This document shows, piece after piece, positions 1 to 53,587 of a stretch of DNA of 53,587 nucleotides. The stretch is from an uncultured Granulosicoccus sp. (GTDB lineage Bacteria > Pseudomonadota > Gammaproteobacteria > Granulosicoccales > Granulosicoccaceae). The first letter of the stretch is position 1. Each line of letters starts with the position of its first letter. Both the position numbers and the translations under genes were made by a program. The stretch covers positions 1-53,587 of the forward strand of contig CALKLO010000079.1 of the NCBI GenBank assembly GCA_937991945.1, read 5' to 3'. A model generated the notes under the pieces. It had not been told where the DNA came from and did not search any database. It worked only from the letters and a program-made list of their open reading frames with translations.

Positions 1-1
1 A

Positions 2-139
2 CACCAGTGCAACACATTGGTTATGGGGCCAGGTGGTTATAAGTTTAGCGATTACTGGCGAATGGGCTTGCCATTGGAAATTCTGATAACCGTGATTAGT
101 GTGCCCACCATTTTATGGATGTGGCCGTTAGACGGTTAA
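2..139 (+). CDS. C-terminal end of SLC13/DASS-type anion transporter (partial)
   Basis: An open frame enters from the left edge and stops at TAA 137-139. The 45 visible residues include HQCNTLVMGPGGYKFSDY followed by a hydrophobic helix ending in WPLDG. The HxxNxxVMGPGGYxFxDY signature is typical of the last loop and helix of SLC13-family (divalent anion:Na+ symporter, often with TrkA-C domains) inner-membrane carriers that import sulfate or dicarboxylates. The 5' part lies outside the window, so substrate and start cannot be judged. It converges on the next gene with a 28-bp gap and no clear terminator. Confidence 0.75.
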   Translation, partial: HQCNTLVMGPGGYKFSDYWRMGLPLEILITVISVPTILWMWPLDG

Positions 140-167
140 TACGGACTGTGTTCGTGCAGAAAACTCT

Positions 168-1064
168 TTATTCAATAATCAGTTGGCCTTTGCCTACAAT
201 CTTTGAGTAGCCACCGATATACACGTTAGATTCTGATTGGTCATTTTTTACAGTACGTAAAAATAAACGGCAAGGGCGGCCCATGTCATCGCCTTGGTGA
301 ACTTTAAACGATCTCTCATTGGTTGAGTTAGAATCGGATAAAGTTAGCAATGCGACTAAGGCACCGTTGGCACTCCCGGTTGCGGGATCCTCCGGTACAT
401 TGTCGAAAGGTGCGAATACTCTCGAATGTATGACACCGTCCAAGCCCTCACAATAAATTAATATATCTTGGCAAGGGTAGTTGTTAGAGATGTATTCGAA
501 TCCTGCCATATTGATATGAGCACTCGACAAGATCTCCCTATTTGTCACTCGCGCAATAATGAATGGCAGACCAACACTTGCAATTAGAGGAGGGTGGATC
601 GAGATGTCTATTCCCTCTAAAGGAAGAGTCAGCGCAGCAGCAATTTCGTTAGGCTCTACGCTTGAGCCAACGGTTAGTTTTTCTGGGGCTTTAATTTCAC
701 AGAACATGCCGCGCTCTGTTTGAGATACAGCAACATCAACTAACCCTGCGTCCTCGCGAAATCTGAATGTTTTTGGTTGCTCAGATTTTGAAAACTCTGA
801 TGCCAAAACATGCGCGGTACCCACATTGGGATGACCTGCAAAGGGGACTTCATGAGTGGGCGTGAAAATTCGTATTCGATGAGATGCCGTATCGTCACCT
901 TGGAGAACGAACGTGCATTCAGAAAAGTTGAACTCTTGAGCGATTTTTTGCATCTCCTCGGACGTCAGAGAAGATCCATCAGTAATAACGGCGAGTTGAT
1001 TTCCTGCAAACTGACATTCAGTAAAGACATCGCACAGTACAAATGGCACATAAGTGTCTGACAT
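168..1064 (-). CDS. PhzF family isomerase/epimerase
   Basis: About 298 residues, the usual size of the PhzF fold (two diaminopimelate-epimerase-like halves). Recognisable landmarks are GNQLAVI near the N-terminus, FNFSECTFV carrying the conserved catalytic-type glutamate, and PEDPATGSANGAL in the C-terminal half. Family members isomerise small acids such as trans-2,3-dihydro-3-hydroxyanthranilate. Isolated chromosomal copies like this one usually have no known substrate, and no phenazine genes are nearby. The start is taken at ATG 1064 (MSDTY). An upstream in-frame TTG at 1076 would add four residues but has no better ribosome site. It is a stand-alone gene; a -10-like TATAGT occurs about 30 bp upstream without a good -35. 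Confidence 0.85.
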   Translation of the reverse strand: MSDTYVPFVLCDVFTECQFAGNQLAVITDGSSLTSEEMQKIAQEFNFSECTFVLQGDDTASHRIRIFTPTHEVPFAGHPNVGTAHVLASEFSKSEQPKTFRFREDAGLVDVAVSQTERGMFCEIKAPEKLTVGSSVEPNEIAAALTLPLEGIDISIHPPLIASVGLPFIIARVTNREILSSAHINMAGFEYISNNYPCQDILIYCEGLDGVIHSRVFAPFDNVPEDPATGSANGALVALLTLSDSNSTNERSFKVHQGDDMGRPCRLFLRTVKNDQSESNVYIGGYSKIVGKGQLIIE

Positions 1065-1191
1065 GAATTTAACCAAGCTTCTGGGTTTGATTCACAGCAT
1101 ACTATATGTGCATTATCGATACGGAATGGTATTTCGGCAAGCTACCTTGCTATAAACCACGCTAACAAAAGTTATCGACTAGGTTCGTGAA

Positions 1192-1214
1192 GGCCTCACG
1201 ATAAACGTGAGGCC
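1192..1214 (-). terminator. Perfect 9-bp stem-loop downstream of the OmpA lipoprotein gene
   Basis: GGCCTCACG and CGTGAGGCC flank a 5-nt loop. The structure lies 66 bp after the stop of the minus-strand OmpA gene and upstream of phzF on the same strand. There is no T-run, so it may be a transcript-end or processing hairpin rather than a classical intrinsic terminator. Confidence 0.4.
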
Positions 1215-1279
1215 CAGCTACAACGTGTCATGAATAAGAGGTAGCGACACTGGGCGGCACTACGATATTCAATTAGATA

Positions 1280-1966
1280 TTAAACCGGAGAACGGAACGC
1301 TTCGTTTTCTCGATCTTTAACGATCGTCTTAAGATAGATTTCAACGCGTCTGTTTTTGCTACGACCAGAGCTTGACGCATTCGAATCTATAGGTTGATTT
1401 TCACCTCTTCCCGAAAAGCGCATGCGTGTTCGTGTAACGCCATTTTTACTTAAATAGCGAGTAACTGATGTTGCTCGTTTTTCGGAAAGTTGTTGGTTAT
1501 AACTTTGCGTGCCGGTGCTGTCTGTATGCCCAATGACGTGGACGGCTGTCTGGTCGTATTCACCAATGATATCGGCCATGGTCTCAAGACTTTTTTCAAA
1601 GTTACCTTTGATAGACGCACTATTGATATCAAACGAGGCTTCACTTCTCACATCAAGCCGGAGTGTTTCAGCATCGATGCGCGTTATGGCAACCTGATTG
1701 TTGCGTTGTTCACTAGCCAGCTGTGCTTCGAGTTTTCGCTGCTGCTTGTCCATGTAATTGCCAACTGCGGCCCCGGTTAGAGCACCGACGAAGGCACCGA
1801 CATATTTGCCGTTGCTGCTACTGCTTTGATTGCCTGCAACGCCACCAACGATTGCGCCAATTGCAGCGCCAGCTTTGGCTCGTCGGTTAGGATCGTCTGT
1901 TGCGCAACCGCTGATAATGGTTGCTGACAGTACGGCGGAGGTAAGGATCAGGCGCAGTGAATTCAT
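1280..1966 (-). CDS. OmpA-family peptidoglycan-binding lipoprotein with glycine zipper
   Basis: A 228-residue outer-membrane lipoprotein. An N-terminal signal ends in IISGC, so lipidation is expected at Cys21. A glycine-zipper segment follows (about residues 31-72, AGAAIGAIVGG and GAFVGALTGAAVG). The C-terminal OmpA domain (about 105-215) contains HVIGHTDSTGTQSYNQQLSEKRA and the NRRVEIYL ending, which are the peptidoglycan-binding signatures. The ATG at 1966 is the only sensible start because it places the signal peptide at the N-terminus; a GAGA stretch lies upstream. It resembles the YiaD/Pal-like class that links outer membrane and cell wall. It is monocistronic. Confidence 0.88.
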   Translation of the reverse strand: MNSLRLILTSAVLSATIISGCATDDPNRRAKAGAAIGAIVGGVAGNQSSSSNGKYVGAFVGALTGAAVGNYMDKQQRKLEAQLASEQRNNQVAITRIDAETLRLDVRSEASFDINSASIKGNFEKSLETMADIIGEYDQTAVHVIGHTDSTGTQSYNQQLSEKRATSVTRYLSKNGVTRTRMRFSGRGENQPIDSNASSSGRSKNRRVEIYLKTIVKDRENEAFRSPV

Positions 1967-2211
1967 GGCTGAATGTCTCTGTTATTATTCTTGTTATGGA
2001 CATTGAATTTGTGTACATCAAACGCTCGAGCATTGAGTAAGTTGCTAGTGCATTGCGTACTAAGTCTGTGTCGGCCCAGAGCAAGAAATGTAGAGTCGCC
2101 GTGATCACGAAAATGAACATACTCTCAAAGTTTTTTGAAAACTTGAGCTTGTTAACAGCGTTCTTGTGATTCAGGTTTAATTCACGCCAACCAATAAATA
2201 GGACGAACGCC

Positions 2212-2550
2212 ATGGAACAGATTCAATGGGATGACTTTGCGCGGGTTCAACTGTGCGCAGGTACGATAATCAAGGTTGAGGAATTCCCTGAAGCCCGGCA
2301 TCCGGCTTGGAAGTTAACGATCGATTTCGGGGCTGAGATTGGTGCCAGACGTTCTAGTGCTCAGATAACGCAGTTGTATACCGAAAGCGATTTGTTGGGT
2401 ATGCAAATCATGGCGGTTGTTAATTTCCCCAAAAAGCAAATCGGACCCTTCATGTCAGAATGCTTGGTCACAGGGATGCCACGAGAAGACGGTGCCATTG
2501 TGCTAATGACACCGGCTGAAGCTGTGCCTAATGGCACTCAGCTTTGTTAA
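2212..2550 (+). CDS. csaA: CsaA-like tRNA-binding domain protein
   Basis: 112 residues forming one EMAP/tRNA-binding OB fold over its whole length, the size of CsaA. Visible signatures are the N-terminal FARVQLCAGTIIKVEEFPEARHPAW and the NFPKKQIGPFMSECLVTGM stretch (compare NFPPKQIGPFMSEVLVLG in the family). CsaA proteins are proposed export chaperones or tRNA-binding proteins; the exact role is uncertain. A GGACGA ribosome site sits just upstream of ATG 2212. It is divergent from the OmpA lipoprotein gene, with a 245-bp shared upstream region in which I see no clear operator. Confidence 0.85.
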   Translation: MEQIQWDDFARVQLCAGTIIKVEEFPEARHPAWKLTIDFGAEIGARRSSAQITQLYTESDLLGMQIMAVVNFPKKQIGPFMSECLVTGMPREDGAIVLMTPAEAVPNGTQLC

Positions 2551-2583
2551 GAACTAACTCGACAGGGTAGTAGAGTAGTGGGG

Positions 2584-3396
2584 CTACTCGGCCTCGTTCT
2601 CTGAAACAACGATGGCCGCATCGCAAATATACTCATGAGATGTCTGAGGGGTCACCTCGTTCTCAGTCGAAGCGTTAATCACTAGATTGCCGAAGCAATT
2701 TTCCGATGCTTCAGAGACTAAGGTTGTTTCTATTTCCAGCGCACCTGCATCATTGACGGAGCTAATGAATGCAGTGCTAATGCTTTTATCGCTGGGGATA
2801 TGTGTAGATAGGTTGTTGATGCTGGATACAAGCTCCCAGCTAGAGCCGTCATCAACGACCACTTGTGTTTGGTCGCCGTTAGATAAGATGAATTGCATGG
2901 CCAGAGCGCCAGGTTGCTTGTCAAACAGTGTGCTGGCAACCGCTTTCACCGAGTTGACTTTAAAGGCTGGGCTAGCGCTTTTGCCTTGTTCGATCATAGC
3001 TCGAAGCTGTGTATCTAGAATTTGCCGATTAGACGGTGATAATTCATCAATACCGTCTAAATCCGGCCATTGCTCACAGCCGAAATTCCACAGGTTTTCG
3101 TATTTATCCTTAAGCGCATAGATTTTAGCTGAGCAGAATAGCGTGTCGTTTTCTGCGTACCACATGACGCGGCGTTCGCCGGTGTTCTCGTAGTTGACCG
3201 TCACTTCGCACAAGCGCTCTTCGCCAGGAATTTCAGCCTTCAAGTAGCGAACATCGCCGGGTGCTTCGCACTGAAATTCTAAGGCAAGTGCCTCGGAAGA
3301 AAGCCAGAGAGGGGTGCTAACGATGCCGACTACGCATAGTCGCAATAGTTGTCCGAGCCCACCTCTGGCAGATTGTCTGTCTGTGTCCGAAAGCAT
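2584..3396 (-). CDS. Secreted protein of unknown function
   Basis: 270 residues that I do not recognise as a family. The N-terminus (RRLCVVGIVSTPLWLSSEALA-like hydrophobic stretch, about residues 18-39) looks like a Sec signal peptide cleaved after ALA, so the product is probably periplasmic. The mature part holds six cysteines (FQCEAPG, RLCEV, LFCSAK, FGCEQW, ENCFGN, YICDAA), consistent with disulfide bonds. Spacing of W/C residues in the first 80 mature residues suggests one compact domain and a second beta-rich C-terminal half. It converges on the csaA-like gene with 33 bp between stops. The only plausible start is ATG 3396; its ribosome site is weak. Confidence 0.7.
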   Translation of the reverse strand: MLSDTDRQSARGGLGQLLRLCVVGIVSTPLWLSSEALALEFQCEAPGDVRYLKAEIPGEERLCEVTVNYENTGERRVMWYAENDTLFCSAKIYALKDKYENLWNFGCEQWPDLDGIDELSPSNRQILDTQLRAMIEQGKSASPAFKVNSVKAVASTLFDKQPGALAMQFILSNGDQTQVVVDDGSSWELVSSINNLSTHIPSDKSISTAFISSVNDAGALEIETTLVSEASENCFGNLVINASTENEVTPQTSHEYICDAAIVVSENEAE

Positions 3397-3461
3397 GAAT
3401 TATTATTCGCTTATTAAATGTACCCCTACTTATAGTAAAGCAAATAGTGTGTTCGTATTTA

Positions 3462-4457
3462 TCAGTGTGGTAACAATACAATTTTGGGCGACGGTGTCCG
3501 AGCATGATGGATGTCTTCGAAGGCGTTTCCACCTTCGCCTAGTGTTCGGGTTTCGACCCAAGCCAGGTCGCCTAAACCGCCTTCTGCCAACAGATCTAGC
3601 GAGGCTTGGAGGTCAGTTTGGTTGTAGGTGTAGTTGCCAATAAAGGTGATTTCTTGCAGCGTTATCCTGCGAGTATCGAGTCCTTCGTTGTTGTCTTGTA
3701 ACCCAATGTGGGAAATGATGCCTCCGGTTCTAACCAATCGGCTAGCGGCGGCTCTGGTAGCTCCGCTACCAACGGCATCAATGACAAGTTCAAAGTGATT
3801 GTCGGGTGGCACATCATCGGAGAGAGGGTCGTAGACAGTTGCATTGCACATGCCTTTTAAGCTTTCACGCCGGAAGCTGCTGGTTTCGGCCACAGCGATA
3901 TCGCGCGCGCCTTTACCTTGCAGAATAAGTGCGGCGAGTGCGCCAATTGCACCGCCCCCTATGATGAGGGTTCGGCATTCGGAGATGGGTCTGCTGAGCA
4001 CTCGCTCGGCTAAATGTACCGCATGTAAAGAGACGGCTGTCGGCTCCATGAGGCTGGCGTTGATCGCGCTTAGTGAGTCCGGGATGCTAAATAAATTGAT
4101 CGTAGGCGCTGCTATATATTGTGCGTAACCACCTGCACGGCCTAAGCCTAAGAGGTCACGGTGTGCACATAAATTGGGTGCTGCTGCTCTACAGTCTCGG
4201 CAAATGCCGCAGCTGATTAATGGATTAATAGCCACACGCTCACCATCACGCGGGCCTCCCATAACGATGCCTGCCAGTTCGTGCCCCAGGATCATTGGCG
4301 GAACTCGACGCGCATCGTGGCCATGCCATGCATGCATATCAGATCCGCAAATACCGGATGCTTCGATTTTTACCAGTGAATCGCCGGCGGCGACTGAAGG
4401 TTCCGGTTCATCTCTAAAGTCGAGGCTTTGAGTGCCGGTATAGACAAGCGCTTTCAC
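3462..4457 (-). CDS. Zinc-dependent medium-chain alcohol/polyol dehydrogenase
   Basis: 331 residues with the full MDR layout. The catalytic zinc site is GICGSD (Cys37) and GHE (His59/Glu60). The structural zinc cysteines are at about 83, 86, 89 and 97 (CGICRDCRAAAPNLC). The nucleotide-binding GGGAIG lies at about 167-172. The best match by eye is the sorbitol/threonine/galactitol-phosphate dehydrogenase branch, which oxidises secondary alcohols with NAD(P)+. The start is GTG 4457; no ATG lies close by. It diverges from the TRAP transporter across a 470-bp gap, so the imported compound may feed this enzyme; that link is inference. Confidence 0.87.
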   Translation of the reverse strand: MKALVYTGTQSLDFRDEPEPSVAAGDSLVKIEASGICGSDMHAWHGHDARRVPPMILGHELAGIVMGGPRDGERVAINPLISCGICRDCRAAAPNLCAHRDLLGLGRAGGYAQYIAAPTINLFSIPDSLSAINASLMEPTAVSLHAVHLAERVLSRPISECRTLIIGGGAIGALAALILQGKGARDIAVAETSSFRRESLKGMCNATVYDPLSDDVPPDNHFELVIDAVGSGATRAAASRLVRTGGIISHIGLQDNNEGLDTRRITLQEITFIGNYTYNQTDLQASLDLLAEGGLGDLAWVETRTLGEGGNAFEDIHHARTPSPKIVLLPH

Positions 4458-4631
4458 AATTATTAGTACCCGTTCAATGAAGGCATTAGAGTACCTGCTT
4501 GCTAACCAGGGTTAAAGAGCTGCGTGCTGATGATCGGCTATCAGAAGGCGTAGCCTGCACTCTTCAGTGTCTCAAGACAGTCGATCAGCTGGAGTGGCTT
4601 ACAAGACTAGATGGGCGCAGTGGTTGCTTTT

Positions 4632-4646
4632 TTATTGGTCCAATAA
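4632..4646. promoter_or_regulatory. Perfect palindrome, candidate operator
   Basis: TTATTGG-T-CCAATAA is a perfect 15-bp dyad in the divergent region between the dehydrogenase and dctP. Its TTGG/CCAA core is reminiscent of operators of FCD-type GntR regulators (for example the TTGGT..ACCAA sites of the UxuR/LldR groups), which often control TRAP operons. No regulator gene lies in the window, so this is a candidate only. Confidence 0.4.
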
Positions 4647-4867
4647 CTCCTCGGATTGTGGCCGGCTACGTCACAACGCTGTAATGGATCACATTTTCCT
4701 GCGTATAACTCCACAATACATCGGTTTAATCGCTTGGACGTTGATTGACACTTTCCCTTTTTAAGTGCGAGACTGTCACAGCACTCTGGATGTAACGGAA
4801 ACGTTCATCCGCCCCGCTGAAGTGTGGCTTAGCGGCGCTATGTAAACACCCATCGGAGGAGAAAAGC

Positions 4868-4912
4868 TTGCGCGATTGCCGTGCGCGCCAATCGCCTCCC
4901 TCATTAAAATAA
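4868..4912 (+). CDS. Possible 14-residue leader peptide upstream of dctP
   Basis: A strong ribosome site GGAGGA (4855-4860) stands 7 nt before TTG 4868. The frame encodes MRDCRARQSPPSLK and stops at TAA 4910-4912, only 15 nt before the dctP ATG. It overlaps the 7-bp stem GCGATTG/CAATCGC (4872-4895), so ribosomes on this frame would open that stem. The start codon is TTG and nothing similar is known to me, so it may be a fortuitous frame. The good spacing and the position make it worth listing. Confidence 0.35.
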   Translation: MRDCRARQSPPSLK

Positions 4913-4927
4913 TTCCTTGGAGGAACT

Positions 4928-6025
4928 ATGAAATTTACACAACTTCTCGGAGCAACTGCTCTGGGTGCGGTAATGGCAGTTAGTACTGCTTACGCCGATA
5001 CCACCACTATTCGAGTGCAATCCGTCTTGCCAAACACGGCAGACGAAGTTGTCATGCTAGAAGCGTTTGCACAAGACGTTTCTGATCTGACTGGTGGTTC
5101 ACTACAAATCGAAGTGCTGCCTGCTGGAGCCGTTGTTGGCCCTCGCGACATCATGGACGCTGTAGATGCAGGTCTCGTTGAGGCTGGCTTTGCATGGACT
5201 CACTACTGGGGCGGCAAGCACGTTGCAGCAAACCTATTCGGCGCGCCTGTTGCCGGTGCTGGTGTTGGCTTAGACAACATCGCGTTCCTGAGCTGGTTCC
5301 AATTTGGCGGTGGTAAAGAGCTTTATGACCGTCTTTGGGGTGAAATGGGCGTAAACGTTAAAGGTTTCATGCTACAGCCTGTTGGTCCTGAGGCACTAGG
5401 CTGGTTTCCAAAGCCAATCGAGTCTATGGATGACTTCCGTAAGCTACGTTTCCGCGCTCCTCCTGGCATGGTTGGCGCAGCATACGCAGCCATCGGTGTT
5501 CCAGCTGTAGCAATGGGCGGTGGTGATATCTTGCCAGCATTGGAAAAAGGCACAATCGACGCCGCTGAATGGTGTTGCCCGAAGCCTGACTCAGTGTTTG
5601 GTTTTCAGAAAGTACTTAAGCACTACTACCTGCAAGGTTTGCATCAGGTTGTCGTAAATGCTGACATGTATTTGAACCTTGATCTTTACAACGGTCTTTC
5701 CGATCTCGAGAAGAAAGCGTTGGAAGTTGCTGCAAATGCATCTCTGTCCAAGTCAATGTCTTACCGCATCTATGAAAACGGTAAAGCTCTGAAGGATCTG
5801 ACAGATAACCACGGCGTTATCCTAGAAGACACTCCGGCTGACTACTTCACTGAGTACATGGCTGCTGCAAAGACATTGCTACAAGAAGCTGCTGATGAGA
5901 ACGAATTCTTCGCAGAAGTTTGGCAGTCACAAAAAGATTTCGCAGACATCGCAGTGCCTTTCTGGGCTGGTGCACAGGCTTCAAACGCAAGTTTGGGTAA
6001 AGCACACGCTGATACTCTTAAGTAG
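4928..6025 (+). CDS. dctP: TRAP transporter substrate-binding protein DctP
   Basis: 365 residues, normal for DctP proteins. A signal peptide ends in AYA about residue 23. The domain carries the family signatures: the carboxylate-binding arginine region KLRFRAPPGMVG (about 170-180), GGGDILPALEKGTIDAAEW, and KVLKHYYLQGLHQ. It captures an organic acid in the periplasm and delivers it to the DctQM permease. The exact substrate is not readable; the AEWCCPKPD stretch differs from the AEWVGPY of 2-keto-acid binders such as TakP. The start has GGAGGA 4 nt upstream. Codon use is rich in GCT/GTT/CGT/AAC, as expected for an abundant protein and unlike the next gene. It is followed by two tandem terminators. 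Confidence 0.93.
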   Translation: MKFTQLLGATALGAVMAVSTAYADTTTIRVQSVLPNTADEVVMLEAFAQDVSDLTGGSLQIEVLPAGAVVGPRDIMDAVDAGLVEAGFAWTHYWGGKHVAANLFGAPVAGAGVGLDNIAFLSWFQFGGGKELYDRLWGEMGVNVKGFMLQPVGPEALGWFPKPIESMDDFRKLRFRAPPGMVGAAYAAIGVPAVAMGGGDILPALEKGTIDAAEWCCPKPDSVFGFQKVLKHYYLQGLHQVVVNADMYLNLDLYNGLSDLEKKALEVAANASLSKSMSYRIYENGKALKDLTDNHGVILEDTPADYFTEYMAAAKTLLQEAADENEFFAEVWQSQKDFADIAVPFWAGAQASNASLGKAHADTLK

Positions 6026-6036
6026 CATTAACCAAG

Positions 6037-6067
6037 TACGGGCTTTCATATAAAGTCCGTATGTTTT
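6037..6067 (+). terminator. First of two tandem terminators after dctP
   Basis: A 10-bp stem TACGGGCTTT/AAAGTCCGTA (one G-U pair, loop CATAT) is followed by TGTTTTT. It lies 11 bp after the dctP stop and should attenuate read-through into the permease gene. Confidence 0.75.
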
Positions 6068-6100
6068 TCTGGTTACACACTTGAAGTAAGTACAGCTAGA

Positions 6101-6131
6101 TACGGGCTCTTAATGGAGCCCGTATTTTTTT
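6101..6131 (+). terminator. Second tandem terminator after dctP
   Basis: A perfect 9-bp stem TACGGGCTC/GAGCCCGTA with a 6-nt loop is followed by seven T. The left arm shares TACGGGCT with the first terminator, so one appears to be a duplicate of the other and cross-pairing between them is possible. Confidence 0.85.
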
Positions 6132-6229
6132 GTTCTCCCAGCAGCCTCTTTTTCCAAGCGCCACCGAGTGACGCTTCGAAAAAGACAACGCGGGTTTTAA
6201 TCCCCATTTAACGAAGGAAGCATCACCTC

Positions 6230-8695
6230 ATGGCTGAAGATCCAAAGCCGGAAGATCTGGAAATCGCCGACGAGCTTATCGCCGAAAGACGCGCCGAAGC
6301 CCCAGGTGAAACGCCCGAGGACATGACGGCTTGGCAGCGCCCGATCACGGCCACCATCGACGTCGTGAACTATCGAGTAGGTCAGATCATTGCGCTTCTT
6401 ATGGTGCCCTTGATCGCCGTGGTGGTCTTTGAAGTCATCTCGCGCAACGCCTTCTCTATCTTGCAAAACGCAGGCTTCGAAGATTTGGCGCGCAACCTTA
6501 ATCTTGGGCCCACGCTTTGGGTCTACGACACCAGCCGTATGATCGCCGGTGTGATGTTTATGGCTGCCGCAGGATACGGGCTAATGCGTGGTGTGCATAT
6601 TCGCGCTGACTTCCTCTATCGGTTCTGGTCGGACAAGACACAGGCAACCGTCGATGCCACATTGTACTTATTGTTCTTCATGCCTTCGATGCTCTTCTTT
6701 ACCATCGTTTCGGCAGAGTTCTGGTGGCTGGCCTATTCAACTGGCGAGACCATGCAAATCGACAGCGCCTGGGGGCCATTACTCTGGCCTGCACGCTTGG
6801 CTATGCCTATCGGTGCATTCTTGTTGATGATTCAGGGCATTCCGGAGATTTTCCGGGCCTTCCATAAAATGGGCAAAGAGCGCGAGAGCTGGTTTGTGCG
6901 CTTCCTGCCAATCTATTTGATCGTCATGATCTGGTTGGTCCTGGCCATCTTTACGCCCGATATCGTACCGGGTGGCGAATGGTTTACTAATTTGATGAGC
7001 GCGCGGCCAAACCTTGATAAACCGACTATCGGGTTGATCATGCTTGGCGCAATGCTGTTTGTTATCTTCATCGGCTTCCCCATCGCATTCACGCTAATCT
7101 TCTTGGCCTTTGTGTTTGGTATTTGGGGCGCGAATTTCAAACTCACCACGTTGCTGATGACGCTGAACACCAACTCCACCATGTTGAACGATCAGCTCAT
7201 GGCCGTGCCTCTGTTCGTGTTGATGGGTATCGTCATGGAAGCAGCCGGATTGATGGAACGTTTGTTCGCCTCGATCCAAATGATCATGTCTCGCGTGCGT
7301 GGCGCTTTGTTTATTGCTGTTTTGATTGTCTCAACTATCTTTGCTGCTGCAACCGGAATTGTTGGTGCATCGGTGACGCTGCTAGGCATCATGGCCGGCG
7401 CAACAATGAGCCGGTCTGGTTACGACGTAAGACTAGCAGCCGGTACAATCACGGCAGGTGGCACCCTGGGTATCTTAATTCCGCCGTCAATCATGTTGAT
7501 TGTCATGGGTCCCGTATTGGAAGTGTCTACGCTTGATTTGTTCCGTGGCGCATTCATACCGGGCGCACTCCTAGCTACTCTGTACTTGATTTATACATTG
7601 GGCCGGTGCTGGCTTAACCCATCATTGGGGCCGATTCTTGCCGAAGAAGACCAACCAGATACGTCTCGATTTTATGGGGCTGAAGTTGCATTGATCTGCC
7701 TCGGCGTCCTAACCCTCTGCCGTGTATTTGGCCTTGGTGTCGGCGGCACATTTGCTGGGCTGATGCCGTTTGGTGGTTTAGTCGTCTTAACGGTTGCTAT
7801 GGCGTTGGCCTATGCTGCCTATCGAAGCATCAGCATTTTGCGCATCGCTGTTCCCATTGCCGTGCTGTTCCACTTTTATATGATCTACGCCAATATGGCC
7901 GATGGCGGCGTACCGATCATGTCGATAGTGCTTGGTGCTTTCATTGCCTTGCTGGCGTATCTGGGCCGACCTATCTTTGACAAAGAGAACGGCAAAGACT
8001 TCTACTTCTCAGATCTCTGGGATGAATTCTTCGCAGGCCTCATGCCGCCAACTATCCTGATATCTTTTGCTTTGGGCTCGATTCTTCTGGGCTTTGCAAC
8101 ACCAGCTGAAGCTGCTGCAATGGGGGCCTTTGGTTCTATTTTGCTGTCAGTCGGCTATCGCAAATTCAATATCCCTGGCTTTTTCGACAGCTTGGTCAAA
8201 GCGCTGGAAATCACAGTGCTGATTATGTTCCTAGTCGCGGCTTCCAATTTCTTTGGTGCCGAATTCAGTTTTCTAGGAACGCCGAAGATGATGACAGAAC
8301 TACTTCTGGGCCTTGATATGTCGCCCTATCTGGTTCTGTTATTGGTAATGGGGTTGATTTTTCTATTGGGCTGGCCTCTTGAGTGGGTGCCAATCGTTCT
8401 GATTGTTGTACCGATTTTGCTGCCGACAGTTCAGGCGCTTGAGGTGCATGGGTTAGAGCGCTATGACCTCATGGTCTGGTTCGGTATTCTCGTTGCGGTG
8501 AATTTGCAAACCGCTTGGCTCTCGCCGCCGGTGGCGCTTTCAGCTTATTTCTTGAAAGGGGTGGTACCGAATTGGGACTTGAAAGACATCTACCTTGGAA
8601 TGATGCAATTCATGCTGGTCCAGCTTATTGGTCTCATCTTGATCTTCATATTCCCGCAGCTTGTGTTGTGGTTGCCTGAAGTGATGGCCGGTTAG
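6230..8695 (+). CDS. dctQM: Fused TRAP permease DctQM with extra membrane segments
   Basis: 821 residues. A hydrophilic N-terminal tail (about 1-38) leads into a DctQ-like four-helix small subunit (about 40-220), a linking helix, and DctM from about 268. DctM landmarks are GFPIAFTL, GILIPPSIMLIVMG (about 413-426), FATPAEAAAMGA (about 620) and the LSPPVALSAYFLKG C-terminal motif. Usual DctQM fusions are near 600-650 residues. The excess is mainly about 125 residues (about 471-598) with roughly four predicted helices inserted between the two DctM halves. It forms the membrane part of the DctP system, coupling uptake to an ion gradient. GAAGGAAG sits 9 nt before ATG 6230. Its codon use, especially early, favours ATC/GCC and differs from dctP, hinting at a different origin. 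Confidence 0.92.
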   Translation: MAEDPKPEDLEIADELIAERRAEAPGETPEDMTAWQRPITATIDVVNYRVGQIIALLMVPLIAVVVFEVISRNAFSILQNAGFEDLARNLNLGPTLWVYDTSRMIAGVMFMAAAGYGLMRGVHIRADFLYRFWSDKTQATVDATLYLLFFMPSMLFFTIVSAEFWWLAYSTGETMQIDSAWGPLLWPARLAMPIGAFLLMIQGIPEIFRAFHKMGKERESWFVRFLPIYLIVMIWLVLAIFTPDIVPGGEWFTNLMSARPNLDKPTIGLIMLGAMLFVIFIGFPIAFTLIFLAFVFGIWGANFKLTTLLMTLNTNSTMLNDQLMAVPLFVLMGIVMEAAGLMERLFASIQMIMSRVRGALFIAVLIVSTIFAAATGIVGASVTLLGIMAGATMSRSGYDVRLAAGTITAGGTLGILIPPSIMLIVMGPVLEVSTLDLFRGAFIPGALLATLYLIYTLGRCWLNPSLGPILAEEDQPDTSRFYGAEVALICLGVLTLCRVFGLGVGGTFAGLMPFGGLVVLTVAMALAYAAYRSISILRIAVPIAVLFHFYMIYANMADGGVPIMSIVLGAFIALLAYLGRPIFDKENGKDFYFSDLWDEFFAGLMPPTILISFALGSILLGFATPAEAAAMGAFGSILLSVGYRKFNIPGFFDSLVKALEITVLIMFLVAASNFFGAEFSFLGTPKMMTELLLGLDMSPYLVLLLVMGLIFLLGWPLEWVPIVLIVVPILLPTVQALEVHGLERYDLMVWFGILVAVNLQTAWLSPPVALSAYFLKGVVPNWDLKDIYLGMMQFMLVQLIGLILIFIFPQLVLWLPEVMAG

Positions 8696-8720
8696 CAAAT
8701 CGGCCTCTGGCTCGATTTGC
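8695..8720 (+). terminator. Stem-loop at the dctQM stop codon
   Basis: GCAAATCG and CGATTTGC form a perfect 8-bp stem with a 10-nt loop, beginning at the last base of the dctQM stop. No T-run follows, so termination is uncertain. Confidence 0.35.
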
Positions 8721-8754
8721 CTGCTACATTTAAACCGTACGTATTGCGAAATCT

Positions 8755-8773
8755 GCACGAGGTCCTCTCGTGC
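8755..8773 (+). other. Strong stem-loop in the terC leader
   Basis: GCACGAG-GTCCT-CTCGTGC is a perfect 7-bp stem that can extend by wobble/GC pairs at the base, 46 bp before the terC-like start. I looked for the yybP-ykoY manganese riboswitch common before such genes and did not find its conserved core, so the role of this hairpin is open. Confidence 0.4.
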
Positions 8774-8818
8774 GGGTGCGGTTGAGATATCGCTCCTACA
8801 AACCTTGGTTAAGGGTAA

Positions 8819-9469
8819 ATGTTAGAAAATATTATAGATCTTGGATCAATCATTATTGCGGACATCGTTCTGTCCGGCGATAACGCGTTGATTATTGGTA
8901 TGGCGGCCGCCGGCCTTGCACCGGAGCTGCGTAAAAAAGCCATTTTGTACGGAATGGTGGTTGCTGCTTTGCTGCGAATTATTTTTGCGGTCGTGGCGAC
9001 AAAGCTGCTGGGCATTCCTGGGTTATTACTAATCGGGGCAATGTTGCTTTACTGGGTGTGCTGGACGTTATACAAAGAAATTAAGGCGCATACCGATCAA
9101 CGGGCTGCGGAAGCCTTAGCGGTAGCGGATGATCCGGAAGACGGTTATACAGGCGCTCCAAAACGCACGCTAGGGCAGGCGCTTTTAGCGATAACGATAG
9201 CCGATGTGTCCATGTCGCTAGACAATGTCTTAGCCGTGGCAGCAATAGCAGATGGTAATACCAACAAGCTGATCTTCGGACTTGTGCTGGCGATTGTACT
9301 GATGGCTTTTGCAGCCACCATGATTATGAAACTACTAACCCGTTACCCATGGATATCTTGGCTTGGATTAGTAGTCCTCATTTATGTTGCTACCGAAATG
9401 CTATACCGTGGCATCTTTGATGAGACAAACGGCATACTGGCTTATTTACGGGCAGCGGGTGTGGGCTAG
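8819..9469 (+). CDS. TerC/YjbE family integral membrane metal exporter
   Basis: 216 residues with about seven hydrophobic segments. The two inverted halves carry the family signatures IVLSGDNALIIGMA (about 17-30) and VSMSLDNVLAVAA (about 129-141), whose aspartates are thought to bind metal. The short YjbE-type form has been linked to manganese efflux (MeeY/Alx relatives), possibly metallating exported enzymes. AAGGG precedes ATG 8819 at short distance. It lies on the same strand as dctQM 123 bp downstream and may have its own promoter. A C-terminal helix ends in YLRAAGVG. Confidence 0.87.
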   Translation: MLENIIDLGSIIIADIVLSGDNALIIGMAAAGLAPELRKKAILYGMVVAALLRIIFAVVATKLLGIPGLLLIGAMLLYWVCWTLYKEIKAHTDQRAAEALAVADDPEDGYTGAPKRTLGQALLAITIADVSMSLDNVLAVAAIADGNTNKLIFGLVLAIVLMAFAATMIMKLLTRYPWISWLGLVVLIYVATEMLYRGIFDETNGILAYLRAAGVG

Positions 9470-9492
9470 GGGGCTGCGCCCTTGGTCGTTTG

Positions 9493-10854
9493 TTAGCTCA
9501 TGATCCCCAAGTCCTTTGTCGTAAAGTTACTCAGATTGGGCAACACGATATCTAGCTCGCTGTCATCTAGGCCTAACCAGCCTAGTAAACTGGCAGCGTA
9601 TTGCGTGGCAGAGGTGGTCGGTAGAATTCTGCCGCGATTTACTGAGTCCGGACCCTGCGCATCTAAGCTTGGCAATGTTCCATAGATAGCTCCGCCATTA
9701 ACAGCACCGCCCATTGCCATTAAATGATTGCCCCAGCCGTGGTCGGTACCATCGCCGTTGGACAACAACGACCGACCAAAGTCCGATGCCGTGAATGTCG
9801 TGACACTATCGCTTTTGCCCAAGAAATCCATCTTGTCTTGAAAGAACGATAACGCATCAGCAAGTTTCTGAAAAAGCTCCGGTTGTTCTTTGCTTTGGTT
9901 GTCATGAACATCAAAGCCGCGCATGCGCACGTAGTAAATCTGTCTGCGTAAACCCAGCTGTTCTTGTGTGGCAATGAGCTGGGCGACCATGTTTAGCGTA
10001 CTGGCCAATTCATTGTCTTGAGGCTCATCGGTGAACATGGCGGCATTGCTTTCTAACGCTTGCCCTAATTCAGCGGTAACCGAGACAGCTCTTTTTTGTA
10101 AATCCGCATAGGCTTTGGAAAAGACATGCCGTCTAGGTAAGTCCAACACTCGCTCAAATGCGTCACGCCTTGGTTCTTGCCATTCGTTGCCTGTTTCCAT
10201 ACCTTGATAGGTACGCACGCCAGATTCAGTCAGTGAAAAAGGTCGCTGTCCATGACCTGATTGCCAGAAGTTCGAGCCGGCTAATGAAATGGATGTTAAG
10301 TAGTCACGTTCCTGGAAGCTGGAAAAGTAGTCGGCAGCTCTTGCTCCCCATCCTTCATCACCACGGCCACGGCCCTGTAGTTGTTGCCACTGTATTGCCT
10401 GATCGCTGTGTGAAAACAACTGCGAAGGCAGGCTGACTTCTTTGTTCTCGTATTGCTCGCGTGTGGTCGGTTCAATCAATGTACCCACATTGGCAATCAT
10501 AGCTAGGCGACCTTCATCGTAGAGTGGTTGAAGCGATCCAGCGCTAGGGTGCAAGCCGATAGGTGATGCACCACCTTGTAGGTCGATTAACTGATTGAGA
10601 GGAATCGCGAGATTACCTCGCGAGGCTCTAAGTTCTTCGTGTTCGTAAGAGCCTGTAGGCACCATCAAACTAAAGCCGTCGCACCCGCCATCGAGATAGA
10701 CGCAAACCAATGCGCGGTAATCGCTTGTGTCGTTCAGCCGTGAATCTGCCGCTTGAGCTAATGTCAGCGTAGGATCCAGTCCAAGCGCAATACCTGCACC
10801 GGCAAGAGTCTGTGATCCTAATTTCAAGAAACGACGTCGGGTATAACTATTCAT
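9493..10854 (-). CDS. DUF1501 protein, Tat-exported sulfatase-like
   Basis: 453 residues with a twin-arginine signal (RRRFLKLGSQ) at the N-terminus and an alkaline-phosphatase-like DUF1501 body. CVYLDGGCDGFSLMVP near residue 55, the FDVHDNQ segment and ASDFGRSL/DHGWGNH near residues 350-370 correspond to the metal-site regions seen in the family. The function is unestablished. Members are almost always paired with DUF1800 proteins, as here: the DUF1800 gene lies 140 bp upstream on the same strand. Export through Tat implies folding, probably with metal bound, before secretion; tatABC is present in this window. Confidence 0.88.
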   Translation of the reverse strand: MNSYTRRRFLKLGSQTLAGAGIALGLDPTLTLAQAADSRLNDTSDYRALVCVYLDGGCDGFSLMVPTGSYEHEELRASRGNLAIPLNQLIDLQGGASPIGLHPSAGSLQPLYDEGRLAMIANVGTLIEPTTREQYENKEVSLPSQLFSHSDQAIQWQQLQGRGRGDEGWGARAADYFSSFQERDYLTSISLAGSNFWQSGHGQRPFSLTESGVRTYQGMETGNEWQEPRRDAFERVLDLPRRHVFSKAYADLQKRAVSVTAELGQALESNAAMFTDEPQDNELASTLNMVAQLIATQEQLGLRRQIYYVRMRGFDVHDNQSKEQPELFQKLADALSFFQDKMDFLGKSDSVTTFTASDFGRSLLSNGDGTDHGWGNHLMAMGGAVNGGAIYGTLPSLDAQGPDSVNRGRILPTTSATQYAASLLGWLGLDDSELDIVLPNLSNFTTKDLGIMS

Positions 10855-10994
10855 GCGCTAAGCTCGTGTCTATTTTCAAGCTGACAGTGTTTGTCAGTTA
10901 TTATTATTTGGCGTGGAAATATAAGTGCCAAGCTTGTAATAATATGATGAGGCGCTTATGTCTTTCGATCAAGCGCTTTTTAAGTGTGCAATAG

Positions 10995-12716
10995 CTAAAA
11001 CTGGATGGCAGCTTCAGGAGAGGAGGCAATTAAATAGATAGCCTCTACAACACGTTGTGATGTGCCACCTTCGTAGTCTCTTTCACTCATTAACGCGATT
11101 ACTTCATCGCGTAGTTCGGTGCTCATTCGCCCACCCAATAAGAGTAAGTTCAAATGATCCAGTAGTTCTGTTGTGTTTGGTTCCAACGCGATTTCATCAC
11201 TGATATCGATAGTGAGGCTCTTGGTATCAAGGAGCCCTTTGTCGCTGTGCGACCAAATTGTGCTGGCTAGTAATCGACTAGTGATCGTTATGATGCTGGA
11301 CTCATCCAGAATCTGGAATTCAGGTGATTTCAAACCTCGGTTGCTAATTTCGCCAGGCTGGCTGAAGTCTGGGCGAAAGAAATTAAACACGGAGGCTGAG
11401 TTAAGTGGTGATTGAGCAAGCTCCTCTTTAACCCAGCTATAGCTGAAGTCATAGTGGATGCTGGCAGGTTCGAAAGCTCGCCATAGATGACTCAGGCGAA
11501 GTAAGGGTTCTCTGATTTTTCCAAACGTTTCTGGTTCTATCAGGTGACCTGAACGAGCTTCTTCGTGCATGAATATAGCTTTGATGACACTGCCTAGTTC
11601 GCCTCGCTCCCCGTCGATGTTGCTGTTAAAAACGGCGGTGACATCGCTAATGTAACCAGGGCTTGGGTTGCTGGTAACGAGTCGTTGAATTAACTGTTTG
11701 GATATAAATGGGCCCACGTTTGGATGGTTAAAAATATTATCCAATGCATCGCTCAAATCTTGTTCAGCCGTTTGTCCGCCCGGTGTTTCAACACCAAGCA
11801 ATAACGTTTTAGCATCGTTGTCGTGATAATCCTGCCATGCTGTCATAGGGGACAGGTAGTCTTTGTTTTGTGGCCAACGAAAATCCTCTGCGTTGGCGAA
11901 GTGCCACCCTGTAAATACGCGAGCAAAATTTTCAATTGTGGTTTGGTCGTAAGCAGGTAGAGGGACGCCTCCGCTATCAAGCTGAGCAGTGCCGTCGTCA
12001 TTAAGCAGTACTTGCCCAATGCTAAATAGTTGCAGTAACTCACGAGCGTAGTTCTCGTCGGGTTGAATGTTCTCCAATGGTTCAGGCTTTCTGTTGCCTT
12101 TCATGCTCAAATATTCGCCCATGACTGGGTTCAACGTGACTTCTTCAAGAAGGTCTCGATAGTTGCCAAACGCATGACGAATGAGAATGTCGTAATAACC
12201 GCTGAGCCCGAACTGTTCAGAACTCAATCCATCGTGAGCGGATACCACCAAAATTTCACTTAACGCAAACGCTATGCGTTGCCTGAGCTGGTCGTCCGAC
12301 TGAATAATTTGTCGCCACCAAGCGTTGATGTAAGCGTTCCACTCATCCGTGCCTATTTCTAGCAACGTATTGCTAAGCAATGTTGGTTGCTCCAGCATCT
12401 GCGCATCAATCCATGCGTTGGATCCGAAACTGCCAGCTTGATCTATATCAGTTAGCGTTGGCCCGAATGTAGTCTGCTCTACTAAACGGTACGCATCTGC
12501 ATCGTCCAGTGGGCCGTCATCGGTAAAGCTGTTTGCTACTTCAGATGGGGGGAGTGCGGATGGCAGAGCCGCTGCCGTCACCGGAGCTGTAATCACAGTC
12601 GGGACATCAACCGACTCTTTGCTCATGCTGTTGTCGACACCACCACTTCCGCCGCCACAGCCGGAGAGTGCCCAAACAGAGCCTGCCAGAAACAACGTTT
12701 TTGTGATCTTTGTCAT
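10995..12716 (-). CDS. DUF1800 lipoprotein
   Basis: About 573 residues from ATG 12716 (MTKITKTLF); an upstream TTG at 12734 would spoil the signal peptide and lacks a ribosome site. The lipobox ALSGC is followed by a Gly/Ser and Pro/Ala linker, giving a surface or periplasmic lipoprotein. The DUF1800 body includes RLVEQTTFGPTLTDI, QLRQRIAFALSEILVVS, ENYARELLQLFSIG, FARVFTGW and ISKQLIQRLVTSNPSPGYI, all typical. Biochemical function is unknown for the family. Transcribed first, it probably forms an operon with the DUF1501 gene. Confidence 0.87.
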   Translation of the reverse strand: MTKITKTLFLAGSVWALSGCGGGSGGVDNSMSKESVDVPTVITAPVTAAALPSALPPSEVANSFTDDGPLDDADAYRLVEQTTFGPTLTDIDQAGSFGSNAWIDAQMLEQPTLLSNTLLEIGTDEWNAYINAWWRQIIQSDDQLRQRIAFALSEILVVSAHDGLSSEQFGLSGYYDILIRHAFGNYRDLLEEVTLNPVMGEYLSMKGNRKPEPLENIQPDENYARELLQLFSIGQVLLNDDGTAQLDSGGVPLPAYDQTTIENFARVFTGWHFANAEDFRWPQNKDYLSPMTAWQDYHDNDAKTLLLGVETPGGQTAEQDLSDALDNIFNHPNVGPFISKQLIQRLVTSNPSPGYISDVTAVFNSNIDGERGELGSVIKAIFMHEEARSGHLIEPETFGKIREPLLRLSHLWRAFEPASIHYDFSYSWVKEELAQSPLNSASVFNFFRPDFSQPGEISNRGLKSPEFQILDESSIITITSRLLASTIWSHSDKGLLDTKSLTIDISDEIALEPNTTELLDHLNLLLLGGRMSTELRDEVIALMSERDYEGGTSQRVVEAIYLIASSPEAAIQF

Positions 12717-12826
12717 GCCCGCGTTTACTCTCAAATACGAGGGCGTTAACGGCAGCGATCAGGATTTCAATGTTTGTGTATTGCTAGGGTGTGATGGGGT
12801 TAGTTTTTAGTGTCAAACTCTGTGAC

Positions 12827-13453
12827 TCAGGACAGATTAGTCTTTTCGATCTGATCAAGTATTGCAGTTGCTCGGTTGTAATCCACCTGTACTGCATAAT
12901 ACTGCTCATTGTTGGCTTTCAAGATGAGGCTGGGAAACCCTTGAGCACCGAGTTGCCGACCAAATTGCATGTCACTCTGTAATTCATTTCGCGTGGCATC
13001 GCTGTTAATGCTTTGTTGGAATACATCCGCATCGCAGCCAACGCTTTTTGCCAACTCTGTTAGTACGTCAATGTCAGAGGGGTTTTTCGCGTTGAGATAG
13101 TAAGCCTCCTGAATAGCGCGAATCATAGGCAGCTCGAAGGAGGTACTTTGCTGTTTCGCGGCTAACACGGCTCTGCATGAGGGCCATGTAGAGCGTCTAG
13201 GCTTATTGGAGCTCCAAAAATCCATATTGAATTTTGTACCCGGAACAACTGAGGCTATTTGTTGCCAGGTTTGTTGCAGCATGTTTTGCATGGCTGCTGG
13301 CATGGGTTCATCGCTATCTGGCGCTAGTCCGCCGAGAACTCTTACGACACTAACATCTGGCGGGAGGGTGCTCTCTAAGGTGTCCATTGTGGATTTGAAG
13401 CCCCAGCACCAACTACACATGGGGTCGTGCACGTAATACAGAGTGGAACTCAT
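12827..13453 (-). CDS. DsbA/FrnE-like thioredoxin-fold protein
   Basis: 208 residues. YYVHDPMCSWCWGFKSTM places a CSWC redox pair at about residues 12-15, right after the first strand, and an alpha insert separates the two halves of the fold, as in FrnE/2-hydroxychromene-isomerase-like DsbA relatives. LGAQGFPSLIL supplies the cis-proline region. There is no signal peptide, so it should act in the cytoplasm as an oxidoreductase. It lies 15 bp downstream of the coiled-coil gene on the same strand and is probably cotranscribed with the envelope cluster. Confidence 0.85.
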   Translation of the reverse strand: MSSTLYYVHDPMCSWCWGFKSTMDTLESTLPPDVSVVRVLGGLAPDSDEPMPAAMQNMLQQTWQQIASVVPGTKFNMDFWSSNKPRRSTWPSCRAVLAAKQQSTSFELPMIRAIQEAYYLNAKNPSDIDVLTELAKSVGCDADVFQQSINSDATRNELQSDMQFGRQLGAQGFPSLILKANNEQYYAVQVDYNRATAILDQIEKTNLS

Positions 13454-13468
13454 AACAACGAATACTCG

Positions 13469-14353
13469 TTAGTCAGCATTACTCACTGAAAAAGGATGTT
13501 TGGCGAAATCAAGTGCATCCTCATCAAGGGCAAGTGTTGATTCTTCCATGTCGTCAATGAACAGGCCACTCACATCAGCGGTGTCTTCAATAAAGTCATC
13601 GAATTCAGAGTCGGTAGTCTTGCTTGCCTTTCTATTCTCGTGAATGAAGTCACTGGCAGACATCTGTACGGTGGCGTCTAGAAGGTCGGTGGGGTTTATC
13701 GCAACGGTGTCAGCGGTGTTTAATTCTAGATCGCTGAGCGATGAGAGGCTGGAATGGTTGTCGCTGATGAATGCACTATCGATATTTTCTGGCAAAGTTT
13801 CTTCAAACGAATCATCAATGTCATCGCTGAATGCACCAAGCAATGCGCCACCGAGTACCGCATTTTTCGCAGGTGCGCTGTAGGTTGAACCGCTGGTGCC
13901 GTGTTGTCCCGATTCGCCAGCTGCCCGGTTCGTCAGCTCCGCCATTTCTTTTTCTTTTTGCTGGATGATTCGTTGTAGGCGCTCTTGCATCTCTGCATGC
14001 TGCCGGTTGAGTTCGATAGCCTCGGCCCGAGCAGTTTGAATGGTTGAGTCGTGTTTCTTCAGAGAATCGTTGAGAGTGCGATTAGTCGACTTGAGATTAC
14101 GGATCTCACCTGCAATTTCTTGCAGCTGCTCTTCGAGGTTCTCAGTATCAGCGGATGCGGAATCTTCTAACGCTTGATAGCGTTCGGTCCATGTTCTTTC
14201 AGCTGCGTCCATGCGCTTTTTACCGAATGATCGGCACAGCATCCAGCCAACAAACAGGCTTAAGACGCTGGCTGCAATCAAGGTAGCGATGAATTCCGAA
14301 TACAGCGATAGCAATGTCGAGATTTGGTTCATGGTTGTTGTTACTTGATTCAT
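13469..14353 (-). CDS. Membrane-anchored coiled-coil protein of unknown function
   Basis: 294 residues. One N-terminal transmembrane helix (about 17-40) is followed by a basic KKR boundary, a long coiled coil (about 45-145, ERYQALED to KEKEMAEL), then a Ser/Asp/Glu-rich C-terminal half likely disordered (SDDIDDSFEETLPENIDS, DDMEESTLALDEDA). No family is recognised. Its ATG overlaps the TGA of the OmpA-domain gene (ATGA), so translation is coupled and the two products probably work together. Topology suggests the coiled coil faces the cytoplasm, while the partner faces the periplasm. Confidence 0.75.
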   Translation of the reverse strand: MNQVTTTMNQISTLLSLYSEFIATLIAASVLSLFVGWMLCRSFGKKRMDAAERTWTERYQALEDSASADTENLEEQLQEIAGEIRNLKSTNRTLNDSLKKHDSTIQTARAEAIELNRQHAEMQERLQRIIQQKEKEMAELTNRAAGESGQHGTSGSTYSAPAKNAVLGGALLGAFSDDIDDSFEETLPENIDSAFISDNHSSLSSLSDLELNTADTVAINPTDLLDATVQMSASDFIHENRKASKTTDSEFDDFIEDTADVSGLFIDDMEESTLALDEDALDFAKHPFSVSNAD

Positions 14354-16650
14354 CGAAACGTGAATTCGATTCTGCGGTTGATTGCACGACCTTCAGGAGT
14401 GTCATTTGATGCCAATGGCATATCTGCTCCGAAACCAATGGCCCTAAGGTTGTACGTTGAGATACCACGCTGAATAAGATAATCGCGCACTGTGGTCGCT
14501 CTCCGCAAGCTCAATTGCAAATTTAATCTCGGACCACCGGTGGAATCGGTGTGGCCTTCAATCGTTAATTTGCCGTCTGGGTGTTGCAATAGTATGTCTG
14601 CAATCTGGTCAAGAACGTCATAGCTTTCAGCCGTCAGTCGGTTCCCATGGCTGTCAAACAAGATGCGCAATGTGGGTAACTGGCTCAAAGCCGCATCAAT
14701 ATTGTTCTCCGCAGCTTTCTGTTTGGCCACCACTGCCAATCTTGCTTGCTCGTCAGCCTTAGCTTTTTCTTCAGCTTTGAGTTTTTCTTCTGCGGCTAAT
14801 CGTGCTTGTTCATCGGCTCGAGCTTTCGCAGCTGCTTGCGCTGCTAGTCTTGCCTGTTCCGCAGCTTTAGCTTTAGCTTCTGCTTTTGCAGCCGCCTGTG
14901 CTGCGAGGCGAGCTTCTTCAGCAGCTGCCGCTTCTGCCGCGAGGCGAGCTTTTTCGTCAGCTGCAGCTTTCGCTGCGAGTCGGGCCTGTTCGTCGGCTTT
15001 AGCTTTGGCAGCAGCTTCTTCTGCGAGCTTTGCGTCTTCGTCAGCCTTAGCTTTTGCAGCCGCTTCTGCTGCTAGCCTTTCTTCTTCGTCAGCTTTAGCT
15101 TTAGCAGCGGCCTGTGCTGCTAGCCTTGCTGCTTCGTCAGCTTTTGCTTTTGCAGCCGCTTCTGCTGCTAGTCTTTCTTCTTCGTCAGCTTTTGCTTTAG
15201 CAGCAGCCTGTGCTGCTAGCCTTGCTGCTTCGTCGGCTTTAGCTTTTGCAGCCGATTCTGCTGCTAGCCGTGCGTCTTCGTTAGCTTTTGCTTTAGCAGC
15301 GGCTTCTGCTGCGAGTCTGGTTTTTTCGTCGGCTTTGGCTTTTGCTGCGGCTTCTGCTGTGAGCCGTGCTTGTTCGTCGGCTTTGGCTTTTGCTGCGGCT
15401 TCTGCTGTGAGTCGTGCCTGTTCGTCAGCTTTGGCTTTTGCTGCGGCTTCTGCTGCTAGCCGTGCCTGTTCGTCAGCTTTGGCTTTGGCTGCCGCTGCCT
15501 CAGCAATACGTGCCTGCTCCTTCGCTTTTTCTGCTGCTTGATCCGCTGCAGCGTCTTGTGCTTCAGCAGCCGCCACAGCCTCTAGCCTGGCAGTTTCTCG
15601 GGCTTTAGCCGCTGTGTCAGCGTTTTGCTTGCCCAGTTGCGAGCTCAGCACTAGCGTGGATCCTGCTGCGTCAGGGCCGTTGCCATCAATTTTGATTTTT
15701 TCAACTAACGAGAGCCTGCCCATAGATGACAGCGCTTTGTTGATTACGGCATCGTGAGCTGTTTTGTTTGGAGCGACGCCTGCCAAAGTCATTTGCTGAT
15801 TTTCTATGCCGATTTTTGCATCAGACATCGTGTCCATCAGAGGCATGATCTGCAAAAGGGCGGTTAACCATTCTGCTTTTTTGACATCGTCTTGTTGGCT
15901 AAGTCCGTTACTCACGACATCGCGATCAAAACTGTTTAAGGCGTTTTTAACTAACTCGGAGGTATCGTCTGACGAGGCCATCATGCCTTCAATTGACAAT
16001 ATATTGCCGAATACCTGAATAGAGATGCTGGGCTCTTGTTTCAGGATGTCCTTGGGTTTGGTTATGACGGTGTCATTGAGCGCCAACAACAACGGTGCAT
16101 CTTCATCAGCGACATCGGCAGGCACTGCCTCAACCACCGCCGGCGGCGAGAGTTTCACAGCAGCAGGTTCTACAACAACCGTGGGTGAAGGCTGCTTTTC
16201 AGGAGTGGGCTCTACGATAGCAATGGTAGCCACCGCCACTTGAGGTGGCAGTATTTCTGCTGTCGCTACCTGAATAGTTGGGCTGACTCGTTCGTTTGGT
16301 TCGTTACTTGATGCTGCGACAACGGTTAGCGCTGAGCTCACCAGACCAACGCCTGGGGTGGATCTTACTGCTGCCAGAACCCGCATTTCGTCTTCGGGAC
16401 TACTGACGTCTCCGGATACCATGGCATCTCGGCCAAGCATCGTGACACTGACAGAGTCGGATTCGAACGTCTCGATGGATCCGTCGACTGCCGTTTGGAG
16501 CTTTTGCTCAAACTTGGGAACCGCGTAATTTAGGCCTGTCCACGCTATGGCTGTTAAGCCTACTAGCCAGACAAGTATCCAAATGAGTGCTGAGCCTCGT
16601 ACTTGTAAGTGCTTGGTCTGGTTGTTGACGGTTTTCAAAAACGTGCCCAA
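14350..16650 (-). CDS. BON/TolA-like/OmpA chimeric envelope protein
   Basis: About 767 residues from TTG 16650. The frame stays open upstream to GTG 16875, but that would overlap the divergent gene, and a TATAAT box (16680-16685, minus strand) argues for a start below it. Order: transmembrane helix (SALIWILVWLVGLTAIAWTG), BON-like domain (VSVTMLGRDAMVSGDV), Pro/Ala linker, a second BON-like region, a roughly 250-residue Ala/Lys/Glu helix of 16-residue repeats, and a C-terminal OmpA domain (EGHTDSTGGPRLNLQLSLRRA, NRRIEFTF). It should be anchored in the inner membrane and reach peptidoglycan. The true start has no clear ribosome site and is uncertain. Confidence 0.8.
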   Translation of the reverse strand: MGTFLKTVNNQTKHLQVRGSALIWILVWLVGLTAIAWTGLNYAVPKFEQKLQTAVDGSIETFESDSVSVTMLGRDAMVSGDVSSPEDEMRVLAAVRSTPGVGLVSSALTVVAASSNEPNERVSPTIQVATAEILPPQVAVATIAIVEPTPEKQPSPTVVVEPAAVKLSPPAVVEAVPADVADEDAPLLLALNDTVITKPKDILKQEPSISIQVFGNILSIEGMMASSDDTSELVKNALNSFDRDVVSNGLSQQDDVKKAEWLTALLQIMPLMDTMSDAKIGIENQQMTLAGVAPNKTAHDAVINKALSSMGRLSLVEKIKIDGNGPDAAGSTLVLSSQLGKQNADTAAKARETARLEAVAAAEAQDAAADQAAEKAKEQARIAEAAAAKAKADEQARLAAEAAAKAKADEQARLTAEAAAKAKADEQARLTAEAAAKAKADEKTRLAAEAAAKAKANEDARLAAESAAKAKADEAARLAAQAAAKAKADEEERLAAEAAAKAKADEAARLAAQAAAKAKADEEERLAAEAAAKAKADEDAKLAEEAAAKAKADEQARLAAKAAADEKARLAAEAAAAEEARLAAQAAAKAEAKAKAAEQARLAAQAAAKARADEQARLAAEEKLKAEEKAKADEQARLAVVAKQKAAENNIDAALSQLPTLRILFDSHGNRLTAESYDVLDQIADILLQHPDGKLTIEGHTDSTGGPRLNLQLSLRRATTVRDYLIQRGISTYNLRAIGFGADMPLASNDTPEGRAINRRIEFTFR
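14740..15500 (-). repeat. Tandem 48-bp repeats encoding a 16-residue Ala-rich unit
   Basis: About a dozen imperfect copies of a 48-bp unit encode AAAKAKADEQARLAAE-like 16-mers. Sequence varies at third positions and at the Q/E/A and T/A positions, so the array is old or maintained by protein selection. It resembles the TolA domain II helix in composition. The array could vary in copy number between strains. Confidence 0.8.
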
Positions 16651-16679
16651 AGTTAGAACAGACAGTGGCTGGAAATTTT

Positions 16680-16685
16680 GATTAT
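16680..16685 (-). promoter_or_regulatory. TATAAT -10 element for the OmpA-domain gene
   Basis: On the minus strand CTG-TATAAT-CAAAA is a perfect -10 hexamer about 30 bp upstream of TTG 16650. The -35 position is weak. It is useful mainly because it argues against start codons at or above 16797 for this gene. Confidence 0.4.
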
Positions 16686-16799
16686 ACAGACTGCTGAGCG
16701 CACGATAACGCTGGTTTTTTGGCGCGGCAGGTAGTTTTAAGGAGGCAAGCTGATAATTATTCTGTACGATCAGTGTTTTCGACGAATCTAGAGTGTCCA

Positions 16800-18062
16800 A
16801 TGTCCGGCAGAGGAATACTAGGCGTTGTGCTGCTGGCGGCTGTAGCCTGCCTTCCAGCATCGAAAGTCCATGCACAAAGCGCCAATACGCTAGAAGAGTG
16901 TGTAGCCGTGTCTCAGGTTACGGATGATATTCATGACTGCATGGATAGCTATCTAAATTTGATGGATAACAACATTTCTGGAATGACAGAATTTTTAGCG
17001 GATTCATTGTCAGGCGATGCCTTAGCAGGCTTGGGGCGATCACAAAACGCGTTTTCAGAGTACCGACGTCAAAATTGCTTGTGGTATCTGGAGTTCTCAT
17101 CGCCTCGGGCAGAAGCTGAGCTAATTGCAAAAAATTGCCTCGCGAATATGTCTCGGCAACGTTGGCAGGAGCTGCAAGATTTGGTGAGCGAAGAAGATAC
17201 TTCAGCTCAGACTGTTTCCGGTTTTTTCATTTACGGTGCCGGCAAGAATTCATTTCAACAGTGCGGTTCTGATGTGCGCTACTGGGTCGATGGTGATCCG
17301 AGCGTGGTCAATGATGCTCAACAACTCTACTTATCGTTGGCAACTAGCGAATACCAGATTGTGCATGCAGTATTCGCCGCCACAATAGACGAGGTTTCTG
17401 AAGCACCTGAAGGGCATCAAGGCCTACTCAAATTAACCACGTTGATAGACATGAGTTTGCCAACGGAATCAGATTGTCGTTTGCCGTCGACGCAATCGGC
17501 TTTTGCATTGGCCTCTGGTGCAGAAGTGGACGAGAATGCCTTGCGCTCAAGCGATGAGCTCGAGGGTGATGAAGAACAAGATGAGCCGCAGCAACAACTG
17601 ATTGCCTACTTTGGCGCGTGGTTGGTCGATTGCACCGAAATTAATGGCGCTAAATCTTGCGAGCTTAACGTTGCATTCGAAAAGGTCGGCGCGCCTGATG
17701 AGTTGAATGATGGACAACTTACCATTGTGCGAGAAAAGCAAAAACGGACTCATTTAGAGTTGTCCTTTCCGGGACGAGAAATAGACTCTCCAACGCTTAT
17801 TCGATGGCGCATCGATGCTTTCACGTTCGGTGACTTAGTTGGGTCGAGCATTCTGGTAGACGACGTTGCCGCCAGACAAGTTGTGCCTGACGGGCGTTTT
17901 TTGAAGAATGATTTGCTGCCCCTAATGATTGAAGGTATCGAGCTCTCCGTCGATGTACTGGAAGATGTGGACGATGCGTCGGGTGAGCAATATCAAGGCA
18001 CCTTAAATGGTTTGACGAAGGCGATTGCGTTCGCGGACGATTTCGTTCGCGATACGCAGTAG
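16800..18062 (+). CDS. Secreted LprI-like/IalB-like two-domain protein
   Basis: About 420 residues from ATG 16800, which starts the signal peptide directly (MSGRGILGVVLLAAVACLPASKVHAQ). The mature N-terminal part (LEECVAV, HDCMDSYLNLMD, YRRQNCLWYLEF, KNCLANMSRQRWQELQ) matches the cysteine/tryptophan pattern of the LprI lysozyme-inhibitor domain (DUF1311). An acidic linker (DELEGDEEQDEPQQQ) leads to an IalB-like C-terminal domain (AYFGAWLVDCTEINGAKSCELN). Either domain alone is common; the combination is unusual to me. A periplasmic or outer-membrane role in envelope protection is likely, but not proven. It diverges from the OmpA chimera. Confidence 0.72.
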   Translation: MSGRGILGVVLLAAVACLPASKVHAQSANTLEECVAVSQVTDDIHDCMDSYLNLMDNNISGMTEFLADSLSGDALAGLGRSQNAFSEYRRQNCLWYLEFSSPRAEAELIAKNCLANMSRQRWQELQDLVSEEDTSAQTVSGFFIYGAGKNSFQQCGSDVRYWVDGDPSVVNDAQQLYLSLATSEYQIVHAVFAATIDEVSEAPEGHQGLLKLTTLIDMSLPTESDCRLPSTQSAFALASGAEVDENALRSSDELEGDEEQDEPQQQLIAYFGAWLVDCTEINGAKSCELNVAFEKVGAPDELNDGQLTIVREKQKRTHLELSFPGREIDSPTLIRWRIDAFTFGDLVGSSILVDDVAARQVVPDGRFLKNDLLPLMIEGIELSVDVLEDVDDASGEQYQGTLNGLTKAIAFADDFVRDTQ

Positions 18063-18091
18063 TTAATAGTCTACGAAGGTCATTAACTGAT

Positions 18092-18757
18092 ATGGGCGAC
18101 GTTGAGCGTGCTTGGGTGTTTGCGGGCGGTGATTTCTCTGTCGATCACATGCCACGACATGCGGTCCAAGGTAACGACCTTATGGTGTGCGTGGATGCGG
18201 GTGTGGCCTATTGCTTGGCAGCAGGCTATCAACCTGATTTATTAGTAGGGGACCTGGACAGTACGCCACCTGAATTATTGCAGGATCCTCGGCTTGCTAA
18301 TGTCGAGAAGCGAGTCTTCCCGAGTAAAAAAGCAGCCAGTGATTTACAGCTTGCGCTTGAAATACTCGTACCCTATGCACCGCGCGAAGTCATTTTACTA
18401 GGTGTATCCGGTGGCCGAACAGATCACATGCTGTTCAACTGGCAACTGCCTCTTTTGCAAGCGTGGCCATTTAAGATGCAGCTTGTGGACGACACTGTAC
18501 ATACCTATGTGTTGGATGGCGCTCAAAGCATTACGGTGCAATCACTACCAGGAATGACGGTCAGTCTATTGGCTCTTCGAGCTGCTACAGGTGTTAGTAC
18601 CTCAGGTATGCAATATCCATTGCAAGGTGCGCGTATCGAACTTGGCAGCACGCTGGGGTTGAGCAATGTTGTTGAGTCGCAAACTATTAGTGTTGAGATA
18701 AGTAGCGGTTGTCTGCTAGTGATGGTTCAACGTACTGAGAAGGTAATTGCCCAATGA
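18092..18757 (+). CDS. thiN: Thiamine pyrophosphokinase
   Basis: 221 residues. The ThiN/TPK catalytic fold shows VCVDAGVAYCL, VGDLDS (52-57), KKAASDLQLALE and GGRTDH (107-112), which bind ATP-Mg and thiamine. It converts thiamine to thiamine pyrophosphate in the cytoplasm, the step needed after import by the nearby ThiBPQ. Its stop overlaps the start of ltaE (ATGA at 18754-18757), indicating coupled translation. It lies 29 bp downstream of the LprI/IalB gene and may be cotranscribed with it. Confidence 0.9.
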   Translation: MGDVERAWVFAGGDFSVDHMPRHAVQGNDLMVCVDAGVAYCLAAGYQPDLLVGDLDSTPPELLQDPRLANVEKRVFPSKKAASDLQLALEILVPYAPREVILLGVSGGRTDHMLFNWQLPLLQAWPFKMQLVDDTVHTYVLDGAQSITVQSLPGMTVSLLALRAATGVSTSGMQYPLQGARIELGSTLGLSNVVESQTISVEISSGCLLVMVQRTEKVIAQ

Positions 18758-19776
18758 TAAAAACAGTCGACTTTCGTAGCGATACCGTCACACATCCAAC
18801 AGCTGTTATGCGTGAAGCGATGATGGCTGCACCGCTTGGTGACGATGTGTACGGTGATGACCCCGCAGCCAATGACTTACAAGAGTTTGCTGCAGATTTA
18901 TTAGGGCACGAATGTAGTCTGTTTCTACCGACGGGAACTCAATCGAATCTCGTAGCTTTGTTAACGCATTGCCAACGTGGCGATGAATACATTGTGGGTG
19001 CAGACGCACACACCTATAAGTACGAAGGCGGTGGTGCTGCGGCATTAGGGGGTATTCAACCGCAAACAATTGCGTTTGGACATAACGGCGAATTAGATTT
19101 AACCGCAGTTAAAGGGTTGATTAAGGAAGACGATTTTCATTTCGCCCGAACTCGCCTGTTGTGTTTGGAAAACACGCAGCACGGTAGGGTGCAAACACTC
19201 GACTACATGCAAGAGGCTCAGCGTTTTGCACAGTCTAATAACCTACAACTTCATCTTGATGGTGCACGCATGGGAAATGCAGCCTCGTCGTTAGGTGTGC
19301 CTCTAAAAGAGTTAGGCCAGTGTTTCGATACGGTATCGCTATGCTTGTCTAAAGGCTTGGGCGCACCTATTGGTTCTTTGTTGTTTGGCTCAAAGGCGTT
19401 TATTGATGAGGCACGGCGTTGGAGGAAAGTAACTGGTGGTGGAATGCGTCAGATAGGTATGTTGGCAGCAGCCGGCAAGATCGCTCTCACTGATGGGTTT
19501 GATCGCTTGCACGAAGATCATGACAACGCCACTTACCTGGCTTCACAGCTTGAAGGTATGCAGGGCGTGACAGTAAAGGCGGGTTGGACACAAACTAATA
19601 TGGTGTGGTTGGAGTTTGATGAGCCCTGTGGTGAAGCGTTATCTGCAGCGGCTAGAAAGTCCGATGTGTTGATATCAGCGTATGCTCATTCGTGCCGAAT
19701 TGTGACTCATCTAGATGTTGATAGGCAGGCAATCGATAGGCTAGTGTCTGTGCTGGCTGACTACTTACAACCGTGA
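18754..19776 (+). CDS. ltaE: Low-specificity L-threonine aldolase
   Basis: 340 residues, the normal length of this PLP enzyme of fold type I. VDFRSDTVTHPT at the N-terminus, HLDGAR at 167-172 and SLCLSKGLGAPIGS with the PLP lysine at residue 200 are diagnostic. It cleaves L-threonine and L-allo-threonine to glycine and acetaldehyde. It is translationally coupled to thiN by a 4-bp overlap and converges on thiQ with 12 bp between stops. Confidence 0.93.
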   Translation: MIKTVDFRSDTVTHPTAVMREAMMAAPLGDDVYGDDPAANDLQEFAADLLGHECSLFLPTGTQSNLVALLTHCQRGDEYIVGADAHTYKYEGGGAAALGGIQPQTIAFGHNGELDLTAVKGLIKEDDFHFARTRLLCLENTQHGRVQTLDYMQEAQRFAQSNNLQLHLDGARMGNAASSLGVPLKELGQCFDTVSLCLSKGLGAPIGSLLFGSKAFIDEARRWRKVTGGGMRQIGMLAAAGKIALTDGFDRLHEDHDNATYLASQLEGMQGVTVKAGWTQTNMVWLEFDEPCGEALSAAARKSDVLISAYAHSCRIVTHLDVDRQAIDRLVSVLADYLQP

Positions 19777-19788
19777 TATGCGTGCAGC

Positions 19789-20424
19789 CTACGCAAACAC
19801 AATGTGATCAGATTCCATTCGTAGTTGTGTAGCGTTCATAGCGTTGGCGTCATCTTCGTCATGAGTGACCATGATGACGCACGGTTTGAATTCGTCGATA
19901 AGCGTTCGTAACAGTGCAGTCATCTCTTGTCGTGTTGTGGCATCTAATGCGCTGAACGGTTCGTCTAGTAAAAGAATAGCTTGTCGTCTTAATAAGCAAC
20001 GCGCTAGGGCGACGCGTTGTTGCTCACCACCAGAGAGTGAGCCGGGTAGTTTGTTTTCGTATCCTGACAATCCTACGTTTTCTAATACGTTCAGTATGTC
20101 TAGTTGCTGCTGGCGACTTAGTTGCAATTTTGGATTGATACCCAAGCCTATATTTTTTGACACGCTTAAGTGCGAGAAGAGATTGTTGTTTTGAAATAAG
20201 GTGGTTATAGGTCTTTGCGCAGGCGCTAGCGTTAAAATCGAATCACCACGCCATTGAATGTCACCGGCGTTGGTTTTTAAAAAGCCCGCTATGATGTTTA
20301 GCAGAGTGCTTTTTCCCGAGCCACTCCTACCTAGCAAGGCATATACGCCGTGGGTGTCCAATTCAATGGCATAGTTCCAATGTCGTTCGCCAAGTTGTAT
20401 CTCAACATTATTAAGTGTGAGCAT
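19789..20424 (-). CDS. thiQ: Thiamine ABC transporter ATPase
   Basis: About 211 residues. Walker A GRSGSGKST (about 32-40), signature LSGGEQQR (130-137), Walker B ILLLDEP (150-156) and an H-loop VTHDEDDA make it an ABC ATPase of the short ThiQ type. ATG 20424 is preferred: AGGAGG lies 11 nt upstream, while GTG 20433 is only 2 nt from it. It overlaps the thiP end by 14 bp. It powers thiamine import with ThiB and ThiP under the TPP riboswitch at 23.2 kb. Confidence 0.9.
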   Translation of the reverse strand: MLTLNNVEIQLGERHWNYAIELDTHGVYALLGRSGSGKSTLLNIIAGFLKTNAGDIQWRGDSILTLAPAQRPITTLFQNNNLFSHLSVSKNIGLGINPKLQLSRQQQLDILNVLENVGLSGYENKLPGSLSGGEQQRVALARCLLRRQAILLLDEPFSALDATTRQEMTALLRTLIDEFKPCVIMVTHDEDDANAMNATQLRMESDHIVFA

Positions 20425-22081
20425 GCTGAGCACGTCCTCCTATGACTTTTTGAATAACAACAAATAGGATTAAACACAGGGCTAGCAATAAGCCTGCTGT
20501 GACTGCAGCTTCCTCAAGGCGATAGCTGCCCATGCGCTGATAGAGAAGCAAGGGTAGCGTGCGTACTCGCTCTGAACCAAACAATGCAATGGCGCTAAGA
20601 TCGCCTGCGGATAACGTGGTGGCGACGGCAACACTTAAACCAATAGGTTTACGCAGTTGCGGCCAATCAATAATTCTCCATCGGCTAAATCCTTGTATGC
20701 CAAGAGATTGCAGTAGTTTGTCATGTTGGTTTGCCGATTGAATAAACGGTCCATCGAGTATGCGCAAAATAAACGGTAATGCCATAAGGCTGTTTATGAT
20801 GACAACGAGTATCAGTGCAATAGAAAAAACATCGGCGTAGGGTCTTAGTAATAAGAATAGACCCGTGCCAAGTACCAAAGGGGGAAGGACTAAAATGATA
20901 TTGCCAGACAGTTGCAACCATTGCCCTGCTGTTTCGTAGTTCAAGCGAATGCGAAGATGTCTGGCGCTGCTAAGTAATCCTAACGCCAGTACTAACGAAA
21001 GCATTGCAGACGCCAATGCCACAATTACGGTATTGGTTAAGGCACCCACTGTTGTTGGATGCGTAAGTACCGATATAAATGTTGAGTTCAGTGATGAAAT
21101 CACTAGTGCTAAGAGTGGCGATAAAACAAAAATGGCGGCCAAGGCTATAATGCTATTGTGAGTGATGCGCCAGGTAAGCCCCGACCAGATGCTGCTCATC
21201 AAGTGTTGGTCGTGCAATGACTGAGAGTGTGTTGCTAACGGTGAATAAGCATTGAACGCCAGTGCCTCGTTCTGTTTGTTAAGTGTGCTTAATATCATTA
21301 GCACCAAACAGATTACAAGCTGCACGCTACCCAGTGCCACAGCAAGCGTTATATCAAAATCAAAACGCAACGCTTGGTAGATAGCTACTTCAATCGTTGT
21401 GGCTTTGGGGCCACCGCCAAGTGTCATAACAATAGCGAAGCTGGTAAAGCACAGCGTAAAAATAAGTAAGGCGAGGCTGGGTAGTTGTCCGCGTATTGCG
21501 GGCCACTCAATGAATCTAAAGACAGATGTAGGGCCTAAGCCAAGTTGTTTTGCTAAGCGCCAGTTTTCAGAAGGGATACCTTCTAAGTTGACTAATAATA
21601 TTCTGGCCGCCAGCGGCATGTTGAAAAACACATGCGCCACAAGAATGCCCGTTAGTCCATACAGAGACACCGATGGGATAGACAACACCGACAGTGCGCT
21701 GTTGAGCCATCCGGTTCTGCCAAAGACTGCAACAATGCCATAAATAGCCACAATGGTTGGAATAACCAAAGACAGGCTAAACACATTAACGATGAGAGAG
21801 CGGCCGAGGAATCGTGGCTTGTGCGATAAGGCCAATGCAACCGGCAAGGCAAGGGTTAATGCGAGTAACGTTGAGAGAGTCGCCTGTTTAAAGCTAAACC
21901 AAATGACTCGTTGTAAGTAAGTATTTCCAAACACCTGCTGCCAGTTAATGGCGCCAGCTTCTCGAAACATAGCCATTGCTGGCAGCAGTGTGCAGGCTAA
22001 TACGATGAGCAGTGCAAATGCACCGCTCATCCACCACGGCCAGTATCGAACGGGACCGATACGCTGGCGGGTGTCTGACAT
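20411..22081 (-). CDS. thiP: Thiamine ABC transporter permease
   Basis: About 556 residues, a fused double permease with two repeats of six hydrophobic helices. EAA-loop-like segments are visible at ENWRLAKQLGLGPTSVFRFIEWPAIRGQLPS in the first half and HDKLLQSLGIQGFSRWRIIDWPQLRKP in the second; here only their positions matter, near residues 190 and 460. The start is ATG 22081 (MSDTRQRIG), overlapping the thiB TAA in TAATG. An in-frame start at 22117 lies within thiB and is less likely. It forms the inner-membrane channel for thiamine. Confidence 0.9.
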   Translation of the reverse strand: MSDTRQRIGPVRYWPWWMSGAFALLIVLACTLLPAMAMFREAGAINWQQVFGNTYLQRVIWFSFKQATLSTLLALTLALPVALALSHKPRFLGRSLIVNVFSLSLVIPTIVAIYGIVAVFGRTGWLNSALSVLSIPSVSLYGLTGILVAHVFFNMPLAARILLVNLEGIPSENWRLAKQLGLGPTSVFRFIEWPAIRGQLPSLALLIFTLCFTSFAIVMTLGGGPKATTIEVAIYQALRFDFDITLAVALGSVQLVICLVLMILSTLNKQNEALAFNAYSPLATHSQSLHDQHLMSSIWSGLTWRITHNSIIALAAIFVLSPLLALVISSLNSTFISVLTHPTTVGALTNTVIVALASAMLSLVLALGLLSSARHLRIRLNYETAGQWLQLSGNIILVLPPLVLGTGLFLLLRPYADVFSIALILVVIINSLMALPFILRILDGPFIQSANQHDKLLQSLGIQGFSRWRIIDWPQLRKPIGLSVAVATTLSAGDLSAIALFGSERVRTLPLLLYQRMGSYRLEEAAVTAGLLLALCLILFVVIQKVIGGRAQHAHT

Positions 22082-23139
22082 TATTGAGTGGAGGCGTCCA
22101 ACCACTCGTCCACCCACTGCTTACGATTATCACGCACCTCTTCAGGGCTGAAAGAAAGTGTGCTGGCAGGCGTAATCAAACGGTTAAACGACTCTGGAAG
22201 CTCATCACCTAAGTCGATAACAGGAAACATGACATTGGTCAGCGGAAGGGCTGATTGAGCATCGTGGCTAACCAGGTAGTTTAGGAAGTCCTGCGCTAAC
22301 TCTTGATTAGGGGATCGCTTAAGAATAGCGGCAACTTCGACTTGAAGGTAATGACCTTCGTCAAACGCGGCAGCTTGGTAGCGCTCTGTTTCGTCAATTT
22401 CCATGTGGTAGCCAGGTGATGTGCTGTAGCTTAAAACCATTGGCGCCTCGCCATTGAGGAATAGTGAAAAGTACGCTTCACTCCAACCTTTTGTGACGGT
22501 TAAAATTCGTGGTTGAAGCGCTTTCCATTTGGCCGCTGCATCATCGCCGTACACCGACTTTAACCACAACATCAAGCCAAGTCCGGGTGTGCTCGTACGT
22601 GGATCTTGAATAATGATTTTCACATCATCAGGAGCGTTAATCAGTTCTTCAAAGCTTGTTGGTGGTGTAGCTAAGGCTTCTGTGTCATACACAAACGCGA
22701 AGTAGCCGTAGTCGAAAGGCACAAACGTTTTGGAGGTCCAGTCAATGGGCAAGCTCAATTTGCTGGTATCAACGCCAGACTCTGCAAGCAATCCGGTGTC
22801 TTGTGCAATAGCCATTAGGTTGGTGTCCAAGCCTAAAACTATGTCGGCTCGTGTGTTGTCGCCTTCGAGCTGTACACGGTTGATGATGCCTGCAGAACTA
22901 TCCAATGCGACAAATTCTACGGTGCAGTCACCACATTGCTCTTCAAAGCCTGCTTTGATAATTGGGCCGGGGCCCCATTCAGCAGTGAAGGATTCGTAGG
23001 TGTAGACGGTGAGGGTACGCTCAGCGGCTTGAGCGCTAAACAGGGATAGTGAGAGTGCAACACCCATTGTTAGTGCCACAGCGCCGAGAAGTCGGTGTGC
23101 GCTACGCGTTGTTGAGTGAGTTTTTAACCTGTGAATCAT
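22081..23139 (-). CDS. thiB: Thiamine ABC transporter substrate-binding protein
   Basis: About 352 residues. A signal peptide ends in AQAAE, followed by LTVYTYESFTAEWGPGP, typical of TbpA/ThiB. FVPFDYGYFAFVYD and KGWSEAYFSLFLNGEAPMVLSYSTSPGYH contain the aromatic and acidic residues that hold the thiamine rings and phosphate. ATG 23139 is chosen because AGGA stands 5 nt upstream; ATG 23145 overlaps that ribosome site and would add two residues. It is the first gene of thiBPQ and is preceded by a TPP riboswitch. Confidence 0.92.
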   Translation of the reverse strand: MIHRLKTHSTTRSAHRLLGAVALTMGVALSLSLFSAQAAERTLTVYTYESFTAEWGPGPIIKAGFEEQCGDCTVEFVALDSSAGIINRVQLEGDNTRADIVLGLDTNLMAIAQDTGLLAESGVDTSKLSLPIDWTSKTFVPFDYGYFAFVYDTEALATPPTSFEELINAPDDVKIIIQDPRTSTPGLGLMLWLKSVYGDDAAAKWKALQPRILTVTKGWSEAYFSLFLNGEAPMVLSYSTSPGYHMEIDETERYQAAAFDEGHYLQVEVAAILKRSPNQELAQDFLNYLVSHDAQSALPLTNVMFPVIDLGDELPESFNRLITPASTLSFSPEEVRDNRKQWVDEWLDASTQ

Positions 23140-23193
23140 GATCATCCTGTGACTTGTAAGCCTGAAGATGATGACCCTACGAAAGGTATGTGA

Positions 23194-23294
23194 AACTCAA
23201 TCCCTACGCCGGTTCTAACCGGTTCAGGTTCTGCGGGTTGTGCCGGAAAAATAAAATTCCCGGACTCTCAGCCTTAGTGGCACCCCGTTGAGTC
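23194..23294 (-). promoter_or_regulatory. TPP (THI-box) riboswitch
   Basis: Read on the minus strand, it shows the full conserved core in order: ACGGGGTGCC, GGCTGAGAG, ACCCGCAGAACCTGA, a GGTTAGAACC hairpin, and CGTAGGGATTGAG. These match the P1-P5 elements of the TPP aptamer. It stands about 55 nt before the thiB start. Downstream, ATCATC (23172-23167) can pair with GATGAT (23146-23141), which includes part of the ribosome site and the first ATG, pointing to translational control. No intrinsic terminator is seen. Confidence 0.96.
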
Positions 23295-23435
23295 ATCATG
23301 TGTACGCAGTTTTTCAACCGCGACGTTAGTGTGGGGTTAATTTCACCGATATGCAAGCGGGTGTCGGGACTGCGCAGCGTCGTTAATGCTTGGTCGTGTA
23401 GTCAATGCCTCGTAATGTGACGCACTCGAATACCA

Positions 23436-24314
23436 CTAGTATTGTCGGCGCGATCCATCTGCACGCGTACTAAAACGCTTGTAGTCCCACAGGTATTGCT
23501 CAGGACACAGGCCTATGCAGTCTTCAATACCATGATTAAGTGCAGTTGTAGCTTCCACTAAGTTCTTACTGGCGATCTGTGGGTCTGCCTGCCTAATATG
23601 AAGCGTCCAGCCGCGTGCTTTGGGTCGTCGCTCGGCGACGCAAAACAATATGGGGTAATCGCTTTTGCTGGCAACTTTGGACAGCAACGTCATTGTCAGC
23701 GCCGGTTCGTTGAAAAAAGGCGCAAAAATGCCATTGTCAGCATCGGGTTCTTGGTCGGGTAGGAACCCTAAAATTTCGCCTTTCTTTAGAACACGAAGGC
23801 CCTGTCGGATACCGGAAGCTGTGAGAGCTGCAGGCTTTCCTCCTAAATGGGTGCGCCATTTTACGAGAAGATCTCCCATGCCCGCTTGCCTTGGGTTTCT
23901 GTAGAAGTAGGTAAACGGATGCTGTTGGGACAAAAGCAGAATACACAGCTCCCAATTACCCAGGTGCGGGGAAATCATGACCACACCTTTGCCCGCTTTT
24001 ATTGCCTGGTCTAGGAGCTCTTGCCCTTTGACTTTTATGGGTTTGCTTAGCGTGTCTTCAACGGGTCTGTTCCATATCCAGGCAGATTCTGTGAGTTGTT
24101 TGCCGGTTTCTACAAGGCTGCGACGAGAGAACAATCGGATTTCATCGTCGGGCATGCCTGGGTAACAAAGTCGTAAATTCACTTCTGTGGTACGTCTTTG
24201 TTTGGATTTGCACAGCCAAGCCACATGCCCAAGGCAAGCGCCCAACGCTTGATTTGCTCGAAGCGGAAGTCGGCTTAGGGCTAAGGTTGCGGTGTTAATG
24301 GCTTGGGCTGACAT
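23436..24314 (-). CDS. LpxL/HtrB-type lysophospholipid acyltransferase
   Basis: 292 residues. An N-terminal region including the LGHVAWLCKSKQRRTTEVNLRLCYPG-type entry (about 28-53) precedes the HLGNWE catalytic box (His117/Glu122). Further acyltransferase motifs are RNPRQAGMGDLL and FLPDQEPD. Family members transfer acyl chains to lipid A or related lipids at the inner face of the inner membrane. Length agrees with lauroyl/myristoyl transferases. Whether it acts on lipid A or ornithine-type lipids cannot be told. It diverges from the rhodanese gene. Confidence 0.85.
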   Translation of the reverse strand: MSAQAINTATLALSRLPLRANQALGACLGHVAWLCKSKQRRTTEVNLRLCYPGMPDDEIRLFSRRSLVETGKQLTESAWIWNRPVEDTLSKPIKVKGQELLDQAIKAGKGVVMISPHLGNWELCILLLSQQHPFTYFYRNPRQAGMGDLLVKWRTHLGGKPAALTASGIRQGLRVLKKGEILGFLPDQEPDADNGIFAPFFNEPALTMTLLSKVASKSDYPILFCVAERRPKARGWTLHIRQADPQIASKNLVEATTALNHGIEDCIGLCPEQYLWDYKRFSTRADGSRRQY

Positions 24315-24420
24315 GCAAAATCCAATGACGTTTCAACAGGTATAGTAGCTTGTGTGCCGCTTTGCGAAACTTGACGGTATTATTGTGCCCCGCGTGAATT
24401 CAAAAGGTATCTAACCACTG

Positions 24421-24852
24421 ATGAGTGATCAGTCTGTTTCAAGTCAAATGATGTCGCCGACAGAGGCTTGGGAGTTATTGCAAGCCGACCCCAGCGTAAC
24501 GCTAATAGATGTGCGCTCCGATATGGAATTCCTCATGATCGGCCATCCCAAAGGCGCCGTTAATGTGCCTTTGATAGATGCGCCGGATTGGACGGTTAAT
24601 GCAGGCTTTGTGGCTAATGTTAGGAAAGCCCTATTAGGTCGGCTAGCGGCAAAGAATCGACAAACCAACCGTGTCTTGCTTATTTGTCGAAGTGGTAACC
24701 GTTCAGAGCAGTCGGCTGAACTCCTGCATGCCGAAGGGTTAAGCGATATCGCCATTATTGAGGGCGGGTTTGAAGGGCCTCTCGATGAGCATCATCAACG
24801 AAATACCGTTGCGGGGTGGCGTTTTGAAGGATTGCCTTGGGAGCAGTGTTGA
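24421..24852 (+). CDS. Rhodanese-like sulfurtransferase
   Basis: 143 residues forming one rhodanese domain. TLIDVRSDMEFLMIGHPKGAVNVP and the active-site loop CRSGNRS (89-95, catalytic Cys89) are clear. Single-domain forms move sulfane sulfur in the cytoplasm. Residues 101-125 (LSDIAIIEGGFEGPLDEHHQR) match the usual C-terminal part. No signal peptide. It is monocistronic; a TTGACG hexamer at about 24372 may be its -35. Confidence 0.87.
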   Translation: MSDQSVSSQMMSPTEAWELLQADPSVTLIDVRSDMEFLMIGHPKGAVNVPLIDAPDWTVNAGFVANVRKALLGRLAAKNRQTNRVLLICRSGNRSEQSAELLHAEGLSDIAIIEGGFEGPLDEHHQRNTVAGWRFEGLPWEQC

Positions 24853-24870
24853 GAGCTTGACCCTAGCCAG

Positions 24871-25046
24871 ACAATAAAAGAGCCCGGCATCCCTGCCGGG
24901 CTGAACCATCCTGGTTCTTTAGGTTGATGCGTTCATCAAATGATCAACTCGTCCGTTGAGTCAAACGTCCCTGTTGATTAACATCGTCCTTGATACATCC
25001 CTGTGTGCGGTTGTCCTTAACCACGCAGTTATTATTGTCCTGACAG
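24871..25046 (-). ncRNA. Candidate Csr/Rsm-type regulatory sRNA
   Basis: On the minus strand this gene-free stretch has eight GGA motifs, at plus positions 25038, 25014, 24998, 24987, 24968, 24952, 24909 and 24890, most in the form CAGGA/AAGGA/CAGGGA. Several sit in hairpin loops: GAACC-AGGAT-GGTTC (24903-24917), TCAAC-GGACGA-GTTGA (24944-24959), a six-pair stem around AAGGAC (25007-25024), and the terminator loop GGGA. The last stem but one contains a G-U pair that would be C-A on the plus strand, favouring minus transcription. The presumed 5' end GTCAGGACA resembles that of RsmY. Such RNAs sequester CsrA/RsmA. The 5' end is uncertain (about 25045-25090). Confidence 0.8.
24872..24902 (-). 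terminator. Intrinsic terminator of the candidate sRNA
   Basis: On the minus strand a perfect 9-bp GC-rich stem AGCCCGGCA/TGCCGGGCT with loop GGGA is followed by CTTTTATT. It can also serve the plus-strand rhodanese gene weakly, but the T-rich side is on the minus strand. Confidence 0.8.
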
Positions 25047-25152
25047 CGTTTAATAACTATCGGAACTAACGGATATTGCCCTAGGATATTGCTTAAATAT
25101 ACGTCAGAAAATTCCTACCTTAAATGAGCTTTAAACCCAGCAGCAGACAATC

Positions 25153-25602
25153 ATGATTGCACTCATACAACGCGTTACCGAGGCTTCAGTCTCCATTGCG
25201 GGTCAGAAAACGGCTGGTATAGGCTCAGGTTTGCTGGCGCTAATTGGTGTTGAGAAATCAGACACTGAGGCGCTTGCGAGTCAGCTAGCCGATAAAATTC
25301 TCACCTACCGCGTGTTTGCTGATGAGGCGGGGAAAATGAACCTGGACGTACAGGCCGCAGGTGGGCAGTTGCTGTTGGTGCCGCAATTTACGCTGGTCGC
25401 TGATACTCGAAAAGGCCGTCGCCCCGGATTTTCCTCAGGAGCAACACCCGAGCAGGGGGCCGAATTGTTCGATAGTTTGGTAAAGGTCGTGTCTGCACGA
25501 GACATCGTCCTCGGAACAGGGACTTTTGGGGCAGATATGCAGGTGTCGCTAGTCAACGACGGGCCAGTGACATTTTGGCTGCAGGTTGGAGTTCAGTCCT
25601 AG
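25153..25602 (+). CDS. dtd: D-aminoacyl-tRNA deacylase
   Basis: 149 residues, the standard size of [18 protein letters not shown], the [23 protein letters not shown] active-site stretch (QFT motif) and the Gly-cisPro motif in NDGPVTFWL (about 136-144) are all present. It removes D-amino acids from mischarged tRNA. The residue before QFT is Pro where many homologues have Ser. It lies downstream of the sRNA locus on the opposite strand; the sRNA promoter must lie in the 100 bp before this gene. Confidence 0.93.
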
Positions 25603-25823
25603 CTTTTGGGCCGATTAAATGGTTGATAAGCACGGAAATCGTATCGATACGCTATTTTTTTGCGGCTTCTAGGTGGATTTTGAGCTGTCACTTTCACCTG
25701 ATTAGGTTTTGAAATCCTAATCAAGGACGCCTCTGTGTCGACATTCATCACTTTTGTGCACTTGGGTAGGTGTCTTGAAGTGCCGCTACGGTGTATCCTC
25801 AACGTTTTTAGGGAGGTTGGTGA
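25603..25823. other. 221-bp gap before hisB with two dyads
   Basis: Contains the perfect 12-bp palindrome CGTATCGATACG (25640-25651) followed by CTATTTTTTT, a possible weak terminator for dtd, and an 8-bp stem TGATTAGG/CCTAATCA (25699-25723) of unknown role. No his leader peptide with a histidine run was found. Confidence 0.45.
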
Positions 25824-26417
25824 GTGTCCATTCGCAAAGCCCATGTATCGCGAAAGACCCTAGAGACAGCTATAGCAGTTGATCTTGTGATCGATGGTCA
25901 TGGTCAGGGAACTTACTCAACCGGTGTGCCATTTCTCGAGCACATGCTCGATCAAGTGTCTAAGCACGGATTATTCGACATCACGGTCAACTGTGATGGC
26001 GACACCCATATTGATGATCACCACACCGTAGAAGATATTGGTATCGCTCTAGGCAGTGCGTTTGCAGACGCCCTAGGGGATCGAAAAGGCATTCAGCGCT
26101 ACGGCCATGCTTATGTGCCTCTTGATGAGTCTTTATCACGCGTTGTTATTGATTTTTCAGGGCGTCCAGGCCTGCATTTCAATGCTGAATTTACCCGTCC
26201 TAAGGTGGGCAATTTCGATGTCGATCTGACCATGGAGTTTTTCCAAGGTTTTGCTAATCACGCTAAAGCGACCCTGCATATGGACGTTTTACGAGGTGTT
26301 AACGACCATCATAAAATTGAAACCCTGTTCAAAGCCTTTGGCCGAGCGCTACGTATTGCCTGCACGATCGATGATCGTGCTGCCGATGCCATGCCGTCCA
26401 CTAAGGGCATTTTGTAG
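25824..26417 (+). CDS. hisB: Imidazoleglycerol-phosphate dehydratase
   Basis: 197 residues, the monofunctional form without the phosphatase domain. [17 protein letters not shown], the metal-binding [14 protein letters not shown] and [18 protein letters not shown] motifs are intact. It converts imidazoleglycerol phosphate to imidazole-acetol phosphate, step 6 of histidine synthesis. The start is GTG 25824, with GGGAGG 7 nt upstream. First gene of the his cluster. Confidence 0.96.
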
Positions 26418-26483
26418 ACTCTACTTCGCGTCGTAAACGCAATTTGGTAGTCGTACAGTTTCTCTACAACTCATACGTTAAGC

Positions 26484-27128
26484 ATGCAACGAATAGCCAT
26501 TATTGACTATGGCATGGGCAATTTGCAGTCCGTGTCTAAAGCACTTGAGAAGGTCGCGCCCACTGATGAGGTGGTTGTCAGCAGTGATGCAGCGATCATC
26601 CAATCAGCCGATCGCATCGTCTGCCCCGGGCAAGGTGCAGCGGCTGACTGTATGAAAGCCTTGGTGGCAAGTGGGTTAGGTCAAGCTGTTATTGATACCG
26701 TTCATACGCGACCCTTTCTGGGCATTTGTATGGGGCTGCAAGTATTGCTGAGTCGTAGCTCCGAGAATAACGGCGTTGATTGTCTCGATATTATTGCTGG
26801 CGATGTGGAGCGTTTTGAAAACCCGCTAACCGATGAGTCAGGTGCACGTTTGAAAGTGCCGCACATGGGCTGGAGCGAGGTTAAGCAAACCCAACCGCAC
26901 CCCCTGTGGAAAGGCATAGCCGATCAAACGCGTTTCTACTTTGCACACAGCTACTACTGCATCCCTAACGATCTGAGTGTGGTTACAGGCACTACTGAGT
27001 ATGGCCGGAGCATCGCGGCCTCGGTTGCACACGGGAACTTGTTTGCTTGTCAGTTTCATCCAGAGAAAAGTGCGGCGAGTGGTTTGCAGTTGTTAGAAAA
27101 TTTCACGCAATGGAACGGTGAGTCCTGA
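26484..27128 (+). CDS. hisH: Imidazole glycerol phosphate synthase, glutaminase subunit
   Basis: 214 residues of class I glutamine amidotransferase type. IIDYGMGNLQSV opens the protein, FLGICMGLQVLL holds the nucleophilic cysteine, and CQFHPEKS gives the His/Glu of the triad. It releases ammonia from glutamine for HisF. It lies 66 bp after hisB and 61 bp before hisA. Confidence 0.95.
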   Translation: MQRIAIIDYGMGNLQSVSKALEKVAPTDEVVVSSDAAIIQSADRIVCPGQGAAADCMKALVASGLGQAVIDTVHTRPFLGICMGLQVLLSRSSENNGVDCLDIIAGDVERFENPLTDESGARLKVPHMGWSEVKQTQPHPLWKGIADQTRFYFAHSYYCIPNDLSVVTGTTEYGRSIAASVAHGNLFACQFHPEKSAASGLQLLENFTQWNGES

Positions 27129-27189
27129 TGTCAGCACTTAGGATCATCGTTTGTCCCTTGTTACAGTCGGTTTTAATGGAGTCCGCACA

Positions 27190-27942
27190 ATGCTGATTAT
27201 TCCAGCAATTGATTTGAAAGATGGCAAGTGTGTACGTCTGCGCCAAGGGCGAATGGACGACGACACAGTATTCGATGACAGCCCGGTTGATGTGGCTCAG
27301 CGCTGGTTAGATCAAGGTGCTCGCCGTATCCATCTGGTCGATCTGGATGGTGCATTTGCGGGTGAGCCTCGCAACGCTGAAGTTGTTCGTCGGGTGTGTG
27401 AGATTAGTGGCGATATCCCTGTTCAGATTGGCGGCGGTATACGTTCACTGGAAACAGCACAGGCTTATATTGATGCAGGTGTGCGGTACCTGATCATTGG
27501 CACATTGGCTGTTAAAGCCCCTGATTTTGTCGATGGGTTGTGTAAAAACTTTCCAGACCATGTCATCGTCGGGCTTGATGCAAACGATGGCTTTGTTGCA
27601 ACGGAAGGCTGGGCAGAGGCGTCAACCGTAACCGCTGTGTCGCTGGCACAACGATTTGAAGATGTGGGTGTTAGCGCTATTGTGTATACCGATATTGCGC
27701 GCGACGGCATGATGCAAGGCGTCAACACGGAAGCCACTGCAGCATTAGCGGATGCCGTCAACATTCCTATTATCGCCTCAGGCGGTGTCAGTAATCTTGC
27801 CGACATAGAGTCGTTAGGCAAACAGATGCACCGAGGTATATCGGGAGCTATCGTCGGCCGTGCACTGTATGAAGGCAGTCTTAATTTGGCTGATGCACAG
27901 GTCATGGCTGATTCATACGCGAAAGCTGCCAGGAGCCTATAA
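27190..27942 (+). CDS. hisA: ProFAR isomerase
   Basis: 250 residues from ATG 27190 ([17 protein letters not shown]), with GGAGT 8 nt upstream; a longer frame from 27151 adds 13 atypical residues. The TIM barrel shows the catalytic IPAIDL aspartate, the VQIGGGIRS phosphate site, [15 protein letters not shown] and IIASGGVSN. It isomerises 5'-ProFAR to PRFAR. hisF follows after 2 bp, so the two are coupled. Confidence 0.96.
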
Positions 27943-27944
27943 CC

Positions 27945-28718
27945 ATGGGTTTGGCCAAGCGAATCATTCCCTGTCTAGATGTTGATGGCGGGCGTGTTGT
28001 AAAAGGCGTTAAGTTTTTAGAGATTCGTGACGCCGGTGACCCTGTCAGTGTGGCGCGTGGATACGATATCGCAGGCGCTGATGAAATCACCTTTCTCGAT
28101 ATCACTGCTAGCTCCGATAATCGTGACACCATTTTGCATGTGGTCGAAGAAGTGGCTTCGCAAGTGTTTATACCGCTCACTGTGGGCGGTGGTATTCGCG
28201 AGGTGAGCGATGTGCGTCGCTTGTTAAACGCAGGTGCGGATAAAGTCGGTATCAACACGGCAGCGGTTAATCGACCCGAGCTAGTCAGAGAGGCCACCGA
28301 TAAAGTCGGCTCGCAATGTATCGTGGTGGCGGTTGACGCCAAATCGGTTGCAGGGCCAGGTGAGGCGCCTAAATGGGAAATATTTACCCATGGTGGGCGT
28401 AAGGCTACGGGCATCGACGCGGTTGAATGGGCTGTGAAAATGGCTGAATTCGGTGCGGGTGAGCTGTTGCTTACCAGCATGGACAGAGACGGCACAAAAA
28501 TCGGCTTCGATCTTGGGCTAACCAAAGCTATTACCGATGCGGTTGAAATACCCGTCATAGCATCAGGTGGCGTCGGTAACCTTCAGCACCTAAGCGACGG
28601 TGTGCTCAAAGGTGGGGCCGATGCGGTCTTGGCCGCTAGTATTTTCCATTTTGGCGAGTACACCATTGCACAAGCCAAAGAGCACATGGCCGCGCAGTCC
28701 ATTGAAGTCAGGCTGTAA
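27945..28718 (+). CDS. hisF: Imidazole glycerol phosphate synthase, cyclase subunit
   Basis: 257 residues. [21 protein letters not shown] at the N-terminus, [11 protein letters not shown], the GGGIR phosphate loop, [15 protein letters not shown] and IASGGVG are diagnostic. With HisH it makes IGP and AICAR from PRFAR and ammonia. The start is 2 bp after hisA. Confidence 0.97.
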
Positions 28719-28751
28719 GCGTTTATAACTTAGTTAACTTGTTGAAAAATA

Positions 28752-29132
28752 ATGATTAGTTCTTTAGTTTTTAATGAGGCGGGTTTATTGCCAGCAATTG
28801 CCCAAGACGCCGAAAGTGGCCAAATATTGATGGTTGCTTGGATGAATGCCGAGGCTTTTGAAGAGACGGTCGCAACCAAGAAAGCCACGTATTTTTCGCG
28901 ATCCCGTCAACGTTTGTGGCGAAAAGGCGAAGAATCTGGGCACGTCCAGCATGTAAAGGACGTTCGGCTCGATTGTGACGGCGACGTCATCCTGCTAAGC
29001 GTGGAACAAGTGGGTGGCATCGCGTGTCATACCGGTCGAGCGCACTGTTTTTACAAAAAACTGACTGATGATGGCCAATGGTTGGACGCAGAGCCGGTTA
29101 TCAAGTCGCCAGATCAAATTTATCAGCGTTAG
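28752..29132 (+). CDS. hisI: Phosphoribosyl-AMP cyclohydrolase
   Basis: 126 residues, the separate HisI form rather than a HisIE fusion. [36 protein letters not shown], the zinc/magnesium site DCDGDV and the [11 protein letters not shown] cysteine/histidine motif are intact. It opens the purine ring of PR-AMP, step 3 of the pathway. It is 33 bp after hisF. Confidence 0.95.
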
Positions 29133-29136
29133 AATT

Positions 29137-29190
29137 GAGTACACTTAAGTTCCTGAATCGCATGGCAGTGCCAATGTTGTTCAGGTACTC
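29137..29190 (+). other. Composite stem-loop between hisI and hisE
   Basis: Outer arms GAGTAC/GTACTC (29137-29142, 29185-29190) are continuous on the right side with TTCAG, which pairs with CTGAA near 29153-29157 after a bulge on the left. An inner TGGC-AGT-GCCA hairpin caps it. The structure begins 4 bp after the hisI stop in a 189-bp gap and may mark mRNA processing or a separate hisE-tat promoter region. Confidence 0.4.
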
Positions 29191-29321
29191 TTGTCGGCCG
29201 GTAACGAGACACAGTCGATAAAAGACAGGTCTCACTATCAGGTCATTAATACGGTTGGATCACACGCTGGGGCGGTTCGGGCTACTTGTCCGTGAAGTTT
29301 AGGCGGCAAAGAGGCTAGTAT

Positions 29322-29645
29322 ATGAGTGACATTTTGACGCGTTTGAGTGCTGAGATCGATGCTCGTCGGCACAGTGATGCGTCTGAATCTTACACAGCAA
29401 GCTTGTTTACGCGTGGTGATGACGCCATATTGAAAAAAGTGGGTGAGGAGGCTGTCGAATTTATATTGGCGGCCAAAGGTGACGATAACAGTCATCTGGT
29501 GTCCGAGGCTGCCGATGTATGGTTTCACATGCTGGTTATGTTGAGCGCCAAAGGATTGGGGCCATCGGATATATTGAACGAATTGCAACGTCGCGAAGGT
29601 GTCTCTGGCCATGCCGAGAAAGCTTCGAGACAGAAAGAAGACTAA
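29322..29645 (+). CDS. hisE: Phosphoribosyl-ATP pyrophosphatase
   Basis: 107 residues of the all-helical MazG-like HisE fold. YTASLFTRGDDAILKKVGEEAVEFILAAK holds the EExxE metal-binding pattern, and SEAADVWFHMLVML supplies ExxD. It removes pyrophosphate from PR-ATP, step 2 of histidine synthesis. It is separated from hisI by a structured gap but sits 12 bp before tatA, so it appears to head a hisE-tatABC unit. Confidence 0.93.
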   Translation: MSDILTRLSAEIDARRHSDASESYTASLFTRGDDAILKKVGEEAVEFILAAKGDDNSHLVSEAADVWFHMLVMLSAKGLGPSDILNELQRREGVSGHAEKASRQKED

Positions 29646-29657
29646 GAGAGAAATATT

Positions 29658-29876
29658 ATGGGTATGCCAAGTGTTCCGCAGCTGTTAATCATTCTGGTTA
29701 TTGTTGTACTGATCTTTGGAGCGAAGCGACTAAAGAACCTAGGTGGTGATTTGGGCTCAGCTGTTAAAGGCTTCAAGCAAGCGGTTAAGGAAGAAGAAAA
29801 ACCTGCTGAACTTGAAGATGGTACCGAGCAAGCCGAAGCGGTTATGCGCGAATCAGAAGAAAAAAAATCTGTCTAA
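29658..29876 (+). CDS. tatA: Twin-arginine translocase subunit TatA
   Basis: 72 residues. One transmembrane helix (about 8-22, [20 protein letters not shown]) with the [21 protein letters not shown] amphipathic helix and a charged tail is the TatA pattern. TatA oligomers form the translocation path for folded proteins. An AGAGAG ribosome site precedes ATG 29658. The first helix starts after MGMPS. Confidence 0.93.
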
Positions 29877-29928
29877 CGTCGGTCAAATGATCGAACTGAC
29901 TCACTTGAATTGCGGAAGTTTATAAGCC

Positions 29929-30462
29929 GTGTTTGATATTGGTTTTACCGAACTTATGCTTATCGGGATCGTGGCGCTAGTCGTCATTGGTCCCGAGCGC
30001 CTGCCTGCGGTTGCTAAAACCGCTGGGCAATGGATTGCCAAATTGCAGCGTTTTGTTCGAGGTGTCAAAACAGACTTAGCATCCGAGCTAGATGCCGGTG
30101 ACTTGAAAAAGCTACTGGGCGATCAACGCGTGCAAATAGATGAACTGCGCAAAATGGTCACGACGGCCAAGAACGATTTTGAAACCTCAACCAATGAGGC
30201 AGTCCAGGGAGCTAAATCAGCACTCAACGACATGGAAACCAAGGTCAGTGAATCTGACGCTACGACAACGCCTGCCGACAAGGCTACGGTTGCTGCAAGT
30301 ACGGTTGCTGCTGCCACCGCTGCATCATCAGAGGGTGCGCAAGCATCAGACACATCTGACGATGACACTACAAGCCAAACGCAGTTCGAAACGCTAGACG
30401 GTAAAACCGTTTCGGTTGATGACTCTGCAGATCCTTCTGACATTGGTCGAACAGGCAGCTAA
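29929..30462 (+). CDS. tatB: Twin-arginine translocase subunit TatB
   Basis: 177 residues from GTG 29929. MFDIGFTELMLIGIVALVVIGPERLP is the canonical TatB N-terminus with its conserved Glu and GPERLP hinge, followed by the amphipathic helix and a long low-complexity Ala/Thr/Ser/Asp tail (about 100-177). With TatC it binds twin-arginine signals such as that of the DUF1501 protein in this window. Confidence 0.94.
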   Translation: MFDIGFTELMLIGIVALVVIGPERLPAVAKTAGQWIAKLQRFVRGVKTDLASELDAGDLKKLLGDQRVQIDELRKMVTTAKNDFETSTNEAVQGAKSALNDMETKVSESDATTTPADKATVAASTVAAATAASSEGAQASDTSDDDTTSQTQFETLDGKTVSVDDSADPSDIGRTGS

Positions 30463-30492
30463 GCAGCCCGCTCTTATTGCGCAACTAAATTC

Positions 30493-31545
30493 ATGGCATC
30501 CCCAGACTCAGCAGTCCAACAAGAACAAGGTTTCCTATCTCATTTAGTTGAGCTAAGGGATCGTCTGTTGAAAATGGTTCTGGCCGTCGGGTTGCTGTTC
30601 CTTTGCCTGTTCTGGTTTTCCCAAGAAATTTATACGGCGTTAGCGGCGCCTCTGTTAAAACACCTACCTAACAGCCAAATGATAGCCATTGATGTGGCTG
30701 CGCCATTCTTTATCCCATTCAAGCTCACACTGATGCTGTGTGTGTTCTTGGCTGTGCCTTATTTGTTGTATCAAATTTGGTCTTTTATAGCGCCTGGTCT
30801 TTATACGCACGAGAAGAAACTGGTGGTACCTATGTTGGTATCCAGCACAGGCTTGTTTTATCTAGGCGTCTCCTTTGCCTACTTCGTTGTGTTCCCGTTG
30901 GTATTTGGTTTCTTTACAAGTGTTGCACCCGAAGGCGTTACGGTGAGTACCGACATAGGGCGTTATCTAGATTTTGTCATCACGCTGTTTTTTGCTTTTG
31001 GTATCGCGTTTGAAGTGCCAGTAGCGACAGTGCTCGTGGTAGCGGTGGGTATAACCACCCCTGAACAATTAGTTAAAATCCGCCCTTATGTGTTCGTGGC
31101 AGCTTTTATCATCGGTATGTTTTTAACGCCACCCGATATGATCTCGCAAACACTGCTGGCCATACCCATGTGGCTGTTGTACGAAGTGGGTATTGTTTTT
31201 TCTCGTATCTACAAAAAACGCATGGTGGAAGCAGGCGTTGCTCGTGAGTCGCGATTCGACAACGATGATACGGATACTGAAGAACAGGCAGATGCTACGA
31301 CAACGTCAGTAAAGACGCCTACTGCGGCAACGAAACCTGCGAAGAGTGAAGCGGCTGAGAAAGCGCCTACGAAAACTGCTGAAACGAAAGCGCCAGATAA
31401 CACCACCAGTGCGAAAGTAAGCGACGTGTTTGATCCTAAGCTTGTGCAAAAGCCGCGTGCAGATGGAAGCTACAAAAACAGCATGACGGATCACGATGAT
31501 GATCTGCCTAATGAGACTAAACCCTCGGACAAAGACCCAGACTAG
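30493..31545 (+). CDS. tatC: Twin-arginine translocase subunit TatC with extended C-terminus
   Basis: 350 residues. The six-helix core ends near residue 245 ([14 protein letters not shown], the [12 protein letters not shown] and FGIAFEVPV motifs, LTPPDMISQ). TatC proteins are usually 240-260 residues. The roughly 100-residue extension is hydrophilic, rich in Thr/Ala/Lys/Asp, probably disordered and cytoplasmic, ending in PSDKDPD. TatC is the signal-peptide receptor of the Tat pathway. Confidence 0.94.
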
Positions 31546-31553
31546 TTAAGCTT

Positions 31554-33095
31554 ATGAGCAATTCCGTAATGCCTCCACGCCGCCCAGTGTTGTTGATCAT
31601 TATGGATGGCATAGGCGTTAACCCTTCCAAGCTCAACAATGCCGTGGCATTGGCTGAGACGCCCAACTTAGATCAAATCTATTCCAATAACCCCATGTGC
31701 TTGCTAGAAGCATCGGGTCGAGCTGTTGGGTTGCCTGAAGGGCAAATGGGTAATTCGGAAGTAGGGCATTTATCGATTGGTGCGGGCACGCTACTTCGTC
31801 AAGACTTGGTGAAAATTGGTGATGCCATCGATGATGGTAGCTTTGCCACTAACGAAGCTATTGCAGGGGCTATAAGCCGCGCTCACAATAAACAAGAGCC
31901 ATTGCACTTGGTTGGTTTGGTGTCTGATGGCGGGGTGCACAGCCACACGGGACATCTCATTGAGCTTATAAAGCTATGCAAGCAAAGCTCTGTTAAGCCG
32001 GTTGTTCATTTTATAGCCGATGGACGCGACACAGCGCCACAAAGTGCCAAGCAATTTCTAGCTCAAGTGGTCCCTGTCTTAGACGATGCTCAAGGCTCTA
32101 TAGCCACTGTGTCGGGTCGCTACTACGCTATGGATCGTGACACCCGATGGGAGAGAGTCGAGTTGGCGTGGAAGGCTATTGTTTTAGCGCAAGGTCGTGC
32201 TGGGGTTAGTGCTGAGCAGGCTATTGATTACGCCTACGAGCATAATGAAAATGATGAGTTCATTGTTCCAACTGTACTCGAGTCGCATGAATCTTTGACT
32301 AGCGAGTCGGAAGTGTTCTTTTATAATTTCCGTAATGATCGCCCACGAGAATTGAGTGAAGCCTTAGGTTTTGAATCGTTTGATGGGTTCGACCGTGGCG
32401 CTTATAAGCCTGTGTGTTTAACGACTATGACGCGCTATGAATCAAGTTATCCGTTTGCTTGTGCGTTCACACGTGATGAGCCAGGTAAGACACTAGGCCA
32501 AGTCGTATCAGACGCAGGTATAAAACAGGTGCGCTCGGCGGAGACAGAAAAATACCCGCATGTGACGTTCTTCTTTAACGGTGGGCGCGATGAACCGTTG
32601 CCAGGTGAAGAGCGTTTACTGGTCAACTCCCCCAAAGTAGCGACCTATGATCTTCAGCCTGAGATGAGTGCCCCTGAGGTAACTGCAGGCATTGTAGCTG
32701 CGCTACAAGAAGCCTCTGCAGGTTTGATTGTTGTAAACCTTGCCAACGGTGACATGGTCGGTCATACCGGCATTCCAGAAGCTGTCATAAAGTCGGTAGA
32801 AACTGTCGATGAAATGGTGGGTCTTATGTGGCAGGCAGCTGTGGATAATGGTTACTCCATAGTGCTAACCGCTGATCATGGTAATGCCGACATGCTGGTA
32901 GATCCTGTCACGGGTAGCCCGCATACACAGCACACCACTTTCCCGGTGGCTTGTACCATTCATGATTCAACAACGTGGGAGCTGGGTAATGGCAATGGGC
33001 TTCCCGCTATTGCACCCACTATTCTCGAGCTGATGGGGCTTGATTGCCCTGAGTCTATGTCGGGACGATCTTTGTTATTGCGCCCTTATACATAG
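31554..33095 (+). CDS. gpmI: 2,3-bisphosphoglycerate-independent phosphoglycerate mutase
   Basis: 513 residues, the standard length. LLIIMDGIGVNPS starts the phosphatase-like domain; GNSEVGH near residue 67 carries the phosphorylated serine; HFIADGRDTAP, SGRYYAMDRDTRWERV and TADHGNADML give the mutase-domain and manganese-binding residues. It interconverts 3- and 2-phosphoglycerate in glycolysis and gluconeogenesis. It is 8 bp after tatC. It converges on the anti-sigma gene with an 85-bp gap. Confidence 0.96.
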   Translation: MSNSVMPPRRPVLLIIMDGIGVNPSKLNNAVALAETPNLDQIYSNNPMCLLEASGRAVGLPEGQMGNSEVGHLSIGAGTLLRQDLVKIGDAIDDGSFATNEAIAGAISRAHNKQEPLHLVGLVSDGGVHSHTGHLIELIKLCKQSSVKPVVHFIADGRDTAPQSAKQFLAQVVPVLDDAQGSIATVSGRYYAMDRDTRWERVELAWKAIVLAQGRAGVSAEQAIDYAYEHNENDEFIVPTVLESHESLTSESEVFFYNFRNDRPRELSEALGFESFDGFDRGAYKPVCLTTMTRYESSYPFACAFTRDEPGKTLGQVVSDAGIKQVRSAETEKYPHVTFFFNGGRDEPLPGEERLLVNSPKVATYDLQPEMSAPEVTAGIVAALQEASAGLIVVNLANGDMVGHTGIPEAVIKSVETVDEMVGLMWQAAVDNGYSIVLTADHGNADMLVDPVTGSPHTQHTTFPVACTIHDSTTWELGNGNGLPAIAPTILELMGLDCPESMSGRSLLLRPYT

Positions 33096-33180
33096 GGGCG
33101 TTAAGTAATAAGGGCCAAGCGCATTCAATAGTTGTCCTAGCCTGCAAGCCAATGTGGGATGTTTAATTGCCTTGTTATCG

Positions 33181-33999
33181 TTACGGATTTTGCACAGGAA
33201 TAATTGAGCCTGTGTAAAGCACTGGTCCTGTTGGAACTGCGAGCGCGGATCCTGTTAAGACCTCAAGGCTGACAGCAAAAAGCTTAGCCTCATTCGTGCT
33301 CATTGGTAATGTTAGTGTGGTTGTTGTGCCTGCGGTTGTGGGCAACAAACCTACTGAGGTGACACCTGCGTCATCAGGCTTTACCATCCAGAGTTGGTGG
33401 CTTTGGTGGGCCTCAAGAGTGGGTGGATTGAGAGCTGTTATATGCAACTCACGCGTGTCTGAATTGGCACTGAGCACCCATAGGGATTCCTTTTGCTCAT
33501 TGAGAACAATGGAAATCGAATCAGCAGTGGTTGTCGCCGAACTTGTTGGTTGATTCAGTGTATTAACTAATAGAGCTGCCATAGCAATGGTTGCAGCTGT
33601 CGCCAGTGTGGTTAAACCTTTCCAGAGTCGGTTTGAACGGGATGATCGACGACGGCGTGGGCTTGTTTTGACCACGGTGTTTGTTAAAGGGGTAGTAGAG
33701 CCGCCAGTGGCACTGTTGTTTGTTGTGTCATCTAGTGCCGCTTTTACGGACGCCTTGGCTTGAGCTTGCTGAGCTTGAATTTGGGCCGTTATTTTTGGGA
33801 AAACATAATGAGGAGGTTCTATCTCATCAATATTTTCACTCATAGGGCTTAAAGCTTGTTGCCAGAACAAAACTCGATTGAAAGCTTCCTGGTCCACCTT
33901 GAGTATTTTCTCGAACACATCTCGCTCTGCGCCGCGCAGTGTTCCTAAAACATATTCTCCAGCTTGGGCATCCCACCATTGCTCATCAGGCGTATCCAT
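33181..33999 (-). CDS. Anti-sigma factor, RskA-like
   Basis: 272 residues. The N-terminal cytoplasmic part (about 1-70, EQWWDAQAGEYVLGTLRGAERDVFEKI) has the anti-sigma zinc-less RskA/ChrR-type look. A basic RRRRSSR patch and one transmembrane helix (about 127-147) follow. The periplasmic C-terminal RskA domain (about 160-270) includes HQLWMVKPDDAG, LPMSTNEAKLFAVSLE and a GSAL.PTGPVLYTG-type ending. It holds the partner ECF sigma inactive until a periplasmic signal triggers release. It overlaps the sigma gene by 14 bp. Confidence 0.88.
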   Translation of the reverse strand: MDTPDEQWWDAQAGEYVLGTLRGAERDVFEKILKVDQEAFNRVLFWQQALSPMSENIDEIEPPHYVFPKITAQIQAQQAQAKASVKAALDDTTNNSATGGSTTPLTNTVVKTSPRRRRSSRSNRLWKGLTTLATAATIAMAALLVNTLNQPTSSATTTADSISIVLNEQKESLWVLSANSDTRELHITALNPPTLEAHQSHQLWMVKPDDAGVTSVGLLPTTAGTTTTLTLPMSTNEAKLFAVSLEVLTGSALAVPTGPVLYTGSIIPVQNP

Positions 34000-34594
34000 T
34001 GAGACACTCCTTTAGAGTGAGTAGGCTCCGACGTATCCAGCTTTTTATCGTGCCTATAGGGCGTTGTAATTGGTCGCTTAGTTCTTCGTGAGAAAATCCT
34101 TCGCAATAGGAACGTACAACGCAGCTGCGGGCAGACTCAGAAAGCTGGTCAAGGCAGAGTAGCAATCGCTCTGAATTCTCGTGACCAAGCGCAAAGGGCA
34201 TGGGGTTGCCTGGATGCTCTCCCACGTCTTGGGGGTCCATCTGGAGATCGTTGCGTTCTCTTATGTTGCGTTTGCGCAACGTGTCAATGCCATGGTTTCG
34301 AGTAATGCTGGTAAGCCAAGTGCGCGCTTTGCCGTTCTGAGGCTGGTATTCAGATGCGTTATTCCAAATCTTGACGAAAGATTCCTGAAGAGCTTCTTCG
34401 GCCAGCTCGTCTGATATGAGCAAGCGTCTGAGCATCGCGAATAGCTGCGGTGAGGTGGCATCGTAGAGTTTTTTGAATGCACCTTCATCACCAGATGCGC
34501 TAGCTTTAATCCACTCAATGAGGTTGTCATCGGCTTTGTTGGAGCTGTCCTTCGTTAATGTTGAGGGAGAGTTCTGTGCGCTTTCAGTGGTCAT
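33986..34594 (-). CDS. ECF sigma factor, SigK-like
   Basis: 202 residues. Region 2 (about 40-105) includes FKKLYDATSPQLFAMLRRLL, LAEEALQESFVKIW and ARTWLTSITRNHGIDTLRK. Region 4 (about 140-195) includes SCVVRSYCEGFSHEELSDQL and PIGTIKSWIRRSLLTLKECL. Together with the RskA-like partner it forms a membrane-stress regulatory pair. Such pairs are usually autoregulated. An inverted repeat at 34625-34645 lies in its promoter region. Confidence 0.92.
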   Translation of the reverse strand: MTTESAQNSPSTLTKDSSNKADDNLIEWIKASASGDEGAFKKLYDATSPQLFAMLRRLLISDELAEEALQESFVKIWNNASEYQPQNGKARTWLTSITRNHGIDTLRKRNIRERNDLQMDPQDVGEHPGNPMPFALGHENSERLLLCLDQLSESARSCVVRSYCEGFSHEELSDQLQRPIGTIKSWIRRSLLTLKECLNGYA

Positions 34595-34966
34595 GCTTAT
34601 CCATACGCTGATTAGGTTTTAACAAGTAGCGAACACTCAGCTACTACAGTTAATTGCGGCTGAGCAATGACTTCTTCATTTAATCCAGGTGCGAACCACG
34701 AAATATACATCGACAATGATGCTGTCGTAGGCGCTTATTGTCGATTTTGATAACGGTCTGGCAAATAGCGTATGAGGAATTTCTCTGCAGATCGGCAATC
34801 GTTCTGTTTTCAGCATTACTTCGTTGAGAGGTGCTGCCATTTGGTAAGACGGCGAGCTGAATCGTGTATAAATTAATTAGTGTCTACACTATCGATCTGC
34901 TGTGGACACATCTTTCATAGATCGACTGCTTGTTTATAATTATTTGTGATCGGACAACTATTACTT
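34595..34966. other. Structured divergent region between sigma and MscS-like genes
   Basis: About 370 bp without a gene. It holds inverted repeats AGTAGC/GCTACT (34625-34645), ATCGACAAT/ATTGTCGAT (34709-34745, followed by TTT) and TCGATCT/AGATCGA (34892-34925). The second can alternatively pair CGACA with TGTCG at 34723-34727. No open frame with a ribosome site was found. Confidence 0.5.
34935..34940 (+). promoter_or_regulatory. TATAAT -10 element for the MscS-like gene
   Basis: A perfect TATAAT hexamer; a weak CTTTCA lies 17 bp upstream. Transcription would begin near 34947, which rules out GTG 34946 and supports ATG 34967. A 7-bp inverted repeat (34892-34925) covers the -35 area and could be an operator. 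Confidence 0.5.
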
Positions 34967-36643
34967 ATGTCGAAAAGGCTGTCTCTAAACTCTGCATTCA
35001 TAGTGCTTGCTCTGCTGGTAGTGGGCAGTTTCAGTGCACCTTCATTTGCTCAAGAGCAAGCCACAGGTCAATCAGTTGACGAGGCGGCAGAGGATGTCAT
35101 TCGTTTAGACAAACTAGTTGATGCGCTTGATAAAAAACGCATTGCGCGCGAGAAACTACAGCAGGCAATTTCCACGAGTACAGATCCATCGGCTGAGGAC
35201 AGACGCGATCTTGAGGAGTTGAATTCTGATATCCGATCGCTTGGCAATACGTTTGAAATACTAACCGTAGGCGACATAGACGACTCGCTGTTCAAGGCTG
35301 AGGAAAATGTGCCGTTCGATTGGCAAACAGAACTCATGCTGGTTCTAGAGCCGGTGCTAGACAGTCTCCAGTCACTGACAGAAAAACCCCGTCAGATGAC
35401 CAATCTTCGGGCAACAATCGAATTAAATAAGCGAAGACTTCAGGCAGCTAACTCGGCTATTCAAAAGTTGTCTGAGTTACCAACCATCGATTACGAGCCT
35501 GACACCCAAGTTCAGATTAGTACGCTGTTAAATCGTTGGGTCAATCAAAAGGAATCTATCGAACAACGTCTGGTTGGTATTGAAGCGCAACTGGACCGAC
35601 TCGAGAGTGCTGAGGAATCTGGCTACAACGGTGTGTTGCCTTCAATTAAAGAGTTCATGCTGGGAAGAGGGCTAACCTTAGTGTTAGCTGTTTTTGCTGC
35701 GGTGGTTGCATGGTTGGTCATGCGCTCTATCTGGTGGGTGTTCAGTACTCATATAATTACCAAAGATCAACGCCGAGGGAGTCTGTGGTTTCGGTTACTG
35801 TCCTACAGTTTCTATATCGTCAATATTATTGTAAGCATCATTGCGGTGCTTACAGTGCTGTATCTGCGAGAAGACTTACTGCTGTTAGCCTTAGCCTTAT
35901 TAAGTTTGGCGGTAATGGCGCTGGGTATTCGTAAATATATTCCATCGTATGTCAGGGAAGCAAAGCTACTACTAGATTTAGGGGCTGTCAGAGAAGGCGA
36001 GCGTGTCATGTACAACGACTTACCTTGGCAAGTAACGAGTATCAACTTGCAAACCGTACTGTGGAACCCTGCATTGGAGGGCATTGTGCGGCTGCCCCTG
36101 GAAGCGATTGAATGCTTAACGTCTCGTCCTGTAAAAGACAAAAATTGGTTTCCAACGCGTAAAGGAGATTATGTGCTCCTACCAGATTCCACATTTGGCC
36201 TGGTGCTAAGTCAGACGCCTGAATTGATTGAGTTGCGTGTGAAAGGCGGCATGATTAAATGGATACGGACGTCTGAGTGGTATTCCATGAGTATCATTAA
36301 TTTGTCCATTGGCAAAAGTTACGGCGTCTCTGTAACGTTTGGTTTTGACTATTCTTTGCAAGCTATCAGCCTGACTGATATTCCACTCACCCTTGAGCAA
36401 GGCATTACCAATGCGTTGAATGATGCTGGTTACAAAAAGTATGTCGAAGGCCTTCTAGTGGAGCTGCAATCAGCAGGTGCTTCCTCTATCGACTACTTAA
36501 TTTTTGTGACAATGGATAGTGAAAAAGCGTCCGACTATTTTGCGATAGAGAGACTTGTACAACAAACATGTGTTGCAGTGGCTAACGAGCAAGGTTGGAA
36601 TATTCCATTCCCTCAAATGGTTATTCATCATCAGCCCGTTTGA
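34967..36643 (+). CDS. MscS-like mechanosensitive channel family protein
   Basis: About 558 residues from ATG 34967. A signal peptide (LALLVVGSFSAPSFAQEQ) is followed by a periplasmic coiled-coil region of about 200 residues, three to four helices (about 230-325), then a pore-lining and beta domain with REAKLLLDLGAVREGERVMYNDLPWQVTSINLQTVLWNP, and a C-terminal alpha/beta part. This is the layout of large MscS relatives. The beta-domain is recognisable, but glycine packing of the pore helix is weaker than in MscS, so gating by tension is inferred. It lies divergent from the ECF sigma pair. Confidence 0.75.
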   Translation: MSKRLSLNSAFIVLALLVVGSFSAPSFAQEQATGQSVDEAAEDVIRLDKLVDALDKKRIAREKLQQAISTSTDPSAEDRRDLEELNSDIRSLGNTFEILTVGDIDDSLFKAEENVPFDWQTELMLVLEPVLDSLQSLTEKPRQMTNLRATIELNKRRLQAANSAIQKLSELPTIDYEPDTQVQISTLLNRWVNQKESIEQRLVGIEAQLDRLESAEESGYNGVLPSIKEFMLGRGLTLVLAVFAAVVAWLVMRSIWWVFSTHIITKDQRRGSLWFRLLSYSFYIVNIIVSIIAVLTVLYLREDLLLLALALLSLAVMALGIRKYIPSYVREAKLLLDLGAVREGERVMYNDLPWQVTSINLQTVLWNPALEGIVRLPLEAIECLTSRPVKDKNWFPTRKGDYVLLPDSTFGLVLSQTPELIELRVKGGMIKWIRTSEWYSMSIINLSIGKSYGVSVTFGFDYSLQAISLTDIPLTLEQGITNALNDAGYKKYVEGLLVELQSAGASSIDYLIFVTMDSEKASDYFAIERLVQQTCVAVANEQGWNIPFPQMVIHHQPV

Positions 36644-36707
36644 ATTCTGGCTGGTAGAGAGTTGCAAGCTTCGCTATTTGTACGTTTTAATGCCGGCTGC
36701 TTGAGGG

Positions 36708-37475
36708 TTATAAGCTTCGTTGCGCTCGCTTAGTAATATACGCAGTTGCAGCCGTATCACTTTTAAGAGTAAAGCGTTGGCAGGTGTCGATGACCCATTG
36801 TGGTTGAGTTTTAGACGCATCGTTTAGCCAGTTGGCTACTGAGTCTTGTACATAGCGCTCAGGGTCATTCTTCAATGGCTCAAGCAACGGCATCGCCAAC
36901 TCTGGAGATGTCTTAAGCAGTGCAATGTGTGAGCACCACACACCTCTGGGGCGAATGGCCTCAACGGCGAACCTGCGTAGGTAGGGTGATCGCTTCTTAA
37001 CCCATGGTGTTAGCAGTGCAATGGCATCTGTTGGGTTCTCGACGAGATAGGGACGCAATGCTAGCCATGCCCACTCGCGAACTCCAAAGTGGGAGTCGTC
37101 GGCGAATTGGCTAATTAAGCTGAGCCGCTTTTTAAGCGTAAGCGTTGGTGCCGCGCCGATGACGTAGGCTCCCCAGCCTCGTACGGTGTCCGACTCGTGT
37201 TGTTGTAATTCGTCTAACGATGAAAGGCCATTGGCATCGAAGAGTAGTTGGCCAACGGTAACCATTCTCTTCGTGATGCCTTGCTTTTTATCTATCAGCT
37301 CATGAGCTTGTCCCTCGAGCGCTGGATAGGCATGGCTTAGCAGAGAGGCGAAATCAATCGCCAACCCTTCTACGAGGGTGGCGCTTTGCATCGTGCCTTT
37401 GTTTAAAGCGACCAACACATCAGCAGGTATGTCTGCGGTTTTGCTCGCACCTTTACGTGTTGGTGTGGTCGCCAT
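36708..37475 (-). CDS. AlkD-like HEAT-repeat protein (DNA alkylation repair family)
   Basis: 255 residues, nearly all helical. HEAT-like units are SDTVRGWGAYVIG, DDSHFGVREWAWLALRPYL and SPYLRRFAVEAIRPRGVW; the RRFAVEAIRPRGVW stretch is typical of the PF08713 alkylation-repair family. Such proteins excise alkylated bases without base flipping, though several relatives lack glycosylase activity. An Asp is present in the DDSHF segment, which may correspond to the catalytic one; this is not certain. It starts 3 bp after the uup stop and is probably cotranscribed. Confidence 0.75.
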   Translation of the reverse strand: MATTPTRKGASKTADIPADVLVALNKGTMQSATLVEGLAIDFASLLSHAYPALEGQAHELIDKKQGITKRMVTVGQLLFDANGLSSLDELQQHESDTVRGWGAYVIGAAPTLTLKKRLSLISQFADDSHFGVREWAWLALRPYLVENPTDAIALLTPWVKKRSPYLRRFAVEAIRPRGVWCSHIALLKTSPELAMPLLEPLKNDPERYVQDSVANWLNDASKTQPQWVIDTCQRFTLKSDTAATAYITKRAQRSL

Positions 37476-37478
37476 ATT

Positions 37479-39428
37479 TTACTGTCGCGCTTCGAGAGCT
37501 TCCCAACGTTCGAAAAGCGTATCAAGTTCTTTCTGCAAATCTGCAGATTCTTGTATCTTTTTATCAGCAGCAACCTTATCAGCGTAAAAATTAGCACCAT
37601 TCATTTCTTCATGAACCGCGGCAATTTTGCCTTCCAGGTTGTTTATGTCGGCTGGTAGTTTTTCTAACTCTAGCGTTTCTGCATACGTTAGTTTCTTAGG
37701 TGCCGCGGTAGTTTGATCTTTGCTGGCTGCTGCTGAGTCTTTGCTAGCCGCCGTTTGAGAGCCACCAGCAGGTTGTAGTTGCGTGGATGTTTCGAATACA
37801 GGCTTGAGTGTTTTCGAGTTGGCACGTTCGCGCTCAAAATCATCATAGCTGCCGGCAACATCGATAAAGCGCCCGTTACCTTGATAGACGAAACTTCTAG
37901 TAACGACGTTTTCTAACAATTGTCTATCGTGACTAATGAGTATGACCGTACCTTTGTAGTCACCAATTAACGACTCTAAAAGCTCCAGCGTTTCTATATC
38001 CAGATCGTTGCTCGGCTCATCCAGCACAATCAGGTTAGACGGTTTCAGGAAGAGCTTGGCGAGCATCAGTCTGCCCATCTCACCGCCAGATAATGCCGTT
38101 ATAGGCGCACGCGCACGTGAAGGTTCAAATAGGAAGTCTTGCATGTAGCTCATAATATGGCGGGCTACGCCGTTCACTTCAACGGTATCGCGTCCACCAC
38201 TGACGTTGTCTGCGGCTGAAAGCTTAGGATCTAGTGCGGCCCGTAATTGGTCGTAGTAGGCAACCTCTAACTGAGTGCCTGAATAAACAGAGCCTGATGT
38301 GGGGGTGAGCTCACCTACGAGCAACTTAACGAGTGTTGACTTACCACAACCGTTAGGCCCGATGATACCAATGCTGTCATCGCGCATAATGACGGTGGAC
38401 AGTGGTGCAATGATGTTTTTGTCGCCATGCGAGAAACTAAGCTCGTCAGTTTCAAAAACAATCTTGCCAGAGTTCTCAGCCTGATTGACCGACATGTTAG
38501 CTTTGCCAACAACCTTACGGCGCGCGGCATGTTGATCACGCAGTTTCTTTAGCGCGCGTACGCGACCTTCGTTTCTGGTTCGGCGAGCTTTGATACCTTG
38601 ACGAATCCAGACCTCTTCTTGTGCAAGCTTTTTATCAAACAGCGCATTTTGCTGAGCTTCTACTTCCAGAGCTTGTGCTTTGTTTATTCGGTAGGCCGCA
38701 AAACCGCTCGGCCATTCCGTTAGGTTGCCACGATCAATTTCGCAAATATGGTTAGCGACTGAATCTAGGAACTTTCTATCGTGGGTTACGAATATGAGGG
38801 CGCATTTGAGTGTGGTCAAATGCTTCTCTAGCCAAGCAACTGCGCCTATATCCAAATGGTTGGTTGGCTCATCGAGCAATAGCACATCAGGTTTTGTCAC
38901 AAGAGCACGGGCTAATACAACTCTGCGCTTCATGCCGCCTGACAGGCTTTGCACGTCTGTGTCTGGGTCAAGCTGCATTTTGGATAGAGTCTGTTCTACC
39001 ACCTGTATGAGCGACCAGCCGTCGTTGGAATCAATTTTGTCTTGCAAGTCTGCCAATGAATCAATGAGCGGTCTGCCTGACTCAGTTGTTTCGTGCCCTT
39101 CAGCAAGTCGTTGCGATTGGATGTGGAACTGGCCGAGTACGGTACCTATGGTGTCAAGTCCAGAGGCCACAACTTCAAAAATGGAGCCTTCGAAATCTGT
39201 GGGTACGGCTTGCGGCAGGTAAGCGGCTTTAACACCCGAACGAGTCACGACATCGCCTGCGTCGGGCGTCAGCTGTCCCGCAATAATTTTTAATAGGGTC
39301 GATTTACCCTCGCCATTGCGACCCACCAGGGCCATGCGTGCGCCAGCCTCAATGGTAAGCGACACTTTGTCTAAAATAGTCGTTGGGCCGAACGCTATGG
39401 AGACTTGTTGAACTCTGATTAAAGACAT
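37479..39428 (-). CDS. uup: ABC-F ATPase Uup
   Basis: About 649 residues from ATG 39428 (MSLIRVQQVSIAFG); earlier starts add unrelated residues. Two ABC domains are present: Walker A GRNGEGKST and GPNGCGKST, signatures LSGGMKRR and LSGGEMGR, Walker B VLLLDEPTNHLD and LIVLDEPSNDLD. The P-site linker (about 240-310) and a C-terminal coiled coil (about 570-649) are characteristic of Uup, a cytoplasmic ABC-F protein that acts on ribosomes and affects transposon excision. It has no membrane domain. Confidence 0.93.
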   Translation of the reverse strand: MSLIRVQQVSIAFGPTTILDKVSLTIEAGARMALVGRNGEGKSTLLKIIAGQLTPDAGDVVTRSGVKAAYLPQAVPTDFEGSIFEVVASGLDTIGTVLGQFHIQSQRLAEGHETTESGRPLIDSLADLQDKIDSNDGWSLIQVVEQTLSKMQLDPDTDVQSLSGGMKRRVVLARALVTKPDVLLLDEPTNHLDIGAVAWLEKHLTTLKCALIFVTHDRKFLDSVANHICEIDRGNLTEWPSGFAAYRINKAQALEVEAQQNALFDKKLAQEEVWIRQGIKARRTRNEGRVRALKKLRDQHAARRKVVGKANMSVNQAENSGKIVFETDELSFSHGDKNIIAPLSTVIMRDDSIGIIGPNGCGKSTLVKLLVGELTPTSGSVYSGTQLEVAYYDQLRAALDPKLSAADNVSGGRDTVEVNGVARHIMSYMQDFLFEPSRARAPITALSGGEMGRLMLAKLFLKPSNLIVLDEPSNDLDIETLELLESLIGDYKGTVILISHDRQLLENVVTRSFVYQGNGRFIDVAGSYDDFERERANSKTLKPVFETSTQLQPAGGSQTAASKDSAAASKDQTTAAPKKLTYAETLELEKLPADINNLEGKIAAVHEEMNGANFYADKVAADKKIQESADLQKELDTLFERWEALEARQ

Positions 39429-39606
39429 GGGGGCGTAATTAGGACTCAAATAAATGCGAGCAAGAGTCTGTCGTGGCAACAAGCTAACGCCATGAGTCTC
39501 TTGGGTCGAGTGAACGTAGGTGAGCTGCCTAATAACTATGGCGCTCAGCGTGCGCCAAGAGTACCTGATCGCCGCCAGCTTAGCTTAAGATCAGTCGTGA
39601 TTATAT

Positions 39607-39643
39607 GGCCTGAGTAGACGCTGATTTAGCGCAATATCAGGCC
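39607..39643 (+). other. Terminator-like stem-loop without an obvious gene
   Basis: GGCCTGA and TCAGGCC enclose a 23-nt loop containing a smaller GCT/AGC stem, and TTTT follows on the plus strand. No plus-strand gene lies upstream, since uup is on the minus strand. It may end a small plus-strand RNA or be a fortuitous dyad in the 274-bp gap between the unknown gene and uup. Confidence 0.4.
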
Positions 39644-39702
39644 TTTTGACTCCAATAGAGGCTTGGAGTGTTGAGTCGCTGCGACGGAGATAGGTTGCCG
39701 TG

Positions 39703-40584
39703 CTAGGCCACTTCGCTACCGCGGTGAACGGCATCGTTCTGGGCCACTGATCTCTTTGTCTGAGTCTGTTCGAGCCACCATGGATACGGTGCCTGAGTCA
39801 GATCCAAATAGAGTGTGGAATAAAACAGGCCGTAATCCTCAGAAGGCTTGGACCCTGTGAATAGTTGAAATCTAAAATCAGTGAGTTGCAGGGTTTCCAT
39901 ATCGGACCACAGTTGTGGATCCTGAACAGAGCCGCCCGCCAAAACTAGATGGAAAACGTACTGATTGCCAGCTGAGTATCCAATAGCCCGCAGCTTGTCA
40001 GACTCAAAGTGGCTCAGCACCGTCGTCGTGTTTTCAGTTTTTATGTTGCACGCATAGGCTGTGATGCTCTGCTGATCGCCGTTTAGCGCTTTGGCCGTAA
40101 TACGGTTAGGGTCCAGCTTCACACGCTTAGCACGCGGCATGGAGAAGGCCGCCATATCAACCAGTGTCGATATACTGAAGTAGGGGCTTTCAGGGTTTAG
40201 ACGATGTGGCTCTGATAGCGAGCGTGCAGCGCCTGGCATGCCAGCTTGCTTGAGTAGCATGCTCATGCCTAAAACCAGCTTAGGATTGTGTGCAACCCGC
40301 TTTTCAAGTAGTGGCTGCATCTGTAGCTTGCGACGATCCTCAATCAGTCTCATGTTATTGGACTGCGCAAAAGACTGCAGGTAGTTTAGAGAGCGAGGCT
40401 GCAGTTCCGCCATATCGGACGGGACGAACAGTGCGGTCCGGTTGTCTATGGTGCGACAGCTCAGCACTGTTTTGACCCGAGACTCGGCGGCATCCATAGT
40501 TTGCTTAGAGCCTGCAGCTACGGAATTAACCCACGCCTGCATTCGCTTGTCTGAATCCGTTGCTTTTGTCGTTGGCTTGCTCAT
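39703..40584 (-). CDS. Conserved-looking protein of unknown function
   Basis: About 293 residues from ATG 40584, with AGCGGTGA 5 nt upstream; GTG 40602 is possible. There is no signal peptide or membrane segment. I do not recognise a family. Composition is ordinary for a soluble cytoplasmic protein, with several aromatic stretches near the C-terminus (DYGLFYSTLYLDL, YPWWLEQ). It sits alone between BolA and Uup and is preceded by three inverted repeats, which suggests regulation. The coding frame is supported by length and by lack of a competing frame. Confidence 0.7.
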   Translation of the reverse strand: MSKPTTKATDSDKRMQAWVNSVAAGSKQTMDAAESRVKTVLSCRTIDNRTALFVPSDMAELQPRSLNYLQSFAQSNNMRLIEDRRKLQMQPLLEKRVAHNPKLVLGMSMLLKQAGMPGAARSLSEPHRLNPESPYFSISTLVDMAAFSMPRAKRVKLDPNRITAKALNGDQQSITAYACNIKTENTTTVLSHFESDKLRAIGYSAGNQYVFHLVLAGGSVQDPQLWSDMETLQLTDFRFQLFTGSKPSEDYGLFYSTLYLDLTQAPYPWWLEQTQTKRSVAQNDAVHRGSEVA

Positions 40585-40612
40585 ACGATCACCGCTGTCC
40601 ACGCTTAAACTA

Positions 40613-40628
40613 TCTGTTTGTAAACAGA
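40613..40628. promoter_or_regulatory. Inverted repeat, candidate operator of the unknown gene
   Basis: TCTGTTT-GT-AAACAGA, a 16-bp dyad with 7-bp arms, centred about 36 bp upstream of ATG 40584. It lies where a repressor or activator of that gene would bind. The regulator is unknown. Confidence 0.5.
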
Positions 40629-40642
40629 CTCGTCGGCTGACT

Positions 40643-40663
40643 CATCTGCGTCTAAGGCAGATG
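40643..40663. repeat. Inverted repeat CATCTGC/GCAGATG
   Basis: A perfect 7-bp dyad with a 7-nt spacer, second of three successive dyads upstream of the unknown gene. Confidence 0.5.
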
Positions 40664-40676
40664 TAGCGAGAAGCGC

Positions 40677-40697
40677 GCCATTTTCGATGAAAATGGC
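40677..40697 (-). terminator. Perfect 9-bp stem with triloop after bolA
   Basis: GCCATTTTC-GAT-GAAAATGGC lies 82 bp beyond the bolA stop. No T-run follows on the minus strand, so it may be a processing or protective 3' hairpin rather than an intrinsic terminator. Confidence 0.4.
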
Positions 40698-40778
40698 ATA
40701 ACAGTAATTTTGTTTGTATGCAGCAGCGTCGTAAAACTGCGTCAAAAGCTAGGCGTCTCTGTGCGTGACGCCTAGTAT

Positions 40779-41015
40779 TTAAGCGTCTTTAGATTCGCTG
40801 TTAGTCATCGCTTTAATAGTCAGTGCGTGTATTGCACCTGACTTAATGTGCTCGTCGAGCACTGCATAAACCATTTTGTGTCGTTTTAGGGTTGATAACC
40901 CTTCGAACTCGTCGCTAACCACGCGAGCTTCAAATTTGCTGCCATCACCTGTGATTTCAGCTTGTGCGCCAGCTATGGCGTTTTCCACTAAATCGCTGAA
41001 ATAATCCATCCGCAT
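40779..41015 (-). CDS. BolA family protein (IbaG/BolA2-like)
   Basis: 78 residues from ATG 41015, with GAGGTG 6 nt upstream; the frame is open further but without a ribosome site. LVENAIAGAQAEITGDGSKFEARVVSDEFEGLSTLKRHKMVYAVLDEHIKSGAIHALTI-type order (near residues 8-72) is the short BolA fold with the conserved His in the KRHK loop. Relatives bind monothiol glutaredoxin iron-sulfur clusters. The usual murA neighbour of ibaG is absent. Confidence 0.88.
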   Translation of the reverse strand: MRMDYFSDLVENAIAGAQAEITGDGSKFEARVVSDEFEGLSTLKRHKMVYAVLDEHIKSGAIHALTIKAMTNSESKDA

Positions 41016-41063
41016 ATCGTTCACCTCGTTTGCGGTGGGAGTATAACTCGTATTGAGTTTCAC

Positions 41064-41090
41064 AAAAAAATGGGCCCGACAAGCGGGCCC
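41064..41090 (-). terminator. Intrinsic terminator between the small lipoprotein and bolA
   Basis: On the minus strand GGGCCCG-CTTGT-CGGGCCC is followed by ATTTTTTT, an unmistakable intrinsic terminator. It ends transcription from the lipoprotein gene 55 bp before bolA, so bolA needs its own promoter nearby. Confidence 0.9.
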
Positions 41091-41225
41091 GATTTGGGGG
41101 TGAGAACGTAACTCCAACTATCGATTGGGGTACGTGCAAAGACTTTAGTTGCTGCAATAGATAAGTCAAATAAATTATTGAATTAAAACATTTAGTTCCG
41201 ACTTTTATTGCGCATAATCTTGGGA

Positions 41226-41570
41226 TTACTTAGGATTTTCGTAAAAGATATATGACGTGGAGTAATCACTGAATTCGAAATAGACTTTTTTCTCACCACT
41301 GTCTGCAACACCGTTTAAATTGGCATCCAGGACGCCATAACCAAAACGGTACGGTCTGTCAGCGCCATTATTGGTTCCAGCAGCGGTTGTCAGCTTGTCG
41401 ACTTCGATAAATCGCTTAACCAATTTCTCGCCAGCGTATATCTCAATGATGCCGTCGGTGCCCGTCCAGTTTTGAATTGATCGGCCAATATTGTTTTGTG
41501 ACTCTTGCGTGCAGGACGCGAGTAGCAATACGGTGGTGAGTACACCTAAGATTTTTATGGGGTTGCGCAT
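41226..41570 (-). CDS. Small lipoprotein of unknown function
   Basis: 114 residues. MRNPIKILGVLTTVLLLASC is a signal with lipobox LASC (Cys20). The mature part is a single beta-rich domain with many Tyr/Phe (YRFGYGVLDANLNGVADSGEKKVYFEF). DANLNGVADSGEK resembles a calcium-loop-like Asp/Asn pattern, though this is not certain. AAGGAT lies 11 nt before ATG 41570. Family not recognised. Confidence 0.75.
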   Translation of the reverse strand: MRNPIKILGVLTTVLLLASCTQESQNNIGRSIQNWTGTDGIIEIYAGEKLVKRFIEVDKLTTAAGTNNGADRPYRFGYGVLDANLNGVADSGEKKVYFEFSDYSTSYIFYENPK

Positions 41571-41705
41571 TAGAGTTGTATCCTTTTTAGACAGCGTTAA
41601 AATTCGTTCGGTGCATTATAAATATCGCGCTTAAATTGCAAAGATATGCATGTGACTACCGATAACAAGCGATAATATAGGGCCCGATAGGTTGGTAACA
41701 AGTTC

Positions 41706-41921
41706 ATGTCTGCACTCAAGCCCTACGGCATTGTTGTAAAAATGCCAGAAAACGATCCCATGTCCGCCCCACACTTGTTGGGTGATGACTGGGCTGGCGA
41801 GCGTTGGTTTGAGTCTGCTGAGGAGCGTAACAAAGCCTTTGACAGCATGTTGAATCACCCCAACTACTACCGAAAAGGCGATGTGCCTTCAATTAACCTG
41901 ACTAAAGTCGATCCGAGCTAG
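41706..41921 (+). CDS. Small conserved protein of unknown function
   Basis: 71 residues with no signal peptide. SALKPYGIVVKMPENDPMSAPHLLGDDWAGERWFES and the HPNYYRKGDVPSINLTKVD ending match, from memory, a small family found in many gammaproteobacteria as uncharacterised protein; this is recollection and not checked. It is short, soluble and acidic in the middle, with the FxSxEERxxAF pattern. A weak ATAATATAGG -10-like stretch lies 30 bp upstream. It is divergent from the small lipoprotein. Confidence 0.7.
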   Translation: MSALKPYGIVVKMPENDPMSAPHLLGDDWAGERWFESAEERNKAFDSMLNHPNYYRKGDVPSINLTKVDPS

Positions 41922-41953
41922 TCATTTGCTGCCAAGCGCTTCCGAACGAGTGC

Positions 41954-42484
41954 TTACGGCGTGTTTTTTGGGAAATCTTCAAATAACAACTCAACCGATG
42001 CTTCAGAGGGATCTGAGTTAGGCGACGTGCGTCGGCTTAGTGGTAATGCACTTAGCGACTTACACGCAAAATGCCGGATGCCAAGCGTTGGCATCGAGGG
42101 CAGGCACCCAGAGCACAAGCTGTAGCTCAGCTGCTCAAGTCCGGGGTTGTGCGCAACAATCATGACGTGCTTATGGCCCTCTTCGGCAATAGCCAATTGT
42201 TCTAATAGTGTTTCTGGCGAGCTCAGATAGAGACTTTTCTCCACCTGCAGTTTTTGCTCATCGAAACCGAAGGCTTTCATGAAGTAGGCTGAGGTTTCGA
42301 GCGCGCGCTTGGCCGAGCTGCACAATATGAGATCGGGAATGCATTGGCGCTCAAGCATGCGATTAGCCATAAGGGCTGCATCGCTATTGCCTCGCTCATT
42401 GAGCGGCCGGTCGTAATCGAGTTGGCCTTCCATCTTCCAACTCGATTTTGCATGTCTCACAAGCGTGAGGAATCGATTTCTCAT
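41954..42484 (-). CDS. sixA: SixA-like histidine phosphatase
   Basis: 176 residues. LTLVRHAKSSWKM is the RHG catalytic box (His about residue 11) of the histidine phosphatase superfamily, followed by DYDRPLNERGNSDA, LILCSSAKRALETSAYF and VMIVAHNPGLEQL with the second histidine. SixA dephosphorylates phosphohistidine on phosphotransfer proteins; relatives act on other phosphate esters. The C-terminal tail (about 145-176) is longer than in SixA. It converges on the small conserved gene 32 bp away. Confidence 0.87.
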   Translation of the reverse strand: MRNRFLTLVRHAKSSWKMEGQLDYDRPLNERGNSDAALMANRMLERQCIPDLILCSSAKRALETSAYFMKAFGFDEQKLQVEKSLYLSSPETLLEQLAIAEEGHKHVMIVAHNPGLEQLSYSLCSGCLPSMPTLGIRHFACKSLSALPLSRRTSPNSDPSEASVELLFEDFPKNTP

Positions 42485-42539
42485 GCCCTAGATAATAGAC
42501 CGAAACTATGCATTGCAACGTTGCGATAAGTGCAAGGAC

Positions 42540-43316
42540 TTACTGTTTTACATCGTTCATGATTATGGCGCCATCGTCTTTGCGTAAGTAACCTACGCCT
42601 TGGCTTGTAACGATCTTGTACCAACCATTAGTCAAATCTTCAAGTTGAAAAAGGGTACCCGGTAATGCGCGCAGGATTAAATCTGAATAATTAGCGGGCT
42701 GTCGATAGATGCCTTTTGGGTAGTACGTGCCCACGACCTTAACTTTGGCATCCGGTAATGCACTGTGTGTGCGTGAGGCCACCGTGGTTTCATCAATGGG
42801 ATTTAAATCGAAGGAGCGATTGGTCGATACTTTTTGTATGAAGACCGCGTCCTCAGCTTGGCGCTCGGGCGGGCGTTTCGATGCGGGTCTACTCAGCGCT
42901 CTTTTGATAGCGAGAGGGGAGCTAGTAGGGGCTATCGATGTATCTGCCGAGGTGGGAAGCTGGAATGTCGACTGCTGAGCGGTGCTTGGCTTCAGCGCCG
43001 ATGTATTGTGTTGAAGCAGCGACGCGGGGATAGTCAGCGTTGATCCAATGCGCAAAAGACGCGGATCAGTGATGCCGTTGTGATCAGCGATTGCCTGCCA
43101 ATGGGCTTTTGAGCCGGTGTACTTGAGCGATATATCAATCAGTCGCTCTTGTGCTCCAACTGTGTGCTGAATATCAGCTGGTTTGTTTAGGGTTAAAACG
43201 CTGGCTTGTTGAGAGCCATCCATGTCGGGTTTGCCTTGGGATGTTGCACAAGCCTGCAGCAAGCCCAGTAGCGAGATAGCAAAACCTAACCTGACTATCG
43301 AGTATGTATTGTTCAT
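42540..43316 (-). CDS. LysM lipoprotein with SH3-like C-terminus (short paralogue)
   Basis: About 258 residues from ATG 43316, which starts the signal directly (MNNTYSIVRLGFAISLLGLLQACATS; lipobox LQAC). A LysM-like domain (about 50-100, HTVGAQERLIDISLKYTG, IADHNGITDPRLLRIGSTLTIP) binds peptidoglycan-type glycans. A Ser/Pro/Ala linker leads to a C-terminal module KVVGTYYPKGIY ... GYLRKDDG (about 200-255) that is also at the end of the next, longer protein. Probably an outer-membrane cell-wall protein. Confidence 0.85.
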   Translation of the reverse strand: MNNTYSIVRLGFAISLLGLLQACATSQGKPDMDGSQQASVLTLNKPADIQHTVGAQERLIDISLKYTGSKAHWQAIADHNGITDPRLLRIGSTLTIPASLLQHNTSALKPSTAQQSTFQLPTSADTSIAPTSSPLAIKRALSRPASKRPPERQAEDAVFIQKVSTNRSFDLNPIDETTVASRTHSALPDAKVKVVGTYYPKGIYRQPANYSDLILRALPGTLFQLEDLTNGWYKIVTSQGVGYLRKDDGAIIMNDVKQ

Positions 43317-43416
43317 TGTTTCTTCTTTTCTCGGCACCATGGCAAAACCAACGTTGTGTTGCCATTAACTAGGGGGCGAATTGTCTCTATAAACCCGCGC
43401 GCCGATTGTGAGCCAG

Positions 43417-43429
43417 CGCAGACTCTGCG
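43417..43429. repeat. 13-bp perfect palindrome upstream of the short LysM gene
   Basis: CGCAGA-C-TCTGCG lies about 100 bp before ATG 43316 and about 25 bp above a TATAGA -10-like box (43386-43391, minus strand), a plausible operator position. The remaining gap 43317-43654 holds only the next terminator. Confidence 0.4.
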
Positions 43430-43539
43430 TCTAGCAAACCTCTGTGAACTCTCAAAACTTCCCGCCGTGATAGAAAACGGCCCCCTTTTGTGACAGAGCG
43501 CAAACTGACCTTAGCAGCGCTGCACTCAGATGATTGCCC

Positions 43540-43574
43540 AAAAAAAAGCCCAACCTGTTGCCAGGTCGGGCTTT
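43540..43574 (-). terminator. Intrinsic terminator of the long LysM gene
   Basis: On the minus strand AAAGCCC-g-ACCTG-gcaa-CAGGT-t-GGGC leads directly into TTTTTTTT. Twelve base pairs with one internal mismatch; a strong terminator 81 bp past the stop. Confidence 0.92.
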
Positions 43575-43654
43575 GATACTCAATAAAACGATGAAAACGC
43601 TATGTCATGTCGACGTGTTGTCTATGGCGCGTTTTCCAGAGGATTATCAGAGAC

Positions 43655-45202
43655 TTATTTGATGTCGCGCTTATGAACGTAGCCAGTGCCTTTCTCTGTC
43701 TCTACTTCAAACCAATTGCCTATCGCTTGAGATACTTTCAAAGAAGTACCGGGTGATACGCGCATTAACAGGCTTGATGAAAAATCAGCATCGTTATAAA
43801 TGGCTTTCGGGTAGTAAGTACCGCTGACCATGATGTTGTTTAAATCTGGCTGCTGCACATCGTTGTTTTGCACCTCTGCAGCAATCTTAATAGGTTGCTT
43901 TGATGGATCGCTGAAGTTTGCTTCAACAATTGTTATCGGCTGAGTCTCGTCAGCAAACAATGGTGCGTTGTTTAAAGAAGCAGCTTCTGAAATCAGTTCA
44001 CCGCTGGCCTGTACCGCTGCCTTATCAGTAGATGAAGCGATAACCGTTGCATTGGCTGTTGGCGTGGCAATGACTTTATCGACAGCGTTAGTGGCAACCG
44101 TCAGGTCTGTCTTGACGATATCTTCAGGGACCATGATTGTCTGACCCGCGCGAACCTGAACTGCTTGCTTCTCGCTGAAGTTGTTATGTCCAGCAATCAC
44201 TTTCCAGTTAGTCGCATCACCTGTGGTGCGCTTAGCAAAATCCCATAACGTCTCTTTAGGGTTCAGCTTTACCGCTTTGCCTGTGATTTCGTCAGTAGGC
44301 AGGGCCAGTCGAGGTGCGGCCGCAGGCGTTGTTGTCTCAGCTGAAGCCACGACAGTTGGAGCCGCTACAGTCTCTTGCATGGCCGCACTGATGTTTTGCG
44401 TGTCTATTTTGATTGGCGTGGCAGCCACTTCAACGCTTTCAATCAACTCAGCTGCTGGCATGGGGGCCAGTTCAGCTTTGAGCATGTCTGTAGGAATAAT
44501 GAGCTTCTGGCCCGGGCGTACACCTGCATTTTGGTTCAGGTTGTTTACGTCAGCCAACACATGCCAGTTTGTTGCATCGCCTGTTGTCGCTTTAGCGATG
44601 TCCCACAACGTCTCGCTTGGAGCAACGGTGTGTAAGTACTCTACTGGAGCGGCTTCCGGAGCAACTTCCACTGCTGCGACCTGAGTCGTGTCGGTCGCCA
44701 GCTCTAACGGTTGAAGTTCTGCTTGAGCAGTACCCATAAATTCATCTATTGGGCTTGGCTGAATAAGAAGTGTCTCGTCATCAATCGCATCAAAAATAGC
44801 GAGATCTTCTTCGCTTGGTGTTGCGATGACATCATCGAAGTTTGCAGTGGCATTAGGGATCTCAACACGGCTGAGCGTATCAGTCGGTAACAGAGCGTCT
44901 TCCTCAAGCATTGCCTGATCGATCTCGTCCATTAGGAAGTCAGCATCAGAGAAATCGCTATCGGAGATCAGATCTGCATCTGTCTTCTCAGATGCGCCGT
45001 CTGAGAACCCTAAGAGGTACATGCTGACGTCCCATGCATGTTGGCCTACCTGAGCTGTTGCTTGGCCAGCGGTGAGGATACCTTCACCGATCGGGCTGAG
45101 ATCAATTTCTTCCATTTTCGGTGCTGATGCACAGCCTGCTAAGGACAGGACGGCTACTGCTAGCAGACTTTTCTTAAAAACCTTTGGGCTGGGGTTGGGC
45201 AT
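43655..45202 (-). CDS. LysM lipoprotein with two LysM domains and SH3-like C-terminus
   Basis: About 515 residues from ATG 45202 (MPNPSPKVFKKS), with GAGAG upstream; ATG 45217 would add five residues. Lipobox LAGC. An acidic region (about 60-170) rich in Asp/Glu/Leu precedes LysM1 (about 190-242, TVAPSETLWDIAKATTGDATNW) and LysM2 (about 308-362, NPKETLWDFAKRTTGDATNW), which are close duplicates. The C-terminal module (about 458-515, GTYYPKAIY ... GYVHKRDIK) is shared with the adjacent short paralogue. Likely binds peptidoglycan at the outer membrane. Confidence 0.87.
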   Translation of the reverse strand: MPNPSPKVFKKSLLAVAVLSLAGCASAPKMEEIDLSPIGEGILTAGQATAQVGQHAWDVSMYLLGFSDGASEKTDADLISDSDFSDADFLMDEIDQAMLEEDALLPTDTLSRVEIPNATANFDDVIATPSEEDLAIFDAIDDETLLIQPSPIDEFMGTAQAELQPLELATDTTQVAAVEVAPEAAPVEYLHTVAPSETLWDIAKATTGDATNWHVLADVNNLNQNAGVRPGQKLIIPTDMLKAELAPMPAAELIESVEVAATPIKIDTQNISAAMQETVAAPTVVASAETTTPAAAPRLALPTDEITGKAVKLNPKETLWDFAKRTTGDATNWKVIAGHNNFSEKQAVQVRAGQTIMVPEDIVKTDLTVATNAVDKVIATPTANATVIASSTDKAAVQASGELISEAASLNNAPLFADETQPITIVEANFSDPSKQPIKIAAEVQNNDVQQPDLNNIMVSGTYYPKAIYNDADFSSSLLMRVSPGTSLKVSQAIGNWFEVETEKGTGYVHKRDIK

Positions 45203-45519
45203 GTGTTCTCTCACCATCAGATCTAGTTAGGGGCCGTCGAACTTTCGTGGTGGACTTTGCTCTGGTGCATTTTTTAATATTTGCACTTGAGCGTCACCAC
45301 TTCGACAAACGTGACACTAAATTTAATAGTCGTTAGATTGCCGTCCGTCAAACCTATCTGCCCTTTTTAAGCGAAATATTTTTAGGCTATGACAACGGTT
45401 TCTAGCTTTCGAAGGTGAGGTGTCGTTTTTAACTACACGTATTAAAAAACGAATAAAACCCTGTTTATATAGGGAAAGTCGGCTCATCCTTGAGCCGTGG
45501 ATACGCATTTATGAGTGGA
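45203..45519. other. Gap between glnS and the long LysM gene
   Basis: About 317 bp. The glnS-proximal part has two stem-loops (45459-45497). The remainder, AT-rich around 45360-45460, should hold the LysM-gene promoter; I see no consensus pair. No coding frame is supported. Confidence 0.5.
45459..45497 (-). terminator. Double stem-loop ending glnS, first loop AGGA
   Basis: On the minus strand the glnS transcript first meets CGGCTCA-AGGA-TGAGCCG (45480-45497) and then CCCT/AGGG (45459-45474) followed by TTTTATTC. The first hairpin displays AAGGATG, the CsrA-type loop also seen in the sRNA at 24.9 kb. Confidence 0.6.
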
Positions 45520-47181
45520 TTACTTAGCCCAAGTATCGCGAAGTGTTACTACGCGATTAAACACAGGGTGCTCGGCAGTATGGTCGTGCCGGTCTGCCAC
45601 GAAATAACCGATCCTTTCAAATTGAAAGTGTTGCTCTGCCGTTGAATCTTTTAAGGCTGGCTCAACAACGCAATGGGTTAGAACGGTCTCGGACTCCGTG
45701 TCAATGGATTGCGCAAGGGACTCAGCCTTTGCAGGATCAACCATGTTGAACAACGGCGTATAGAGTCGAACTTGTGCAGCGACACCGTGAGTAGCGGACA
45801 CCCAATGGATAACGCCTTTGACTTTTCGTCCCTCAGGTTTGTTGCCTAAGGTGGCGGCATCGTGAGTACAGCGAAGTTCAGTCACATTGCCATCGGCATC
45901 TTTAATGACTTCTTCGCATTTAATGACGTAAGAGCTACGCAGACGCACTTCGCCACCCGGTACTAAGCGTTGATACTTAGGCGGTGGGACTTCGGCGAAA
46001 TCGTCACGGTCTATATAGACTTCACGAGTGAATGGGACTTCTCGTTTACCCGCGCTCTCATCTTGTGGATGATTGGCCAAGTTAAATAGTTGTTCATGGT
46101 CTACGGGTAAGTCAGTAATGACCACCTTAATAGGATCAAGAACCGCCATGCGTCGTGGGGCCTCCTTGTTCAACTGGTCTCGTATGCAGCCTTCGAGCAC
46201 CATCATTTCTATCCAAGCATCATTCTTGGTGATGCCAATACGCTCGCAGAATTCACGAAGGGCCGCTGGTGTGTAGCCACGACGACGCATACCAATGATG
46301 GTAGGCATGCGCGGATCATCCCAACCATGCACGTGCTTGTCTTCAACAAGCTGGATGATTCGGCGTTTGCTGAGCATGGTGTACTCAAGAGACAGACGCG
46401 CAAATTCAATTTGCTGTGGGTGGGATTTCGTTTCCAGCTGATCCAGCACCCAGTCGTACAGTGGGCGGTGGTCTTCGAATTCGAGTGTGCACAGAGAATG
46501 AGTGATGTTCTCAATGGCATCTGAGACGCAGTGGGTGTAGTCGTACATCGGGTAGATAGACCATTTGTCACCGGTTCTAACGTGGTGAATCTTGCGGATA
46601 CGGTAAAGAGTGGGGTCACGCAAATTGATATTGCCTGAGGCCATGTCAATTTTTGCTCGCAGCACGTGAGCACCATCATCGAATTCGCCTGCTTTCATAC
46701 GTTCAAACAGATCGAGGTTTTCCTCTACGCTGCGATCTCTGAAGGGGCTCTCAATGCCGGGTTCGGTCAATGTGCCACGCAGCTCACGCATCTCTTCTGC
46801 GCTACTGCTGTCCACGTAGGCCTTGCCTTTGCGAATCAGCTCGCAGGCGTAGTCGTACAGTTCGTCAAAGTAGTCAGAGGCGTGCCGTAGCTCGCTCCAC
46901 TCGAAACCGAGCCAGCTGACATCGTCTTTAATAGAGTTTGCGAATTCCTCACTTTCCTTGGCAGGATTCGTGTCATCGAAGCGCAAATTGCAGCGACCGT
47001 TGTAGCGCGTGGCTGTTCCGAAGTTCAGGCAAATGGATTTCACATGGCCTATGTGCAAATAGCCATTGGGCTCTGGTGGAAATCGAGTGACCACCTGGCC
47101 ATCATTTTTGCCTGCAGCGACATCATCATCAATGATGTTTTTAATGAAATTGCTGGCCTCGACTGGCTCTGATTTGGACAT
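45520..47181 (-). CDS. glnS: Glutaminyl-tRNA synthetase
   Basis: 553 residues, standard for bacterial Gln[17 protein letters not shown] holds the HIGH motif (43-46), [10 protein letters not shown] follows, and the class I KMSKS counterpart is MLSKR (about residue 270). The anticodon-binding beta barrels occupy about 340-553. It charges tRNA-Gln with glutamine. The gene is single, with a structured 3' end and an unrelated gene on each side. Confidence 0.97.
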
Positions 47182-47236
47182 GGTTACAGGTGCTGCTGAT
47201 CAATAAGGGAATATGGAGGCTACAAGTATAGACGCC

Positions 47237-47263
47237 GCACGGTGCTCATAGTGCTAGCCGTGC
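47237..47263 (-). terminator. Stem-loop downstream of the transglycosylase gene
   Basis: GCACGG and CCGTGC (6 bp) enclose 15 nt, 37 bp after the stop of the minus-strand transglycosylase gene. No T-run; weak evidence for termination. Confidence 0.3.
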
Positions 47264-47299
47264 GCATAGCGGGGTCTATCGGTCATACAGGTGCGCATT

Positions 47300-47962
47300 T
47301 CAGGGCTGAAATTGCGGAGCGTAGTCTTGTCTGAATTCTTTCACGGCGCTGATGTACTTACGCGTTTCAGGAAACGGAGGTACGCCGTTGTACTTATCCA
47401 CGTTGCCAGGCCCCGCGTTATAGGCTGCCAGCGCTAAATGGGTATTGGAGGAATAACGAGCCAACATGGCAGCAAGGTACTGAGCCCCGCCGATTAAGTT
47501 TTGCTGCTGGTCAAGAATATTTTTAACGCCCATGGCTTTGGCGGTGCTGGGCATTAACTGCATCAGACCTTTGGCACCGGCACTGGAAACGGCCTGAGGG
47601 TCAAAGCAGGATTCTGCCCGAGCTACGGCTTTGAGTAGGGCTGGATCTACCGAGAATTGCTCTGCGGCTTTTTCGAATTGCCCGTGCAGAGCGCGGCCTT
47701 TGGCGTCGAGTTGGCTATGGGACAGTCCACTACACGGATTGCTAGCCGCAGGCTCCCGTTTGAAGCCTGTGTAGCTGGTGCGTACCACTTGGCCATTAAC
47801 CATTGGCGCGTCGCTAAACGTGATTACCCCGTTTTTATCGCGATGTTTAAACAGGTCATCGTCTGCCAGCGAGGATGGGCTGCTCAGGAGCATCACAGTC
47901 GATAGGCACACGGATGTGGCTAGACTGAACGCTCGAACCCTTTGTTGACTGTGCTGTGCCAT
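47300..47962 (-). CDS. Lytic transglycosylase with DUF4124 domain
   Basis: About 220 residues from ATG 47962, which begins a good signal peptide (AFSLATSVCLSTVMLLSSPSSLA); ATG 48010 is also possible. The mature protein starts with a short DUF4124 segment (DDDLFKHRDKNGVITFSDAP), then an SLT domain: ARAESCFDPQAVSSAGAKG with catalytic Glu about 117, LMQLMPSTAKAMG and LALAAYNAGPGNVDKY. It cleaves peptidoglycan glycan strands in the periplasm. A CRP-like site (48014-48029) and a TATATAT box (about 48032) lie just upstream. Confidence 0.9.
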   Translation of the reverse strand: MAQHSQQRVRAFSLATSVCLSTVMLLSSPSSLADDDLFKHRDKNGVITFSDAPMVNGQVVRTSYTGFKREPAASNPCSGLSHSQLDAKGRALHGQFEKAAEQFSVDPALLKAVARAESCFDPQAVSSAGAKGLMQLMPSTAKAMGVKNILDQQQNLIGGAQYLAAMLARYSSNTHLALAAYNAGPGNVDKYNGVPPFPETRKYISAVKEFRQDYAPQFQP

Positions 47963-48013
47963 GTGAGAAATATCGGCGTGGAAGCGCCGGATATGATTCT
48001 GGGCAGGCATGAG

Positions 48014-48029
48014 TGTGAGCTGATTCACA
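48014..48029. promoter_or_regulatory. Perfect CRP/Vfr-type core site
   Basis: TGTGA-GCTGAT-TCACA matches the CRP consensus TGTGA-N6-TCACA at all ten core bases, and the flanks add one more symmetric pair. On the minus strand it begins a few bases after a TATATAT box, so bound CRP would overlap the likely transcription start and repress. It sits before the transglycosylase gene and after the nitroreductase stop. Confidence 0.55.
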
Positions 48030-48047
48030 CCCATATATACCTGTTAG

Positions 48048-48629
48048 TTAGCCTAGGGGCGCAACCCACTCGCTGACATGATCTGACAGTTCTGGCCGGC
48101 GTCTGGATGGAATTGTTTCCGGGGGCGTGCCCATATAGAGAAAGCCTGCAATCTGATCTTTTGTCTCGATCCCCAAAGCTTGTTTGACATTTTCGTCGTA
48201 GGCATTTGCTCCCGAGAGCCAAACAGAGCCAAATCCGAGAGCCGTGGCACCCAGTTGCATGAGCTGAACTGCAGCACCCGCCGAGAGAGTTTGCTCAATT
48301 TCTGGCGCCTTAGGATGTTCAGGGGTCAGCGTTGTTACAATGACTACAATGAGAGGGGAGCGGAGTGGTTTTTCAGCTAAGCGCTCCAGCTTTTGTTCGC
48401 TCATGTCAGGATCGCGCACCTTGGCGGCCTCCACAAATACGTTGGCTAAGGCATGTCGCGCATCATCACGAATAACGATGAAGCGCCATGGGCGTAGCTT
48501 GCCGTGATCGGGCGCTGTAATGGCACATTTAAGTATGTCATTGAGCTGCTCTGCGTTTGGGGCAGGCTCGCTAAGCTGGTTGGCAGAGACTGAATGACGT
48601 GTATGCAGGGTATCTAGCAAGGCGTTCAT
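48048..48629 (-). CDS. Nitroreductase family protein, YdjA-like
   Basis: 193 residues, the short YdjA type. RHSVSANQLSEPAPNAEQLNDILKCAITAPDHGKLRPWRFIVI is the FMN-binding N-terminal pattern; LGATALGFGSVWLSG and the GFLYMGTPPE motif follow. It is an FMN-dependent NAD(P)H oxidoreductase, homodimeric, physiological substrate unknown. It reads towards the transglycosylase gene with 85 bp between; the CRP-like site is in that gap. Confidence 0.9.
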   Translation of the reverse strand: MNALLDTLHTRHSVSANQLSEPAPNAEQLNDILKCAITAPDHGKLRPWRFIVIRDDARHALANVFVEAAKVRDPDMSEQKLERLAEKPLRSPLIVVIVTTLTPEHPKAPEIEQTLSAGAAVQLMQLGATALGFGSVWLSGANAYDENVKQALGIETKDQIAGFLYMGTPPETIPSRRRPELSDHVSEWVAPLG

Positions 48630-48756
48630 GAAGCTTTTCGCGTTGGGTGGTAGACGTCAGTATAGCGAGCGAAGGTAGATACGGCGCAACATCGTTTTCG
48701 CACATCCGTACCGGTAAGGTCCAAATTTTATATAACCTGTGTTCGAGTATTTACCC

Positions 48757-50598
48757 ATGACACTTCATTATCAAGTCAGTTTTAGTGACGCTGCAGCGCA
48801 CCTTATTGATGTAACGCTGACCTTGTCTAACCCTAACGGTGAGGGGCAAATTCTGCGCTTACCCAATTGGATTCCAGGCAGCTACATGATTCGCGATTTC
48901 TCGCGCAACATTGTCAGCTTGAGTGCCAGTTGCCAAGGGCAAGGTGTCGCTCTAGAAAAATTGGATAAATCCACTTGGCAGGCCGCGCCTGGTTTAAGTG
49001 AACTGGTGGTGCACTATCGAGTGTACGCATGGGACTTGTCCGTGCGCGCTGCGCATGTTGATCAAACGCATGCATTCTTCAATGGCACGAGTGTGTTCCT
49101 ATCGGTAGACGGACAAGAAGATGGTTTGCACCAAGTCAGTATTGAGCGTCCTGAGTGCGATACCGATGAGTCCTTCAAGTTATCGACTACCCTATGTGCC
49201 GTTGATACCAATGGGGCAGGCTTTGGTCAATATTCAGCTCCTTGCTACGATGAGCTCATTGATCATCCTGTTGAGCTCGGTACATTCAAACGACTAGAGT
49301 TTCTCGCCTGTGGCGTTAAGCACGAAGTCGTACTAACGGGCGACTGCTTTTTTGATGAGCAGCGAGTGATAGATGACCTAACCCGTATTTGCGAATATCA
49401 GATTCATTTTTTTGGACAACCTGCGCCGGTTGATCACTACGTGTTTATGGTGATGGTGGTTGATGCTGGCTATGGTGGTTTGGAGCATCGAGCATCAACA
49501 GCGTTGATGATTACGCGCGAAAACCTTCCGCTCATTGGTCAGGCTGACGTCAGCGATAAATACTTAGACTTTCTCGGACTATGCAGCCACGAGTACTTTC
49601 ACACGTGGAACGTTAAACGTATAAAGCCTGCACAGTTTGTCCCGTTCGATTTAACGAGTGAGTCTTACACTCAGTTGCTATGGTTTTTCGAAGGGATGAC
49701 ATCGTATTACGACGATTTGGTTCTAGCCAGAACAGGGCTTATAGATTCAGACAGGTACCTAGGTGTGTTGTCAAAAACATTGACCCGCGTACAACGAGGC
49801 TCTGGTAGACAATCACAGTCGGTAACCGATTCAAGTTTTGATGCGTGGAATAAATTTTATAAGCAAGATGAAAATGCGCCTAACGCCATCGTTAGTTATT
49901 ACGCAAAAGGGGCTCTCATTGCGCTGTGCTTAGATGTCTTGCTGCGCAGCAAGTCGGCTGATGGGGTCACGCTTGATTCATTAATGCGAGTACTGTGGAA
50001 TAGATGGTTAAGTTCAGCCGAAGGCTTGGCTGAAGATGAGCCACAACGTTTAGCGGCTGAACTCATTGATGAAGAGCTAGGTGAGTTTTTCGATAGTGTT
50101 TTGTACTCAACGGATGAGTTGCCGGTTCAGGCGGCACTTGCACACCACGGTGTTTCATTAGAATGGTGTGCGCGTTTGTCCAGTTCTGATGTGGGTGGAA
50201 CACGAGCCGCTTCCGCTGTGTCGAAGAGTACGCCTTGGTTAGGTGCTAACGTTACCGATACGGCAGGTGGCGTGCGCATTGCGCAAGTCATGCACAGTGG
50301 ACCAGCAGCTAGTGCAGGGTTGTCGGCAGGCGATATCATTGTGGCTATCAATGAGTTATCAGTGACTAAGGCAGACGTTGATAATCACTTAGCCCGTTAT
50401 GCATCGATGGACTCGTTGTCCGTGCATTATTTTCGACTAGGGCGTCTTCGACAAACTCAGCTACCGTTGAAGCCTGCACCAAACGATACCGCCGTGCTCA
50501 GTGTCACTGATCAAAGCAAGCTTACTCATTGGCTTGAAGATAATCGCCTGGCCAGTACGGACGACGCAGCTAAAACATTTATCAGTAAAACCGTATGA
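48757..50598 (+). CDS. M61 family glycyl aminopeptidase with PDZ domain
   Basis: 613 residues from ATG 48757 (MTLHYQVSF). A TATAAC -10-like box at 48731 would place transcript start near 48743, so GTG 48739 is unlikely. The beta-rich N-terminal domain is followed by the gluzincin core GGLEHRAST (about 240) and HEYFHTWNVKRIKP (zinc ligands His/His near 278-282, catalytic Glu). A PDZ domain (about 490-570, GVRIAQVMHSGPAASAGLSAGDIIVAIN) is C-terminal. No signal peptide is seen. It cleaves N-terminal residues of peptides; biology unclear. Its stop overlaps birA (ATGA). Confidence 0.9.
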   Translation: MTLHYQVSFSDAAAHLIDVTLTLSNPNGEGQILRLPNWIPGSYMIRDFSRNIVSLSASCQGQGVALEKLDKSTWQAAPGLSELVVHYRVYAWDLSVRAAHVDQTHAFFNGTSVFLSVDGQEDGLHQVSIERPECDTDESFKLSTTLCAVDTNGAGFGQYSAPCYDELIDHPVELGTFKRLEFLACGVKHEVVLTGDCFFDEQRVIDDLTRICEYQIHFFGQPAPVDHYVFMVMVVDAGYGGLEHRASTALMITRENLPLIGQADVSDKYLDFLGLCSHEYFHTWNVKRIKPAQFVPFDLTSESYTQLLWFFEGMTSYYDDLVLARTGLIDSDRYLGVLSKTLTRVQRGSGRQSQSVTDSSFDAWNKFYKQDENAPNAIVSYYAKGALIALCLDVLLRSKSADGVTLDSLMRVLWNRWLSSAEGLAEDEPQRLAAELIDEELGEFFDSVLYSTDELPVQAALAHHGVSLEWCARLSSSDVGGTRAASAVSKSTPWLGANVTDTAGGVRIAQVMHSGPAASAGLSAGDIIVAINELSVTKADVDNHLARYASMDSLSVHYFRLGRLRQTQLPLKPAPNDTAVLSVTDQSKLTHWLEDNRLASTDDAAKTFISKTV

Positions 50599-51422
50599 GT
50601 TCATTGCCAGAAGACAACCTGATTAAGCAGGGGCTTAGTCAAGCGGGTCATACGGATGTGCGCTTGCACCTGTTTGATGAGCTGGACTCAACCAGCGTTT
50701 GGTTGCGTGATAAGTACATGGGTGCTGAGAAGGATGCAGAGTCCCGTGCCACTCACTTATGCGTGACCGATTGGCAAACGGCAGGTATCGCCCGACGCGG
50801 ACGCACTTGGCAAACTAAGCCTGGCAACATCACCTTCTCTATATTGTCATCAACCACTAAGGCTGCCAAAGATATGTTGGGTCTTAGTTTGGTGACAGGC
50901 ATCGGTGTTGCAGATTGCTTACAGCAAGAATCTGGAATACAAGTACAGCTTAAGTGGCCGAATGATGTGTTGGTTAACAATGCAAAGCTGGGTGGTCTGC
51001 TAACTGAGATACACAAGCAGGTAGCGGGTGTGAACCCCGTAGCCTGTAATCAGGTGCTTACCGGTATTGGCATCAATTTTTTGCATAACCCTGATGTAAT
51101 GAACTTGGGCATTGGTGCCACGTCTTTAGAGGGCGAGGGCGTGATACCGCAAGCGCAGCAAAGAGATCAGCTTGTTGGTAAAATTGCTGCAAGCGTACTC
51201 AGTGCTCATAAGCGTTTTTTTGATCAAGGTTGGTCCGTGTTTGCGGATCGTTGGCAGTCTTTAGATTGGTTATTCGACAAAGAAGTGTTAATTCATTCTC
51301 AACAATCAACGGAACAAGGCGTAGCTCGTGGTGTCAATGAACACGGAGCGCTACTGATTGAGAGCGCAGGGACCACCTATCCTATTTATGGTGGCAATAT
51401 TTCTATAAGGCCGGCCCCATGA
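50595..51422 (+). CDS. birA: Biotin-[acetyl-CoA-carboxylase] ligase, no DNA-binding domain
   Basis: 275 residues, lacking the N-terminal helix-turn-helix of bifunctional BirA. LHLFDELDSTSVWL starts the catalytic domain, with QTAGIARRGRTW (62-72), LKWPNDVLV (119-127) and KLGGLL (131). The first box differs from GRGRRGR: the second and third positions are Ile and Ala, while the ARRGR part is kept. It activates biotin and attaches it to AccB. Start overlaps the peptidase stop by 4 bp and its stop overlaps coaX by 4 bp. Confidence 0.92.
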   Translation: MSSLPEDNLIKQGLSQAGHTDVRLHLFDELDSTSVWLRDKYMGAEKDAESRATHLCVTDWQTAGIARRGRTWQTKPGNITFSILSSTTKAAKDMLGLSLVTGIGVADCLQQESGIQVQLKWPNDVLVNNAKLGGLLTEIHKQVAGVNPVACNQVLTGIGINFLHNPDVMNLGIGATSLEGEGVIPQAQQRDQLVGKIAASVLSAHKRFFDQGWSVFADRWQSLDWLFDKEVLIHSQQSTEQGVARGVNEHGALLIESAGTTYPIYGGNISIRPAP

Positions 51423-52219
51423 GAATTTTGGTAGACATAGGCAATTCGCGTTTCAAATCAGCTATTGAAGATGAAACGGGTTTGCACCCTCTTGAGACGT
51501 TTGCTTGGAAAGATATTTTCTTGCATGAAGTTCTAGAGCGAGTGTGGTTGGAGGCTCTTGCCGGTCGAAAACCTGACAGCGTGCACGTGTCTAATGTGGC
51601 AGGTGATGGCTTGTTACCTAATTTAAACGCGTGGTGCTGTACGCACTTTGGTTTACAGGCAGTGGCGGTTGCCTCTACTGCAGAATTCAATGGCCTTAAA
51701 AATGGTTACAAAGAGCCCACCACCTTTGGTGTAGATCGTTGGGCTGCAATGATCGGTGCCCATGCTGAGCATGAAGGTGCGGTATGCGTTATTGATTCCG
51801 GCACTGCGACAACTGTTGATTTGATTGATGCATCTGGCCAGCATCTGGGTGGGGCCATATTGCCCGGCATTTATACGATGCGTCGTTCGCTTGGCAAATA
51901 TACGTCAGCCTTGTTTGCTGCCGATGGTCGCATCAGTCCATTTTCGGATAACACGGCAAGCGGTATCGCCGGAGGTACTGGCTACGCATCGGTAGGGGCT
52001 ATGGATAGACTGGTTACTGAAGCTGAGCAACTGGTGAGTCACTTAACGACTATTGTGACGGGTGGTGAGTCTCAAATTCTCCAGTCAATGATGCATGCCG
52101 ATGTCATTCATGATCCCTTATTAGTGCTTAAAGGCGTATCAGTAATGGCTGGAAAAATGAGCGCTGAGGAGATTTGTAAAGCCTCTTGCTGCGAGCACCT
52201 ACGCGCTAAGCAGGGGTAA
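51419..52219 (+). CDS. coaX: Type III pantothenate kinase
   Basis: 266 residues of the ASKHA fold. MRILVDIGNSRFKSAI is the phosphate-1 motif, YKEPTTFGVDRWAAMIGAH binds pantothenate, and CVIDSGTATTVDLID and GGAILPGIYTMRRSLG are phosphate-2/adenosine motifs. It phosphorylates pantothenate in CoA synthesis and needs a monovalent cation. The birA-coaX order is common in gammaproteobacteria. Its ATG overlaps birA. After its stop a 136-bp gap leads to the FG-GAP gene. Confidence 0.94.
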   Translation: MRILVDIGNSRFKSAIEDETGLHPLETFAWKDIFLHEVLERVWLEALAGRKPDSVHVSNVAGDGLLPNLNAWCCTHFGLQAVAVASTAEFNGLKNGYKEPTTFGVDRWAAMIGAHAEHEGAVCVIDSGTATTVDLIDASGQHLGGAILPGIYTMRRSLGKYTSALFAADGRISPFSDNTASGIAGGTGYASVGAMDRLVTEAEQLVSHLTTIVTGGESQILQSMMHADVIHDPLLVLKGVSVMAGKMSAEEICKASCCEHLRAKQG

Positions 52220-52355
52220 GTTTGATCGTTACGCTCTGAATAGGGAAATTATCCTCATTGAGTTGGGATTAATACCGACTGCGTTGCCAGTGCGTACGGA
52301 ATAGTTGAGATATCCTGACGGCTTGAAATATCTGTGCTTAGGCTAAGGAGTCCGT

Positions 52356-53587
52356 ATGCTCAACATCAGAAACCCCAAGTTGGCGTGTACCTCCTTGTTG
52401 GCAATAGGACTGGCAACGGCAACGTTGGTCGCTCATGCTGAGCCTTCCGTGTCGGGCCTGACCATCTCATGGCCAGACGATGGTTACTACCAAGTACAAC
52501 GCGCCAGCGATTACATAACGGTATGCGAAGGTACTCGCGATTGTCTTGTTGTAGCTGGTGAATATACGGTTATCAATCTCACCACGGCACAACGGTTTGA
52601 AGGGGTTTTTGTTACCGACACCGATTCTGTGGGTGGTACCGATTTTCAGGTAGTGGGCAACACACTGGTATTTCCTGAGGGGAATTGGTTTCAGGTACAA
52701 CATTCAAGCACCTTTGAGTCTGTATGCAATGGCGAGCTGCAATGCGAGCTTGCGCCTGGCACCTATAACGTTATCAACCACACGCTTGGGCAGCGCTTCG
52801 ATAATGTTGTGATTGGAACGCCTGTTGCGCCTGAACCATCAGACCATGCTCCGGTGGTCAATGGCAACATTATTAGCTGGGCTGATGATGGTTGGTATCA
52901 GGTGCAAGACAGCGTCACGTTTAGTTCTGTCTGCGAAGGGGGGCGTCAGTGTGAAGTTGCCGCGGGCTCTTACCAAGTGATCAATCTTACGACGGGTATG
53001 CGTTATGAAAACATCAACGTTGCCGGTGGTGAGCTCGTAGTACCCACAGAACCTCCAACCCCAGTAGTGACTCCCGCTGGTACTTATCCATCGAATATTG
53101 GTATTGCTGATGCTAACTTGCTGGCATTTGTTGAACTTGTGGAGTCCACTTTGCCTGAAGGTGCTAGCTTGGCAGGCGACATTAATGGTGATGGGTTAGA
53201 CGACCTTATTGTGATTTTGGAAGGAGAGCAGACCTTTCAAACCAGTGCGGCAATTTTGTTTGCTGATGCTGCTGGGCAGTATCCGGACTTGCCATTGGCC
53301 GCTGACTTGAACACCAACGCCACACGGTTATTGACAAACGGTTTTGTTATTAATGATGTCAGTGTAAATCTAACGGGTGTTGGCGACGTTAACGGCGATG
53401 GGTATGATGATCTTTCGCTTCAATCCAGTGGGTTCTTTACTCTGGCTACGCGTGTTGTATTAGCGGGAGCTGCTAGCTTTCCTGCACGGTTATCTACCGC
53501 TGATTTAACGGATGCACAGCTGTTGGTTCAACTACCCATTAGTGCGTCTTTGATCAAGGCCGGTGATATTAACGGTGATGGAATTGG
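52356..53587 (+). CDS. Secreted FG-GAP/VCBS repeat protein (partial)
   Basis: An uninterrupted frame of about 410 codons runs from ATG 52356, with AAGGAG 5 nt upstream, through the right edge. The signal peptide (LLAIGLATATLVAHA) is clear. Three related segments of about 65 residues follow (WPDDGYYQVQ, EGNWFQVQ, WADDGWYQVQ), each with two cysteines and a VINLTTG/VINHTLG pattern. Then FG-GAP-like calcium repeats appear: AGDINGDGLDDLIV, GDVNGDGYDDLSL and AGDINGDG at the edge. Probably an exported or surface adhesive beta-propeller protein; function unknown. Confidence 0.85.
   Translation, partial: MLNIRNPKLACTSLLAIGLATATLVAHAEPSVSGLTISWPDDGYYQVQRASDYITVCEGTRDCLVVAGEYTVINLTTAQRFEGVFVTDTDSVGGTDFQVVGNTLVFPEGNWFQVQHSSTFESVCNGELQCELAPGTYNVINHTLGQRFDNVVIGTPVAPEPSDHAPVVNGNIISWADDGWYQVQDSVTFSSVCEGGRQCEVAAGSYQVINLTTGMRYENINVAGGELVVPTEPPTPVVTPAGTYPSNIGIADANLLAFVELVESTLPEGASLAGDINGDGLDDLIVILEGEQTFQTSAAILFADAAGQYPDLPLAADLNTNATRLLTNGFVINDVSVNLTGVGDVNGDGYDDLSLQSSGFFTLATRVVLAGAASFPARLSTADLTDAQLLVQLPISASLIKAGDINGDGI
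52470..53030 (+). repeat. Threefold protein-level repeat in the FG-GAP protein
   Basis: Three copies begin near 52470, 52675 and 52873. Each reads D/E-G-x-[YW]-[YF]-Q-V-Q ... SVC/TVC ... [DQ]C ... G-[ET/SY]-Y-x-VIN-x-T. The DNA copies are diverged, so the duplication is old. Confidence 0.75.

Follow-up and report, generated by a model that had tools for sequence, protein, structure and literature searches.

A predicted GacA-activated, CsrA-sequestering small RNA of a new sequence family in Granulosicoccus

Known CsrA-sequestering RNAs and the Granulosicoccus locus

The closest described systems are the RsmZ, RsmY and RsmX RNAs of Pseudomonas, which resemble the RNA reported here in size class, repeated GGA hairpin loops and an intrinsic terminator, and which have an upstream GacA site as is proposed here too. 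That site is given as TGTAAG-N6-CTTACA and lies at -75 in the case of rsmY and at -196 in that of rsmZ (PMC4950607). CsrB and CsrC of Escherichia coli work on the same principle and are credited with 22 and 14 GGA, respectively (PMC11882849), versus seven in our RNA. On the protein side, the SELEX consensus for CsrA is given as RUACARGGAUGU (PMC7652899), and an ANGGAX hexaloop has been proposed as the high-affinity form (PMC4005645). Going by their descriptions, two further systems are comparable: CsrR2 of Alcanivorax dieselolei, again a Csr-type sRNA that is predicted to stand alone, from a marine, non-model bacterium, and that has six unpaired GGA and a promoter of its own (PMC9788540), and Pf1, Pf2 and Pf3 of Pseudoalteromonas fuliginea, of which Pf2 and Pf3 were detected through GGA repeats, promoter and terminator (PMC11882849). 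The descriptions also set them apart: Pf1, Pf2 and Pf3 are listed with 25, 21 and 9 GGA (PMC11882849), CsrR2 adjoins a ferredoxin gene and rsmZ adjoins fdxA (PMC9788540), whereas the RNA considered here lies beside dtd. A further difference from the Pseudomonas RNAs is a set of three upstream boxes, 22 bp apart, in its family.

In a search of open-licence papers we found no report of Granulosicoccus together with CsrA or with "small RNA". Here we analyze a 53,587-nt stretch of DNA from an uncultured Granulosicoccus sp. (contig CALKLO010000079.1; the window), one intergenic gap of which very probably encodes a GacA-activated sRNA that sequesters CsrA in the manner of a CsrB/RsmZ-type sponge: it would be transcribed under GacA control in response to a signal, bind CsrA and titrate it. 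The computed evidence comprises the anatomy of the gene, its conservation with compensatory changes, boxes at fixed offsets upstream of its relatives, and a genome that holds csrA and a GacA-like gene. The sequence family is new, while the kind of regulator is well known.

The initial annotation had presented the RNA as undescribed, and the Rfam covariance search that it had proposed with the CsrB, CsrC, RsmX, RsmY and RsmZ models is consistent with this: no family reached its gathering score on the sRNA, and tested in this way it is not a member of a named Rfam family. PrrB_RsmZ (RF00166) scores 12.5 bits over the whole model (gathering score 44; E 6.9). CsrB, CsrC, RsmX and RsmY are absent both from the five Rfam matches to the stretch up to E 10 and from the 16 Rfam matches in 20 loci including that of the window. 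Run on the whole genome, the Rfam RsmZ model returned two partial matches (13.1 and 12.8 bits, E > 2), which were rejected, 12 of 14 control genomes being matched too.

Anatomy of the RNA gene

The covariance model R1 matches positions 24875-25027 with 151 bits, its sole match in the organism's own genome at E 10. Together with a conserved -10 box and a terminator, this match delimits a gene for a predicted transcript of about 150 nt on the minus strand (24873-25025), the 5' end being placed by the -10 box and the 3' end by the terminator. The -10 box reads AATAAT (25036-25031) and is GATAAT or GATACT in most relatives; given its conservation, the RNA would start near 25025 (25025-25023). Neither a -35 element upstream of the sRNA nor, by consensus scan, a sigma-70 promoter at the locus was found, which fits an activator-dependent promoter, even if it is not proof of one. 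The terminator, hairpin 8 (24902-24881), has the GGGA loop and the CTTTTATT tail (24880-24873) that had been recognized from the start. The proposal that GTCAGGACA (25044-25036) forms an RsmY-like start of the RNA was rejected: the stretch belongs to the promoter, is not kept in relatives and runs into the -10 box, so its likeness to RsmY is probably due to chance.

All eight minus-strand GGA claimed for 24871-25046 were located (25040-25038, 25016-25014, 25000-24998, 24989-24987, 24970-24968, 24954-24952, 24911-24909 and 24892-24890). Since the first of these precedes the conserved -10 box, the RNA itself has seven rather than the eight originally ascribed to it. The plain GGA count is only weakly enriched (8, where dinucleotide shuffles average 5.2; p 0.066), and the A[N]GGA motif lies well above chance (10 overlapping matches vs 2.6 in dinucleotide shuffles, p 0.0002). 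The locus is the maximum of A(N)GGA density in the whole window, and every 176-nt segment with at least six non-overlapping A[N]GGA overlaps it when both strands of the window are scanned throughout in 5-base steps.

Comparative analysis resolves the RNA into eight hairpins, seven with a GGA loop and one without, all on the minus strand. Hairpin 1 (25024-25007) presents a loop AAGGAC; the G-U pair noted earlier in its stem is real (U-G in the RNA) and is U-A in 10 of 11 aligned copies. Site 2, ACACAGGGAUGU (25006-24995), forms the small hairpin ACAGGGAUGU and agrees with the SELEX consensus given above (PMC7652899) at 11 of 12 positions, a point of likeness to CsrB and CsrC. Hairpin 3 (24994-24983, hexaloop AAGGAC) and hairpin 4 (24975-24964, hexaloop AGGGAC) both show the ANGGAX form. 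Hairpin 5 (24964-24944, loop AACGGAC) has the best covariation among close relatives, hairpin 6 (24939-24924) is without GGA and strongly conserved in close relatives, and hairpin 7 (24917-24903) carries the loop AGGAU ahead of the terminator. In the window, the TCAAC/GTTGA pairing previously drawn around 24952 could form, but the relatives favor the helix around ACUC/GAGU (24961-24947), in which both sides changed in 4/6 pairs in an alignment that was not fitted to the structure. The stretch folds more stably than expected (z -4.0; none of 200 dinucleotide shuffles equally stable). When the window RNA is folded alone to minimum energy, hairpins 4 and 5 do not form as drawn in the comparative structure, and only four of the seven GGA are fully unpaired, a number reached by 2 of 500 shuffles.

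Covariation was assessed on two kinds of alignment. RNAalifold, applied to a first MAFFT alignment of 13 sequences, gave 19 pairs, in none of which both partners had changed. Rows L041 and L043, the most divergent two, were then dropped, MAFFT being judged to have misplaced both of them as well as the terminator; a 37-pair structure was named by hand after this removal, and the pair count on the remaining 11 copies was made after that choice. In these 11 unfitted copies 94.3% of cells are paired, falling to 25-44% when partners are slid by 1-3 columns. Six of the 37 pairs change on both sides (19 of 500 shuffles reach six), there are 19 further pair types (reached by 36 of 500), and the covariation (0.164 vs 0.109) is reached by none of 500. 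In the alignment A5, in which 27 matches were fitted to the model, two-sided changes are seen in 31 of 37 pairs; this fitting biases the count toward the structure, and L142, a probable chance match, is among the rows. GGA is kept in most close copies while the stems change. Conserved GGA loops and covarying stems in related genomes, which had been named in advance as part of the test of the assignment, were thus looked for and found; they support the prediction of an undescribed Csr/Rsm-type sRNA that titrates CsrA.

GacA-like boxes upstream of the RNA

Three GacA-site-like boxes lie upstream on the minus strand, at offsets counted from the model start at 25027: box 1 (25119-25102, offset -92), box 2 (25097-25080, -70) and box 3 (25075-25058, -48), the weakest of the three. 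Taken in the window alone, box 1 agrees at 8 of 12 positions, which is not significant, and the box score does not exceed chance, being reached by 889 of 2000 shuffles. Searched across the genome, the box 1 pattern occurs exactly only once, at the sRNA locus; when one mismatch is tolerated it gives two forward and two reverse matches, vs three and three for the reversed control.

For 22 copies, taken from the 27 model-aligned matches, each of 131 upstream offsets was also scored for the GacA site, the profile excluding the tandem copies L130:1234-1373 and L129:1778-1926 as well as L140, L141 and L142. Here the mean score peaks at -92 (6.45 of 12), -70 (5.95) and -48 (5.05), the mean over offsets being 3.15 (sd 0.66), which makes these the top three of all 131; being related, the 22 copies are not independent. 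The same three offsets lead in the subset of 14 more divergent loci. As the 22-bp spacing amounts to about two helical turns, the boxes would lie on one face of the DNA.

The Csr and Gac components of the genome and a predicted mechanism

The Csr/Rsm-type reading gains further support from the presence of both csrA genes and a GacA-like regulator in the genome. Three csrA genes score above curated cut-offs. One of them follows an ORF that looks by eye like aspartokinase, as has also been reported for Alcanivorax (PMC9788540); the product of this csrA, the best of the three, is identical to the solved chain 1vpz_A at 50 of 56 aligned residues by hand count. Among these paralogues (L118, L119 and L120) the third is the most diverged. 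A LuxR-type response regulator is encoded directly upstream of uvrC, and its best NCBIfam model is UvrY/SirA/GacA (198.8 bits, under the cut-off of 280). For the cognate kinase, sCache_4, used to look for BarA, had no match in the genome at E 1, and the hybrid-kinase model NF008318 had 14 matches, none above its cut-off; hence no BarA/GacS kinase is named.

In the mechanism that we propose, a phosphorylated GacA/UvrY-type regulator would occupy as many as three boxes arranged in tandem at 22-bp intervals and activate a promoter that has a -10 box and is without a recognizable -35 element. The resulting transcript of about 150 nt would fold into eight small hairpins, seven with a GGA loop, each of which may dock one RNA-binding pocket of a CsrA dimer. 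Once made, the sRNA would pull CsrA away from its mRNA targets and so relieve their repression. It is the probable RNA arm of a Gac/Csr circuit for a family in which a search of open-licence papers showed none described. Such a mechanism is textbook knowledge; direct tests are possible for the three phased boxes and for the conserved GGA-less hairpin.

Relatives within the family

A DNA search of 57 genomes returned nine matches outside the organism's own genome (E <= 8e-7), all in the same genus. Eight of these loci have dtd and the rhodanese gene, and the ninth (L011) has dtd and an acyltransferase gene. Across twelve gap sequences from 11 loci the upstream boxes, -10 box, hairpins and terminator are kept, with the exception of the RNA of L030. 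In the rhodanese-dtd gap of that genome (G003; L030 and L044) the upstream boxes are kept, and the RNA is much diverged, though GGA-rich by eye; R1 finds no match there at E 0.01.

At E 1, R1 matches 24 of the 48 family genomes and none of the other 24, with chance-like matches underlying three of the 24 (G007, G065 and G068). The chance-like matches are L142 and L149 (coding, Hsp70-like by eye), L143 and L144; L143, L144 and L149 were excluded from the input of the fitted alignment, along with the overlapping loci L145, L146 and L150. At E 0.01, the R2 model, built from 22 matches with the promoter sequence left out, has matches in 22 of the order's 48 genomes and leaves 26 without a match. 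Some genomes hold several copies: R1 finds three in a row in G016 (L129), two in a row in G005 (L130) and two on different contigs in both G021 and G006, and R2 finds two each in G035 and G001. By eye, the last copy in the L129 and L130 rows is without upstream boxes and may be either co-transcribed or decaying. Diverged RNAs with boxes and GGA hairpins were also seen at L136 (G027), L148 (G006), L158 and L170 (G035) and L171 (G001), and may represent a second type of Csr sRNA. In the window's own genome R1, R2 and R3 give no second sRNA locus, though a diverged copy may have escaped them.

Matches beyond the family and alternative readings

Sampled across the class, R2 matches 11 of 274 genomes at E 0.001: two of the same genus and nine of other families. 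Six of these nine (L160, L162, L163, L164, L166 and L168) have a GacA-type box of at least 10/12 within 200 bp upstream, as against an expectation of 0.003 per locus from 68 other loci; for any one locus at most 23 of 2000 shuffles reach the score. At L161, L165 and L167 no upstream box reaches 10/12. None of the Rfam Csr/Rsm families appears at these nine places at E 1, so that covariance models find such RNAs where Rfam reports none. Thus, features of the window's family pick out apparent GacA-driven Csr sRNAs elsewhere; common descent with the window RNA is not proved thereby. A wider model, R3 (46 of 369 genomes at E 0.01), was set aside as drifting, and no claim about the window uses it; of the 19 loci newly fetched with it, four have a GacA box of at least 10/12, and the GGA count is six or more in 13 and between 0 and 5 in the remaining six (L187-L192).

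A GGA-less AATCACC, mostly as UCAAUCACC, precedes the last pre-terminator hairpin at L160, L163, L164, L166, L175, L178, L180, L181 and L182. Counting L193, where it sits inside a terminator, 10 of the 28 extra-family matches contain AATCACC, vs 0.27 expected from other loci; as some share a genus, these loci are not all independent. We raise, tentatively and with more doubt than confidence, the idea that short CsrA sponges driven by GacA form a broad group across many gammaproteobacterial families that Rfam does not see, the window RNA being one of its branches. Its members would share, ahead of the last pre-terminator GGA hairpin, an element without GGA and with a role other than CsrA binding, represented here by hairpin 6 and elsewhere by UCAAUCACC; in the window's family a three-box, 22-bp-phased operator would drive the RNA.

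Sequences without GGA also speak for a base-pairing sRNA, possibly Hfq-dependent, in which conserved parts such as hairpin 6 and its flank would pair with mRNAs while CsrA binding would be secondary or regulate the RNA itself: hairpin 6 is among the best-conserved parts in close relatives in spite of lacking GGA, AATCACC recurs outside the family at the frequency just given, and a U-rich tail ends the terminator. We regard this as improbable, because GGA occupies seven of the eight loops and is retained in most close copies as the stems change, and because upstream GacA-type boxes are, as the published accounts have it, a mark of CsrA sponges.

The genomic setting bears on a second alternative to a CsrA-sequestering sRNA. 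On the plus strand the gap is flanked by a rhodanese-domain gene (24421-24852; Pfam PF00581, 60.2 bits), convergent with the sRNA, and by dtd, encoding a D-aminoacyl-tRNA deacylase (25153-25602; TIGR00256, 181.4 bits), divergent from it; beyond these lie a lipid A acyltransferase gene on the rhodanese side and hisB on the dtd side. In a scan of named genomes with a rhodanese alignment, the best 8 of the best 80 loci are labeled Granulosicoccus, and dtd is present in 12 of these 80, all labeled Granulosicoccus or Granulosicoccaceae. The steady company of dtd, present in 24 of the 30 listed R1 match loci, is what would be expected if the stretch acted in cis on dtd or on the rhodanese gene, e.g. 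as a leader or 3' UTR structure with no separate RNA. Such an element is very unlikely: both genes are encoded on one strand, whereas the GGA, the -10 box and the T-run terminator occupy the other, and match loci without dtd exist that have upstream boxes (L136 and L148).

The description of the stretch as gene-free held in that no gene was found at 24871-25046, although a mechanical 56-codon ORF on the minus strand (24739-24909) overlaps the 3' end of the sRNA. This overlap and the marginal GGA count would speak for a GGA-rich stretch arisen by chance, or for a coding remnant, that yields no RNA, a reading that is scarcely credible in view of the homologues, the compensatory changes, the -10 box, the terminator and the one- and two-base length changes among copies, by which no reading frame is kept. 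Elsewhere in the window, the sole Rfam match at gathering score is a TPP riboswitch (23184-23297, minus strand, 65.5 bits), which precedes a minus-strand ORF (22081-23145) that resembles a solute-binding protein by eye.
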